From: Rhizopus arrhizus
Taxonomy: Eukaryota; Mucoromycota; Mucoromycetes; Mucorales; Rhizopodaceae
Assembly: GCA_024220505.1 (NCBI GenBank)
Contig: JAKZZE010000009.1
Location: forward strand, 630,001-694,000
Length of the DNA: 64,000 bases
Reading direction: 5' to 3'
Shown: piece by piece, positions 1 through 64,000 of the stretch
Position numbering within the stretch: position 1 is the first letter of the stretch
Layout of the letters: each line of letters begins with the position of its first letter
Notes under the pieces: model-generated
Databases searched by the model: none
What the model was told of the DNA's origin: nothing
The model's input: only the letters and a program-made list of their open reading frames with translations
Made by a program: the position numbers and the translations under genes

Positions 1-1005
1 GTCTCTGCTCCGAATTCAGAAGAAAAAGGCAATTTGCTTAAAGAAATTCTAGTTCGTGACACAATCATTTCTGAGATGAAGAAAAAAGAACAGTGGTGGC
101 GTACAGAGGTCTCCATTCTTCGACACACGTGCAGTCATTCAGAAGAAGCATTTTCAAATGAAGACAAAATTCAAGACGCAATGTTGTTTGAGTTTAAAAA
201 GGACAAGGATGAAAATCGGTTGCTGTTAGAGCAACTCGTTCAAACAAAAGCCGAAGTCCGAAAAATCAAAAACAGTGTTTCTAAACAAATGGATTCCCTG
301 ATGCATAATTTATCTAAGCCGGAGAATATTAGGGCTGCTGCACTTGAAGAAGCAGCCTATTATAAAGCAAGATACACAGCAATAAAATCAAGAGACAGAA
401 TAGCCTTAAATCTGCTAGAAGCAGATCGAGTTGGATTATTGGAGCATAGGCTGAAAGAGGCATACACACAAAAAGAAAGCATCAATACTTTGTTAACACA
501 AGTTCAAAGACGATCTCAAGAAGACCAAACAGCAAGGTTACTGGCCGAGGAGCGCGCGTCGGTTGCACAAAAGCAGTCTGAAGTAGCTCAGGAAGCTCAT
601 CAAGCAGCGTTGGAAAAAACATCAAAGCTTTATGGTCAGCTATTGAAAACAGAAGCAAAATGTAGGGAAGACGCTATAAGAATTGCACATTTGTCAAGTA
701 GCTTAGTAAATCAGCTTTCTTTAAAAGAAGATTGTTTGGATTTGTCTGAAATGCATATAAAAACAGTTCGTCTGGAGGCAACTAATATCAAGTACAGGAA
801 TGAAGTAGCTGCTTTACTGAAGCAGTTGGAGGAATGCCAAGATGAACAAGAAAGCCTAAAATCTATGTTGGCTGAAAAAGAGCACGCCTATGCAGAATCA
901 TTACTCGAGCTTGAAAAAACTCGCATTGAGCTAGACTTGGTGAGAAGGAGTACTACAAACAGAAGCACAGAAAATGGTATAGAAATAGCGACTAGCTCTA
1001 AATAA
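1..1005 (+). CDS. Coiled-coil protein, C-terminal part (5' end outside window)
   Basis: The frame is open from base 1 and stops at 1003-1005, so at least 334 residues of the C-terminus are present and the start lies upstream. Nearly the whole segment is charged and heptad-like (rich in E, K, Q, A and L), which predicts a long coiled coil. An aromatic patch WWRTEVSILRH lies near residue 35. No catalytic motif is visible. Coiled-coil tails with similar patches follow Kelch repeats in fungal cell-end (Tea1-like) proteins, but that link is a guess because no Kelch repeat lies in the window. An A-rich stretch follows the stop. Confidence 0.6.
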   Translation, partial: VSAPNSEEKGNLLKEILVRDTIISEMKKKEQWWRTEVSILRHTCSHSEEAFSNEDKIQDAMLFEFKKDKDENRLLLEQLVQTKAEVRKIKNSVSKQMDSLMHNLSKPENIRAAALEEAAYYKARYTAIKSRDRIALNLLEADRVGLLEHRLKEAYTQKESINTLLTQVQRRSQEDQTARLLAEERASVAQKQSEVAQEAHQAALEKTSKLYGQLLKTEAKCREDAIRIAHLSSSLVNQLSLKEDCLDLSEMHIKTVRLEATNIKYRNEVAALLKQLEECQDEQESLKSMLAEKEHAYAESLLELEKTRIELDLVRRSTTNRSTENGIEIATSSK

Positions 1006-1969
1006 AAGCAAAAAAAAAAAAGAAAAAGAAAAGAAAAGACAGAGATTTGTATATTTAAGCATTGTTTTGCTCTGTCGACTTTTTTTTAGTCTTTGCTTTT
1101 TGGGAATTATTTGTAAAGCTAAATTGTTCCAAGTCTACTTGACCTTTATTTTTTGTGTAAAATAAACACATAATTTAGATTAGATGTTTAAAAGCAAATT
1201 AAACCATCCAACTTTCTGCGCAATCTCAATTTTACCAAAGGAAAAATTTGCTTGCTTCCTGTTTCCACTTCAAATTGCAGATATTCAACTCTCTAGTCAA
1301 TCTAACGGATGAAATTTTTATTTAGACCGAGAGTTTCTCTAACCAAGTGCATCCCTTTAGAAATAAAATGAGTATTTCATTAAGTTCTCTTTTCTTGGAA
1401 GTTTCTTATCCTTTTACTAGGACGAATTGTTTCCTGAATGAAGGCAAGAAAATGGAAGGAAAAAGCTTTATGTTAAACGAGTACTATAATTTTACCTTTG
1501 AACTAAACGCACTGTATAAAAAAATCAAGAGTCCAAATAATTGAAAAGGTCTCTGACTTGGTGGAATATTAGGTGTTGAGTACTATTAATTTCCTATAAG
1601 CTTTGCTAATTTTGTCTTTGTTTACATGCTGCATATAAGGAAAACAAATCTGTTTATTTTGGCTGGATTTATTCAAATAAAAATTCTAAGCATTACAAAA
1701 AAGGATGCAATAAAACAAACTGATTTATCACTAGAACTTGGGATATATGGAAAGAGTAATTAAGAGTAAGGATTTCTGAAAATGATTCATGAATTCTTGT
1801 AGATCTATGCTCAGAGTGGTTTATTCATGCAGACACTAATAAAGATTTTCAATGCCTTTATGTATATAAAAGAATATTTTAATAATCAATAAAAAAAATG
1901 ACTTTTCTTCCTTCACTTTTCTTTCATTTTTTGCTTTTATTACTTTTTGTTTGACGTGTATTTTATACA
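1006..1969. other. Intergenic, no gene seen
   Basis: AT-rich spacer of 964 bp between two + strand genes. It has poly-A and AATAAA-like stretches just after 1005 (3' UTR-like) and T-rich runs before 1970. The open frame at 1347-1544 has no recognisable protein. Confidence 0.5.
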
Positions 1970-3319
1970 ATGCTTTCAACCAGAAGACTACAATCTTTTA
2001 ATAATTTGATTCGTTTCATGAAAACAAGAATAATTATTGTATTCTTTTTGTTATATATTCTAATCACATTACACATGTTTAAATCATCACTGTATAGTCA
2101 TCGCACCTTACCACATTATTTTAAAAAGCAACAAAATCAACGTTATTTAGCTTACTTACCTCATTCTGGCTTATCCAACCAACGAATTGAATTAGCAAAC
2201 GCACTGTTACTTGCTTACATGTTAAACCGTACATTATTAATACCACCCGCATTTTTGGGATCTATGTTTGGTTGGATGCCAAGAGAGGAACTCATGGATC
2301 GTCTCGAGTGGCTTACAACACCCAAACCCTTCAATTTGCTCTGCCAAAGCCCAACGCCTAAAAAATTAGCAAGCTACATTCAACAATCTCGATGTGAAGA
2401 ATATAAACATTTAGGCATTTTACATTGGTCAGAATTACATGATCTATCACCACTACTAGTAGATATTCAATACCAGTTTCAAAACATCATGTCTATGAAA
2501 TCAATTCAGGAGAATCTTGGCTTATCAGACGACGATATTTATAAGCATGAAGATGCACATCTGTACGATTGGCGATTATATGAAAGTCGAGAAGAGGCTG
2601 CGAAAATATTAAAGGAACAAACAAATTACATAGACTCATTTTCAGGAAGAAGATATTTCAACTTATTGCTTCCGCATCAGTTTGATAGGAAGGAAAAACT
2701 ACTCTTTTTGGGTGGAATATTTGGTTCGACTCGATTGAATGTGGTCGATCCCAAACTGAAAAAAATGCAGGAAAAAATTGCGCATGCTTTGCATTATCGA
2801 TTGGATACATCCTTGGGCACCACTGCTCAATCGATCGTAGATTATATGGGCGGTAAAGGATCCTTTATGTCTCTTCACTTTCGTACAAAAGACCATCCAT
2901 TCAAAAAGGATATTCCTATTAACCTGGAAAATTTTGTAAAGAACATGACTGAAATCGTTGGAAGACACGAATCAGAAGAATGTATTAAAACACTACCAAA
3001 AGATATTGAAATGACTGTGGGAAAGAAGGTGAAGGTGTACATAGCAACTGATTACAGAGACCCGAAAGGTAAAAATAGTACTCTACTTCCATGGTTCCAA
3101 GAATTTCCTTGTACGACTGTTTTGAGTGATATACCAACAGATCTTTTTGCTCCCTTGGATGATCCAAGAGACATGGTGTCACCATCAAAGTCTTTTAAAA
3201 ATTTCTTGATTCCTTTAGTTGATGCTATCGTAGCAGCACATGGCAAAAGTATACTGATAACGCCAAGGTCAACATTTTCAAAATATATCGAAGAATTACA
3301 TCAAGTTTGGGTATCTTGA
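1970..3319 (+). CDS. GDP-fucose protein O-fucosyltransferase-like type II membrane protein
   Basis: Single-exon gene of 449 aa. A signal anchor (about residues 21-38, IIIVFFLLYILITLHMF) predicts a type II Golgi/ER membrane protein with a luminal catalytic domain. PHSGLSNQRIELANAL (about 65-80) and LNRTLLIPP follow the N-terminal pattern of the fungal O-FucT-like family (Pfam O-FucT). LHFRTKD (about 301-307) fits the conserved HxRxxD signature, and VYIATDYRDP near 350 fits the C-terminal nucleotide-sugar half. Fungi carry many family members of unknown acceptor, so the transferase fold is well supported but the substrate is not. The start is the first ATG of the frame, directly before the signal anchor. 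Confidence 0.8.
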   Translation: MLSTRRLQSFNNLIRFMKTRIIIVFFLLYILITLHMFKSSLYSHRTLPHYFKKQQNQRYLAYLPHSGLSNQRIELANALLLAYMLNRTLLIPPAFLGSMFGWMPREELMDRLEWLTTPKPFNLLCQSPTPKKLASYIQQSRCEEYKHLGILHWSELHDLSPLLVDIQYQFQNIMSMKSIQENLGLSDDDIYKHEDAHLYDWRLYESREEAAKILKEQTNYIDSFSGRRYFNLLLPHQFDRKEKLLFLGGIFGSTRLNVVDPKLKKMQEKIAHALHYRLDTSLGTTAQSIVDYMGGKGSFMSLHFRTKDHPFKKDIPINLENFVKNMTEIVGRHESEECIKTLPKDIEMTVGKKVKVYIATDYRDPKGKNSTLLPWFQEFPCTTVLSDIPTDLFAPLDDPRDMVSPSKSFKNFLIPLVDAIVAAHGKSILITPRSTFSKYIEELHQVWVS

Positions 3320-3411
3320 ATGCTTCTTTATTTGATTGTATATACACACATACACAATTGGATCTACTCTAAGCATATAAACAATCATTCCTTCCAATTT
3401 CTCTCTTTTTT

Positions 3412-4028
3412 TTATGGTTCTGCAATCAATGCACAGATCATTCTATACAAAAAGTAAAAGAAGCACTAAATCAAAAAAAAATTAGATTTTTTGTTAAGTT
3501 TGCTTTGATTTGAACTTACAATTAAGTAGAATCCTACTTTCATGAAGCTTTCCTTTTTATGCTGAGGCAGTGTACGGAATATCTCCGTTGCATCGTACAT
3601 ATGATGTCCATTCATTACTCTGCAAACATTAGTTTAAGCAACTAACTGCATTATTTCTCTTACTTTCTAACGTTATAAATAACCAAGGGTAAATTCAAAA
3701 ATGCTGCTATCCAACTTCCGTTGATAAGGAACATGAAAAACAGGAATGCGTGTGCACCCATTTCAGGCAATACAAACTGATTTCTTTACTTAGCTATATA
3801 TGCTTTCTTTTTCTCATTTATTCTCACTTACCTGGTTCAATTTATTACAGAGATCAATAGGGTTAATGTAATCACATTCTAAGTCGGAAAACATGATAAC
3901 CTAATGCAATTCGTGTTATAAGCAAAAATATTGCTGTTAAAGACAGTACTTACAAAAAAAATCATAACAAATAAAAGTAAAGCAGCCATGATGACTGCAA
4001 ATAGAAAGAGCATGGATTCACCTGTCAT
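3412..4028 (-). CDS. ERV14: Cornichon family COPII cargo receptor Erv14
   Basis: Five exons (4028-3954, 3900-3832, 3776-3664, 3619-3520, 3465-3412) give 136 aa, about the length of yeast Erv14. Introns are 44-55 bp. Family blocks are clear: LECDYINPIDLCNKLN in exon 2, the MYDATEIFRTL segment and KESFMKVGFYL in exon 4, and FFYFLYRMI plus ALIAE in exon 5. Erv14 is an ER membrane receptor that loads transmembrane cargo into COPII vesicles. Hydrophobic segments in exons 1, 3 and 4-5 match its usual topology. All exon phases join without a stop. It is convergent with the fucosyltransferase-like gene, 92 bp between stops. Confidence 0.93.
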
Positions 4029-4155
4029 TATGACTTGAAATTAATTTCTTCGAAAAAAAAAAAGATAAAAAGAAAGGAAAAATAAAGAAATAAAAGACTT
4101 TCTTGTACTACCATCCACACAGAATAGACGCGTACTTTTAATTATTATTATCGCT

Positions 4156-5249
4156 TTAAACAATACGTTCAAGTTCTTTAGCATAACCTAAAGTGCGTGT
4201 GATTGTTTGTTCCTGTGGGATTTCTACAATGCTATCATCTTCTGCTACAAAATAAACCCTTTGTTCAGCTGGGTTTAATTTCCATCCGCGTTCATTAGCA
4301 AACGTCAGCAATTCCTCGATATTCTTCAGGAACAATAAAGTACAAGCATCGTTTAAAGGAAGGTATTCATATGCTCTTTCGCTACAGCTAGCAATTTCGT
4401 GTCTAAAAGAAGAAAAAAGCTTTCTGGATCAGTTTCTTATGCTACATACATGTTATGCAATTTTCTTTTTACCTAGTAGTATTCATCAAGATATCATAAA
4501 AAAACATAAATTCTTCTCCTTTTACAATACTCTTTGCATTCCATACTTTATTATAACTTCCTTCCATTAAAAATTGTTCTATTAAAAAAATGTTAAGCCT
4601 CTAACTGTTTTTTATAAAGTAGGACATGTACCTAAATCAACAGCTTGCTTAATATATTGATTTGTTTGTAATTGATTGAGATCGATACTCTCAAGTGTTG
4701 TGTGAAATTCAGACAATTTATTCTGTGATAACAATCGAAGCAGATTTAATCCAAGCAATGGATACATTTGTTGAGAAGGAGGAAGAAATTCTCTAAAGTA
4801 CTTGAATTAGTTTTGTGTAAAGTGTACGTGTATAAGAGAGGATGTTTACGAAAGATCATGATAGTAACTGTTTAACTGTGAAATATATCTTTCAAAAGAT
4901 GCAATATCCTTAATACGAACGCTGTAATAAGCACCAATTTCAAGAATATCCCCTATTCCATTTTTATAAGTAAATCAGCTCGTCTCAGTCTATACACACT
5001 TTACGAGCAGTAGTCAATATATTTATTTCTATCGTTCCTAATGATTTTGTCTTTCCTACTGTTGGTGTGAAGGTTTCAAATTCTATCATTTGGAACTATT
5101 GTATTGTTATCATACTTTTTCTTCTACAAATATGTTATGACTACCTTGGCTTGAACAAGAAGTTGCCCCATCTTTTGAAGATCTGGTGAGGCACTACTCA
5201 ATTGGCCTCCAAGTTGGTCGCGCACTTGTTCTAATTGTTGTAGTGACAT
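4156..5249 (-). CDS. RPN12: 26S proteasome regulatory subunit Rpn12 (PSMD8)
   Basis: Six exons (5249-5145, 5095-5005, 4952-4850, 4792-4632, 4578-4473, 4402-4156). The lid subunit is identified by ARDILEIGAYYSVRIKDI in exon 3, FLPPSQQMYPLLGLNLLRLL in exon 4, LMEGSYNKVWNAK in exon 5, and the C-terminus with RHEIASCSERAY and ending YAKELERIV. These fit the CSN8/PSMD8/eIF3K (PCI-type) fold. Rpn12 joins last in lid assembly and triggers docking of the lid to the base. All six exons splice in phase; the third acceptor was chosen because it restores the family reading SEFLPPSQQ. A second proteasome gene (alpha-1) lies at 40.7 kb. Confidence 0.93.
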
Positions 5250-6827
5250 TGTTTTTAAATTAATAAAAAGGAGATGCTCAAACTGAAAGTACTACACGTA
5301 ATGTAATCCAAAGTCACGTAAAAAGCGGTCGTTGAAATAGCAAAATATATCCGTATTCATGCTTTTCGTTGTGGTTCCTATTCGATGGTTTTATGAGCTA
5401 GATGTTGCAGAAGCATAAAAGAAGGGGTTCATTTTAAAGTCAAGACATGTAAACCTTAGTTTATTTTGATGAGCGATGATAGGAGGTCCTTGATTTATTA
5501 GAAAATAAGGATACAGAAAGCTGTATGCTGTGCTTGCCTTTGAGTATGGACATGACTTGATGATTGTGCAAAAGGATGTTTATGAGTGATAAAATTAGAG
5601 ACATTCGTAATTCTAAATAGTAATGCAGATCAAGAAGAATATATATATACTGTTTATTTAATAATTTCTTTTCATGCGAAGGTGGGAACACTATGTCTTC
5701 AGAGGATGGGAATCCATGTCACACAAGCTATAGAAATATCTGGTATGCAGTTATTAATAGGCAAACACACCAATTAAATCTGAGTATTCTTTAGAATGCA
5801 AGTCTATTCTAAGAAAAATTGGGCTGTGTATGAGATGGATCATTATTATCATCATCATTTTACAAAAGTTACTCAGCAGGTTCCTAATTCAAAGCATGAG
5901 CTAGTCTATTTCGTGAATATGGCTTGAAATTGAAAAGTAGCCAAGGAAAGCTAAGAGGTGGAGTCAGTTTATGGAGCATCAGGAGTGCTGGGACAGAAGG
6001 AGTAACAAGAGAGAAAAGAATGAAATATCCGTATTAGATTCGGTATCGGATTCTAAACCGGTGGAGGAAACGCAAAGAAACTGAACTACAAATTGATGAG
6101 TAAAGGAATTTGGAGTAGTAAATAAAATATTGAGGCGGTTACATTAACATATTATTCTAGGCTATAAGTCCAGCATCGACAGATAGGATTGGCATGATGA
6201 CTCAGCAAGTGTTTTTAATTGATGTGATTTTGATCGATGCTTCAAAAGCAACAGGACCAAGGTTGCTTCGCTTTTTTTGTAATAAGAAAAGTTGTTGGGA
6301 TACTGCTATAACAATAGTATTTAATGAGTATGGTCTTCATAAGCCATAGAAACCTACGGCTTGTCTATTCTTAGTTGCTGGTGCACTTACTAAAACATTG
6401 ACGGATATTTATGGTACCTACAACTTCGCTTTTTAAAAAATGAAACAAAAGAAATTTGAAAAGAAAAAATAATGATAGAACATACTAGATAATTTAAATA
6501 TATTTCATAATAGCTGGGCATGGAATATGGAACCAAGGTTGTGTTATTTTTATTGTGTAGTAATATGCTTAAAAAACGGACGATTTCGACTCAACTAAAG
6601 AAAAAGAATGACTAGTGGTAAGTAATTGGGGAGATTGTTGTGTTATGTCCATTTCTCCCCACACCTAACGTGTCGGCGATAGAGTGGTAGCAAAATACAC
6701 ACACCGCAAACGTTAGTAATTTAAGGCTTATCCCCCAAAAAACCCTTCCCCATTCAGAATAAGCGTGCAATATCAAAGTATATAAACCGAGGAATTGATT
6801 GAATTAGTTAAATTAGGATTCTTTACA
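5250..6827. other. Long intergenic stretch, no intact gene
   Basis: About 1.6 kb upstream of both RPN12 (minus) and the GST gene (plus). All frames are broken by stops every few dozen codons and no family motif was recognised. It could hold a decayed element, but nothing identifies one. Close to the GST gene there is a C-rich patch (6730-6751) and a TATA-like box. Confidence 0.4.
6779..6786 (+). promoter_or_regulatory. TATA box of the GST gene
   Basis: TATATAAA lies 42 bp before the chosen ATG (6828), a plausible distance for a strong inducible promoter with a short leader. Inference from sequence only. Confidence 0.45.
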
Positions 6828-7565
6828 ATGGAAAAAATTACCCTTTGCTACTTTATTGTTGGTGACAAATTAACACGCGCTCGTGGAGAAAACATCAAAT
6901 TATTCTTGGTGGATGCTGGCTTGGATCATGAGTATGTTCGTGTTCCAAGTTTTGAAGGTGATTGGCCAGCTATGAAAGAGCAATTGGTAAAAGATGGTTA
7001 TTATGCTTCTACCCTGCCTTATATTAAAATGGGAGATAAAATATGGGGTAGAACACTCCCCGTTTTACGTTATCTTTCTGCTAAACTGGACTATAAATAT
7101 CATGGATCCAATGAAGAGGAAAATTATATTCTGGATGTAGTCTCTGATGTAACAAATGATTGGTTTGAAAACATGAAAAATGCATTCTTTGGTGATGAGG
7201 TAAAAATATCTTCAAAAGAAAAATGAAGGAAAACCACCCAATTAACATATGAATACAGGAAAAAAAGAAGCATCACGCAAAAGTTCAAACTCCTAGTTGG
7301 CTAATCAAATTTGAAAACTATTATTCTGATTGTAAAGAAGGCCCATATGTATTAGGAAACAAGGTAAATTGTTTTGTAATATAGGAAATGAGAATAGGTT
7401 TTTCTTAATGTTTTATAGATCACCTATGCTGATTTTTTGGTATATCATCTCATTGAAGACGATAGTGCTCGTGATTTGCTGGATGATTACCCTAACCTAA
7501 AGTTGTTTGCTGAAGCATTTGAAGAACGTCCTAACATCAAAAAATATCTCACTAGTCTTCAATAA
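6828..7565 (+). CDS. Glutathione S-transferase (sigma/mu-like cytosolic GST)
   Basis: Three exons (6828-7199, 7259-7363, 7419-7565), 207 aa, normal for cytosolic GST. The N-terminal thioredoxin-like half begins MEKITLCYF with a Tyr at position 8, the place of the catalytic tyrosine in sigma, mu, pi and alpha classes. It contains TLPYIKMGDKIWGRTLPVLRYL, the usual cis-Pro/glutathione-binding region. The helical C-terminal half holds VLGNKITYADFLVYHL, the conserved GST_C N-capping region with its Asp. The frame extends upstream of 6828 but has no earlier ATG. It conjugates glutathione to electrophiles, so it is probably detoxifying. A T54 tract starts 13 bp after the stop. Confidence 0.88.
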
Positions 7566-7575
7566 AAATAATTTC

Positions 7576-7577
<2 letters not shown>

Positions 7578-7631
<54 letters not shown>
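7578..7631. repeat. Pure poly(T) tract, 54 bp
   Basis: Uninterrupted T54 directly 3' of the GST stop. Such length is prone to slippage and the count may be inexact in the assembly. Confidence 0.95.
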
Positions 7632-7634
<3 letters not shown>

Positions 7635-7812
7635 CCTGAACCAATATTGGATAATTAGAGAATTCTATTAATTTTCTTATTTTGATTGATATATTTTTCT
7701 TAAATGTACGTTTTTTTTTGTATCTTTATTAACGAATACCTTACAGGCTTTAATGCATTAGGGTCATTAAGCCTTATGTTTCAATTTTGAAGCTTGTGAC
7801 TGTAGACACGAT

Positions 7813-7814
<2 letters not shown>

Positions 7815-7861
<47 letters not shown>
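7815..7861. repeat. Pure poly(T) tract, 47 bp
   Basis: Uninterrupted T47 ending 49 bp before the CTF4 start codon. With T54 it brackets a 183-bp AT-rich spacer. Confidence 0.95.
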
Positions 7862-7862
<1 letters not shown>

Positions 7863-7910
7863 GTTGAGCGCATCCTTTTCCCCTTTTTTTTCATTTGCTA
7901 TTAAATAATT

Positions 7911-10900
7911 ATGGAAACAGAGTTTGTAGACTTCAATGCTGGTCCATTAGTTAAACCTGGAAAAACGTATGTTGCCTATAAGCCAGGTGGAAGGTAAAAA
8001 AAAAGGAATATGTGGGAAATAAAGGTTTTCTAAAGAAAAAAAGTAATATAGTGAAATAGTAGTGGGAAGCGCGGATGCTCGTGTCAGTATATTTAAAACA
8101 GAGAAAGACATTCGTAAAGTAGCTGAAGCATCTATTGAAAGACACATTGACGAAATTAGCTGTGTTGCTGTTCATGTAAAGTTGATATTATTGATTCAAA
8201 TAGCTTCGATTAAATTCTTGTATATTAGGATTCACGATTTGTTACTGCTGGAACAGACGGATTTATCATAACCTACAAAAACAACGAATATGAAAAGATC
8301 CTTATTAGAAGTACAGTGGCCGTTCGTAGTGTTGTGTTTAATCCTCAAGGCATGAAAATCGCAATTGCGGGAGAGTAAGTAAAAAGAAAAGGATTAGTTA
8401 AACAACAACTGATATGTACATATATAGTGACAATGATATTCGTGTTGTATTGATTGCTGATAATTCGAAAATTGTTAGTTTACAAGGTCACACAGCTAGT
8501 CTTAAATCTATTGATTACGATCCAACTGGTGAATATATTGCTTCTTCTTCTTGTGATGGCGATATTCGTATCTGGAGTGTTGGTCCAAATGAACCTGCTC
8601 CTCGATGCGTAAAAGTACTCAAGAATATCACACCTGCTAGTAAACCAGATCATGCATTAACAGCTAAAGTTTTATGGAGTCCAGATAAAACGTGTTTTGC
8701 CTTTCCTGGAAAGAATAATGATATTCGCATGTTTACCTATGGTTTGTGGACACCTTATTCGACTTTAGAAAATGGTCATACAGAGGTAAATTAGGAAAAG
8801 AATGACAAATCAAAGAACGCGGTTAGGATGTTTATTATGTGTGGTAGACGATTAGTACTTTTAGCTGGTCTCCTAATGGTTATTATATGGCAACTACATC
8901 TAAAGATAAACTGTTGATTGTTTGGGATGTAAAAAAGAAGAAAGTAGTTAGAAAAGCAATTGTAGTAGCATCTATAACAGAAATTGCTTGGCATCCTGAA
9001 GAAAATCAACTCGTTTTTGTAAGTGAAAACAATAATACGAATATAAATCTCTGTATACTAATTCGTAATTAGGCAAATGAAAATGGTGAAATTATGTATT
9101 GGGATGAAGTCATTCCTGAAGGAAACAGTAATTATCCACATCCTGCAAAGATGCGTCGAAACACACAAAGCGATAGTTTGGAAACTCAATCTCAAGATCC
9201 TTACTCATTAGAACCAAGTTCATTGGATCCTCGCTTGCTTGAATCACGTGCAACAAACAACGCTAATGAACACTTTTTTGATACGATGGCAGACGATGAG
9301 GACGGAGAGGACCTTAGAAGTGAGGAAAATGATGATATAGATATGATGGATGCCGAAGACGATTTTGTAATTGATGATGATGGGGCAGGCTATGCTGAAA
9401 CACCAGAAGAACGACAAAGAATACAAGCTTTGCATCAACAGCGATTGAATTTATCGCGTATGGGAGGCAATCAGTACCAACGCCCTGTTGTTTTTGATCC
9501 ACCAAGTGCTTTTCAACCAGGAGAAACACCATACAATAAAGATAAAGATAATAGAGGATTTGATCCGATGGAAGGTGAACGTAGATATTTATGCTATAAC
9601 CTTGTTGGTGCAATGTACACTATATACCAAGATAATCACTCTATTATCAATGTTGAATTTCACGATCAATCTGCACACCGTAACTTTCATTTTACCGATT
9701 ACTCTAATTTCACTATGGGCTCTTTAAGTGAAGCAGGCTCTATCTTTGCTGTTGAAGGAAAAGAGGCGCTTGAAAAACCAAAAAAGACTAGAATCAATGA
9801 TGAAGGGGAAGAAGAGACAGATGACGAGGAAGATGATGGTGATCTAGAAAAGATAACTGCATCTACTTTACATTTTAGACCTCTCAGTATGAGGGCAGGA
9901 GGAGATAAAGATTGGACTTACCATCTTCCACTTGGAGAAGATGTTGTTGCAGTAGCTATCAATAGCGCTTCAGTAATTGCAGCTACATCAACTGGATTTA
10001 TTCGTATCTTCTCACTGTCCGGCATACAGAAACACATTTTTACATTGAACAATATTGTGACTCTATCCGCTATGAATGATCTTGCCCTTCTTGTTTACGC
10101 AGCTGGTCCTGCTTTTACAGGCCAACAAAACATGGAATATTTATTGTTAAATACAGATGCAAATGAAATTTTACAAAAGGATAAAATACAACTTTCAATC
10201 GGCAGTGAATTAGCCTGGGCTGGCTTCTCAGAAACTACACAGGCTGCTATTTATGACTCTGAAAGCATTTTACGTATCCTTCACCATCAAAGAAGACCTA
10301 ATCAAGCAGCTTGGATTCCTGTATTTAATGGAAAAGCACACGCAAAGTCTATACAAAGAACAGAAAGTTATTGGCCAGTTGGTGTACTGAGAGATCGATT
10401 GATGTGCATTATTCTTAGAGGAGATAATAAATATCCCTTTTTCCCTCGTCCTCCTGTGAACGAAGTTCCGTTGGAGCTTCCTCTTATAGAACCTACTTCA
10501 GAAACAGGCAAGATCGAATTGGCTTACTTATCAATGTTATATCGAGATTTGCATGAAAGAGATGAAGCTGAAGCTACACAGAAGCAGGATGAATACCAAG
10601 ATGCTTTCGATAGCGCTGATATTGAAATGGACAAAGATATATTGAGATTGATCAATATTGCATGTAAAGCAGAAAGGCATTCAAGAGCACTAGATTTGGT
10701 AAACTCTCTTCGTTTATCTGAATCAGTTGATAAAGCTATTCGTGTTGCTACCTATCACCATCTTTCTAGTTTGGCAAATAGCATGATGAGAGTCAAAGAG
10801 GTAATACATAAACTACTTTTCCCTTTTTTCGTATCTCATAATCTATCGATAGCTTAAATTCATGTCTAGAGCACGCGTGCTACCTCCATCTTTATCAGAA

Positions 10901-11154
10901 GCACTAGCAAGTCAACCAAGGTACATACTATTAGGAATAGTATATATATATATATCTTTAACACTTTGTTTTATTGAAGTATTTATGAATCAAATATGCC
11001 TTCCTTAGAAAATGGACTTTCTTTACTCGAAAAAAATGAAAGTGATGGCCGTAAAAGACTTATACTTGATGACGATACAGATGACGTCGTAATGGATTCA
11101 CTAAACAACAACTCACATAAAACAAAGAAGCCAAGACCATTTCAATTTTCCTAA
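7911..11154 (+). CDS. CTF4: Replisome adaptor Ctf4/AND-1 (WDHD1, Mcl1)
   Basis: Eight exons (7911-7993, 8052-8175, 8229-8374, 8428-8785, 8848-9018, 9073-10800, 10853-10920, 10980-11154), 950 aa. An N-terminal WD40 propeller is visible: VGSADARVSIF, LQGHTASLKSIDYDPTGEYI, SCDGDIRIW and WSPNGYYMATTSKDKLLIVW. Next come an acidic linker (about 370-400), then the SepB/Mcl1 trimerisation propeller with RRYLCYNLVGAMYTIYQDN, INVEFHDQSAHRNFHF and YWPVGVLRDRLMCIILRG. The short tail ends KPRPFQFS, like the lysine/proline end of the animal protein. No HMG box is present, as in other fungi. Ctf4 links CMG helicase to polymerase alpha-primase and other clients. Exon 7 was set by phase: only the acceptor at 10852 keeps both joins open. 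Confidence 0.93.
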
Positions 11155-11408
11155 TCTATTTTTCTTTTTTCTTTTTTTGCTCTGATCTTTGTATTTACTT
11201 TTATTATTTAGAATATTGTATGTAAAAACTATAAAATCAAATTCAAATTCAAATTGATATTAAATACGGCGTAAAATGATGTACTTGTATAATACGCAAT
11301 AATAAAAGATATGCAGCATGGATAAGGTATCTAATAATCACTTGTGCGTTTTGTCGATTTAATGGACTCAGGCATTCTCATTTGATAATCTATTTCACAG
11401 TATATTCT
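11155..11408. other. Convergent 3' spacer
   Basis: 254 bp between the CTF4 and AP-1 mu stops; AT-rich with possible poly(A) signals for both strands (for example AATAAAAG near 11300). No gene. Confidence 0.5.
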
Positions 11409-13062
11409 TTAGATGCAATGTGGTTTTCTCTTTTTCTTCAGTGTTTTTTCTTTACCTCCATTCTGTGTAATGTATCTCACCCAAGGTAGTGCTTGATAGC
11501 CACTCTTCTCTACAACCTTCAAGTATCTCACTTGAATACCTGAAACTGTAAAATAAGGGATTTCATACTTAATATTAATAGGCGCTTTTTTTTCTGTGTC
11601 ATCAGCTGCCTGAACAGATGGCAAACCAAAATGTGCACGCATAATAAACTCCTTTCCACCTTGAAATTGTTTAATCTTCCATACCAAACATGACTTTTCT
11701 GGTTTGTATGATACGGATCCACTACTTGCCTTTGAGTTTTCATTTGTTAATTTTTTTCATATTACAGTTAATGAAAAACTACCTTGAATTTTGGGGTATC
11801 TGCATCATCAGGAACTGGCACTTCGATTTGAACATTATTAGCAGTACTCTTACGCTTGAACTGTGCCTTCGCTTTTACAAGATATTCAACACGGGATCCT
11901 GAATATGTTTCGACAACAGCTTCCACCCAAATGAGTGGTTTAACAGTTGTTTGCAAACGATAGCTCATCAACTCAAAATCACCATCAGGAGGAATAAAAC
12001 TGATAGTGCGGTCATTTTCAAATCGAGATAGTCGAACACACTGGTGAAATTTAACATCTTCCATTTCAATAGCCTTTGTAGCTGAGGCATCTCTTCCAGT
12101 TGCTTCAAACATCACTTTATCGTTTAATCCCAAACGAAGCTCGGGCATACCAGACAAATAGCACCTCATCTTGACTGAACCGAGTACTTCACTTCTCAAC
12201 ACATTGCCATTCGCATTGACCTTTTAAAAGAGTTAATCAACAACAGTGCTTCCATAGTACTTCATTTTGATTTTTTTTTTTTTACCAATAAATTGACACT
12301 TTCAATAACATCCAGGAATACTTCATTCTTTTTATATTTGATTCCTTCTGATCTCCAAGATACTGCATTAGTAACAGCCATAGGTGGGCGCACTTGCACT
12401 TCAAGTTTATGGGCATCTTGCGTGATATATCTAAATCAACGATCATAAGTTCTTTTCTCTCTTAAATACTGGAATTCAAATTCATCATTACTCTTGTAAA
12501 ATCTTTGTTTCTGTAGTCTGTGGATAACCAAAATCCATCATCTCATCCAAAAGTTCATATACTATCACAAAGTTATCTCGGATTGATTCTTCTTCTAGTT
12601 CTTTAAAGTATTCAGTAAAGACTTCTGTCAGTTTGTGCAGATAAAGCATGATAGATGCGGCATTAGTGTTCTTTCGAGTCAATGCAAGTACTTGCAGTTA
12701 AAGGCGAGGTAAGTCCATTTTTTCTGTGTTAAAAGCGAGCGCGTTTTAGGACTTACAATAAAGATTACTGTGCTTCAAATATAAATAGTTTATGCCTTCG
12801 GACGTGAAACAAGGCAAAGGGATCTGCTCATCTTCTGCTTCGGAAATCTAAATGTTCCTCGTGTAAATATGAATACTTATTTAATGTAAGTTAGTTGCTT
12901 TTACCAAAGGCAAGAATTTTTCTACTGCACTCATCGGGATATCGCCTCTATAATTACGAGAAATAAGAACCTTTCCTTTAAGATCCAAAATGAAAACTAA
13001 TTCCGCATTAGTTTAAAGAAATTACAAAAGGCACATTTCTATTCTTTACTTGCAGAAGCCAT
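11409..13062 (-). CDS. APM1: Clathrin adaptor AP-1 complex mu subunit
   Basis: Seven exons (13062-13050, 12996-12905, 12847-12757, 12690-12492, 12430-12286, 12220-11783, 11729-11409), 432 aa, the usual mu length. The N-terminal longin domain starts MASAIFILDLKGKVLISRNY. The C-terminal mu-homology domain contains FHQCVRLSRFENDRTISFIP, QFKRKSTANNVQIEVPVP and SGIQVRYLKVVEKSGY. These are AP-1-type rather than AP-2 or AP-3. The subunit binds YxxPhi sorting signals and drives clathrin traffic between trans-Golgi and endosomes. The first exon holds only 13 coding bases. The C-terminus is about a dozen residues longer than usual and strongly basic (GKEKTLKKKRKPHCI). Confidence 0.94.
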
Positions 13063-13737
13063 TGTTTTTCTATTGCAAAAAAAAAAGTGAAATTAAAGAG
13101 TAAGAAGATATTAAGGGTAACGATAAATTCATATTTGAAAGTCCGGTAGTAGCTTTCCAGGCTCTGGTGATATGTAAAATAATCGATGAATTTGCGGTTA
13201 CCGCTGTTCTTGAAGATATTTTGTGATTGGCACTAGTAACTATCGAATATAATCCGATCTTCAAGATATCGATGGCACCGTTCAAGTCTCTATTTCTTGA
13301 TACAAACATTTTTCTTTGGCAAGGCTGTCTCAAGTTTTGGCTGTATAGTTTCAGTATCTATTAATCTCAAATGCTTTCAAGCAGTTGTTCTTTGAAAAAA
13401 CAGAGCTTAACTGTTACAATCACCATTACTGAGGAACGAATCAACCAAAAAGGGATATAAGTTGAATAAAAATAAATTCTGCTTATTTATATTTGCTTTT
13501 TAGTATGTCATGTCAAGATAAATTGATCTTGTTCATTTTCTAACAGCCGGATGAAAAAGGGTAGTTATAAGACATTTAAGAGTGAGCCAAAGTCATACAA
13601 CTAATGTACAACGCTATCTCAAGTCAAATGAATGATATACAAGCTTATAAAATATTAATAAGCTTCGCCTTCTATCGAATCTTATCCTTTTATTACAGTT
13701 TTAGTGCGCATAGCGCCATACCAACATTGTTTACAAG
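13063..13737. other. Intergenic between AP-1 mu and the F-box gene, holding a relic
   Basis: 675 bp with no intact gene. Its AP-1-proximal end carries the TnpB/Fanzor-like fragment described separately; the rest (13334-13737) shows only broken frames. Confidence 0.5.
13070..13333 (-). pseudogene. Possible relic of a TnpB/Fanzor C-terminus
   Basis: An open minus-strand stretch includes QRKMFVSRNRDLNGAIDIL followed by KIGLYSI. The NRDxNGAxxILKIG pattern matches the RuvC-III end of TnpB/Fanzor-type proteins (NRDxNAAxNIL). The preceding Cys (PCQRKMF) could be the last of a zinc-finger pair. There is no start codon, no upstream RuvC-I or RuvC-II in the neighbouring frames, and the C-terminal end is low-complexity. 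I read it as a degraded 3' fragment; chance similarity is possible because the motif is short. Confidence 0.4.
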
Positions 13738-14979
13738 TTAAATTAAATTCAATTTTTCATCATGAATGAACAAATAGGGCAAATGATGCTCAATCCTATG
13801 TATTTTCCAAGATTCCAAGACCATATTTTTAAAAAAAGCATTAATACCACATCCTGTAATATCGAGCCACACTAGTTTCCTGGAGCTTCGTACCAAATGA
13901 ACCAATCCATTTTCATTTACATTACTCAAAAAAGATGCTGAAACATATTGTAGATCTTTACAATGTTTGCTTAGCATTTCTATACCTCTATTATCAATTC
14001 TCCAGCACCGAGTTAAGTATAATAGCTTCAAATTTGGGCAATAATTCGATATTGATATCACCGATGCATTTGTTAATTCGTATGCTGAATTAAGCTTTAG
14101 ATGTGTGAGTGAGGAACCAATATTTGAGAGCAGTAAATCTACGTCCATATCCCTCAAGGATACAACAAATTCTAAGTCTAGGTGTTTTAATTGACTTAAG
14201 CCTCCAAGATCCCGATCGGTATATACGATATTTGCTAAAGATTCAATCGTCAGATTCCTCAATAGGTTCAGCCAAAGTCCTTTTAGTCTAGAGGGTCTTT
14301 TGCTTTTATGTGTTGATTTTTGATAAAAAATTGGAAACAATGCTTTATCCGTAAGATTTTCGCAACCAGACAGATCCAGATATTCAAGGTTATAGCAAAA
14401 ATTGAGCACATTGCAAATCTGTTCATCTTTAATAAATGAAAGCCATTCCGCTTCTTTGGAAGACGTATCTATCTCTCGGTTATTTTCATTTTCTTCCTTC
14501 TCGTTCTCTGCAGTCCAAGGTGTTTCGATATGCTCTAGGCCAGTTAAATCATAGTTTACACGCTCCAAACGAACATAACCTCTAGTGGAAGGTTGTAATT
14601 GATCGTCGTTTTCAATTGCTTTTACATTTAAAGCGCTTGTTAACTGAGAGGATACTAGTCGAGGTGAAGGCTTAAGGATTAAGGATGATACATAAGGCCC
14701 AAATTGCTCTGCAAAATCTTTTTCTTCGAAAGTCCTCTGAAGAAGCATCCAATGAGTGAGCGTTCTTATATACAAATGACGGTAAAGCACAGGCATTGCA
14801 ATTGTGTACCATAGATGATTAACTCTCACTGCAGCTGGCAAACTTGACCTTGGTAAATGATCGAGAATTTTCTTTACGATTTCTGCTGGAAAGTTGAGTG
14901 ATCGATTCGGTGTTGATATTGTCTCATAAAGAAGTGACAAGTCATCGTCCTTTTTCCCACTATGCCAAAATATACGCAT
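13738..14979 (-). CDS. F-box and leucine-rich-repeat protein
   Basis: Single-exon model of 413 aa from the first ATG of the frame (14979); the frame is open to 15120 without another ATG, so a small upstream exon is possible. An F-box lies near residues 28-70 (LNFPAEIVKKILDHLPRSS, then VNHLWYTIAMPVLYRHLYI). The remainder carries about seven AMN1/FBXL-type LRRs, such as LEYLDLSGCENLTDKALF, LKLLYLTRCWRIDNRGIEML and LVWLDITGC. Such proteins act as substrate receptors of SCF (Skp1-Cul1-F-box) ubiquitin ligases. The substrate cannot be inferred. Confidence 0.8.
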   Translation of the reverse strand: MRIFWHSGKKDDDLSLLYETISTPNRSLNFPAEIVKKILDHLPRSSLPAAVRVNHLWYTIAMPVLYRHLYIRTLTHWMLLQRTFEEKDFAEQFGPYVSSLILKPSPRLVSSQLTSALNVKAIENDDQLQPSTRGYVRLERVNYDLTGLEHIETPWTAENEKEENENNREIDTSSKEAEWLSFIKDEQICNVLNFCYNLEYLDLSGCENLTDKALFPIFYQKSTHKSKRPSRLKGLWLNLLRNLTIESLANIVYTDRDLGGLSQLKHLDLEFVVSLRDMDVDLLLSNIGSSLTHLKLNSAYELTNASVISISNYCPNLKLLYLTRCWRIDNRGIEMLSKHCKDLQYVSASFLSNVNENGLVHLVRSSRKLVWLDITGCGINAFFKNMVLESWKIHRIEHHLPYLFIHDEKLNLI

Positions 14980-16432
14980 ATTTACTGAAGCTGAAGAGAA
15001 AAAAGTAATACATGCCGCTGTCCGGCTGAACACAATTTTTCGTAGTTTCAAATTAACAAGGGTTTCATCACTAGATTTTTCTGTATACTCCAAAGTACAA
15101 ATTGCTGATAATGTAAGCAAATAATTTTATAGAAAAAGCACGTTTAAGCTTACACCATATGTAATATGTTGGTGGTTCTCTTTATTAATCTTTTGTATCT
15201 TGTAAAGGAAGAAATAGTTGAAAATAATAATTTTCATGTTTTTACAAATAGACTGTTCTCTCGTACACAGTTTAATACCACTCAAATACTAAACAGCTTC
15301 ATCATTGCATTTCACTGCTAGACAATGCGCTATGCACTACTTGCTACAATATCTGTTGATGGCTTTAACATGAAAAAATTACGAGCAAATCTATCCAAAT
15401 TCTTAATACTAAAATAATAGAACAAAAGTATTTTTTTATATGAAACCATCAATTGACAGTATAGGTACTCTATCCTAGTAGGTTTGCTATGAAGCTTCGT
15501 TATAAAGTCGAATTTGCTTAAAATTTTTCTCAAATCGCATACATCTTTTTTCTAGTCTCTTGTTGCAAATCTAATGGATCTTAGAGTATATATTGATCAC
15601 ATTTTTTCGCAGTTAGTCTTCCCGTTGTATACGCCGACTACACACTTCTTTTTTTTTTTTTTTTTTATGAGGTTGTAAATATCCATATCAAAATAAAATA
15701 TATTATGTTTTACGCTTTATTCTATATGTTACAATGTTTCCAAGTTAATTGTGCTTCACTTTTTATTATAAAACTGGGTGCCTAATTCAAGATTGTCTAA
15801 TTGGGAAAAACAATGTATGCATCTACAGCCGAATTAGGAACACCTCCAGCTGTTTATTCTAGTACAAGGAATCATCGATCAGCCTATCGATAGACTATTT
15901 TTATTCAAAAGATCTTATCTTAAATTCGTTCAAAAATCTACTTAAACAATCGAGGTATTAATAATCTAGTTTCGTATTTTCCTTAAAAGTTTAACACGTA
16001 TTCAACAATTGGTGGCTATAAGCTTAATTCTAATTTCTCAAATTCTAATTTTACGTTGTCTCTACAAGTGTAGCAGAAGTTAAAGGAAACTTTGGACACA
16101 GAACCAAACTAAAATGCAGCAAATCTTTCAGATTGAGACTGTTTAAATTTATTAGGAAATAAAAAAAAGGGAGAAAGAGATGTTTGACAAGGCCTTACTA
16201 ATTTCTAATTATAGAAAAGAGCATTGGGATAGTATGATTACACACTGACCATGTACTAGAACTATACACACGAGTATTGTCTTGAATAGGATTTGGTTTA
16301 CGCATTTCTAAAAGTGTATGATCTTTTTCAATGATTTTTAAGATTTATTTCAAAACTGAATGAAGTGACTAAAAAAAGGAGAGGGTGATAATGTGAAGAG
16401 GGGTATGTTAATACTGAGTGATTCTTTTAAAG
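14980..16432. other. Intergenic, no gene seen
   Basis: About 1.45 kb between the F-box start and the Rab5 stop. AT-rich, with a T-run near 15650-15667; minus frames at 15330-15533 and elsewhere show no recognisable protein. A small 5' exon of the F-box gene could lie near 15121. Confidence 0.45.
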
Positions 16433-17362
16433 TTAGCATGCGCAAGAGCTGGAATTTCCTTGAGTAGAAGGTGGCATCAAGCTAATACCGTTACTAAGAT
16501 TACTTCTACCACCTGCTGCATTTCTACTGTTGGATGAATGCACGCTTTCTAAGGGGATTTTATGACCTAACACAAACATTAGTTAAAAAAGGGTCTTCAT
16601 TGTTCTTCTAGTGCTTTACCAATTGAACCAAAAACTTGGTCTACATTTTTAGCCAATTTTGCACTTGTTTCAAAAAACAATAATCCTGCTTCATCTGCAT
16701 AAGCTTGTGCATCCTCTTTCAACACTTTTCTTTCATGCTCTTCATCATTTAAAGGTTCGCCATTTTCCCCTTCTACTAAATCAAGTTTATTACCAACTAA
16801 GGCAATTACAATATCAGTATTAGCCTGTCGTTGTAATTCTTTAACCCAAGATTTTGCTTTATCAAGAGTTGTCTATTATACGAATAAATCTCAGCCATTA
16901 ATGTAATAGAAACTTATAGAAACTTACTGCGTTAGTAATATCGTAAACTACAATGGCAGCTTGAGCATTACGATAATACATTGGAGCAAGTGAGTGAAAA
17001 CGTTCTTGGCCTGCAGTGTCCCAGATATCAAATTTAATGCACCGATCTTTCAAGTTACATTTTTGAGTCAAAAAAGCGGCTAAAACAGCATAACATGAGT
17101 AAGGGGGCTAAAAAGAAAAGGATTCTAAAGGATACCTCCTATAGTAGGTTCTCTATTTTCAATATATTGTCTGCTTACAAATCGAAGAGCGATGCTAGAC
17201 TTTCCAACAGCCGATTCGCCTATTTCAAGTTGTCAAATAAAAAAGCAACAAAAAACATATTCACATACCTAATAAGACAAGCTTTACATGCTTCATTTTT
17301 CCAGGGATTGCAGAAGTTGTCGTAGCATCTAAACTGGTGTTGTTTTCTATAGTAGAGTCCAT
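16433..17362 (-). CDS. YPT5: Rab5-family GTPase (Ypt5/Vps21)
   Basis: Five exons (17362-17269, 17219-17136, 17079-16928, 16872-16620, 16566-16433), 238 aa. All Rab motifs are present: P-loop GESAVGKSS, switch I ending EPTIGAAF, switch [25 protein letters not shown] and ETSAK, and a CAC C-terminus for geranylgeranylation. AAFLTQ and [11 protein letters not shown] are typical of Rab5 rather than Rab7 or Rab11. It controls early endosome fusion. It has a roughly 25-residue N-terminal extension before KHVKLVLLG and an insertion between NKLD and ETSAK ([15 protein letters not shown]). It is divergent from the APSES factor 175 bp away. Confidence 0.93.
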
Positions 17363-17537
17363 TATATAAAAAGAAGTTGAAATAAAAGAAAAAAGAAGGG
17401 GTAGAGGAGAAAAAGGAAAGACTTTAAATTTATAGAAAAACAAAAAAAAAAGACTGCACGTGGTTGGCTACCACGATAGCACAAAAGTGCAAATATAATT
17501 TTTTTTCCAGTTCAATTTTTCCCCTATAAAACTCAAC
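17363..17537. promoter_or_regulatory. Short divergent promoter between YPT5 and the APSES gene
   Basis: 175 bp separate two head-to-head start codons. The region contains a CACGTG E-box-like palindrome near 17457-17462 and an AT-rich strip on each side. Shared regulation is an inference from spacing. Confidence 0.45.
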
Positions 17538-19403
17538 ATGTCAATATACAAAGCAACCTATTCAAGCGTTCCTGTATATGAATTGATCTGCAAAGATATT
17601 ACAGTTATGAAAAGAAAAACGGATTCTTATTTAAACGCGACCCAAATACTTAAAGTCGCAGGATTTGATAAACCACAGCGCACTCGCATATTAGAAAAAG
17701 AAATACAAACAGGTCATCATGAAAAAGTGCAAGGTGGTTATGGCAAATACCAAGGTAACAATATCCCTTTTCAAGCAAAACAATACACATTTCATTTACC
17801 AATACCATTTTAAGGGACTTGGGTGCCATTTGAACGAGGAATCGCACTAGCTGAACAATACAAAGTGGACATTTTGTTGAGACCCCTGTTTGATTTTATC
17901 CAAGGTGAAGTAAGCCCACCACTAGCGCCAAGACAATTCAACAATGCCTCTTCTAAGATCAAGAAATTTAAAACAACAGAGTCAAAAAAAAGAAAAGTAA
18001 ACGATTTAAAATTAGATCTTGAAGAGCAGATTGATGAGATCAGCCTAACAGATTTAGAAACAAAAAACCGCCCTCGTAAAAGAAAACGACCTTTTCTTTT
18101 TGAACTTGGGGAAGAACAACAGTTGTTGCTTGGTAATGAATATCCAACATATGCGCAGCAGCTACTACAGTATTTTATATCAGATGAACTGGCGATACCT
18201 GTCATTCTTTTAAAGCCACCGGCCGATTTGGATATTAATGTGATTATCGATGATGAAGGACATACAAGCCTACACTGGGCAGCGGCTATGGGACGATTAA
18301 AACTTGTGAATGTTCTCATTGATTTAGGAGCAGACATTTATAGAGTAAACTATAAGGGACAAACTGCCTTGATGCGAAGTGTTCTATTTACCAATAACTT
18401 TGACTCAAAAACATTTGTATCTTTGATAAACATGTTAAAGAAAACAATATTTAATATAGACAAAAAAGATCAGACCGTATTTCATCACATCGCATCAACA
18501 GCTAGTTGGAAAGGAAAAGTACATGCATCGAGATATTACATGGAATGCTTAATCCAAACTTTAGGACAGAATAATTTTTCGGAATTAATGTCCATTTTGA
18601 ATGTACAAGATATTTACGGAGATACAGCATTGAATATTGCAGCGAGAATTGGAAATAGAAAATTGGTCCGGCTCTTGATAGAAGCAGGTGCAAGTTTAGA
18701 AATTGCAAATGAGGAAGGTATGTCAGCACAGGACTATTTGGCCGAGGCAGAAAGGAACAATCAAAATGGGAATAAAAGCTTGTTAGAACCACATCGAACA
18801 GAGTCCAATCAGAGAGAAGTATTAAGACAAAAAGTAGAAGGTTTGTTTAAGACCATCATTGTTAATGAAAAGCCGCCTATCATATCGCATATGTTTAATG
18901 GGTTCACAAGTAACTACGAAAGAGACCTGATGCAAAAGGATAATCTTATAAAAGAAAAGAAGAATGAGCTAGTGTTGATAAAGAAAAGGCTGGCTGGTAC
19001 ACAGCACACACTAGAGCAAATACAATTTGACCCAACGAAAATGCAGCAAGTAGAAGCGGAATCAGCAATATTATCCAAACTATTATTTAAACAGACTCAA
19101 ATACTACAAAAGACGACCCTACAACAACTTGTTCGCAAGCAAGAAATTCAAAAGGAGAAGAAAGAGGAATTAGTATTGGATGATTTATTAAATCAAGTAA
19201 AAAAATTGCAAGAAGTTCGTAAAAAGCGTGCACAAGAATTAATCCAGTTGAAGCTACAGACACCAAGCAAAAAGCATCAGAAATACAAAAGATTGATTTC
19301 GATGTGCTGCAGTGTGTCTTATGAAAATGTGGATTTAATGTTGCTGCCGCTTTTATCTTCTTTTGACGAATTGTTGTCTTCACAACAAAAGTCTGTAAAT
19401 TAA
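17538..19403 (+). CDS. APSES-ankyrin transcription factor (Mbp1/Swi4/Res type)
   Basis: Two exons (17538-17754, 17815-19403), 601 aa. The N-terminal APSES/KilA-N DNA-binding domain (about 1-105) shows [37 protein letters not shown] and [20 protein letters not shown], interrupted by the intron at QG|TW. Ankyrin repeats follow: [20 protein letters not shown], then [21 protein letters not shown] coiled-coil region (about 420-560) comes next. This is the layout of MBF/SBF subunits that drive G1/S genes in fungi. A KKRKVND stretch and [11 protein letters not shown] near 125-160 are likely nuclear signals. Which paralogue it is cannot be decided here. Confidence 0.9.
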
Positions 19404-20781
19404 GCAGTTTTTTTTTTTTCTTTACACTTATATGCTAAATTAAAACCTTTTTTGAAGTGAAGACAATGGGAAAAAATCTTTTTTACCATGGAATCATCAT
19501 TTTAAGACATATCGAAATGCAATGATACCAGTACCAAACAGCTGTATTCAATAGGCTCATGGCCGCTTTGTACAACTTGATTGTTTCTTACAAGAGGTTG
19601 AGTGACCTACTGAAGGCCAAGTTGTAATTGTACAGAATAAATTACCAACTGAGGACTTCTTCAAAGAGAATCTCTTGAATGATCTGGTCAAACTTTTCAC
19701 AGCATACTGCTTTGAAGCTTGAGGGCTATTAGCATAAAATTCGATGAGATGCTGTTTGATTCAGCATGTTCCCAACATAGCATACAATAGCATTCTTTCT
19801 ATCTACCTTCTTTTGACAGTTCAATTCTGTGGTTTATCAGTTTGTCTGTCATAACTGCAAACCTAAGAGTAAGTACATGCAGCTATGTTTAAATCCAAAA
19901 TTGGTTAGGTTAGACCTATTAGACCCATAGATTCAATGACACAACTTGCAAATACGCTGCCTTTATCAACTTCTAGAAGACACCTCCCTCAGCCTTGTAG
20001 TCAACCTAACTTGCTAGATCACATACGTCGATTTCATTCAGGAAATACAGGAACAAGACTGGCTCTTTCCCCTTCCCCCTCTTTTGCGATCCCATCCTGC
20101 TGCTCATGCCAATATATTTAGACAGAACATATATGAGGGTGTTGGTTCTTTGGATATTCAGATACAAAGCATGTAAAGTACATCCCTGCAACGCTTTTTT
20201 GTTTAGTAATAAAAGAAATAAGGCCTCAGGAACAAAATAGGTATAAATTATTTTGATTGGACATAATGCAGAACGGAAGTTTAAAAGCGTGCGTAATCCT
20301 CAAAAATAAAGCCTTGCTATACTTATGGGCTGCAATCTTCAACATTAGGCCACAAAAGACCCGTATTTAATGCTAGATTGCAAAAAATAACGCAGTTCAG
20401 AAGATTATAACAATAAAATCATTTTTTCAAGCATTAATGAGCTTGAATTTTATTAATAAATAGTGATTGAGCTCATATTTAGTTTAAATGCGCCTTCTTA
20501 CAATAAATCCCTCATTTAAGAGATTTTAATTGTAAGTCTGTCATAAATTTGGCTGTAGTATTGCTATCACTAAGCCTTGAGCTTTTATGTAATTCATTTC
20601 CCTCCTCCCGTGATTCTTTTATCCTTCTATTTTTGTACGTGTCCAGCAGAAGCTGCCTGTCAAAATTTTCTTTCATACAACGTGCGATTTTATCGGAGTG
20701 CATATTTTGTACTTGACAATTTCCTCTTTTTCTTCACTTGTCTCCTTTTCTTCCTTTTGAAATAAAAGAAATAAATAGCAA
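19404..20781. other. Intergenic, no gene seen
   Basis: About 1.4 kb between the APSES stop and the CCT2 start. Frames at 19936-20121 and 20512-20703 lack recognisable motifs and start context. No repeats longer than short T/A runs. Confidence 0.45.
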
Positions 20782-22577
20782 ATGGTAAAATAAAGCTCAA
20801 TTATAAGAAATTTGAATTACTGAGAAATCTTTTTTAAAGTCTTTAGCTCCTGTTGACATCTTTCAAAATCAAGCCACTGAAGAAAGAGCTGAAAATGCGC
20901 GTTTGGTAGGGAGTGGACATTATACGATCAGAACAAAAACAATTAATCTTGCTGTAGTCTTCTTTCATTGGCGCTATTGCTGTAGGTGATTTAGTTAAAA
21001 GCACTCTTGGACCTAAGGGCATGGTAAGTATAAATTGCATTTCCGTTTTTATACAATATACCAATAAAAATGTTGATTAGGATAAAATTCTTCAATCTGC
21101 CTCAACAGGCGAGATTCTTGTGACAAATGACGGTGCCACAATTTTAAAATCAATCGCTCTTGACAATGCAGCAGCTAAAGTACTTGTAAACATTTCTAAA
21201 GTCCAAGATGACGAAGTTGGTGATGGTACAACATCTGTTTGTGTTTTGGCAGCTGAGCTCTTACGTCAAGCAGAGTTTTTGGTGAATCAACACATTCATC
21301 CACAAACAATCATTGAAGGTTACCGACTTGCATCTTCGGCTGCATACAAAGCTCTTGAGGCAAGCGCGATTGATCACAGTCAAGATAAAGATTTGTTCCG
21401 TGAAGATTTGATTAACATTGCAAAAACAACTCTCAGTTCTAAAGTGTTATCCCAAGACAAAGAATACTTTTCTGAATTAGCTGTAGATGCTGTTCTGCGT
21501 TTAAAGGGATCTACTAATCTAGAAAACATTCAAATCATCAAAAAGCCTGGAGGAAAATTAAGAGATTCTTACTTAGATGAAGGTTTCATTCTTGATAAAT
21601 CAATTGGTGTCAACTGTCCTAAACGAGTTGAAAACGCAAAGATCTTGATTGCTAATACATGTAAGTAAATTGTTTATGATCATTCTTTTTTGACATTTTC
21701 ATTCCTTATAGCCATGGATACCGATAAAATTAAAATTTTTGGTGCCCGTGTCAAAGTGGACGCCACAGGTAAATTAGCTGAATTAGAACGTGCAGAACGC
21801 AATAAAATGAAGGAAAAGGTCGAGAAAATCAAAGCTCATGGTATCAACTGTTTTGTAAATCGTCAATTGATTTATAATTGGCCAGAACAACTATTTGCCG
21901 ATTCAGGTATTGCCAGTATTGAACACGCTGATTTCGAAGGTGTCGAAAGATTAGCCTTGGTGACAGGTGGTGAAATTGCTTCTACCTTTGAACATCCTGA
22001 GTTAGTCAAGTTAGGTCACTGCGACTTGATTGAAGAAGTTATTATTGGCGAAGATAAATTAATCAAATTCTCTGGTGTGGCTGCTGGTGAAGCATGTACT
22101 ATTGTTTTACGTGGTGCTACTCAACAATTGTTAGATGAAGCCGAAAGATCTCTTCATGATGCTCTCTGTGTTTTGTCACAAACAGTGAAAGAACCTAGAA
22201 CAGTACTGGGTGGTGGTTGCGCCGAAATGTTGATGTCCAAGGCTGCTGATGAAGTGGCTGCTAAAACAGCTGGTAAGCGTGCCATTGCTACGGAATCCTT
22301 TGCAAAGGCTCTTCGTCAAATGCCCACTATTTTGGCAGATAATGCTGGTTTTGACTCTTCTGAGTTGGTCTCTCAATTAAGAGCTGCACACTATGATGGC
22401 AAAAACACAGCTGGTTTAGATATGGTGAAGGGTGAAGTAGGTGATGTGAGAGAACTGGGTATTACTGAATCATTTAAACTCAAGAAGCAAGTACTTTTGT
22501 CTGCTTCTGAAGCTGCTGAAATGGTTTTACGTGTAGATAACATTATTCGCTCTGCTCCTCGCCAACGAACTGCATAA
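20782..22577 (+). CDS. CCT2: Chaperonin-containing TCP-1 subunit beta (CCT2)
   Basis: Five exons (20782-20784, 20840-20905, 20958-21023, 21081-21660, 21712-22577), 526 aa. Group II chaperonin motifs: [35 protein letters not shown] (ATP site with catalytic Asp), the beta-subunit apical segment [15 protein letters not shown], and C-terminal GGGCAEMLM and [20 protein letters not shown]. It is one of eight ring subunits folding actin and tubulin. The first coding exon is only the ATG: the exon 2 acceptor at 20839 yields MSLAPVDIF, matching the family N-terminus. A 3-base coding exon is unusual but phase and homology both demand it. Confidence 0.93.
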
Positions 22578-23400
22578 ATAAAAAAGCAAAACCATGTTTT
22601 CATTTCTTATAAAACTAACAAAGCTTTGCTTTGTGATCATTCATTGTATTTGCACATAAGCTTTATTCTCGGATAAAACATCGAAACCTCAATGAGGAAT
22701 TGAATTATGCTATATAATGGTTAGTGACAATCAAATGACTTGCAGTGCAATTTCGAGTAATCCAGCAATGCTATTTCTAGCCATGTTTTTGCATGTTTTC
22801 ATTGTGCCTTTTCTCTAATTATTTTACATCTTTGTGATTGGTAATTTTGATCCAGTCTTTTCTTTTGATTTTTGCAATAGCAGCTGTTGCAGCCAAGGAT
22901 TTAATTTTTTGTTTTAGTACTTATCGCTGAGAGGACAATGGATGAAGATTCATTGAGATAATATGAAAGAAATTGTTATCCAAAATCAATCATATCTGCT
23001 CGTTAACGAAAGCGTATTCAATTCCTTATTCTAAACCAGCAGGGTACATAAATGCGTTAAATGTTTTGAAACCACAATCCAAATACTCACTTTCGTAACC
23101 ACAAAGACTAGCAACTGTTTTTAATGAAAAAAGTCGTTGAGTCTAATGGTCAAAGGTGAATGTTCCAAAAAACTCCAAATTGATTTAGCCACGTATTTTC
23201 TTTTTCTTTTTTTTTCTCTAATAAATATATGGAGTACTTTAAATACTATCTTTTTTATTGTCGCCCAAAAAAAGCTGTTATGTTGTCAATATGCACTGCA
23301 GCTAGGCTTTTTTTTTTTAAAAAAAAAAATAGAATCTCTAATTGGAAAGTTTCTCTTTCTCGAATTTTGCGCCGGGAACATTGGAAGGATGGAAGATGCG
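22578..23400. other. Intergenic, no gene seen
   Basis: 823 bp between convergent CCT2 and MIC10. It includes a T10-A10 palindromic run near 23311-23329. The frame at 23137-23406 is low-complexity and antisense to the MIC10 3' end. Confidence 0.45.
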
Positions 23401-23769
23401 CTATAAAAGAAAGGCATGTGAGTTGTTTGTTAATTGTGCAGTAATATGTCTGTATACTTGAGCATCAGCATAAGCAACACCAAAGCCCCAACCAGTAGCA
23501 ATAGCAATAGGCCAGCTACGCTCTATTCACATATTAATTGAGCTGGATAAAACAATGAATGAATTATTTTAAAGCTTACTTTTGAACAGTAATGCAGAAG
23601 CAACAATACCAGCACTTAAACCGAGACCAGTTTTCACAACAAAGTTAGAAATGGCACGATCCCACTTTTCGAAATGTAAGATGGTTATTTTTTTTTAATT
23701 TTAGTAAAATAAAGAAAATACCTTTTGTGCTAAAATTTCTTCGCTAGGAATCTTGTTTTCTGTTGACAT
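23401..23769 (-). CDS. MIC10: MICOS subunit Mic10
   Basis: Three exons (23769-23722, 23664-23580, 23522-23401), 84 aa. The conserved core is present: WDRAISNFVVKTGLGLSAG, VASALLFKKR, and SWPIAIATGWGFGVAYADAQ, with two glycine-rich membrane segments (GxGLSAG and GWGFG). Mic10 oligomerises through these motifs to bend the inner membrane at crista junctions. The exon phases (0 and 1) join cleanly. The gene is too short and too fragmented to stand out as an open frame. Confidence 0.92.
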
Positions 23770-24377
23770 ACTGTTTTCAAGAAGAAAAGACAACCCCCTT
23801 CACGTTTCTCACTTTATTTTGATATTCCGCATAAAAGATTTGTGACGTACTATCCGCTTCATACAAACAAAGTCTGGATATAGCGACTTATTTTATTAGT
23901 TTATAGTGTTGGTAGAGGAATTACTATCATGAAAACATTGATTTAACTATCTATTGATGCTTGATCTCTTGTCTTTATTTCCATATGCATATACAATCAC
24001 ACCTGAAATACTGTATCAATAAGTACCGTATAACTCCGCCGACTCATTTAAGCTGGTGCTGATCAAACATCAAACTGAGACAATTACCTATCAAATTGTA
24101 ACATACCCCATAAACAAACGTTCAGGTACAATTAATCAAACAGAGCTATCAGAAATTTATTGATCCTTTTCAGATTTTTAGTATACAAGAAGTTTGTTGA
24201 TTTAAAATAGACAAGTACATAGGTTAGCAAAATACGAAATTTAAGTATCATCGTTTTAAAGTTAAAAGTTGATTCAAAAACATAATTCATTTCAATCCAC
24301 TTTTCTTTGTTAGGCATTTTTAACTTTTACTCATTCATGAAGGATAAATTATAAAAAAGGCTATGACTTGAACTTCG

Positions 24378-24413
<36 letters not shown>

Positions 24414-25025
24414 TCTTCTAAATTATTTCTGAAATAGAATCGAAGAAATTATGAATTTGAACTTTAATTTGTCTTAAAAAAACCCATTTCTGAATTTAAA
24501 GTGCGAACACTATATTATACACTCTTACAAGAAAAGAAAAAAAAAACTGTATTGTACATTAAACATGGTTTAATATTCCAGGATTCATCTACACTTAGAC
24601 TATCCAAGTATTACACTTTACATCATCATGGTAAATTTACAATACATGATTTTTTGCTATAGTCATCTGATTCATATGGAAAGCCTACTGGTTACAATTA
24701 TTTGAACAGACTCCTGTCTTGAACGAGATTGTCATCAATCAAATTCAGAAAGAGCTATTGAAGCTATCTGCTTACAATCCTCTATGCTAATATCTTTAGT
24801 ATCTTCGTGACAAATTACTGTTTCATACGCTTGCTCACTTTTAATCCTTTGATGAGTTTTAATAAACATAAAAAAAAAAAATTAAGCATGGTTTAATTTA
24901 ATACATTAAGCATAGCTTAGGACTGGTGGCTTTTAATTATATCCAATACACTTTAAACCCCGGATCGATAATGGCATAAAGCCATACTCTGTTTTTCTCT
25001 CTCTTTTTCGCTTATTTGTATAAAT
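23770..25025. other. Intergenic, no gene seen
   Basis: About 1.25 kb between divergent MIC10 and the EF-hand gene. It contains a pure A33 tract (24378-24410) and two copies of a CATGGTTTAAT word (near 24565 and 24888). No coding signal. Confidence 0.45.
24378..24410. repeat. Pure poly(A) tract, 33 bp
   Basis: Uninterrupted A33, probably slippage-prone. No retroelement coding remnant was found next to it. Confidence 0.9.
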
Positions 25026-25608
25026 ATGAAAAAACACTCGAATAGACAGATAAAAAAAGGTAGAAAAAAAATAAACGACATTATTGCTCATCATATTACC
25101 AGCTTTTACAGTTTTTGAAAGCCATGATATAGATGATACTGGCTATTTAGATAATAACAGCCTTTATGAAGCATTAGTAGAATTAAAGTTACCTGTACAA
25201 TTGGAGGACATGCCAGATCTTTTTGAATCAGTTGGTAGACAAAAAGAAAAGACGATTGATCTAGAAGACTTTATGGATATTGTTACAGAGCTGCAGGTAA
25301 TAATAAATATACTTATGTGAAATTTTTTTAGTAAAGCAGATGTTTAGGAAGAAAATATGGATGAAGAGGAAGATTGCTTTATACCTGAAGAGCAAGAAAT
25401 CAAGTCAAATATTGCTTACCATATGCTGGAGGATCCTAATGTTAATGGTATTACCTTAAAAAGCCTGTTAACTGTGTGTGCTGCGCAAGAGCCATCGTGG
25501 ACAGAAAAGCAAATAATGGAAATGCTCAATGAGGCTGACTTGAATCATGATGGTATCATTGATTCACATGAATTTAATACCATTTGCAAAAGAGTAGGAT
25601 TGGCATAA
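25026..25608 (+). CDS. EF-hand (calmodulin/centrin-like) protein
   Basis: Three exons (25026-25059, 25112-25296, 25348-25608), 159 aa. The first exon is short (MKKHSNRQIKK) and joins at KK|VFESHD. Four EF-hand-like units can be laid out. The last (DLNHDGIIDSHEF, C-terminal) is a canonical Ca2+ loop with Asp at 1, 3 and 5 and Glu at 12. The first (DIDDTGYLDNNSL) has Ser at position 12 and should bind weakly. The two middle units lack most ligands. Layout and length fit calmodulin-like regulators; the partner is unknown. The poor first exon makes the exact start less certain than the rest. Confidence 0.75.
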
Positions 25609-26254
25609 GGTTGCAGGGTAACAACATTTACTATGTTTAAACAAGAAAGACACATGTTCTTCATGAAAAATGTAGAAACAAGCGAAGGATATTTGCTTTT
25701 ATGAAATAAAATATTTCATTAATGAAACAAGACAACCCATTCCCATGAATGCTATTAGCGTTAAGTATGATAAATAGCTTTTTCTCCCACTAATATTGTG
25801 ATCCCATATTAAAAGTAAGGAATAACATACAAGAACGCGTAAAAGCTGATGAAGGATAGTATCATTCACAAACCACATGCCAAAGATAAGACTATAAAAA
25901 CAAATACTTAAACTCTCAAATTTCATCTTAAAATGTCAGAAATTTAATTTAGTAATCAAACTCAAAGACAAAAAAAGCGTTTTTGTTTCACTAACCTACT
26001 TTCAATTAATCTTCTTTTGTTAGCACTGTAGCACAAGCATGTGATTGAGATGTTCACTCCAGATATGCAGTAATATGTGTAACCTACATAGTTATGGTTT
26101 GCTTCTCAAAAGCATCTTTTGAAAATATTTCTCAAATACAATGTAGATATCCAATTCGATATATTTATCAATAGTAATACTAATATTCGTTACAGAAGTA
26201 AATATATAATACGCTTAAAAATAAGGATGATAAAAAGGAAAAATAGTGGTATAT
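25609..26254. other. Convergent 3' spacer, no gene seen
   Basis: 646 bp between the EF-hand gene and the TFIIB-family gene, AT-rich. The minus frame at 25699-25926 has no recognisable motif. Confidence 0.45.
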
Positions 26255-27390
26255 TTATATAGGTGCAAGCAATGATTCAGTTAAATACAATGCTACCTCT
26301 TGATCGGACATATCATCTTGAGTAACGTCAACGCTATCAATGTCTCGAGGAAAATTAGCAATACCAAACCGCTCTTTGAACAAGAAGGAATTACTTTTGT
26401 CACATAAAGCTTGGGGATGCCATGTTTCTAATTCTTCTACAGAATAGCCTCTAGAGAGCAAGTTCCACATGTGAAATTCCAAACTTGTTTTTGAATTTGG
26501 TTCTATTCCTTGGTCGAATTTTTGCTTTGCTTCTCTTATTGTCTCAGTGAATTCTTCTCGTTTTCGTTCTGCTTTTCTAATGGTTTGAGATTGATAATTC
26601 GAAGCATTAAAGATGGGATCAGGTCCATGGAAGAAGGTAAGGATATCATCTAGGAAGTAGACGGCATTTTTAGGATTAACGGAGGATAACCAAGGTACTT
26701 TTTCAAGACAGGTTCCTAGCAATTTTAAGATGTCATTATATCGATCGGCAAGTATCCTATGGCTTATTTCTATAATTGGCTCTATCGTTTGCATCTTATA
26801 AACATATAGTGGAGATGATAATGCTGATTTCTTTTTACATTCCTTCCTCTGTAAGTACAAAGCTGAAATAAATATCGCAGCACAAATGACTGGTCGAATA
26901 TGTGCACTTTCACCTATACCATGATTCTTTGCAAATTCCGTCAACTGCCTTGCGATCTTGATTAATTGACTCTTGATTGGTTTTTTATAAAGTTTTTTAA
27001 ATTTCTGTTGTAACTGTTGAACCACTGTTGGATATAGTTTCTCGACAACAAAGTTCACTTGCAATTGAACATCACTGATTTTTTGAAACCGTGTAAATGA
27101 GGGAAACAAGGTTAAATAAATACTTCTGATATGTTTTAAATCTACAGGCTCAGGGAAGGCTTTTAAATAATCAGAAAGTAGCCAACCAGGTCTGGAATCA
27201 GATCCAATGAGAGTTGCCAGAACAAGACCAATCTCAATACCTTTCCAAGCATTCAACTTTGATTTATATTTATTATAGAAGCCAATAGCCTCATTGTAAG
27301 CATCATTAGGAATGTCGAAATATTTAAATACTTTTTCGATGCGTTTGCAATTGATAGTCTCGGTGCCAGTCTGTAATGAAAGAATTAGAA

Positions 27391-27434
<44 letters not shown>

Positions 27435-27590
27435 GACATGCTTAATTTGACTTCTTCCATACTTATATTCTGTTTCCTGCTCTTCACCTATATACAAATC
27501 ATCTAATACTGTTCCACAATCCGAACAAACTATAACATAGTATTCATCTATTACAGAATTTGAACTATTACAATTTGGACAGATTGTCAT
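26255..27590 (-). CDS. TFIIB-family general transcription factor, BRF2-like
   Basis: Two exons (27590-27432, 27370-26255), 424 aa. The N-terminus is a TFIIB-type zinc ribbon, CPNC (residues 4-7), then CSDCG (23-27). A helical core in the position of the cyclin repeats follows, with NEAIGFYNKYKSKLNAWKG and ICAAIFISALYLQ. Near the C-terminus is DDMSDQEVALYLTESLL. The short ribbon, divergent cyclin folds, a VPWL...VYFLDDILTFF block and the acidic SDxEVxxYL tail recall BRF2 (TFIIIB50), which directs RNA polymerase III at type 3 promoters, more than TFIIB or BRF1. That call is inference. The intron contains a pure T-run (27398-27429). It is divergent from no close neighbour; the G-alpha gene ends 63 bp upstream. 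Confidence 0.7.
27398..27429. repeat. Poly(T) tract inside an intron (32 bp)
   Basis: T32 on the plus strand lies two bases inside the donor of the BRF2-like gene intron (transcribed as A32). Only 27 bp remain to the acceptor. Confidence 0.9.
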
Positions 27591-27653
27591 CAAGGAAAAA
27601 AAAAAGAAAAAATTAGAAAACTATGTTTTTATTATTAGATCGGCGATTTAATA

Positions 27654-29149
27654 CTACAGTAAAAGGGTTTGAAGATTTTCTTGAAGAATACTATCAGATA
27701 CGGATTCCATAACAACGGCTAATAATTTGGTATCCGTAGCAACAGTAAAATGCACATATATTTGCTTTTGATGATTTGCATTTAAACATAAAAATCTTGA
27801 TTTAAAGTATTCCTTTGCTTGATTGTAGTCTGTTGGTGAGCCTATTTTGTTTGATGAGTAAAAATGATCTATTTGTATTGTATTTTCAATACAAACCTCT
27901 ATAATCAGGAAAATAATCTTTTACGTTGGATTTCAATAGCTTTTTCTTAAATAAATCATTCTTATTTAAGAATAGGATAATAGAAGTATTTATAAACCAT
28001 TTAGAATTACATATTGATTCAAACAGCATAAAGGCTTCATACATCTACGTGTACGATTAGATGTAAATAAAAAAAAATATGTGTTATTTGTGGAAATCTC
28101 TTACTTGATTCTATAATGAAATGGTTATTAATCTACATGTATTTCATATGCTGCATATTTTTTCTTACAGAGTATTTATCTTCAACTAAACAACTATCAT
28201 ATCCGCTTAAAGCTACCACAAATAAGATGGCGGCGACATTATCAAAGCAGTGAATCCTATCACAAGTGTTACTAAGCAATAAAAGAAAAACTCAACTAAA
28301 GTTTAATACCATTTCTTTCTCTCACTTCTTTGCCCCCCAACGTCCAGCATTTTATAAGTTACTGATCCATTTCTAAATTTGGTTTCCACGATTCCTGAAA
28401 ATGGGATTTATTTTAAAGGACAGTTTTTAAAGAAAAAAGTGGGGAAAAAAATTATAAACTCACCAGTCGTTTTTATTCTGCAGTGAATGATATCAGCATC
28501 AGATGGTATAAATCCAGGTTGAAAAATTCGATCGAGTTCGTCAAAAAAACTACAGACATGATGAGTTTATGTTTTCATTGTCAATAAATAGCAGTATTTT
28601 ACTAATAAATATTTTCATTAAAAGCAAAGGTGTGTCCTTTTGAAAACGTTTCTTGGATACCTTTATCTTTCCATAATGATTTTAGTGGTTCAAGATATTC
28701 TATTGGATAAGACTCTTGTAAGGATAAAGTAGTCGGTATTTGTTCAAACAGTGCAATATAATCCTATAAAGAGGATTAACGCCTAAAAATGAAGAGAAAT
28801 CTAGATAGTGCAAATTACCCAGTTGGCATCGTTTTCAAATGTGAGTTTATTAAGGTGCATGCCTTCTAATAAGGCTTGCATGGATCCTAATATGTTTGTG
28901 AATATCATTAAACGAAAGTTTTCTCTTTCAAGTTTCGAGAACCCAGAAGCATGAATTAACCTCATTTGCTTTATGATCGTTGACTTTCCAGAGTCACCAG
29001 CGCCTTTTTTATTTATTTATTATAAGTATAGAAGGGAAAAAAAATGGATTACCTAACAATAAAATTTTTATTTCTTTTGCTTCTCTTTTTCTTTCCAATC
29101 GAAGTTGTTTATCAATTGCTTTTGACTTTGAACTAATGCTGTTTCCCAT
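27654..29149 (-). CDS. Heterotrimeric G-protein alpha subunit
   Basis: Nine exons (29149-29053, 29003-28819, 28763-28603, 28549-28464, 28394-28310, 28256-28169, 28110-28105, 28044-27897, 27841-27654), 347 aa. G1 GAGDSGKST, switch I CRIKTTG with the catalytic Arg, switch [14 protein letters not shown] with the Gln, NKND-type NKNDLF and VATD (G5) are all present. The N-terminus MGNSIS is a myristoylation signal but lacks a nearby Cys for palmitoylation. The C-terminus [11 protein letters not shown] lacks the Cys of Gi-type proteins. Exon 7 is just 6 nt (encoding NQ), needed to give YSNQMYEAFM. It transmits receptor signals, in fungi typically to cAMP or pheromone pathways. Confidence 0.92.
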
Positions 29150-29294
29150 GTGTTTAAAGTAAGAAAGAAAGTAAAAGCAACGAAAAATTTTTAGCTTGTA
29201 TTTTTTAAAATTAATTTTTGTCATTTAATGTTTGACAAGTAGTGCATTGATCTTCAGCAAAGCGGAGTTTAACAAGGGGAAGCCTGCCCCTTTT

Positions 29295-30223
29295 TTATTT
29301 CTTCACTTTCCCATTCCATCCCGGTTCTTCTACTTGGTTGTATTTTTCTTTCCAAATCCATGAGTTACCGATAATACCTTGCCCTTGCTTTTCAGCTAAT
29401 CGATAATATTTGGCTGCTAAATATAAATCCTTTTTGACACCTATCCCATGCATATAACAAAACCCTAAATCATTTTGTGCATCTGGATCTCCTAAATTAG
29501 AGGCTATTTGGAAATAATAGGCTGCTGTTTCCAAATTCTTTGGTACCTTTTTTATATATAAAGCAGTGAATAAAAAATATTGTATACAAACTATTGAACA
29601 TAAACTTACTCCCCAACCATGGCGAAAACAAACACCTAGTTCATATATGGCAAGTACTAACTCTGATTTAGCCACCATAGCTGACTGTGCTACGTTGGTT
29701 TGTAATTCATAAACTGCTGACTCTGCTGCACTTTGTAAATATTTCACTGCCTTAATTGGATCTTTTTTACAACCCTTAACTCACACCCATACAGTATTAG
29801 CTTTCTTTTCTTTTCACTTCTTTTTTACTTATTTACCCAACCGTGTCTTAAAGCAATGCCATAAAAGAATAAGCCTAAAGGTGATCCATGCTGTGATGAT
29901 AATCTCCAATAATACGTTGCTTTTTCAAGTTCACCTTTTTCATGATACTTTAAGCCTAATTGAAGATATTTATTGCTTTCTTCCTCTTCTTCCTTTTTCT
30001 GTGCAAACACCAACATATTGTCATCTTTAAAGTTTGATTGTTTTAATGGAGGTGGTGCCATTATATGGGATTCTAACATATCATGATCTATTTGCACTGA
30101 TCGAGGTCTTGAAGGAGTCATAATAGATGAACGTATAGACGATAAATCAGTATTTGATTTTTGTTGATGAAGTGGTGGTTTTCTATCAACGATTGAAAAT
30201 GCTTTTCTTAATCTATTCATCAT
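29295..30223 (-). CDS. Sel1-repeat protein
   Basis: Three exons (30223-29837, 29774-29610, 29546-29295), 267 aa. The N-terminal third is Ser/Pro-rich and probably disordered. Then come Sel1-like repeats: YLQLGLKYHEKGELEKATYY, LFFYGIALRHGWGCKKDP, LAIYELGVCFRHGWGVPKN, and NDLGFCYMHGIGVKKDLYLA. Each has the AxxxLGxxYxxGxGVxxD pattern. The end (IGNSWIWKEKY and a basic tail) recalls fungal Dsf2/Nif1-type Sel1 proteins linked to cell-cycle kinases, but this is a weak resemblance. The acceptor of exon 2 (29775) was set by the repeat pattern. Confidence 0.75.
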
Positions 30224-31780
30224 TGCAGAAAGGAAAGAAAACGAAAGAAAATAAAAAGAAAAATAAAAAAGATTTTTTATGTATATTTTTGGAATGATGA
30301 AACTTACCAGTAATCATATCTAACATTTGGACTTTTTGATAACTTTTTGAGACTCAGTGAGGTACTTCGCAAGACTATTTTTAGAGTTAATGGTTTTCTG
30401 ACCCTTGAATTATAGATAGAAGCACAGTCAGTGCACTCATGTATGCGCACAAGGAAAGCTGAGCTATGCTAAAGCACATGAGCATATTGTTATTGTTAGC
30501 TGTGGTCAATGATTTAATTATCAAAATATACTAACAATAAAACTTTCTCCTTTTTTCTGTTTTGTTGATATTTATCACTTACTTCATACTACATCAGCAT
30601 CTTTTATGATCATTAAATCCAACAAAATATACAATAATTTATTGAACTACATTTGTTATTTATTATGCCGACATTTTTTATACGAAGATCGCAGGAGTTA
30701 CGCAACACAAAAAGGGAACGCAATTATGCTGAGCATCAAGTGTGACAACAATAATTAAAAAGTAAAAGCGAAAATCATCACTTTAGAGACTGATATAGCC
30801 AAAATAAAAGAATTATTTACAAAACCATAATTTTACTAGTAAACATGTTTTCTCTATCTTGAGTTTTAAGACTGTTTATATAAAAAGAATGGGTTTACAG
30901 CCAAATAATTTGATATATTAAAAGCTACCTTGAAGCTAAACAATACTTCGAGCTTGGCTTCAATTCCTTTATATCTGTCTTCATGTTGTTTGATTTTATC
31001 ATTTTAAAAGTAGAGCATAATTGCTCGTAATTGGTAAACTTGAGCACACATAATTCAAAAGCTAGATTGGTATATATCTTTCCAGTAAATAAAATTTCAA
31101 ACACTTACAGCTCTTTGTCATAATCTACTGCTTTTAAATGAACGCGTAATTATCTTTTATATACTTCAGCTCTTGTTCGCCTCCTCTCGTTTATCCAAGC
31201 CTTTGCTTCTCAAAACAATTTTGCTATGCTGCAACCTATTTCAACACCATGCCGGCTGATAACAATGAAGTCTAGACAGCTTGCTTTTTACTCAGCTGTA
31301 ATCTCATATCTTAGTACAACAAGGATTATGCTTTTATAATAAAATTCATTACTAATATCTCTTTAATTATGGGTACTTCAACGGCCGAAAATTTTACCAA
31401 TGTACTGAAATGGCGTTACGCATAGAAAAGGCATTTTGAAACCAAATGAAAGTACTTCTAATGGCATAGTTTATCTAAGACTGGATGTAAGAGTAATTTA
31501 TTTTTTTTACCTGTCTTCCTCAATCATAATTTTCAAACAAAAATCTATGAGTAATACAGTTGTTAGTATATTATTTAAGCTTTTTAATTCAACTTTATAA
31601 AATAGAAATAATATTATTATACTGATGTATCGTTAAAATAAACATCAGATGATTAGATAAATACTATCTATAATTTCAGTAAAGGTAAACAAGATACAAG
31701 TAAAAATAAAAAAGACAGGCAATTTTGTACATAAAGTTGCTTTATTGTTCATAGTTTGTAACACGATTTATTTACACACA
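30224..31780. other. Long intergenic stretch, no gene seen
   Basis: About 1.55 kb between the Sel1 gene start and the SUMO-ligase gene stop. AT-rich with closely spaced stops in all frames; no repeat or RNA gene recognised. Confidence 0.45.
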
Positions 31781-33780
31781 CTACATTAATTTTTGTCGTT
31801 TTGCAGTATTATTGTCATCATCTTCTTCATCACTGATTAAATCAACTACTTCTATATTATTCTCAACCTTTTGTATTTTGCCTTCTTTTCTATTATAATC
31901 ATTTTTTGTTTCATCCTCTTCATCGTCATTATACTTAATACTATCATCATCATCATCATCATCATCGTCGTCGTCGTCATCTTCTTTTGTTATTCTTATA
32001 TTACTGTGATCATCTTTAAATTCAATTTCTGCTACATTTTTAGGCAAGACTTTTAACAATTCCCCAAAGAATAAATCATGAGCAAGATTATCTGATGTAC
32101 ATATTTCGTTGCAATGGGGACATATCCAGTTAGGATATTCTGTCTTATTAGATGTTAAATAGTTGTGTAAATCAAAGCACTGAACATAAAATAGCTTTAG
32201 AATTTCCTTTCATGCATATTATTAATATCACTTACAGCAACATGTTTACATCTCAGACCTTTTACTGGTGTTTTCATCCTTCGAAATGAAAATGGACACT
32301 TCAAATTCACTTTGACTGAACTTTGTTTTATAGCAATTTCATCATCATTGTCATTACCTGGTTTCTTTCCCAACAGGACATCAATCATATCCTTCCCCAT
32401 CTTCACAGGCAGCTCTTTTTGCTTTACTCTTTCAAGAATATAGTGTTCGCTTTCTCGAACATAGAGACGTACACAAAACCTATAACTCTATTAAAATATA
32501 TGTGTGTGAGAATCATAGGACACGTTCTTAATATTTTTTACCTCGATACAATGTTTTTTCGAACTTACACATGCACATTTATCTTGAAATAATCTAATAT
32601 GGTTCTTTCCATCTTTCAACACATTTTTCAAGTCATACGGCTTATCCTTCCCTACGTAAGTGGCACTCCTACCTTCAATTGATTTTTTCTAAATCATGTA
32701 ATAAAAATTATTTAAAACAACGTGAATATGTGATTTTTTATTATTATTTTCTTCTATACCTTTTCAAGTTGAAGCATATGATTATTAACAGATATTCTTA
32801 TATGATCAGGCCAGCACATCTTTTTTTCAGCCTTAACTTGCCACGCAGTAAGTATGATAACGAGTGGTAAGCCCCTGTTGGGCTGAACAACTTTGTTTCT
32901 TTCACTGTATAAGTTATTATATTGATTGGTTGCAATTGAGAAATATTTGTCCGTAATTTGCTGACCGTGAATAAGATGGAATGGTTCAACCAAATTTAGT
33001 ATCAACTTAGGAAACAGTGCAAGATCCTTTGTATCTACTTCGTCTTTAGGATCACCTATGGCTGTCATTTTTGTCGGCAATAGGGATTGATCATGAGATG
33101 GCTGAGGAATATTTGGCAAACAAGGGGTAACAAACCGTTGCTTCTGTGCTGGAGGAGTAGCCGGTAAACTTTCTGATGATGAACGAGGCACTTTTGGTGC
33201 AGTGTTATCTGCAGAAGTCCCGTTTGACTCAGTAGCCGCAAATATATACGAGAAATCATTCAAAACTTGTTCATTGATAGATTGTTGTATATTTGCAGAA
33301 TTCAGTCCCTGAGCCTGAAAGTTGGCATTTGGTGTGATGGATTGTGGTTGTCGTTGATATATATTATATATAGGACTTGATGTTGCTATTTGATGATGGT
33401 ATTGCTGCTGCTGCTGTAACTGTTGTTGTTGCTGTTGTTGTTGTGGTTGTGGTTGTGGTTGTGGTTGTGGTTGTGGTTGTTGATATAGATGATGTTGCAA
33501 ATATTGTTGAAGTAGCTGTTGTTGCTTCATTCTCATAAATCTTTCATGATGTTGCTGCTGTGTGAGGTTTTGATTTTCTTGTTGTGGTGCTCTTTGACGC
33601 ATAGGTGATTGATTTGCTGGGTATTGAAATTGTGCTGATTGCATATATTGCGTTGTATTCTGTTGATTAACTTTGGAAGTAGATGGTAAGTGAGTAGACG
33701 AAGCCATTGTAGACGCTAATTTCTGACTATTTATTTGTCCAGGACTGGTGTTAAAGATAGGAGCAAAATCATGCGATCGC

Positions 33781-33813
<33 letters not shown>

Positions 33814-34823
33814 CTATAAATATGTTGCCCCGAAGTTTGATGAGGATTGTACTGTAGCTGCGTAGGAGATGGAGGTATGGCATAGATCACTTGATTATTA
33901 ACAGGAATCTGATGTTGTAGCTGTTGTTGCTGTATATTGGGATTATATTGTGTCCAAGAAGGGTACGGATAATGAGATGGGTATATTGTTGCAAAGCTTT
34001 GTGATATAGGTGTTGGTACAAATGGAACAGGGTTGGTAAAAGTGGCCTGTGTTCTTGGAGAAGGTGACTGATGTGTTGCATTTTGTTGATTATGCAAATT
34101 AATCAAATTACGGTCACTTAGAATGAAAGCAGAACTCTCTGGTTGAGTAGCAGGAGAAGCGATACTAGAGTGGCCAGGAGAATTTGAGTGAAGCGCAGTC
34201 GGCGTTTCTGGAAAAGACGTGTTGTATAATACGCTATCCATGCCAGATATAGCTACCTCTGTTGAATTATTATAGTTTGTCTGTGTTTGTGTGGACGCTG
34301 CTGGAGTCGTTGCTACTGGTGTAGTTGCTACTGGTGTAGTTGCTACTGGTGTGGTTGCTACTGGTGTGGATGCCGTTAAGGGTTGTGGTTGGGTAAAAGA
34401 AGAAGGGGTTCCACTCGTCGGCTTTTCTTTTCTTACTGAACTATTCAACTCTGAATAAAGTTCTATAATGGCTGCTTGTACTTCAGAGCTAAGGACTGCG
34501 CAGTTTTCTCTAGCTTTTTTCAATATTTGAGAGCCTGACCATTTCCCAAAGTATTTAGCCTTTTCCCCAACTATCAATAAACATTTCAAAAATGCAATTT
34601 CACAGTAAGCGTTGTAAACACAGTTATCGCTCATTAAGTTGAGTAATTCATCACATGCACTACCATAAGAAGCAATGTTTTGCAGTTCCTTTTCTATTTG
34701 TTGTAATCTATAATATGTCTTCTTTGCTTCAGGCGTAAACTGAATTTGATTTTGTTGATTGTTTAATTGCATATTTTGATTATTTAATGATTGACGTATG
34801 CTTGTTGAATCATTACTAAACAT
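31781..34823 (-). CDS. SP-RING SUMO E3 ligase, ZMIZ (Zimp)-like
   Basis: Four exons (34823-32760, 32688-32542, 32487-32236, 32179-31781), 953 aa. Residues 30-130 form a helical, TPR-like region (YYRLQQIEKELQNI, AFLKCLLIVGEKAKYFG, EVQAAIIELYSEL) like the N-terminus of animal ZMIZ1/2. The middle 450 residues are Q/P/S/T-rich with a VATTP repeat and poly-Q. A PINIT-like segment (YDLKNVLKDGKNHIRL) leads into the SP-RING, CPFSFRRMKTPVKGLRCKHV then CFDLHNY and WICPHC, which recruits Ubc9-SUMO. The tail has an Asp run and a SUMO-interacting motif (EVVDLISDEEDDD). The order helical N-terminus, Q-rich, SP-RING is that of ZMIZ rather than Siz/PIAS, which start with a SAP domain. Confidence 0.85.
31941..31980. 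repeat. ATC/GTC trinucleotide run encoding poly-Asp
   Basis: On the coding (minus) strand this is a GAT/GAC run giving D13 in the acidic tail of the SUMO ligase. In-frame length variation between strains is likely. Confidence 0.9.
33395..33480. repeat. CAG/CAA and CCA-CAA repeats encoding poly-Gln and Pro-Gln
   Basis: Inside exon 1 of the ZMIZ-like gene, a hexamer run gives PQ repeats next to a Q tract; a second Q tract is near 33778-33815 and a 15-bp repeat coding VATTP lies at about 34305-34370. Confidence 0.85.
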
Positions 34824-35149
34824 TATACTGTGCTTTAACTATCCACAAGTATAAAAAAGAAAAGAAAAACATGTCAATATAATTAAATAAAAAAGAAGGG
34901 ATCTTTTTTTCTTTCTGAAACAAAAATAACCAGAGCCTGCTTTACCTAAAGTAATTTGAAAAACTAATGTAGAATTTATAAAAATAATTAACTTCAAACG
35001 CGACGTTTAAATATGTTACCTCTTAACACTTGAATAAATGGATTACAATAAACGAAAACTTTCCCTGTCCTCCTTTTTTGTAAAAAAAATTAAAAAAATT
35101 AAGAAAAAATGTAATAAATTGGGAATAGCAATACTTATTTTGTAGTATA
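34824..35149. other. Upstream region of the ZMIZ-like gene up to the transposon edge
   Basis: 326 bp, AT-rich. The transposon's left end lies within this gene's likely promoter region. TA at 35148-35149 is the left target-site copy. Confidence 0.6.
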
Positions 35150-35171
35150 CAGTGTGACTAGTAAATTTTGT
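35150..35171 (+). repeat. Left terminal inverted repeat
   Basis: 22 bp starting CAGTG. It matches the reverse complement of the right end at 19 of 22 positions, including the last 11 bases exactly. Confidence 0.9.
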
Positions 35172-35179
35172 CCATTCTG

Positions 35180-35235
35180 AAAAAATAAACGGCAACTTCC
35201 GAAAAATAAATGGCGGTTACCTAAAAATAAACGGC
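35180..35235 (+). repeat. Left subterminal repeats, 21-bp period
   Basis: Three copies of a 14-bp word (A/T-rich then AAATAAAYGGC) at 35180-35193, 35201-35214 and 35222-35235, spaced exactly 21 bp. Reverse-complement relatives occur at the right end, so they are probably transposase-binding or end-recognition repeats. Confidence 0.85.
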
Positions 35236-35396
35236 ACTACCTGATAGATGTTTAGCTGTTTGCTAGCAAATAATTGTCGCTCTTAAAACTTTACTTTGTC
35301 TTTTTGGGCCGAGTCAAATTGGCGTTACTGAGGGATTATCGTCGGCTATGATGTAAAGGCTTTATTTCTTTCCCTTCGCTCTAACAATTGAATAAC

Positions 35397-36600
35397 ATGA
35401 CAAAAAATACATTTTTTATGAAGATGAACACAATAATACCTACAATAAGGATGGAAAGAGAGGCTCTGACCCGATAGAAGGTGTGTTAACCGAAATCAGT
35501 GATCCAAACGTAGTATTTGAAACCATAACGAGTCAAAAGTCCTATTTGAGTCTCAAACCAGCAGAGAAAGAAACTACTGCAAAAGATTCAACAAAAAAGA
35601 CTATAAAAGTGGTCAAGAAAGCAGCGCCTACAAAGACTACAACTACCAAACCAGAGAGATATTTATTGACTGAATGATCGAGGGTCTTACGGAAAGAGGA
35701 AAAGTGACTTTGCATGCAAAGGATCTTGGAATTAATCCTCGTACTGCTATGCGCTGGTGGGAACACTATCAAGAAACTGGGAAGGTAGCTTACAACAAGT
35801 TGTAAAGAAATCCCAGCTGATCCAACTCACTGACTCCTGATCATGAGCAGCACATTCAACAAATAGTACAAAAAGACTCACAACTTTGTGCTGACAACAT
35901 TATTGATTCTCTGAAATCGCAGTTTGAGGGCTTGAAGATTTCAAAGTCTCAAATGAACCACCACTTGAGAAACAACATGCTCCTTTCAATAAAGAAACCA
36001 ACCTTCGATCCTATGACAAGAAACTCTGACAATAACTTGCAAACGAGATACGAGTGGTTCATGAAGTGGAAATACTCAGATTTGGGTTACACTAAGAACT
36101 GCTTTTTTATTGATGAGGCTGCATTGAAGATAGGCAAACAAAAAAAAAACCTTGCAGGAGGCAAAGAGCAGGCGACATTATTATTGAATAGCCTCCTATA
36201 GAGTACTCTGGTGTGGAGGAGAGTACTCCCATAGAGAACAACAGGCCAGTAGCAAAAGGTACAACTACTGCCCACTTTATAAGATTTATAAACGAGCTTC
36301 TTGATATCATGGACATAGACGAAAGTCTTATGGGTGGATATCTTGTAATGGATTACTGTACTATTCATAAGTCTCATCCAATGATAAGAAAAATTGACAG
36401 TAGAGGTTATAGAGTAATGCACTTACCTCCTTGTTCATCAGAGCTCAACCCAATTGAGCAGTTTTAGGCTAGAATTAAAGGAAGCTCAAACATTGTCGAA
36501 TGAAAACTTATCGAGTCGAAGTGCTGATGGTTATAATCAAATTCTTTACGGCTTCTCTAGTCAAATCATCCACTGTTGTGATAAAACACACGTGTGAACA
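35397..36600 (+). pseudogene. Degraded Tc1/mariner DDE transposase
   Basis: Fragments in three frames make up one transposase. A lysine-rich N-terminus and an HTH-like part (ARTLGINPRT-type, here AKDLGINPRTAMRWW near 35740) are followed by KISKSQMNHHLRNNML near 35940. Then come the first catalytic Asp region (NCFFIDEAALKIG near 36100), the second (GYLVMDYCTIHKSHPMIRK near 36345) and the third (LPPCSSELNPIEQF near 36430). A frameshift near 35674, stops at 35803, 35815 and 36199, lost sequence between the first two catalytic blocks, another frameshift near 36200 and a stop replacing the Trp after IEQF show it is dead. The start coordinate is approximate. Confidence 0.85.
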
Positions 36601-37199
36601 TGCTTTTAAAATCATACTATGATATTTTCATAACACTATATATTTTTAGAATGTAAACCTTGCGAGAATTGATATGATTAAAACAGTTTTATTGGGCTCA
36701 GCAAGGGCCTTTAATGAAGATTTTGATCAGTGAATATATCATTATTATGCTGTGACATTACAAGATGACGGTCCAACATTTTATGATCATCAAGTATGTT
36801 CTTAACATAATTATCATTGAGGTTTGATGAAAAAACATAAAGAACTTGCCACATTCAGACGCTAATAACTTCTCGAGCCCTACCTACTATGTGTAACAAC
36901 TATTCTATGTGAATCTAGAAAACAAGTATCTTCTATTGCAAGTTATTACATGGTGTAAGCTTATTGTAGTCACTTTGCTATTATTAGGTTGTAGCTGTGT
37001 TCGAATAAATCTATATAAATGGGATGGGAGTATTTCCTTTTAACATTTAAATCGATTTCTGGAGACACTTTTTCTTTTTGTTCGTACATTTCACTCATGA
37101 AAATACATTGAAAATGAAAAAAAAGCAAAAGGATTCTTTATTCCCTTCGAACCAAAATAAGCCATCTAACAGCGAAAATGGTAGGCTCCATATCTAATA
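36601..37199 (+). other. Spacer between dead transposase and Fanzor gene
   Basis: About 600 bp inside the transposon with no open frame of note; it presumably contains the Fanzor promoter. An alternative upstream ATG (near 37114, reading MKKKQKDSLFPSNQ) opens a short frame that ends before 37200 and could be a lost or alternative first exon. Confidence 0.5.
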
Positions 37200-40057
37200 A
37201 TGGATCGAAATGTCACTGACCACAAAATTGATACTGTTATAGACTCGTTTGAACTATATGTAGAAAACAACTCAGACGACGACTTCCAACCCGCTGTAAC
37301 AGCTAGGAAAAGAAAAAGTAAGTTGCATTGTCAAACTTGATGTAGGTAAACAGCTAGTCTAACGTATGAAACCCCATCATAGGTAGGGAAAATATTCCAC
37401 AGAGTGGATTACAAAAGAGACTCAAAGGCAAAGGAAAAGCTACAGATTCTGAAGTTACTACTACAAGTAGTACTGGTATCTCTACAACAGATGAAACTAT
37501 CATGTTCAATAAGATCACTCTTGATGACTATGGTCTTGAATATAGCTGTGACGATTTTGATGCACCTGCCGTCAAAAGACCCTTTTTGGGTGAATCAACC
37601 AAATCTGCTTTTCGTATGACCAGATCAACTTCTGCTGCTGTGGAGTCAAGCACAACTGCTTTCAATTCAGCTGCAACTTCTATCAAGTCAAATTTTTGTC
37701 CTGTACCTGTTGACAAGGCAAGTGACATTAAAGAAGGCCCTAAGAAGATAAGCAAGCGTGTGATGACAATTAAAACGACTGTAAAAAATATTTGGAAACC
37801 AGCATATTTACAGCCATTGTATGATTTGGTTCACACTACCAACTTACTAGTTACACATACCTTTGCCTTCACAAAGTACATATATTTACAAGAGCTGGCA
37901 GCAAATGAAAATTTTGCGCTGAACAACTTTGTGACAAAAGATTTCTTTGTTGAAGTTTTTCTGAGTCTTGTTCTCTCAAAGGGTAGAAATAGCTCAAGGC
38001 TGAAGGATACGACCAAAAACTATAGGCGATTGATATCAAGATATAAAGGAGCTTACTTTGAAGACGCTGGTTATACTCCTCAAAGCTTACCATATGCTCA
38101 GCAAATAGCCCTGTACGAGTGTACGAAGATCCAAACGGCCTACTATAATAACATCAAAGCTCATTTTGGAAATAGGCTGCGTGGTTTGATAAACAAGTTA
38201 TTTAAAAAGAAGGAAAAGACAGAGAGTCTCAGAGGAGAAATGCAAGCAAACAAGTCTAGTAGTAAAGCGATAAAAGAAGCTATCCGAAAGAAGATTTATG
38301 GACCTTGCAATAAGGTGAAGCTTGCCATCGCAAAAAAAGAAATGCCTGAAGTTGGTCTTTTAGATGATCAATCAAGAACACAATTAAATGGCTTTCTCTC
38401 AAGCTACCCAGAGGACTACACCTTTCAAAAGAACTCAATTTACTATGACATTATGGCTAGTCCAAAAAACCATCTTAAAGCCTTCTTCAGACTTGCCGAA
38501 TTGTCTGAAGCTGAACAGATGAAACAGTTTGCTTGTTTCCCGCTACGTACCACTTTTATTCCTTGCTACATGACGTTGGATAGCAAAATAATCCATCACC
38601 ATGTTCTCAAGAGCAAAAAGAATCTAAAAACAGGAAGCAAGTTTGAGACATGGGGTGCCGTCGTAGACCTAAATAAAAAGGCGTTCAAGCATCAAGGATT
38701 TCAAAAGTCTTTGCGGTTCCAAGGAACTCTCGAAACCGATGGAGTCGGTGTCTCCATAATAAAGCAAAACACTGATACAAGCAGAAAGTCGCCTAAACCC
38801 AACACTGAAAAGAAAATGGACGGTAATCAAATAGAGCATATTGAAGGATTAGGTCAAGCCGACTTAAAGAGCACTGAAGGCAAGTGCGTCTTGATAGATC
38901 CTGGAAGGCGGGACTTGATGTACTGCATGAAAGAAACCAGCACTGTTGAAGAAAAACAAACACTTATATTTACCAAGAACAACCGCTCAAAATGTTCAAG
39001 GCACTTCAGATATTTAAGAAAGCGTACTCAACCTTTTGTGGTCCAGAAAGCCGAAGTAATCCTTTCTAGATCTGAATCCAACTCTGTAGACTTGAAAAAG
39101 TTTGTACAGTATATTAAAACAAGAGCATCAGTAAAAAAACACCTTGTACGAATATTATGAAAACGAGACAACAAAGTCTAAAGAAACATATTTCCCTGAA
39201 TCCGAATTTGACTTTCGAGTCGACCAAAGATGTAATTTGTATTATGGAAATCTGTTCATAGCAAGAATCCGTGGTTTTTTCCCTCAACCTGAGAATTACT
39301 CTACTGATAGCTCTGTAAAGCCTCAACTGTATGCTACTTACCTACAAACAATGCTACAACAAAAGCATATTTCAGAAAGACTAGATGATAGTGAGAAAAG
39401 CAAAGTTCTAGGGCTGGCAAAAGAGATGTATAGACGACCACAGCAAAGCGATTACAAAAAGATTATCAGTACAGCATTAGAAAAACTACAACTTTTAGCT
39501 TTTCGAAAATTGAAGTTTTCAAGTAAAATCTTCTTTGACCAGAATGATCAAAAATTGGTGCGTAGCTTAAAAGCAAAATTTGGTCAAGATGCTGTCTTAG
39601 TTTTTGGAGATTGGTCCGCCCCTAATGTCAAGTATCAAGAGCCGACAAGAAACAAAGGGTTAATCAGGATGTTAAAGAAGAACGGGTTTGTTGTCTACTT
39701 AATCAATGAATATAAAACGTCTTCCCATTGCCCAATCTGTGAAAATGAATTAGAAAAATTCAAAACCGTGCCAAACCCTCGTCCTTATCAACAGAAAAAG
39801 AATCCAGACGTGCTATGCAATGGTTTGCTGAGGTAATCCAAAGAAGAAGAAGAAGAAAAAATAGATTAATTCTTGATTACTAACGCAGTACTAGGTGTAA
39901 GAGTCTCTCGTGTCTTGAACAACAAACCACAGGAATAAAAAGAAGACTTTGGAATCGCGATCAAGCAGCCGTATTGAATTTTCTCAAGATCCTAAATAGT
40001 TTGAGAAAGACTGGCGAACGCCCTAGCCTTTTCACCAGAAAATATCCTTTAGACTGA
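37200..40057 (+). CDS. Fanzor (eukaryotic TnpB-like) putative RNA-guided nuclease
   Basis: Model with four exons (37200-37317, 37383-39130, 39177-39832, 39895-40057), 894 aa. The N-terminal 100 residues are disordered and Lys/Ser/Thr-rich. A helical REC/WED-like region follows, with KNYRRLISRYKGAYFEDAGY and a basic KKKEKTESL stretch. RuvC-I is VLIDPGRRDLMYCM (Asp about 545). The RuvC-II region is VLVFGDWSAPNVKYQEPTRN, with the acidic residue displaced to YQEP (Glu about 777), as in Fanzors with a rearranged active site. A zinc finger (CPIC, then LLRCKSLSC) and RuvC-III WNRDQAAVLNFLKIL (Asp about 863) end the domain. Third intron has TACTAAC. The 46-bp second gap (39131-39176) may be an intron or a frameshift. 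Confidence 0.88.
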
Positions 40058-40183
40058 TTATCTTTAAGTAGAACAAAAGTAGGAAAATCACAAAAAATTA
40101 TCCACCAAGGTTATCGCTTTGGTCATTTAATACAGGTATTCCATTAGAACAAGTACAAAGCGACAGCAATAAATGTACTAAAC

Positions 40184-40260
40184 GAAATTTTCATTTAGGT
40201 TAGTGACATTTATTTTTCTGGAAACGACATTTGTTTTTTGCTAAACGAAGTTTATTTTCT
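40184..40260 (-). repeat. Right subterminal repeats, 21-bp period
   Basis: Four degenerate copies begin at 40184, 40205, 40226 and 40247, each 21 bp after the last (GACATTTATTTTT-like). In reverse complement they resemble the left-end word AAATAAAYGKC. Confidence 0.85.
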
Positions 40261-40268
40261 TTAAACCA

Positions 40269-40290
40269 ACAAAATTTACCAGCCCCACTG
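40269..40290 (-). repeat. Right terminal inverted repeat
   Basis: 22 bp ending CACTG, followed by TA. Reverse complement pairs with 35150-35171 with three mismatches. Confidence 0.9.
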
Positions 40291-40292
40291 TA

Positions 40293-40720
40293 AATGGAAC
40301 GTCATCAAACCATCCGCCAATAAAAAATGTAATATTTCATTTGTTTTTTCTTAAAAACTGATATTGTAGAAGGTAATGGTGTGAATATGAATAATAATTT
40401 TTAAGTTGAAATGATAACAGACAAAAAGATTCGATACCTGTACGACTTAATAACAAAAGGAAACTGTTGTGATTACAAAGGTTTCGCAATAATAACTACC
40501 ATTCCGTTTATTGATAAATCAGTTTTAAGCGGTTCATCGATGAGTTGAGCAAATGCAACATAAGGTCACAAGAAATAGTATTATAACGAATGGGGGTTTA
40601 TATCAAATTGGAGTAATAAGACGGAACAGGTGAAATATGTATTGATGATTCTGCTTTTTAAAGATATTGAATACTTTTTTTTTTACACTTTACATTGTTT
40701 TATTAAATCAATAGCGTACT
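40293..40720. other. Transposon right flank to PSMA6 3' end
   Basis: 428 bp with no gene. The first 15-20 bases would be the natural guide sequence of the neighbouring Fanzor if it works like other omega systems. Confidence 0.45.
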
Positions 40721-41752
<1,032 letters not shown>

Positions 41753-41983
41753 TCAAAAGAAAAAGTTCAATAGAAAAAAGCTCAACACGCATTTAATGAC
41801 ACGCAATCATTCGGAGATGACGTAGTCGAAATTGTTTAAGTAAAGGCACAAAATGATGCTCGACAAGTTAGAAAAAATACATTCTATGTTGCCCACTGTC
41901 ACTGCTTTCTATAACATAAAGCATATGGTTTTCTTTGAAATACATACGTTCGAATTGTTTACAACAAATTTAATAAAAAAAAA

Positions 41984-43064
41984 TTATCTGCGTAAATAAC
42001 CTCGACGATTGTTTCTTGATCGGCTGCTGCTACTTGAATCACGGCTCGTGCTTCTACTGATGCTCCTGTATCTTTTCTTATCTCTACTGAAGCTTCTTGA
42101 TCTGCTTAAATCCCTTTTAACGCCCCTTTCTCGACTCAAACTTCTACTTGAACTTCTACTACGGCTTTGACTAATGCTTCTGCTAAAAGCCGCTCTTCTG
42201 CTGCCAGTACTCCTTTGGCGACTTCTCTCTCTACTTCTACTTCTAAATTTACTTCCTCTATCCTTTTGGAAATTTCGCTCTCTGCTAAAGCTTCTACTGC
42301 GACTGCGACTTTTAATATAGCGACGATTATCCTTAATACTACTAGACCTTCTTCTACGACGATCGCTTGAATCTCTGTATCTATCTCTTCCTCTTGACAG
42401 ACTTCGACTGACACTACGATTTACACTGCGACTTCTGCTAGAACTTCTACTTCTGCTAGAACTTCTACTTCTGCTGGAACTTCTGCTACTGTTTCCACTG
42501 CTACTGCTTGAATAAGTTGATGAGGAACTTATACTGCTATCTGTGCTACTTCCACTATCACTCTCACTTTCTGAATCACTTTCACTACTACTTTCAGTGC
42601 TGCTGCTATCCGAGGAATACGATCTATATTGATTCATTAGTTTATGCTATTTTTCAAATACAATAAACGATTAGCATACCTTCTTCTTTTTCTTTCCTTC
42701 TTCTTCTTTTTTAATATCTTATCTGCCAAACCGTGTTTGTTCTGAAGTTCAGTGGGAAGTTGAGGTTGATATAGTTTAATGGGCTTTTTTAATTGTTGAG
42801 TACGAGTAGGTCTGCTTCTGTAACTTCTATCTTTTTTACATTGGTATGTCTTTTAAAAAGAGGTAAATTTGAAGCACAAAGTTGTTTAAGAGTTTTTATT
42901 TACCCAATGACCGCGCTCTAAACATTTTTGACATTGTACAGTTGCTGAAGAAGGTTGACTGCCTAAACCTTGATATCTAAAGTAAAAATTTTATTTGAAT
43001 ATCCTCTGATTCTAATCTATAGTTTTTTAAAGACAAATTATTACCTTGGCCCTGTTCTCCACAT
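41984..43064 (-). CDS. Zinc-knuckle (ZCCHC10-like) protein with long RS domain
   Basis: Four exons (43064-43045, 42976-42904, 42849-42680, 42623-41984), 300 aa. A CCHC knuckle VQCQKCLERGHWTYQC (about 21-36; C-x2-C-x4-H-x4-C) is followed by SRPTRTQQLKKPIKLY, the conserved block after the knuckle in ZCCHC10. The last 210 residues are almost pure Ser/Arg/Asp/Glu: an acidic Ser run, then RS dipeptides. RS domains are phosphorylated and bring proteins to spliceosomes and speckles, so a role in RNA processing is likely. An internal ATG at 42637 would give the RS part alone. The short divergent gap to cofilin (164 bp) suggests a shared promoter. Confidence 0.85.
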
Positions 43065-43228
43065 GATGAGAAAGCAAAAGAAGTTCAAAAAAAATCTTTT
43101 GATAAAATTCATTTTCATAAATCACGTGACTTACAAATGACGTGCCCTCTTAAGCTTTTGACATCCGATAAACACGTAAAGTTTACTTGCTTTTTTCAAA
43201 CCTTTTTCCATAAAAAATATAATAAGCT
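43065..43228. promoter_or_regulatory. Short divergent promoter between the zinc-knuckle gene and cofilin
   Basis: 164 bp between head-to-head ATGs, with AT-rich ends and a CACGTG-like/ACGTAAAG word in the middle (CACGTGACTTACAAATGACG at about 43124-43143). Shared control is inferred from spacing. Confidence 0.45.
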
Positions 43229-43952
43229 ATGGTAAGCCTCCTCTTTCTTAAATTCACTTTTTACTTTGTTGTCTTTTTATCGGCCTGTATTTCAAAAAGA
43301 AAGACCAAATTGAAGGACCTGAGTAGAATAGCCATTCTATGTAAAATGAGAAAAAAAGTAACATGTCTTGGAACTATAGTCTTCGGGAATTGTTGCCAGC
43401 ACTGAATGTAAAGAGAAGTTTGAACAGCTTAAGCTTCGTAAAAGCTATAAATATATCATCTTCAAATTAACTGGTAAGGTTTAAAAGTGGTTATCTCCAA
43501 GTGTTGACATAGAAATACAATAGCTGACTTTTCCCAAATTGTTATTGATAAGACTGCTGAGAGTAGTACGTATGACGATTTTTTGGAAGAGCTTCCTGAA
43601 AATCAACCTCGTTATGCTGTTTATGACTTTGATTATGAAAAACCTGGAGAAGGTCAACGAAGCAAGATCATTTTCTTTGCATGGTAAATCAAACTAGTAC
43701 CGCGTGTTTTTTTCTATTCTAAAAGCCTATTATTTAGGACTCCTGATACCTCCAATACTCGCCACAAGATGATATATACTTCTAGCAAGGATGCTCTTCG
43801 TAGAGAATTGGTTGGTGCATCCATTGAAATTCAAGGAACTGACTTTAGTGAGGTATGACTTCTATTAAGCAAATTCATTTATAGCTTAACGTAAATTTCT
43901 TTTTTAGGTTGATTATGAGACAGTACTCGATAAAGCTCTCCGTACTAATTAA
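43229..43952 (+). CDS. COF1: Cofilin (ADF/cofilin actin-severing protein)
   Basis: Five exons (43229-43231, 43380-43473, 43524-43683, 43738-43852, 43908-43952), 138 aa. The protein begins MSSGIV with the regulatory Ser near the N-terminus. It shows [58 protein letters not shown] and [12 protein letters not shown], all cofilin landmarks including the long actin-binding helix. It severs and depolymerises actin filaments at patches. The first coding exon is the ATG alone, followed by a 148-bp intron, the longest in a well-supported gene here; early introns are common in fungal cofilin genes. Confidence 0.95.
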
Positions 43953-45554
43953 TGAGGCACCTAATTCATTTTTACCCAAACCAAAAATACAGTAATTTTA
44001 AACCATGCAATTGTCATTTGTAAGCTGATGAAATTGAGGTACCGCAAAGAAAATATGTTTCTTTGATTGTCACAACAAAAGTTTTTGCACTTGCAAACAC
44101 AAAACAAACGCTTTTTTTTATTTAGTTTGTCTTTATTTATCAAATCAATTACTATCACACTAGGAGGTTTTAACTCTTTGGATAAATTGGGATCTTTAAT
44201 CTTTACGTTTGGTAGGGTTTTGTGCTTGCGTCTACAATGCGGATTCAAATAAAATAAATTGATGACATTGAAAAGCAAAATTACCATAACATCAAGAGCC
44301 CCTTCCTTCACTTCGGCCGTTGAAACCAGCCCGTTTTTTTCTTCAATTTTGATAAAACTCTCAATAATTTTTTGTCTTTGCAAACAAAAAAAAGAATACG
44401 CCTCTTTCTATTGCTTTTTATGCTTTATTTATATGAGAAGCCATAAATCAAGGAATGCTTGAAATACATAAGATTTACAAGAGTTTTTCATCATATCTGT
44501 TACTATAACTAACCCTTAGCTTTGTTTTTGAAGATGATAGAGGAATCCAATACGACAGTACAATAAAATTTATCAACAAAAACTGTATTTTTATTACAAA
44601 GGTATTTCAAACAAAATTAATCATATTTATCATAGACTTTAGAACATGAAAGATAAATGTTGGTATAGTTTTTTTAATAGCTTTTAATTAACTTTTATAT
44701 TAATAATTGAAGATTAAAGGCTATATTATTTGTTATTCTGTTATCAATATGATGACAAACTCTATAATACTTGTAATAATTCTGCTTATTACATTATTTC
44801 AGTCTGGATGAGCTTGGCTGTTTTCCCCATTATTATTAATACTCGCCAACGGCTTTGTTTATCATTGGTAGAGAAGTATTACGATTAATTACTAAAATTT
44901 ATTTGTAAGATGATTTATATAGCATTTTAGGTTTCCTGGTATTAGTAGATGACAACTAGGAAGACATCATCCACTTGACAAACAAGCCAATGACTAATTT
45001 CTTTTTTTCGTATCGCATTCCATCATTTCCCCATCCTTTTATCATACCTCGTTTGCTCTTTTTCTCCTCCATCTCTTTATTGTAAATCCATCATCTCATG
45101 TATTCATGTTTATTCTAGGCTATGTATATCAGTAAAACCAAGTCTGCCTACCGTTTTCATCTCGATCAGCTTGCAATAATGACTGTGCTCTAGAGTAGCC
45201 AAGGTTTTTATGATTTATTGACACTGTAAATAGTTATTTTGTCTTTTTCTCTTTTTTTTTGCATTTTCTTGAAAAATTAAAATGCAAAAAAGACCACAGA
45301 TTTGTTTACGTCGAAAATAAATTGCAATCCTTTTTTTTTTTCCCAATTGTCAGATAACATTTGAAATACTGTGGTGAACAAACAGAAAAATTATTTCAGT
45401 TTGACAAGAAAACAAAGAACCACTTTGCCTTATTCTACGCATTGGTTTTGTTTTTAGATAGTCTTTAAGTTAAAATACTATATGAGGTTATAAAGAGTGT
45501 ATTGGCACTCATGTTTAATTCTTAAAGTAATGTTGAATTTATGGGCGTATCTAT
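43953..45554. other. Long intergenic stretch; possible small minus-strand gene
   Basis: 1.6 kb between convergent cofilin and the Sds3-like gene. On the minus strand near 44410-44185 a stretch reads IESFIKIEEKNGLVSTAEVK and EGALDVM before a usable donor, then can be spliced to a short end. No family is recognised and no start was found, so it is not annotated as a gene. The rest is AT-rich without signal. Confidence 0.35.
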
Positions 45555-46566
45555 TTATTGCTGATTTTTTAAGTCATTTTCAAATAATGGATCGGCTAGT
45601 GATGACATGGTATCAATAGGGGATGAAGGAGATGATTGAGCTTGATGTGGGCCCTGTGCAGCTAATATTAAATCACGCTCAACCTCTTCATTTGTTAAGC
45701 CAAGAGTAAGGGAACTTATTGTAGACGGTCTTTCAGGTGGAGCCCAATCGGTTACATGTTCATCATCTGCATAGCCTTAAAACAATTGGCCGTTAATCAG
45801 TTGCTCATAAGTAAAAATTAGGACATACTTGAATGTGTTACATAATACTCTTGTTCCAACTTATTCAGTTTACGTCTTACATTTTCAATCATGGATCGAC
45901 GCAGGATTAATTTGTCCCACTAAACAAAAAGAGCCCTTAGTATATTTGGTTATAGTAAAACAGATAAGGTGACTACATGATGCTGTGAATAAGCGCATTC
46001 TTTCTGAGAATTGTAAAGATTGTATATCGTTCTCTCTGCTAAAGATCTCTTCATTTTTGCAACAATCAACATTCTACTTTTCTTTTCTTCGATTTCTAAA
46101 AGTAGTTTTTGATATTTAATATGAGATCCATCCTTGATAGCTTTTTCAATTCTGTCCAGTTCATCTAGTCTATAATAAAATTTTCCTTCTTCAGCTTCCG
46201 TTACAAGTTCTTTTATGCTTACTTTTCTTTAATGACCGTCTCCCTTTCTGCTTTCTTTGCATCTCTTGCTTCTTTAGATATCCTTTGAGGTGAATTTCTG
46301 AGCTCACGGTCATTTTCTTCTTGTTTGAGTGAGGTTATATTTGTATTTGCTTGTCTTTTATTCGAGTTATTACTTTTGCTCGTTGCTTTTCTTCTTCGTT
46401 TCTTTGAATCGGATACTTCAAATCCAGTCGATTCCACCGACTGAGAACGCGTATCATTCACTTCCTCCTCGGATACCCCTTCTGTAAATACTGAAGGTGA
46501 AGCAGAGCGAATAAATCTATTTTCAAATCCTGCTTGTATTTTATTATTTGCTTCCGCTAAATCCAT
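45555..46566 (-). CDS. Sds3-like (Sin3/Rpd3 complex) coiled-coil protein
   Basis: Four exons (46566-46223, 46169-45977, 45919-45829, 45775-45555), 282 aa. The N-terminus is disordered, with a basic nuclear-signal stretch KKRRRKATSKSNNSNKR. A coiled coil follows: EKLDELDRIEKAIKDGSH, YQKLLLEIEEKKSRM, LILRRSMIENVRRKLNKLEQ. The pattern short helix, DGSHxxYQ, long charged coiled coil resembles Sds3/DEP1/BRMS1 scaffold subunits of histone deacetylase complexes. The assignment rests on that resemblance only. Only the acceptor at 46170 gives a normal intron (53 bp) in phase; nearer AGs would leave introns under 35 bp. It is divergent from aminopeptidase P by 192 bp. Confidence 0.6.
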
Positions 46567-46758
46567 ATTATTTGTTGACGTGATTTATAAAAAATTAAAA
46601 TAAAAGAAAAAAAGGAAGTTTGATTTTTCGGTTAATAAAAGTAAACCTTGTATGACGTCGAAGTTTGAATTATTTTTTCTTTTCTTTTACCATCCAGTAT
46701 TTCATTTATTCTTTTCTTTTTCTTTCGTGAAAACCAAAGAAAAGAAAAAACAACAATT

Positions 46759-48992
46759 ATGGTAATTAAAACATCTGATCGTCTTACGAGACTCCGCTCA
46801 CAAATGAAATCTCATCAAGTTGATGTCTTGTACAGTAACTGCTTTAATAATTACTTATAGCATTCATGCTAACATTATTGTGTAGCCTTGTGCCTTCAGA
46901 AGATGCTCACCAGGTAAAACTGCAAACTGAATTTAATAAGAAAGAAGCATTTATTAATGAATAAATACAGAGCGAGTATATCGCTGAATGCGACCAACGT
47001 CGTCACTGGATTAGTGGCTTCACTGGTTCTGCAGGTAAGAAATAAAGCAAAGCGTGTCCGTTTTCTTTTTGCTTATTTTCATTTTTATTTCTCGAAAAGG
47101 TTTTGCTGTCGTTACCATGTCAACAGCTGCTTTGTTTACAGACGGGAGATATTTTTTACAAGCTTCTCAACAGCTTGATGATAATTGGACTTTGATGAAA
47201 CAAGGCCTCCCTGGTGTACCTACTTGGCAAGAGTATTTGGTCAAGGTAAGTACGAATTAGAATTCCAAGAGAACAAGAAAAGCTGACTGAAAAAATGAAC
47301 GTGTGCAGAATATTAGTGCAGGCTCACGTATTGGACTTGATCCCAAGCTCATTTGTGGAGGTAAACCGAGAAGATGAGAGCAATAAACTTGTTTTAATAC
47401 ATTTTATTTGTCCAATTTAGCCGATGCTCACCAGATTTCTGCTCAGCTTAAGCCTATAGGTTCATCCCTGGTCCCTATTCAAGAAAATTTGGTCGATGCT
47501 GCTTGGGGCGAAGAAAGACCAAAGGCTCCAAAAGATAAAATTTTTGTGCAACTCATTCAATATTCAGGTAAACAAAAGGGTCAACTATTTCCATTTATGG
47601 AACGTAACATTTACTCTTGTTTAGGAAAATCTGTCCAGGATAAACTCAAGGAATTACGTGATCATATTGTGGAAAAGAAGGCTTATGGTACCGTAGTATC
47701 TGCTTTGGATGAAATCGCTTGGCTATATAATGTGAGAGGATCGGATATTGAATGCAACCCAGTTTTCTTTTCTTATTCCGTTGTCACGGAGAGCGAGGCC
47801 ATTTTGTATATTGATTTGGATAAAGTAACTGATGAGGTTAAGGCTCATTTGGATGCCTCTCAAGTTACCCTTAGGCCTTATTCAGAGTTCTTTGAGGCCC
47901 TTTCAGAAATCAAGTTGAAGCTTGGTGAAAAGAAATTGTTAGTGAACAACAAAACTAGTTTGGCAGTAGAAGTTGCTGTAGGCGAGGTGAATAGGCATAA
48001 TACTCTTCTTGATTTACTTTGTTTTTATTAACGTACTTGTTCGATAGGACAATGTTATAGAGGAAAGATCCTTCATTACTGATGCTAAGGCTATCAAAAC
48101 TAAGGAAGAATTGGATGGTATGCGAGCCTGTCACATCCGTGACGGTGCTGCTCTTGTTCAATACTTTGCTTGGCTTGAACAGAAGCTACTTGCCGGTGAG
48201 AAAATTGATGAAGTAGAGAGCTCTGATCGTTTGGAACAATTCCGTGCTGCTCAAGAACATTATGTCGGTTTGTCATTCGCCACCATCTCCTCTACTGGAC
48301 CCAATGGTGCCATTATTCATTACAAGCCCGAAAAAGAAACTTGTAAGGTGATTGATCCTAATGCAATCTATCTTTGCGACTCTGGAGGACAATACCTTGA
48401 TGGTACAACCGATGTTACGCGTACATTTCATTTCGGTACACCCACGGCTTATGAAAAACGATGTTTTACACGTGTGCTTCAGGGACACATTGCTATTGAT
48501 CAAGCTGTTTTTCCCAAAGGCACCACAGGTTATCTCTTGGATCCCTTTGCTCGTCAGTATCTCTGGAAAGATGGATTGAACTTCTTGCACGGTACTGGTC
48601 ACGGAGTTGGTTCATTCCTGAATGTTCATGAAGGACCTCACGGTATTGGTATCCGTGTCAGTTACAACGATACACCTCTTGCTGCAGGTATGACAGTGAC
48701 AGATGAGCCTGGTTATTATGAAGATGGCAAGTTTGGTATTCGTATCGAAAATGTCATTATCGTCAAAGAAGCTGATACTCCAAATAACTTTGGTGGTCGT
48801 GGTTATTTAGGCTTTGAACATGTAACCATTGCACCTATAGGCCGTAATCTGATTGATGTTGATTTATTATCTCCTTCTGAAAGAAAATGGGTCAACGATT
48901 ATCACCAAGAGTGTTTGACAAAGCTTGGTCCTCTTATTGCTCATGATGAGCTTGCAACAGCTTGGTTAAAGAAAGAAACCTTACCAATTTAA
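46759..48992 (+). CDS. Xaa-Pro aminopeptidase (aminopeptidase P, M24B)
   Basis: Eight exons (46759-46829, 46886-46913, 46971-47034, 47100-47245, 47309-47360, 47421-47567, 47625-47986, 48048-48992), 604 aa, like XPNPEP1. The N-terminal creatinase-like domains show [19 protein letters not shown] and [14 protein letters not shown]. The C-terminal pita-bread domain carries the metal ligands: [20 protein letters not shown] (two Asp), [16 protein letters not shown] (His), [20 protein letters not shown] (two Glu). It removes an N-terminal residue before proline, using Mn2+. The 57-bp stretch 47568-47624 is open and in frame but interrupts YSGKSVQ, so it is treated as an intron. Confidence 0.95.
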
Positions 48993-49478
48993 CAGCACAA
49001 ATAAATAATAATAATAAAACATTTGAAAATTCACTTTTTTATTTTTACATGGAATTCTCATGAAGCATGGAAGCACAAGAATACCATGCATGTCTAGTAT
49101 CAAACACAAACGAACATATACAAGACAGCAGCTCTTTTATTATAATAATGATGCTTCTAATTGAGGCTTTCTTAAAGCTTATATGTCATCGAACAACTAT
49201 AATTCTTTGTGATAAGTAGACGATGTGAAAGCATACGAACTGCTGCATTACTATGATCAATGGAACCTCACTATTTTCCTGGTCCTGTAGTATGAGATAC
49301 AAGTTAAATTTATGTACGAAAAAGAAGGTCCTCATTGTCTTTGAATAAATAAGGAGTGTATTGTTATTTAAAGTGCTACAAATAAAGATAAAGTGCAAAG
49401 ATTGGCAAGAGCAATGAAATGAACCTGTGTCCTTTTCTTATTTAATTCATTTTATTTTGAAATATATGTGTATGATGC
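48993..49478. other. Convergent 3' spacer, no gene seen
   Basis: 486 bp between aminopeptidase P and ORC6, AT-rich, with AATAAA-type signals just after 48992. No gene. Confidence 0.5.
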
Positions 49479-50405
49479 TTATTGTTGGTTTGATATTTGT
49501 AATTTAAGTTGATCAACCATCCTTGTGTGCCATGCTGTATAATCTTTGTAACGTCTTGTTGATTTATAGTCGCGATGGTCAATCATTGAGACAATTCCAG
49601 AAACTGGAGTTGTGTTGGCTCTTTTTCTTGATTTATTTGTCTCTTCCTCTGCTTCTTCTACCGATCTTTTCTTTTTAGATGTTGTAGATTTTTGTTCTTT
49701 AAACTTGGCTAGTTGTTTAGAACAAACGTCATTAACTATTTTTATACATCTATTGAGCTCTGTTAAACTGCAGCTACAGAGTTGGTGTAATCTATCCTTG
49801 TTCAATTTATCCTAAAGAAAAACTCTAGTTAAAATCAACAGCATCTTTCTATGTATAATTTGCATAGTTTACACCAAATGCTTTAGCACAACAGAACATG
49901 ACAGCGCCTTTCCAGCAGGACAACTTTAGCTCGTCATCAATGTTGCTTTTCTTTGCTCCAGTGAGGGTATCTTTATATCTTTTTATGAAATCATCCCAAA
50001 GTGTATTGGCGTATGTTTGCATTGTAGTTGAGCCTAATGCAACAGCGAGTGTACTCAACGTTACTGAAGGATAAATATTTAATTGTTTACGAACTGTACT
50101 CAGCACAGACTCATAAGCTTTTACTGAACAACCTGCTAATTCAGCAGCTAGTTTGACATTCCAATCGTACATTTGAAGGCTACAATATTCAAAAAAATAA
50201 GTTTTTCTATTTCAACATATTTTTTCAATTACTACCTTTCATAAGCAAGGTGAATGGCAATTACTGGTTTACAATTTGGTCCTTTATTAAATAATTTGGG
50301 TGGTAAAGGATAAAATCGACCTATAATCTCTTGAGCTTCACTCTCTAATTTTTTATCTTCATTTAAATGAAGTCGTTGTAAACAATTTTTTAAAGTGCTG
50401 GACAT
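49479..50405 (-). CDS. ORC6: Origin recognition complex subunit 6
   Basis: Three exons (50405-50236, 50179-49873, 49811-49479), 269 aa. The N-terminal TFIIB-like helical repeats show CKPVIAIHLAYERLQMYDWN-type sequence (split by the intron), LAAELAGCSVKAYESVLSTV and ELKLSCWKGAVMFCCAKAFG. The C-terminus ends with the conserved basic helix around RRYKDYTAWHTRMVDQLKL. A basic stretch, SKKKRSVEEAEEETNKSRKR, is a likely nuclear signal with CDK-like TP nearby (NTTPVSG). ORC6 helps load MCM helicases at origins. The donor at 49872 was chosen over read-through because it gives AFGDKLNKDRLHQL without a stop. Confidence 0.85.
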
Positions 50406-51615
50406 GTGAAGTTGCAAGAAATAAAAAAATCAAAAAAGGGGGAAATATTGATTTTTTATGCATATTAATGTGGCTTATACATTCGAATAATATTATCTTT
50501 GATGCTACTTTGGATTTAATAATTGTAATTCACTTAGGCTTTTATTTAGACAATCTAAACATAATCCAGAGAGCTTGATAAATAAGCACAATCAATGCTG
50601 TACAACTTGATTGAAGGCAAGGATGGTTTTGTTTTGTAAACTTCTGCAAAGGTAGACAATACTTGTTGCGGAAACCAATCACTTGCTATCTAAACCTAAG
50701 CATAGGAATATGATATAGTTTTCTAAATAAGCTACAACATTTGTGAAAGCTTCTTTTCATAAAGCGAGCATCTCACTGGTTAAAGATGAACTTGTCTGTT
50801 AGATCCTGACAAACTGAATAACAAATTTTTTTTTTCTAGAGTGATCTCAGACAACATGAAGAAATTAAAACTTTATCCGAAGAACATTACTGTCGGTTGA
50901 GTTCGGCCAAAATATTCCCGAGTAAAGCAAAGAATAAGGTTTCTTTTTTCCCGTTTTAGAATAATTCACAAGTGACACATGTAACACACTGACCATCTTA
51001 TGAGTGTTTGATATCTTGACTTGTTATTTTTTATATAAAATACATTTTATCATCAAATAAAAGGTTGATTGCGTTGATAAGCAATCTATTATTGTGAGCC
51101 TCAATCAATAAATGAACTATGGATGATTAAGTAAGCATCTTTCCTATTCAAATAAAAAGTGGCAAAGTCATGAATATTTTTTACTGTTTAAAAACAATAC
51201 AAGCATATATCGCATAATATTTATTTTATTCTGTTACCCTTTTTAACTGAGAAAACATAATACCCGAGATCATATTCACGAATGTGAAACCTATGATTTT
51301 CAAAAAAAAAAGAATTGTGTTGTGAATCATAAAAATTTCTTATTTTTTTACGTCAATAAAAATTCAAATATTCCCACTGTGAATAATGAATTATAAAAAC
51401 ATGAAACATCGTTTGCTTAATAATCACTAGAAAAAATAAGAATGAAATTGAGAAATCGGGTGAAATGCCGGTTGGCTGACTTGATTCATTCGGCCGGAAG
51501 GAAAGTTTATCCCAAAAAAAAAAAAAAAAAAAAAGCTTATAAATAACATTTTTTTTATTTTCCCCCAAAATTGTTTATTGATATACGCTTTCTTTCTTCT
51601 TTTATTATAATAGCA
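50406..51615. other. Intergenic, no gene seen
   Basis: 1.2 kb divergent spacer between ORC6 and the small hypothetical gene. It has an A21 tract (51514-51534) followed by an AAGCTTATAAATAA TATA-like element 70-80 bp before 51616. No coding signal. Confidence 0.45.
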
Positions 51616-52113
51616 ATGAGTACAAATGTAGTCGAATCAAATTTTATTTATCCAAAATTTCATGATACACATTCGACCACTACTACTAATAGTAATACAA
51701 CAACAACAAGCAAAAAAGACACTGAAATCGACAATTCTATCTATCAATTGCTCTCCATTTATCTCAGCACAGATAAACGATTAGACTTACCACCTGCTAC
51801 TCCACCTAAAAGACATTACGATCATCAACCCTCACCTTATGCATTAAAACATAGAAATTGGCTTGGAGAAGCAAACAAAAACAAACCTCAAAATCTATTA
51901 GAACGAAATACTTTGTTTAATTCAAGAAAGTTATTAATCAAACCAGAGGCGATAATAAATAAGAAGAGGCGTTCAAAGTCTGTATCATTCAGTGAAACTG
52001 TAACTATTATATCACAAGACCATATCGTATCCAAGTTGAAGATAAACGATAAAGATTGCAGTGAAGAAGAAGAAGAGTTTGTTGACGCTTTTGAAGACAT
52101 TAAAGTAGCATAA
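51616..52113 (+). CDS. Hypothetical protein with RVxF-like motif
   Basis: 165 aa from the ATG at 51616; the frame is open a little further upstream but without ATG. The protein is Thr/Ser/Asn-rich at the N-terminus. A short Pro-rich patch (LDLPPATPPKRHYDHQPSPY) and a basic-then-hydrophobic block KKRRSKSVSFSETVTII follow, and the C-terminus is acidic (EEEEEFVDAFEDI). KSVSF is close to the protein phosphatase 1 docking motif [RK]x[VI]xF, with SFSET as a phosphorylation candidate. No fold or family is recognised. A promoter TATA-like element upstream supports a real gene. Confidence 0.6.
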   Translation: MSTNVVESNFIYPKFHDTHSTTTTNSNTTTTSKKDTEIDNSIYQLLSIYLSTDKRLDLPPATPPKRHYDHQPSPYALKHRNWLGEANKNKPQNLLERNTLFNSRKLLIKPEAIINKKRRSKSVSFSETVTIISQDHIVSKLKINDKDCSEEEEEFVDAFEDIKVA

Positions 52114-53145
52114 TTTGTTATATACCCCGGATACGCATACATATACATATTGCATACATACACTATAAACTGTATATCAAAAGTATCTTTTTACATTCAT
52201 CATTATTATCATCACACATTACATATCTGCGTACTTGAACCAAAAGCCACTTTTTATAAATAAAAGATGTCATAAACGTTTTATATTTTCATTAAAGCAC
52301 GTATAAAAAAGAACATTTGGAAGACACAGGTTTTCTTATGACGTTTATGTGTAACTGCACAGCCAGAGTACAGTAACGGTTGTCCCCTCCCCCCTTTTTT
52401 TGGTTTGGTTTATAAACGCTTGCCAAGAAACATGGCTTATAAGTTTAATATCAAAGCAAGGAATAGGACACGTGTAGTGTAATTGACAAATTTAGTTTAA
52501 CAACGCGACACTTCCCGCTTAATAATGATCTCCAAAGAGATTTATAGTGAATTGTAAATAAAAGTGTAAAGCAGTGGCCCACGTCATCTTGAATCCGATT
52601 CATCAAATTATGAGATAGTTTAATTGATTTAAACAAGTTCAAAATATAATATTATATTCATACTGACGTAGAACAACTTTTTGCGTCATTGACTCTATAA
52701 GCTTGTGTGCTTTTTTATATCTTGGCACTTTTTTTCGATTCAAGATAGGAGTTTGTAACAAAATGGCTTGATAAGAGAGAGAGAGTCATTTGAGTTCATA
52801 TAATAGACGCAAAGAGAATTGAAGACTTTTTGAATCTAGCTTATCATTTCATTAGCAGCACTAGAAATTATCGCTTAGCAATTCATTGGAAGTCTAACCG
52901 TGTTTCCTATTTAATGTTCGCTTTCCTCGCAGGGTGCTTACGGAATTTGCTTTCGCACACAACATGCATGTCAATCAAAAGCATGCGTTATATAAAGTCC
53001 AGAGCATTTCATTAAGAGACTGATACTATTATTAATAAAAATCTTGTCATCTTCCCCATTTGCCACATACAATAAAGCAGATTATGTATTAACTTGTACA
53101 GGAATGGGCTGAGCAGCAAAAAGTAATTTCATTCTCTTTTTTTTC

Positions 53146-53186
<41 letters not shown>

Positions 53187-53190
53187 CAAA
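52114..53190. other. Intergenic, no gene seen
   Basis: About 1.08 kb. It ends in T19 (53157-53175) directly joined to A11 (53176-53186) immediately before the aldo/keto reductase ATG, a perfect T/A palindrome in the leader. Frames at 52830-53015 show nothing. Confidence 0.45.
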
Positions 53191-54488
53191 ATGACTATAA
53201 AGTTAGAAAAGGACATTATTCCTACTAAAGATACAAAGCTTAAACTAGCTGGTATCATTGAAATACCACCTGTTGGTAAAAAGAAGATTAAGATAGTAAG
53301 TATGTTGATAAATTAACCTACTTTATAAGCTATTGGCTGCTGGCAGTGGGGTGACAAGAAAGGTACATAGTGTATTATATAAAGACTGGTATCTCAATTG
53401 TTCTTTTATCTGTCTAGTTTGGAAATGGACGCCAAAAGCTGAAAAGGATGCTAAAGAGGCCTTTGATAAAGCGTTTGAATTAGGTATTTCTTTCTATGAT
53501 ACAGGTAGGAAAAAAAGATGATGATTCCTCTCTATCTCATTTTTTGTAAATTAAATTTACTTTATTTGATCTAGCCGAGATATACGGTGATGGGGAATCA
53601 GAAAGAGAGATTAAGCGATTTCGAGAAAGCTACAGTGATGAAGAAAAGACAAAGCAAGTGATCGCTACCAAATTTTTTCCTCATGCTCACCGTACTCAAT
53701 TTCCAGATGTCTTACTTTCTGCTCTCAAGGATTCCTTGTCTCGTCTAGGTGTTTTCAAAGTGGATTTGTATCAAATTCATGCAGCTGTTCATCCAGCTAG
53801 TATCGAAGTAGTTGGTGATGTACATTTACTTGCGCGAGACTTTGGACGATTTCATTAATCATACATTTCGTTGTAGCCAATGCCTTGGCTGACGCTTATG
53901 AGGCAGGTCTTGTGAAAGCAGTTGGTGTGTCTAACTATGGTATTGAGGATGTTAAACAAATGCATGCCGCTTTACAAAAAAGAAATCTTTCTTTGGCTTC
54001 CAACCAAGTATCTTATTCCTTGATTCGTACAATTCCTGAAAAGTCGGGTCTCATCAAGCTTTGTCATGAACTTGGGATCATTGTCTTGGCCTATTCTCGC
54101 AAGTTATCTGTCATCTTTACTTGAAATAATATTAATTTCAATCTTACTTGTAGCGTTGGGCATGGGGTTATTAACTGGCAAGTACTTGCCTACTGGTCCA
54201 TTCCCAAAGGGACGTGAGAAACCATTCATGAAGTTTGATACGGAGCAATTGACAAGACTGCTGAGTGCACTAAATAAATTGAGTGAGAGATACAAAAAAG
54301 CGCCAAGCGCAATCGCTTTGAATTGGTGTATCGTCAAAGGCACAGTCCCTCTTGGAGGAGCAAGGACAGCTGAACATGTAAAGCAAAACGCAGAGGCACT
54401 TGGGTTTCGATTAACAAAGGAAGAGGTTGCTGAACTAGACATCCTTTCTTTCTTGGGGTCAAATAACAGAGGATGGCAGCATGGATAA
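53191..54488 (+). CDS. Aldo/keto reductase
   Basis: Six exons (53191-53275, 53330-53362, 53418-53504, 53575-53814, 53877-54098, 54154-54488), 333 aa. (beta/alpha)8 reductase motifs: IGCWQWGD, FYDTAEIYGDGESEREI with the catalytic Asp and Tyr, VIATKFFP with Lys, LYQIHAAVHP with the active-site His, AVGVSNYG, SNQVSYSLI, and AYSPLGMGLLTGKY. It reduces aldehydes or ketones with NADPH; its length and PLGMGLL block fit the YakC/pyridoxal-reductase-like AKR group. Exon 1 was ended at 53275 because only that donor gives PPVAIGCWQWGD. The last intron uses GC-AG. Confidence 0.9.
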
Positions 54489-54609
54489 GATAAAGAAAGG
54501 TTTTATGTTTTGTTTTATTTATTTTTGTTTTTATTTTTTAATAAAATGAGATGCTTTTACATAAAAATGCTTATAAAGATGCAAAGTTTGTTTTTTTTTT
54601 TTTTTTTTA

Positions 54610-55134
54610 TTAAACATGAAGTGAATATAGACTATCCAAATCGTCATCCAAAAGGTCCATTTCTGCTTCTTTTCGTGGAATATAAGGCTGTGCACTGTAC
54701 TGTTGTCGCTGTATCCACTGATTCAGCAATTTCTTTGCCATCAATCGACTCCTCAATTTATCTGTGGCTGATTTTAACTTTTGATTCTCGTTGTGTAACT
54801 CTTGTAATTGTGTTTCAAGTACTTGATTCCTTGCTGTGATTTCTTGTATTGTTTTCTTCATTTCGTGGTATTGAGTGTTTTTCTTGATGCGGTATCTTGC
54901 TGATGCTGCCTTGTTTCGCTCTCTTCTGTCAGTCAGCGATAGTTCTCCGTGAAATGGTCTTTCGTGATAAGAAGAGGAGGGAGAAAGAGGTGGGGTATTT
55001 TGTTCCGGTAAAGGAAAGTTGGAAGTTGTCCGAGGAGGTTCCAAGTAACAAGGTATTATATTTGATGGATCACGCGAACAGGTCAGAGACGAGATGGACA
55101 TTTGAGGTATTTTATGGGTAAAAACGGTATCCAT
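54610..55134 (-). CDS. bZIP transcription factor
   Basis: Single exon, 174 aa from the ATG at 55134 (the frame is open upstream without ATG). A Ser/Pro-rich N-terminal region contains NTPPLSPSSSY. The basic region RRERNKAASARYRIKKN has the NxxAAxxxRxR core of Gcn4/ATF4/Cys-3-type factors. A leucine zipper with Ile/Leu/Leu heptads follows (IQEITARNQVLETQLQELHN), ending in an acidic tail (EMDLLDDDLDSLY). Fungal relatives control sulfur or amino-acid metabolism, but which pathway is unclear. It is convergent with the aldo/keto reductase, 121 bp between stops, with a T-run in between. Confidence 0.87.
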   Translation of the reverse strand: MDTVFTHKIPQMSISSLTCSRDPSNIIPCYLEPPRTTSNFPLPEQNTPPLSPSSSYHERPFHGELSLTDRRERNKAASARYRIKKNTQYHEMKKTIQEITARNQVLETQLQELHNENQKLKSATDKLRSRLMAKKLLNQWIQRQQYSAQPYIPRKEAEMDLLDDDLDSLYSLHV

Positions 55135-55879
55135 TTTTATGTTTAAATAAAAGAAAAAAAGATAGGAGAAGAAGAGCAAGTATTTATACAAGATGTTTCA
55201 TATAGGTTACTTTATATGGACATATTAAAAAAAAAAAAAAGAAACATATATTGTTTGATGGTCTCAAATGTCGCTTTCTTGTCTTACAATCTTTTTTATT
55301 CTATGACTTGTAAAAATACCATTTAAAGTATTATTGTTATTTGTTGGTTTCAACTTTAATATGACATTAAACATTCCATCTTTCTTATCTTTACGTCTCT
55401 TACATAAACATTTGATTTTGATTTCTAATAGGCTATCATTTAAAGCTAAAGCTCTTTATGTGCTAAAAAAAACTTTTGCAAGTTGATTAATAACTGTGAA
55501 AGTGAAAAGGGGTCTAAAAAGTAGTTGCTGATGTATAAGATCTGGAAATCATAACAACGGCTTTTTCTTTTTAAAGTCTTTATTATAAAACACAAGTGTT
55601 TATTCATTCCTACTCGACAATACGTTGGTTACCCCCTTTGTCAAATCGTTCTTTTATTCTTTCTTCAAAGCTCTATTCGGCCAATTTTATTGTCCTTTTT
55701 TTTATGTGGCTTCTTGAGAATATTTTGTTTACAATCATTTGTTTATTTATTTATACTCGTTGAATGTAAATGTGGTTTACTTGGCTCAGATAAGGTATGT
55801 GTAGTTCAATGAACTGGTACTTTTATATCATGTCTCTGGTCATTTATTAATCATTTCCTATTACATTTATTTTTCTTTC

Positions 55880-55912
<33 letters not shown>

Positions 55913-56611
55913 TTTTTTTTTGGCACTAACAATCACGTCAATCGGCCTGATTGATTGTTTCCAACGTAAAAGTTCACACACTTTTTCTTATTCAATATGT
56001 ACTCTTGAAAAGTAATGACAATCGCCGACTATTGGCTTTTTACTATGTTTGATATTAAGCATCACGTATGCGGTAAATACGTCAGGTAAAAGTGGTCAAA
56101 GCCCTTTGCATATGAAAAGAAAAAGTGTTTCAGTTGCACACGCTGAGCTAGAATTTGCTTGTGTTGTTTGCACTGAAACGTATCCAAGATACTATGACAC
56201 ATAGGATATTTATTTAGTTGCTATGATTTTTATTTGAAAAGTAGACTTTTAAAAACAAGCATCAATGACATTAAATCGATATCATCATGTACACACATTG
56301 TTTATTATTACTTTATAAGGATTAAATCAAGCCTGTTCTCACTATAGTATTTGGCAGTAATAAATACAAAAGACAGGGAGATTGTTATTTATAGATGATG
56401 GTATCATTTGGCCCTTGTTTTGTTGCATAAAAATAAATAAATGTGCTCACCACACAGACAAAATACGTAAACAAATATGTACTAGGATTATAAATAAATT
56501 GAACTCATGCTTTATTCAAACAAATAAACATCTCCAAATATAAAAAAAAGGGGAATTAATTAGACTCTTAAAAAAATCCCAGAGATAGCATAATCACTTT
56601 AAGGTATATAA
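55135..56611. other. Long intergenic stretch, no gene seen
   Basis: About 1.48 kb between the bZIP start and the ALKBH1 stop, with a T28 tract at 55894-55921 in a CT-rich strip. No coding frame with a recognisable motif. Confidence 0.45.
55894..55921. repeat. Pure poly(T) tract, 28 bp
   Basis: Uninterrupted T28 preceded by a TTTCT-rich strip; simple sequence. Confidence 0.9.
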
Positions 56612-58068
56612 TTATTTTTTTGATTGTTCTTGATGTTCCTCGCCTGGAGGATATACTTGTCTGATATTAAGATTAATACGACTTGTACTCATGAATTCAC
56701 CAAATAATTTCCAATTGGGTGAATCGTTATATTCATTTTCATTCGACAAATAGTTTGGTAAAGATCCTTCTATAATACGTGGAACTCCTAATAAAAAAAA
56801 AAAAAGAAAATATATCAGCAACACATATTGTCATTTATTCCTATTTCTTTGTTACCGTGGAAAGCTTTTCTACATGGTCCAGTCATGACAATGATGTCTC
56901 CACTTCTTAACAGTAATGGAGTCGGAACAGTTTCCCTTGTTAATCCACCTATTAAATAAACACAGGAATGTCCAAGACTTTTTTTTTTTAAAAAAAAATT
57001 ACTATACATGTTGATTCAAACAATCATATCTATTTACCTTAGGGAGACCAAGGGAGCATCCATATTTATTTCACTTCTATCAACATGACCCATAAGTGTA
57101 TCTCTGTATTGATAATAATTAATTACGCCTGCTTCTGCATTGAAATCATCTCCTTTATATTTATTGATCCAAGCTTTTCCTTGTCCATCATCATAACCAA
57201 TGTTTTCAACAGCGTAAACGACCGCTTTGGTTAGTTCGGCTACATCTTCTGGAAAAGGGTATCGACGGTCAAGATGATAAGTTTTGGTAGGCCAGTGGTA
57301 TTGATATCCAAGTGTCACCCAGCGTAACCTTCGAATAAGTTCTGAAGGGGCTAATAAGGGCACGCTCGATGCTGGTGGAGGATCTGGTTTAGGTTCCTGG
57401 ATCACTGGCTTAAAATCATCTGAACATGCTGTTAGTTCTCTGCGGGGTGCAGGCTTTTGTGTACATGCTGCTTCCTTTTTATTTTGTTCTTCTTCGGAAT
57501 CAGTGTAGGTATCAGATTCCCCATCCTTTATGTTGGCTTTTTTTGGTACATAGAATTCAGAGTCGTCTGGTGTCAACTGGCCACTATTTTCTGCTTCATA
57601 TAATGGCCAAATGCCTGAAGATGGAACGATATAATGCGTATCAAGACTAGATGTATTTGGAGGACGAGGATATACAGAAAGACATTGCTTAATCAAATGA
57701 CGTTGAGCCTTTGGGGTAAATGCATTTGGGATAATAATAAGCCCTGGAACATGTTTTAATACATAAGCATTTTGGCAAGGTTCATCACCGAATAAGTTAG
57801 AAAGTTGGCTCAAATCATAAGTCAACTTAATAGGGACAATCGACTCCAAGTTTTCTTTTGTATGTTTCCCGGGAAGGTTGCTAAAATCAATAACATGTGT
57901 AAAATCAGGAGGAGGCACCCTGGATTTAAAGTTTCGTTCACAATAACGAAATGGTGCCTGATTAACGTAGCTGCTAGTATCCTTCTTTTTGGATTCAACT
58001 TCTTGTCTTTCTCGTTCCCAAATCTTTTGTTGTCTTTTTGACTTGAATACAGGTGTAATAACTGACAT
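56612..58068 (-). CDS. AlkB-family Fe(II)/2-oxoglutarate dioxygenase, ALKBH1-like
   Basis: Three exons (58068-57038, 56977-56856, 56787-56612), 442 aa. The dioxygenase core holds INYYQYRDTLMGHVDRSEIN (iron ligands His and Asp), VSLSLGHSCVYLIGG, PLLLRSGDIIVMTGPCRKAF with the distal His (FHG), GVPRIIEGS, and the RxxxxxR pair in TSRINLNIRQ. Order and GHSCVYLIGG/GPCRKAFHG blocks are those of ALKBH1 proteins, which demethylate nucleic acids or tRNA. About 90 residues (roughly 150-240) between the N-terminal fold and RRLRWVTLGYQYHW are acidic then Pro-rich and look like a lineage-specific loop. Family fit is firm, substrate not. Confidence 0.9.
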
Positions 58069-58187
58069 TATTAAAAAGAAAGAGAGAAATAGTGGCCAAG
58101 CAACAAGCCACTGTTATTTTTTATTTTTTGAGTAAAGTGATTGCTCAACAGTCAGAGAATAAGTAATTCGGCTGGAGAGTGAATCTA

Positions 58188-59261
58188 TTAATTTGAAGCA
58201 CCCGATTTTGGTTGTGTAGCAGATGTATAATCGTAACTATAAAAGGCTATTTTGAGGACCAAGGTAAATATAGTATGAGCAAATAAAATGGCCAGCAAAA
58301 TGATACGTGAGGTCTTTGCATCTGTCCTTGAAATAACAATATATAGATTCTTCACAAGAAAGACTAGTGTAATTATAAATGCTATACCTACAAATGCCCA
58401 TCTAGCATAATCATAAGGTATGATACAAAGTAGCTTACATACTCTAGTTAGCTTGATCTTCCAACACCCCCTTCCTTTTTTTTTCACTTACAGATACTGG
58501 TATCCAAATTGTCAAACTATATCCGTAATAATTAATAATATCCAATAAACTAGGTTGACATCCAAAGTATTTTGTTGAAGCCCAAATAAGAGCAGGACAC
58601 AAAAATGCATACATGTAGACGACAAAAACAGCAAAACTCAATAACGTAAAATCGTACACGTGTGATTGTCCTGCGATATAAGCAGCTAATGATCCAGCAA
58701 GCGAAGAACAAACAAACACTGAAAATACAACAGAAGTAGCAATCCAAAAGGGGCCATACAAGTCGGGTTGATTCTGAAGCGTATCTGCTGCAAAGTCACC
58801 TACTGGATACATTGATTTCAAGCATCGCTCAATGACTTGAGACGTGTCCACGTCAAAGAATGTAGCATAATACTCGACTGACCATATCGGCTTTCCAACG
58901 CCTCTATTGTTGTTTGTTGAGGTACTACTTTCTGGTAATAAAGGTGGTGGTGGTGCCTGAGCTATATTAAATACTTGTAAGAAAACAACAGGAGCCTTTT
59001 TTTTAAAAAAAAAAAAAAAAACTTACATTTGTTTAGTCCTGTACTCGTAGAAAAGTCTATGTACAAAGTTAAAAGTTAACTAGCCAATAAATTTCAAAAC
59101 TACATTACTGAATACCTTGAAATTCTAAACCATCGCTTTCAATGGTTGCAGGCTAAAAGTAAATTAATCAACACATAGAATTGCATGAAAAATTACAGTC
59201 GTTTTACCTGCGTGTATGCAGCATCGTCCATGTCGACAATAACATTATACTTGTTAGACAT
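58188..59261 (-). CDS. Yip1-domain Golgi membrane protein (YIPF1/2-like)
   Basis: Five exons (59261-59208, 59152-59116, 59056-59027, 58961-58492, 58433-58188), 278 aa. A cytosolic N-terminus with APPPPLLPE precedes PIWSVEYYATFFDVDTSQV and MYPVGDFAADTLQNQPDLYG, the conserved entry block. About five membrane spans follow, including FWIATSVVFSVFVC, DFTLLSFAVFVVYMYAFLC, YGYSLTIWIPVS and AFVGIAFIITLVFLV. Yip proteins bind Rab GTPases and shape early secretory membranes. The acceptor of exon 5 (58434) was chosen because it gives PVSLLCIIPYDYARW; nearer AGs break phase. Length is slightly under the animal homologues. Confidence 0.88.
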
Positions 59262-60345
59262 GATTTATGTTGTTGTACGCCTATAAGAGGGAGAGTAAAA
59301 AAAGAGAAAATGAGCGGTGTTTAACAAGAGACTGACTGTTGTCACATGATGTCTTTTTGAATGGTAGTAAATTTCAGAGTGTTCAATTGATGGTAGGACG
59401 AATATCTTCTACACGCATAAATATTTAAAATTCATAAGAGCTCCGAGCCTTTCAAGTCGATAAACATATATGAACGAATGACAAGAGCTGAGCCTGACTT
59501 TTGTAAAATATGTATAGATGCTAATACTAGTAGTGCACTGTCTGTTCTAGCTGAATCTTTAACTAATTTAATGTTTACTAGAGGAGGTACTGAGCAAAAT
59601 GACAAGATGCAACATCAATCTTTTTATCAAATTCTACATGATTCAAAAAGCTTAACAAAGTATAGGGTCATTGGACTAGGCACTTTTAGATCTCATATTG
59701 TTCTTTATGTCTAATATCTCTATGTGCCTGTAATAATATTGCTTTAATTTATTAAATTGTTTGATAGCATTCTATAAAGCTATATTTAAAGCCACCAATT
59801 CTGAACTTGTATGAATTGAGCGGATTCAAAGATACAAAGAGTCTATATGACTGAGTAAGAAATCTAGTATTATTGCTTTTATTAGAAATCCCGTTGCATT
59901 GTAAAATAATTCAATTTTGCTACTGCTATTACGATTATGAATAGCGCAGCATTTGCCTAGTTACTAGTAGTAGCAAACAGCTACTTGTTAGTCTCTTTAG
60001 TATAATTACTCTCTCTCAATCTTTGTTCGTTTCTTGTAGTATTATTTATTCATTTTCTATAAGCAATATAATTTTCTAAGTTCAAACCAAATATGTACTA
60101 GCAAATGTATTACAATGACCGAATTCAAAAAGAAGAGCAAAAGATGGTGAGATAGAAAATGAAGGGAGGGAAAACCTATCTGCGTTCATATCTACACGCG
60201 ATTTTACGTTCTAGTATTACTATTTCATATTAGCATCATCATTATATACCCATTGACACAATTGGCCAAAATAAACATTTGTACACACCCTTTCAAAATA
60301 TAAAAATTTCTTTTTTTCTTTATTTTTATTTTTTATTCTAATAAA
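59262..60345. other. Divergent intergenic region, no gene seen
   Basis: About 1.08 kb between the YIPF and malic enzyme starts. A 78-codon frame (59478-59714) with an ATG exists but shows no motif, splice support or homology I recognise. A C/T-rich strip precedes the malic enzyme ATG. Confidence 0.45.
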
Positions 60346-62528
<2,183 letters not shown>

Positions 62529-62586
62529 ACAGCAAAAAAGCTGCCTTACTTTAATATAAATAAAGAAAACATGCAAATTTTATTGT

Positions 62587-64000
62587 TTATACTACATGGA
62601 AATCAATCAAAGGAACCGGAGCAGGACTTAATTCTACGCTATTTTTAAATTCAACAACATTTGTAATTATTTTGTTTCCTTCAGAAAGTTTAGTATGATC
62701 TCTTTCTTTCTCTATTTGGTTGCCGTTTGTTTGACCATTGGCCATCGACAGTCTACGTGCAGTTTTTTGATTTTCGACGTTAACCAAAGAGCCATCTGCT
62801 GATTCAGTTTCACGCATAGCTAATACCAACTTGGCCATTAACAATTCAATTTCATCTTCATCTGCTTTGCTTTCATCAGCCAATAATTCACGCAAGTTAG
62901 CTTCAATGCTGGCTTCACCTGCATCTCCCTTTTCTACTGCAGAACGAACATCTTCAATACTAAGACGTGTAACCCCTTGAGAGACAAGACAGGTGTGCAA
63001 AGACTCGATGTTGACCTTGAACTTCTTGGTTTTATCTGACGATTTTTGAGATTGAATGTGAACAGAAAGTTTACGGAAGCTAGGGGAGTGAGGATCAATG
63101 TATTTGGCCATGAATTGAATCAAGTCATCCTTCTTGATAAGTTTTAACTCTTTAATGTCTTGGTCTACTTGATCAAATTCATAGTATCCAGAATGGATAT
63201 GACCCCAGTACTTCCCACCTTCTTGGCCAAGGTTTTTATCCTTCTCAAGCTTTTTGCTAATAACAGATTGTACTTGAGCATTGTATTCTTCAGGCGTCAT
63301 CTTTTCAACAAGTCTTATTAATTTATCCAAAAATTCTTCAATACGGTTTTCAAGATAGATAGTATCTCGCTCACTTTGTATAATAAAGCGCAATCCCATA
63401 GAACCTACTTGTCTACGAACACCGCTAAATACCAGGTAACCGAGTTGTTCTTTTGTACGCAATTGATCAAAGCAAGGTTCTTGAGCAATTTGTGCCAAAA
63501 GAGTCAATCTGGCACGAAGTGCTTTTTCAGTGACATTACCAACTTGAATGATGTATTCAATACCAGAATTCACGTTGTTAGGGTCCTCTACTTCGCGTTT
63601 ATATACCCATTTAGTGCCAGTAGGAAGCATAAGGCTGTGACTACCCTTCAGTTGGCTTGGGGACAGTTCCTTGGGCTTCAAAAGATCGATGACATCATGA
63701 AGCATCTTTTGTGCGTCTTCCTTAACAATGTTACCGTGAACAAGAGATTCGATATGTAATTGAGAAAGTACAGTAGGATAAAATGCTTGGATGTCTTCAG
63801 CAGTAATAGCGTCCAACTCGCTTAATTTTTCAGCATTTGTCCACATCAAATCTTGAGTGAGATAAGATAAATAGTAAAGGGCGTGTTGATATGGTGGTTC
63901 GAGTGAGAAATTTTTATAAGATCGACGAAGTAGTTCTTTAAGTAATTTGAAACGTTCAGGATCCACTTCAAAATTGCGCATTTTTTGGATAACTTTCTCT
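62587..64000 (-). CDS. Insulin-degrading-enzyme-like M16 metallopeptidase, C-terminal part
   Basis: The frame is open from 64000 to the stop at 62587 (about 470 residues), so the catalytic N-terminus and start lie beyond the window. PPYQHALYYLSYLTQDLMWT, LAQIAQEPCFDQLRTKEQLG with YLVFSGVRRQVGSMGLRFII and LGQEGGKYWGHIHSGYYEFD are the C-terminal half of Ste23/IDE proteins (the non-catalytic M16 domains that close the chamber). A poorly conserved, charged insert with KSSDKTKKF and an acidic AEEDEIELL-type segment lies near the end. IDE degrades short amyloidogenic peptides; in fungi Ste23 trims a-factor. The gene is convergent with malic enzyme, 58 bp between stops. Confidence 0.9.
   Translation of the reverse strand, partial: EKVIQKMRNFEVDPERFKLLKELLRRSYKNFSLEPPYQHALYYLSYLTQDLMWTNAEKLSELDAITAEDIQAFYPTVLSQLHIESLVHGNIVKEDAQKMLHDVIDLLKPKELSPSQLKGSHSLMLPTGTKWVYKREVEDPNNVNSGIEYIIQVGNVTEKALRARLTLLAQIAQEPCFDQLRTKEQLGYLVFSGVRRQVGSMGLRFIIQSERDTIYLENRIEEFLDKLIRLVEKMTPEEYNAQVQSVISKKLEKDKNLGQEGGKYWGHIHSGYYEFDQVDQDIKELKLIKKDDLIQFMAKYIDPHSPSFRKLSVHIQSQKSSDKTKKFKVNIESLHTCLVSQGVTRLSIEDVRSAVEKGDAGEASIEANLRELLADESKADEDEIELLMAKLVLAMRETESADGSLVNVENQKTARRLSMANGQTNGNQIEKERDHTKLSEGNKIITNVVEFKNSVELSPAPVPLIDFHVV

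What the first reader, a model, noticed from the sequence alone, without database searches (positions are those of the whole stretch)
35150..40290. A mariner element carrying a Fanzor, an RNA-guided nuclease candidate
Seen: TA-flanked inverted ends, a broken DDE transposase and a rightward gene whose protein has RuvC-I (IDPGRRD), a displaced RuvC-II acid, a zinc finger (CPIC...RCKSLSC) and RuvC-III (WNRDQAAVLNF). Known: Fanzor proteins are eukaryotic TnpB relatives carried by DNA transposons and act with omega RNAs. Inferred: this copy encodes a guided nuclease that could home or retain its element. It is a complete passenger in a defined element, with both edges in the window.
Basis: partly seen in the sequence, partly recalled or inferred. 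Interest (0 to 1): 0.93.

Follow-up and report, generated by a model that had tools for sequence, protein, structure and literature searches.

The report
Decayed Fanzor-carrying mariner in Rhizopus-like fungus
This is one broken copy of a many-copy fungal jumping gene that carries a Fanzor, a known kind of RNA-guided DNA cutter, and the family's insertion sites show a one-sided motif that may be the footprint of that cutter at work.

Summary
Window 35150-40290 is a Tc1/mariner element holding a broken DDE transposase and a rightward Fanzor1 gene, a close relative of the solved, active Parasitella PpFz1 (E 1.4e-210 and 6.1e-97). An intact sibling's 18 best protein matches are all Rhizopus, 72-93% identical.

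It is not a complete passenger. The Fanzor frame is shifted near 39130-39145, between RuvC-I and RuvC-II; the six best-scoring siblings read straight through there.

The kind is known: Fanzor1 in mariners (2013), PpFz1 structure and activity (2024). Seven copies compared show purifying selection on Fanzor (median dN/dS 0.33); none of 22 left-end loci holds a full transposase frame.

Newer: insertion sites are lopsided. Just outside the TA duplication another TA stands at 32 of 43 left ends, 5 of 39 right ends, and 3 of 10 left ends of a Fanzor-less mariner. This puts (T)ATA directly before the sequence that the right flank would supply as guide, in register with PpFz1's ATN motif. It suggests guided retention; no empty site was found, and an asymmetric left terminus is not excluded.

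The parts
35148..35149 (.). left TA target duplication
35146..35149 (+). TATA at the left junction; candidate TAM (ATA = 35147-35149)
   Evidence: PpFz1 TAM 5'-ATN-3' from PMC11423790 (passages; section 4)
35150..40290 (+). Tc1/mariner element carrying Fanzor1, 5141 bp
35150..35239 (+). left inverted end (CAGTGTGACTAGTAAATTTTG...)
   Evidence: arms 35148-35239 / 40201-40292, 72%
35480..36510 (+). remains of a mariner transposase (HTH 35674-35802, DDE_3 36213-36464) in several frames with stops; outer limits approximate
37200..37317 (+). Fanzor exon 1
   Evidence: weak alone, E 1.1; GT donor; exon 2 of a sibling continues the PpFz1 alignment
37383..39832 (+). Fanzor exon 2, with a frameshift near 39130-39145
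39895..40057 (+). Fanzor exon 3 (second half of zinc finger, RuvC-III WNRDQAAVLNF)
   Evidence: E 1.2e-16 to PpFz1 chain 1207-1255
40201..40290 (-). right inverted end; probable omega-RNA scaffold region (RNA not shown)
   Evidence: position by analogy with SpuFz1
40291..40292 (.). right TA target duplication
40293..40312 (+). flank that would serve as guide, by analogy
   Evidence: inference from SpuFz1

Best explanation
The window holds a decayed copy of a many-copy Tc1/mariner family of a Rhizopus-like fungus. The family carries a PpFz1-type Fanzor1 with the RuvC insertion (FRI) that in PpFz1 binds cyclophilin. Shown: the element, its ends, the Fanzor homology, the broken frame here, open frames in siblings, purifying selection on Fanzor, and the lopsided insertion sites. 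Inferred: siblings make Fanzor; each copy's right end plus flank gives an omega-RNA whose guide is the right flank; the TAM is (T)ATA at the left junction. After a related transposase cuts the element out, Fanzor would cut the empty site or an empty sister chromatid, and repair from a filled copy would put the element back. Copies inserted in the orientation that places ATA before their own guide would be kept. The window copy cannot supply the nuclease as assembled but could still supply a guide RNA in trans.
For: Protein: PpFz1 E 1.4e-210, 6.1e-97, 1.2e-16 and SpuFz1 E 3.6e-23, 2e-13, 0.0019 for the three window pieces. PpFz1 residues R448 (stacks on the TAM end) and P614/P616 (cyclophilin loop) align with R and PQP here; the numbering offset of 409 is my inference from the alignment and the residues that PMC11423790 names. 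Selection: median dN/dS 0.33 over 21 pairs of 7 copies, range 0.19-0.48. Lopsided sites: fetched copies, TA outside the duplication at left 24 of 27, right 3 of 24, p 2.8e-8; whole-genome pattern, left 32 of 43, right 5 of 39, p 1.3e-8 (this set overlaps the first). Elements with the same ends and no Fanzor hit: 1 of 6 ends, p 0.011. Fanzor-less mariner: left 3 of 10, right 0 of 6; left against Fanzor left p 0.001. TA sites in the window preceded by TA: 451 of 5271.
Against: T at -2 is at least as strong as A at -1 (38 of 43 against 36 of 43), and PpFz1's published TAM does not ask for that T. For A at -1 alone the difference from the same-ended Fanzor-less elements is not significant (36 of 43 against 3 of 6, p 0.09). 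Eleven of 43 left ends lack the outside TA. No empty site was found, so a left terminus that carries an extra TA is not excluded. No RNA was seen; predicted folds of the right end are no better than shuffled sequence (z -0.84 and -0.77), and its last 20 columns (0.98 mean identity) are not set apart from the other windows (0.90-0.985).
Confidence: 0.72

Rival explanations
1. Asymmetric terminus: the left end of this subfamily is really TACAGTG while the right end is CAGTG, so the extra TA is element sequence and says nothing about Fanzor.
For: The TA at -2/-1 is common in fetched copies (24 of 27) and both its letters are about equally strong. No empty site was found.
Against: The two inverted ends align from CAGTG inward and the transposase should cut both alike (family knowledge). 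Elements with the same ends and no Fanzor hit have ordinary flanks (1 of 6 ends with TA). It does not explain why A-T-A falls in PpFz1's ATN register.
Confidence: 0.3
2. The transposase itself prefers TATA in one orientation; Fanzor has no part in it.
For: Mariners prefer certain TA contexts; the control mariner has A before the left TA in 6 of 10 and, read outside-in, before the right TA in 3 of 6.
Against: The control preference is similar on both sides, as far as 10 and 6 ends show; this family's is strongly one-sided. A two-fold symmetric transpososome should not read orientation (family knowledge).
Confidence: 0.15
3. The Fanzor is an inert fossil passenger.
For: The window copy is frameshifted; many other copies carry stops inside the match.
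Against: dN/dS about 0.33; the six best-scoring siblings have a long open exon 2; PpFz1 cuts DNA in vitro (PMC11423790, section 4).
Confidence: 0.1

Closest known systems
PpFz1 of Parasitella parasitica (PDB 9cf0-9cf3; PMC11423790, section 4 read, passages elsewhere)
   Same: Same domain order including the FRI insertion and its PQP loop; window pieces and an intact sibling match along nearly the whole chain
   Different: Two Parasitella proteins are 65% and 60% identical to an intact sibling; the window copy is frameshifted; TAM and RNA of this family not measured
Fanzor1-carrying Mariner elements such as PGv-1, PUl-1, PUl-4 (Bao and Jurka 2013, PMC3627910; section 7 read, passages elsewhere)
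   Same: Mariner ends, TA duplications, Fanzor1, in some a mariner transposase
   Different: The mucoralean elements assigned to a superfamily in the passages seen (ROr-4, PBl-3, MCi-4) were MuDr-type; this one is a mariner
SpuFz1 / Spu-1 elements (PMC10432273; section 7 read, passages elsewhere)
   Same: Two conserved bases upstream of the left repeat which with TA match the TAM CATA; many copies; no transposase found within the element's repeats
   Different: Motif here is TA + TA; distant protein; a broken transposase is still present here

Membership tests
Fanzor1 | Sequence relationship to characterised Fanzor1 proteins | tested here: met
Fanzor1 | D ... [TS][TS]xx-C4 zinc finger ... RD motif (as given in the PMC3627910 abstract passage) | tested here: met
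   IDPGRRD, TSSHCPIC...RCKSLSC, NRDQAAVLNF in window pieces and PpFz1 alignments; split over two frames in the window
Fanzor1 | Pfam TNB zinc ribbon (PF07282) at its cut-off | tested here: not met
   16.5 bits against 26.3; intact sibling's exon 14.7. The zinc finger is split by an intron, so a single exon scores low. I do not count this Pfam score as a defining feature; it is told because it was tested
Fanzor1 | Intact single reading frame in this copy | tested here: not met
   window copy frameshifted; six best-scoring siblings open there
Fanzor1 | omega-RNA-guided DNA cleavage | not testable with these tools
   no RNA or activity data
FRI-bearing Fanzor (PpFz1 group) | FRI insertion in RuvC with the cyclophilin-binding PxP loop | tested here: met
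   window 39144-39833 aligns over its whole length to chain 977-1206 including PQP
Tc1/mariner | TA duplication and inverted ends | tested here: met
   in the family TA at 27 of 28 left and 24 of 25 right ends
Tc1/mariner | DDE transposase of the mariner kind | tested here: met
   PF13358 3.3e-10 and tblastn alignment to an intact 443-aa mariner frame of the same genome (L039 rows); broken in this copy

The most novel reading that the evidence does not exclude
The one-sided (T)ATA at the left junctions is a genome-wide footprint of RNA-guided retention in a eukaryotic cut-and-paste transposon: among mariner insertions in either orientation, those that place a Fanzor TAM directly before their own right-flank guide have survived.
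Probability: 0.45. Interest if true: 0.65.

Novelty: new member of a known kind. Interest (0 to 1): 0.42.

Why it matters
What Fanzors do for their transposons in their hosts is unsettled; the SpuFz1 paper discusses possibilities and calls for host genetics (passage). Mariners join like ends to symmetric TA sites, so a strong orientation bias of insertion sites calls for a second agent. A family with 143 pattern-matched ends in one genome, and apparent Fanzor-less relatives with the same ends, allows a direct comparison. Rhizopus records hold many relatives in which filled and empty sites could be compared.

Tried and rejected
Empty sites: joined flanks of 8 of the 10 copies joined were searched; single flanks of 14 left and 14 right ends were searched. 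None gave an unfilled site; each search scored only its best 40 candidates. Many flank matches to repeats stopped 7-17 nt short of the element; for one repeat (R2) these gaps proved to be LINE-type target duplications. C5:41340 matched a left flank up to the junction but seems to carry a degraded left end (read by eye).

A shared transposase frameshift was considered and dropped: the stretch has the same length in 24 of the 25 left-end loci listed.

omega-RNA by folding: no signal at the right end. A hairpin at 40095-40145 (z -2.46) lies well inside the element and was not pursued.

A second Fanzor lineage as a TAM test: its left boundary could not be fixed.

Structure prediction was not run, because solved PpFz1 covers almost the whole protein.

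One search used hand-typed flanks and stopped with an error; superseded. One search timed out. In one search I first set aside 8 left-type ends; only 6 (three elements with two C-type ends) are justified, so 32 of 43 replaces 32 of 41, and the Fisher and binomial values are replaced by those. Pairing of those ends into elements rests on facing orientation within 9 kb only.

Full report
What is there. The window is C41:630001-694000 of a 50.26 Mb, 41-contig genome. The element runs from 35150 to 40290, between TA duplications at 35148-35149 and 40291-40292. Its ends, CAGTGTGACTAGTAAATTTTG at the left and CAGTGGGGCTGGTAAATTTTG read inward at the right, lie in a 92-nt inverted pair of 72% complementarity. 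These ends recur: a 201-nt left-end query finds 53 stretches with 40 of 83 candidates scored, and a pattern for the ends finds 143 places with up to 3 mismatches, against none for the reversed pattern.

Transposase. Pieces between about 35480 and 36510 match a helix-turn-helix below its cut-off (E 4e-4) and DDE_3 (E 3.3e-10). They are spread over frames with stops. Of 22 left-end loci inspected, none has an uninterrupted transposase frame the length of the 443-aa frame of an intact mariner of the same genome; the longest is 265 aa, in L042. One family copy outside those 22 (C12:1765423) has a 318-aa open frame and was not examined further. Other mariner frames of up to 443 aa and more, less similar, exist in the genome and could act in trans; that is inference.

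Fanzor gene. Exon 1 37200-37317, exon 2 37383-39832 and exon 3 39895-40057, with GT..AG introns. Exon 2 pieces match PpFz1 with E 1.4e-210 and 6.1e-97 and SpuFz1 with 3.6e-23 and 2e-13. Exon 3 matches PpFz1 with E 1.2e-16 and SpuFz1 with 0.0019. Exon 1 is weak alone (E 1.1), but its match ends at chain residue 428 and a sibling's exon 2 takes up the chain at 430. Residues that PMC11423790 names in PpFz1 for stacking at the TAM (R448) and for cyclophilin binding (P614, P616) align with R and PQP; the numbering offset is my inference. So the FRI insertion and its loop are present. That paper reports finding FRI only in Parasitella and Rhizopus (passage).

The window copy is broken. Two overlapping frames, 37502-39160 and 39144-39836, are needed. 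The six best-scoring siblings (L010-L015) have one frame of 748-838 aa across that point. A sequencing or assembly slip cannot be excluded without reads.

The family in its genome. The first exon 2 piece finds 101 stretches, with 79 of 221 candidates scored. Most belong to a close set, many with stops; a second lineage lies at about 42% and further rows at 33-41%. Among seven close copies, window copy included, 21 pairwise dN/dS values have median 0.33 (range 0.19-0.48; for the window copy L009 only the first 455 codons were compared). That indicates purifying selection in the recent past. A protein search with the L015 frame listed 77 proteins among 8000 scored candidates. The first 18 are from Rhizopus arrhizus or R. 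delemar (72-93% identical), two Parasitella proteins are at 65 and 60%, and Helicostylum, Gilbertella, Mucor and other Rhizopus follow.

Lopsided insertion sites. In the fetched copies, 27 of 28 left and 24 of 25 right ends have the TA duplication. Just outside it, TA stands at 24 of 27 left and 3 of 24 right ends (p 2.8e-8). The right set includes one end of a related subfamily (L102). A whole-genome pattern that left the six bases next to the duplication free printed letters for 90 of 143 places: 51 left-type and 39 right-type by the base after CAGTG. With TA present (49 and 39), the outside TA occurs in 33 of 49 against 5 of 39 (p 3e-7). Setting aside six ends of three elements with two left-type ends gives 32 of 43 against 5 of 39 (p 1.3e-8). 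The two data sets overlap.

Controls. The three elements with two left-type ends had no Fanzor hit within their span, checked against a hand-copied list of the hits on those two contigs in the capped outputs. TA stands outside 1 of their 6 ends (p 0.011; for A at -1 alone 3 of 6 against 36 of 43, p 0.09). A mariner without Fanzor (ends CACTATTTTCAG; 11 copies tried, of which 10 left and 6 right ends could be read; L109 inspected whole) has 3 of 10 and 0 of 6. In the window, 451 of 5271 TA sites are preceded by TA.

Reading. In SpuFz1 elements two conserved bases stand upstream of the left repeat, CA, and the TAM is CATA; the guide is the flank beyond the right repeat (PMC10432273, section 7 and passages). 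PpFz1's TAM is ATN. Here A + TA is ATN in the same register, directly before the right-flank guide in the inferred empty site. So the placement fits a Fanzor TAM, and the one-sidedness fits retention of insertions that Fanzor can restore. Against it: T at -2 is as strong as A at -1 and is not part of the published PpFz1 TAM; 11 of 43 lack the TA; no empty site was found; and a subfamily-specific extra TA in the left terminus would look the same. I hold the identity as near certain and the retention reading as somewhat less than even.

What is known. Fanzor1 in mariner elements has been described since 2013 (PMC3627910, section 7 read). Searches for 'Fanzor' alone and with 'Parasitella', 'Rhizopus', 'target site duplication / TAM / left end', 'homing / retention / empty site / gene conversion' and 'Mucorales / mariner / transposable elements' (open-licence PMC papers only, 40 of 82 shown for the first) listed no paper on lopsided insertion sites of a Fanzor mariner. 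I judge this from titles and abstract starts, not from full reading. The SpuFz1 motif is the same principle. I therefore file this as a new member of a known kind.

Noticed in passing
L056, L057, L044 (left ends) and L036 (right end); also L040, L067, L101, L102, L129: A LINE-like repeat is inserted exactly at element ends: target duplications of 12-14 nt abut the element (TA|CAGTG), shown by a second copy in 4 of the 7 flanks tested, two of them with one mismatch; not found for L040, L067 and the right flank of L011, where the fetched flank may be too short. Repeat R1, whose outward 419-aa frame looks LINE ORF1-like by eye (untested), also ends about 14 nt from mariner ends. Recalled precedent: Tx1L into Tx1D in Xenopus.
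   Followed up: partly
L081:1980-3800 and seven similar-scoring places: A second Fanzor lineage with a 606-aa frame, about 42% identical to the first, in a different element; 5 of 7 right ends read CACTATA plus variable flank.
   Followed up: partly
whole genome: 43 matches to the TNB zinc ribbon (PF07282), 22 of them with the same 186-aa open frame and similar scores: perhaps a third, recently multiplied Fanzor group.
   Followed up: no
window 40095-40145: A hairpin within the 3' part of the element folds better than shuffles (z -2.46, 3 of 200 shuffles as good).
   Followed up: no
L035 and L104 (C34, about 24 kb apart): Two duplicates of one insertion site; in the second the right TA and a few bases beyond are missing (by eye).
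   Followed up: no
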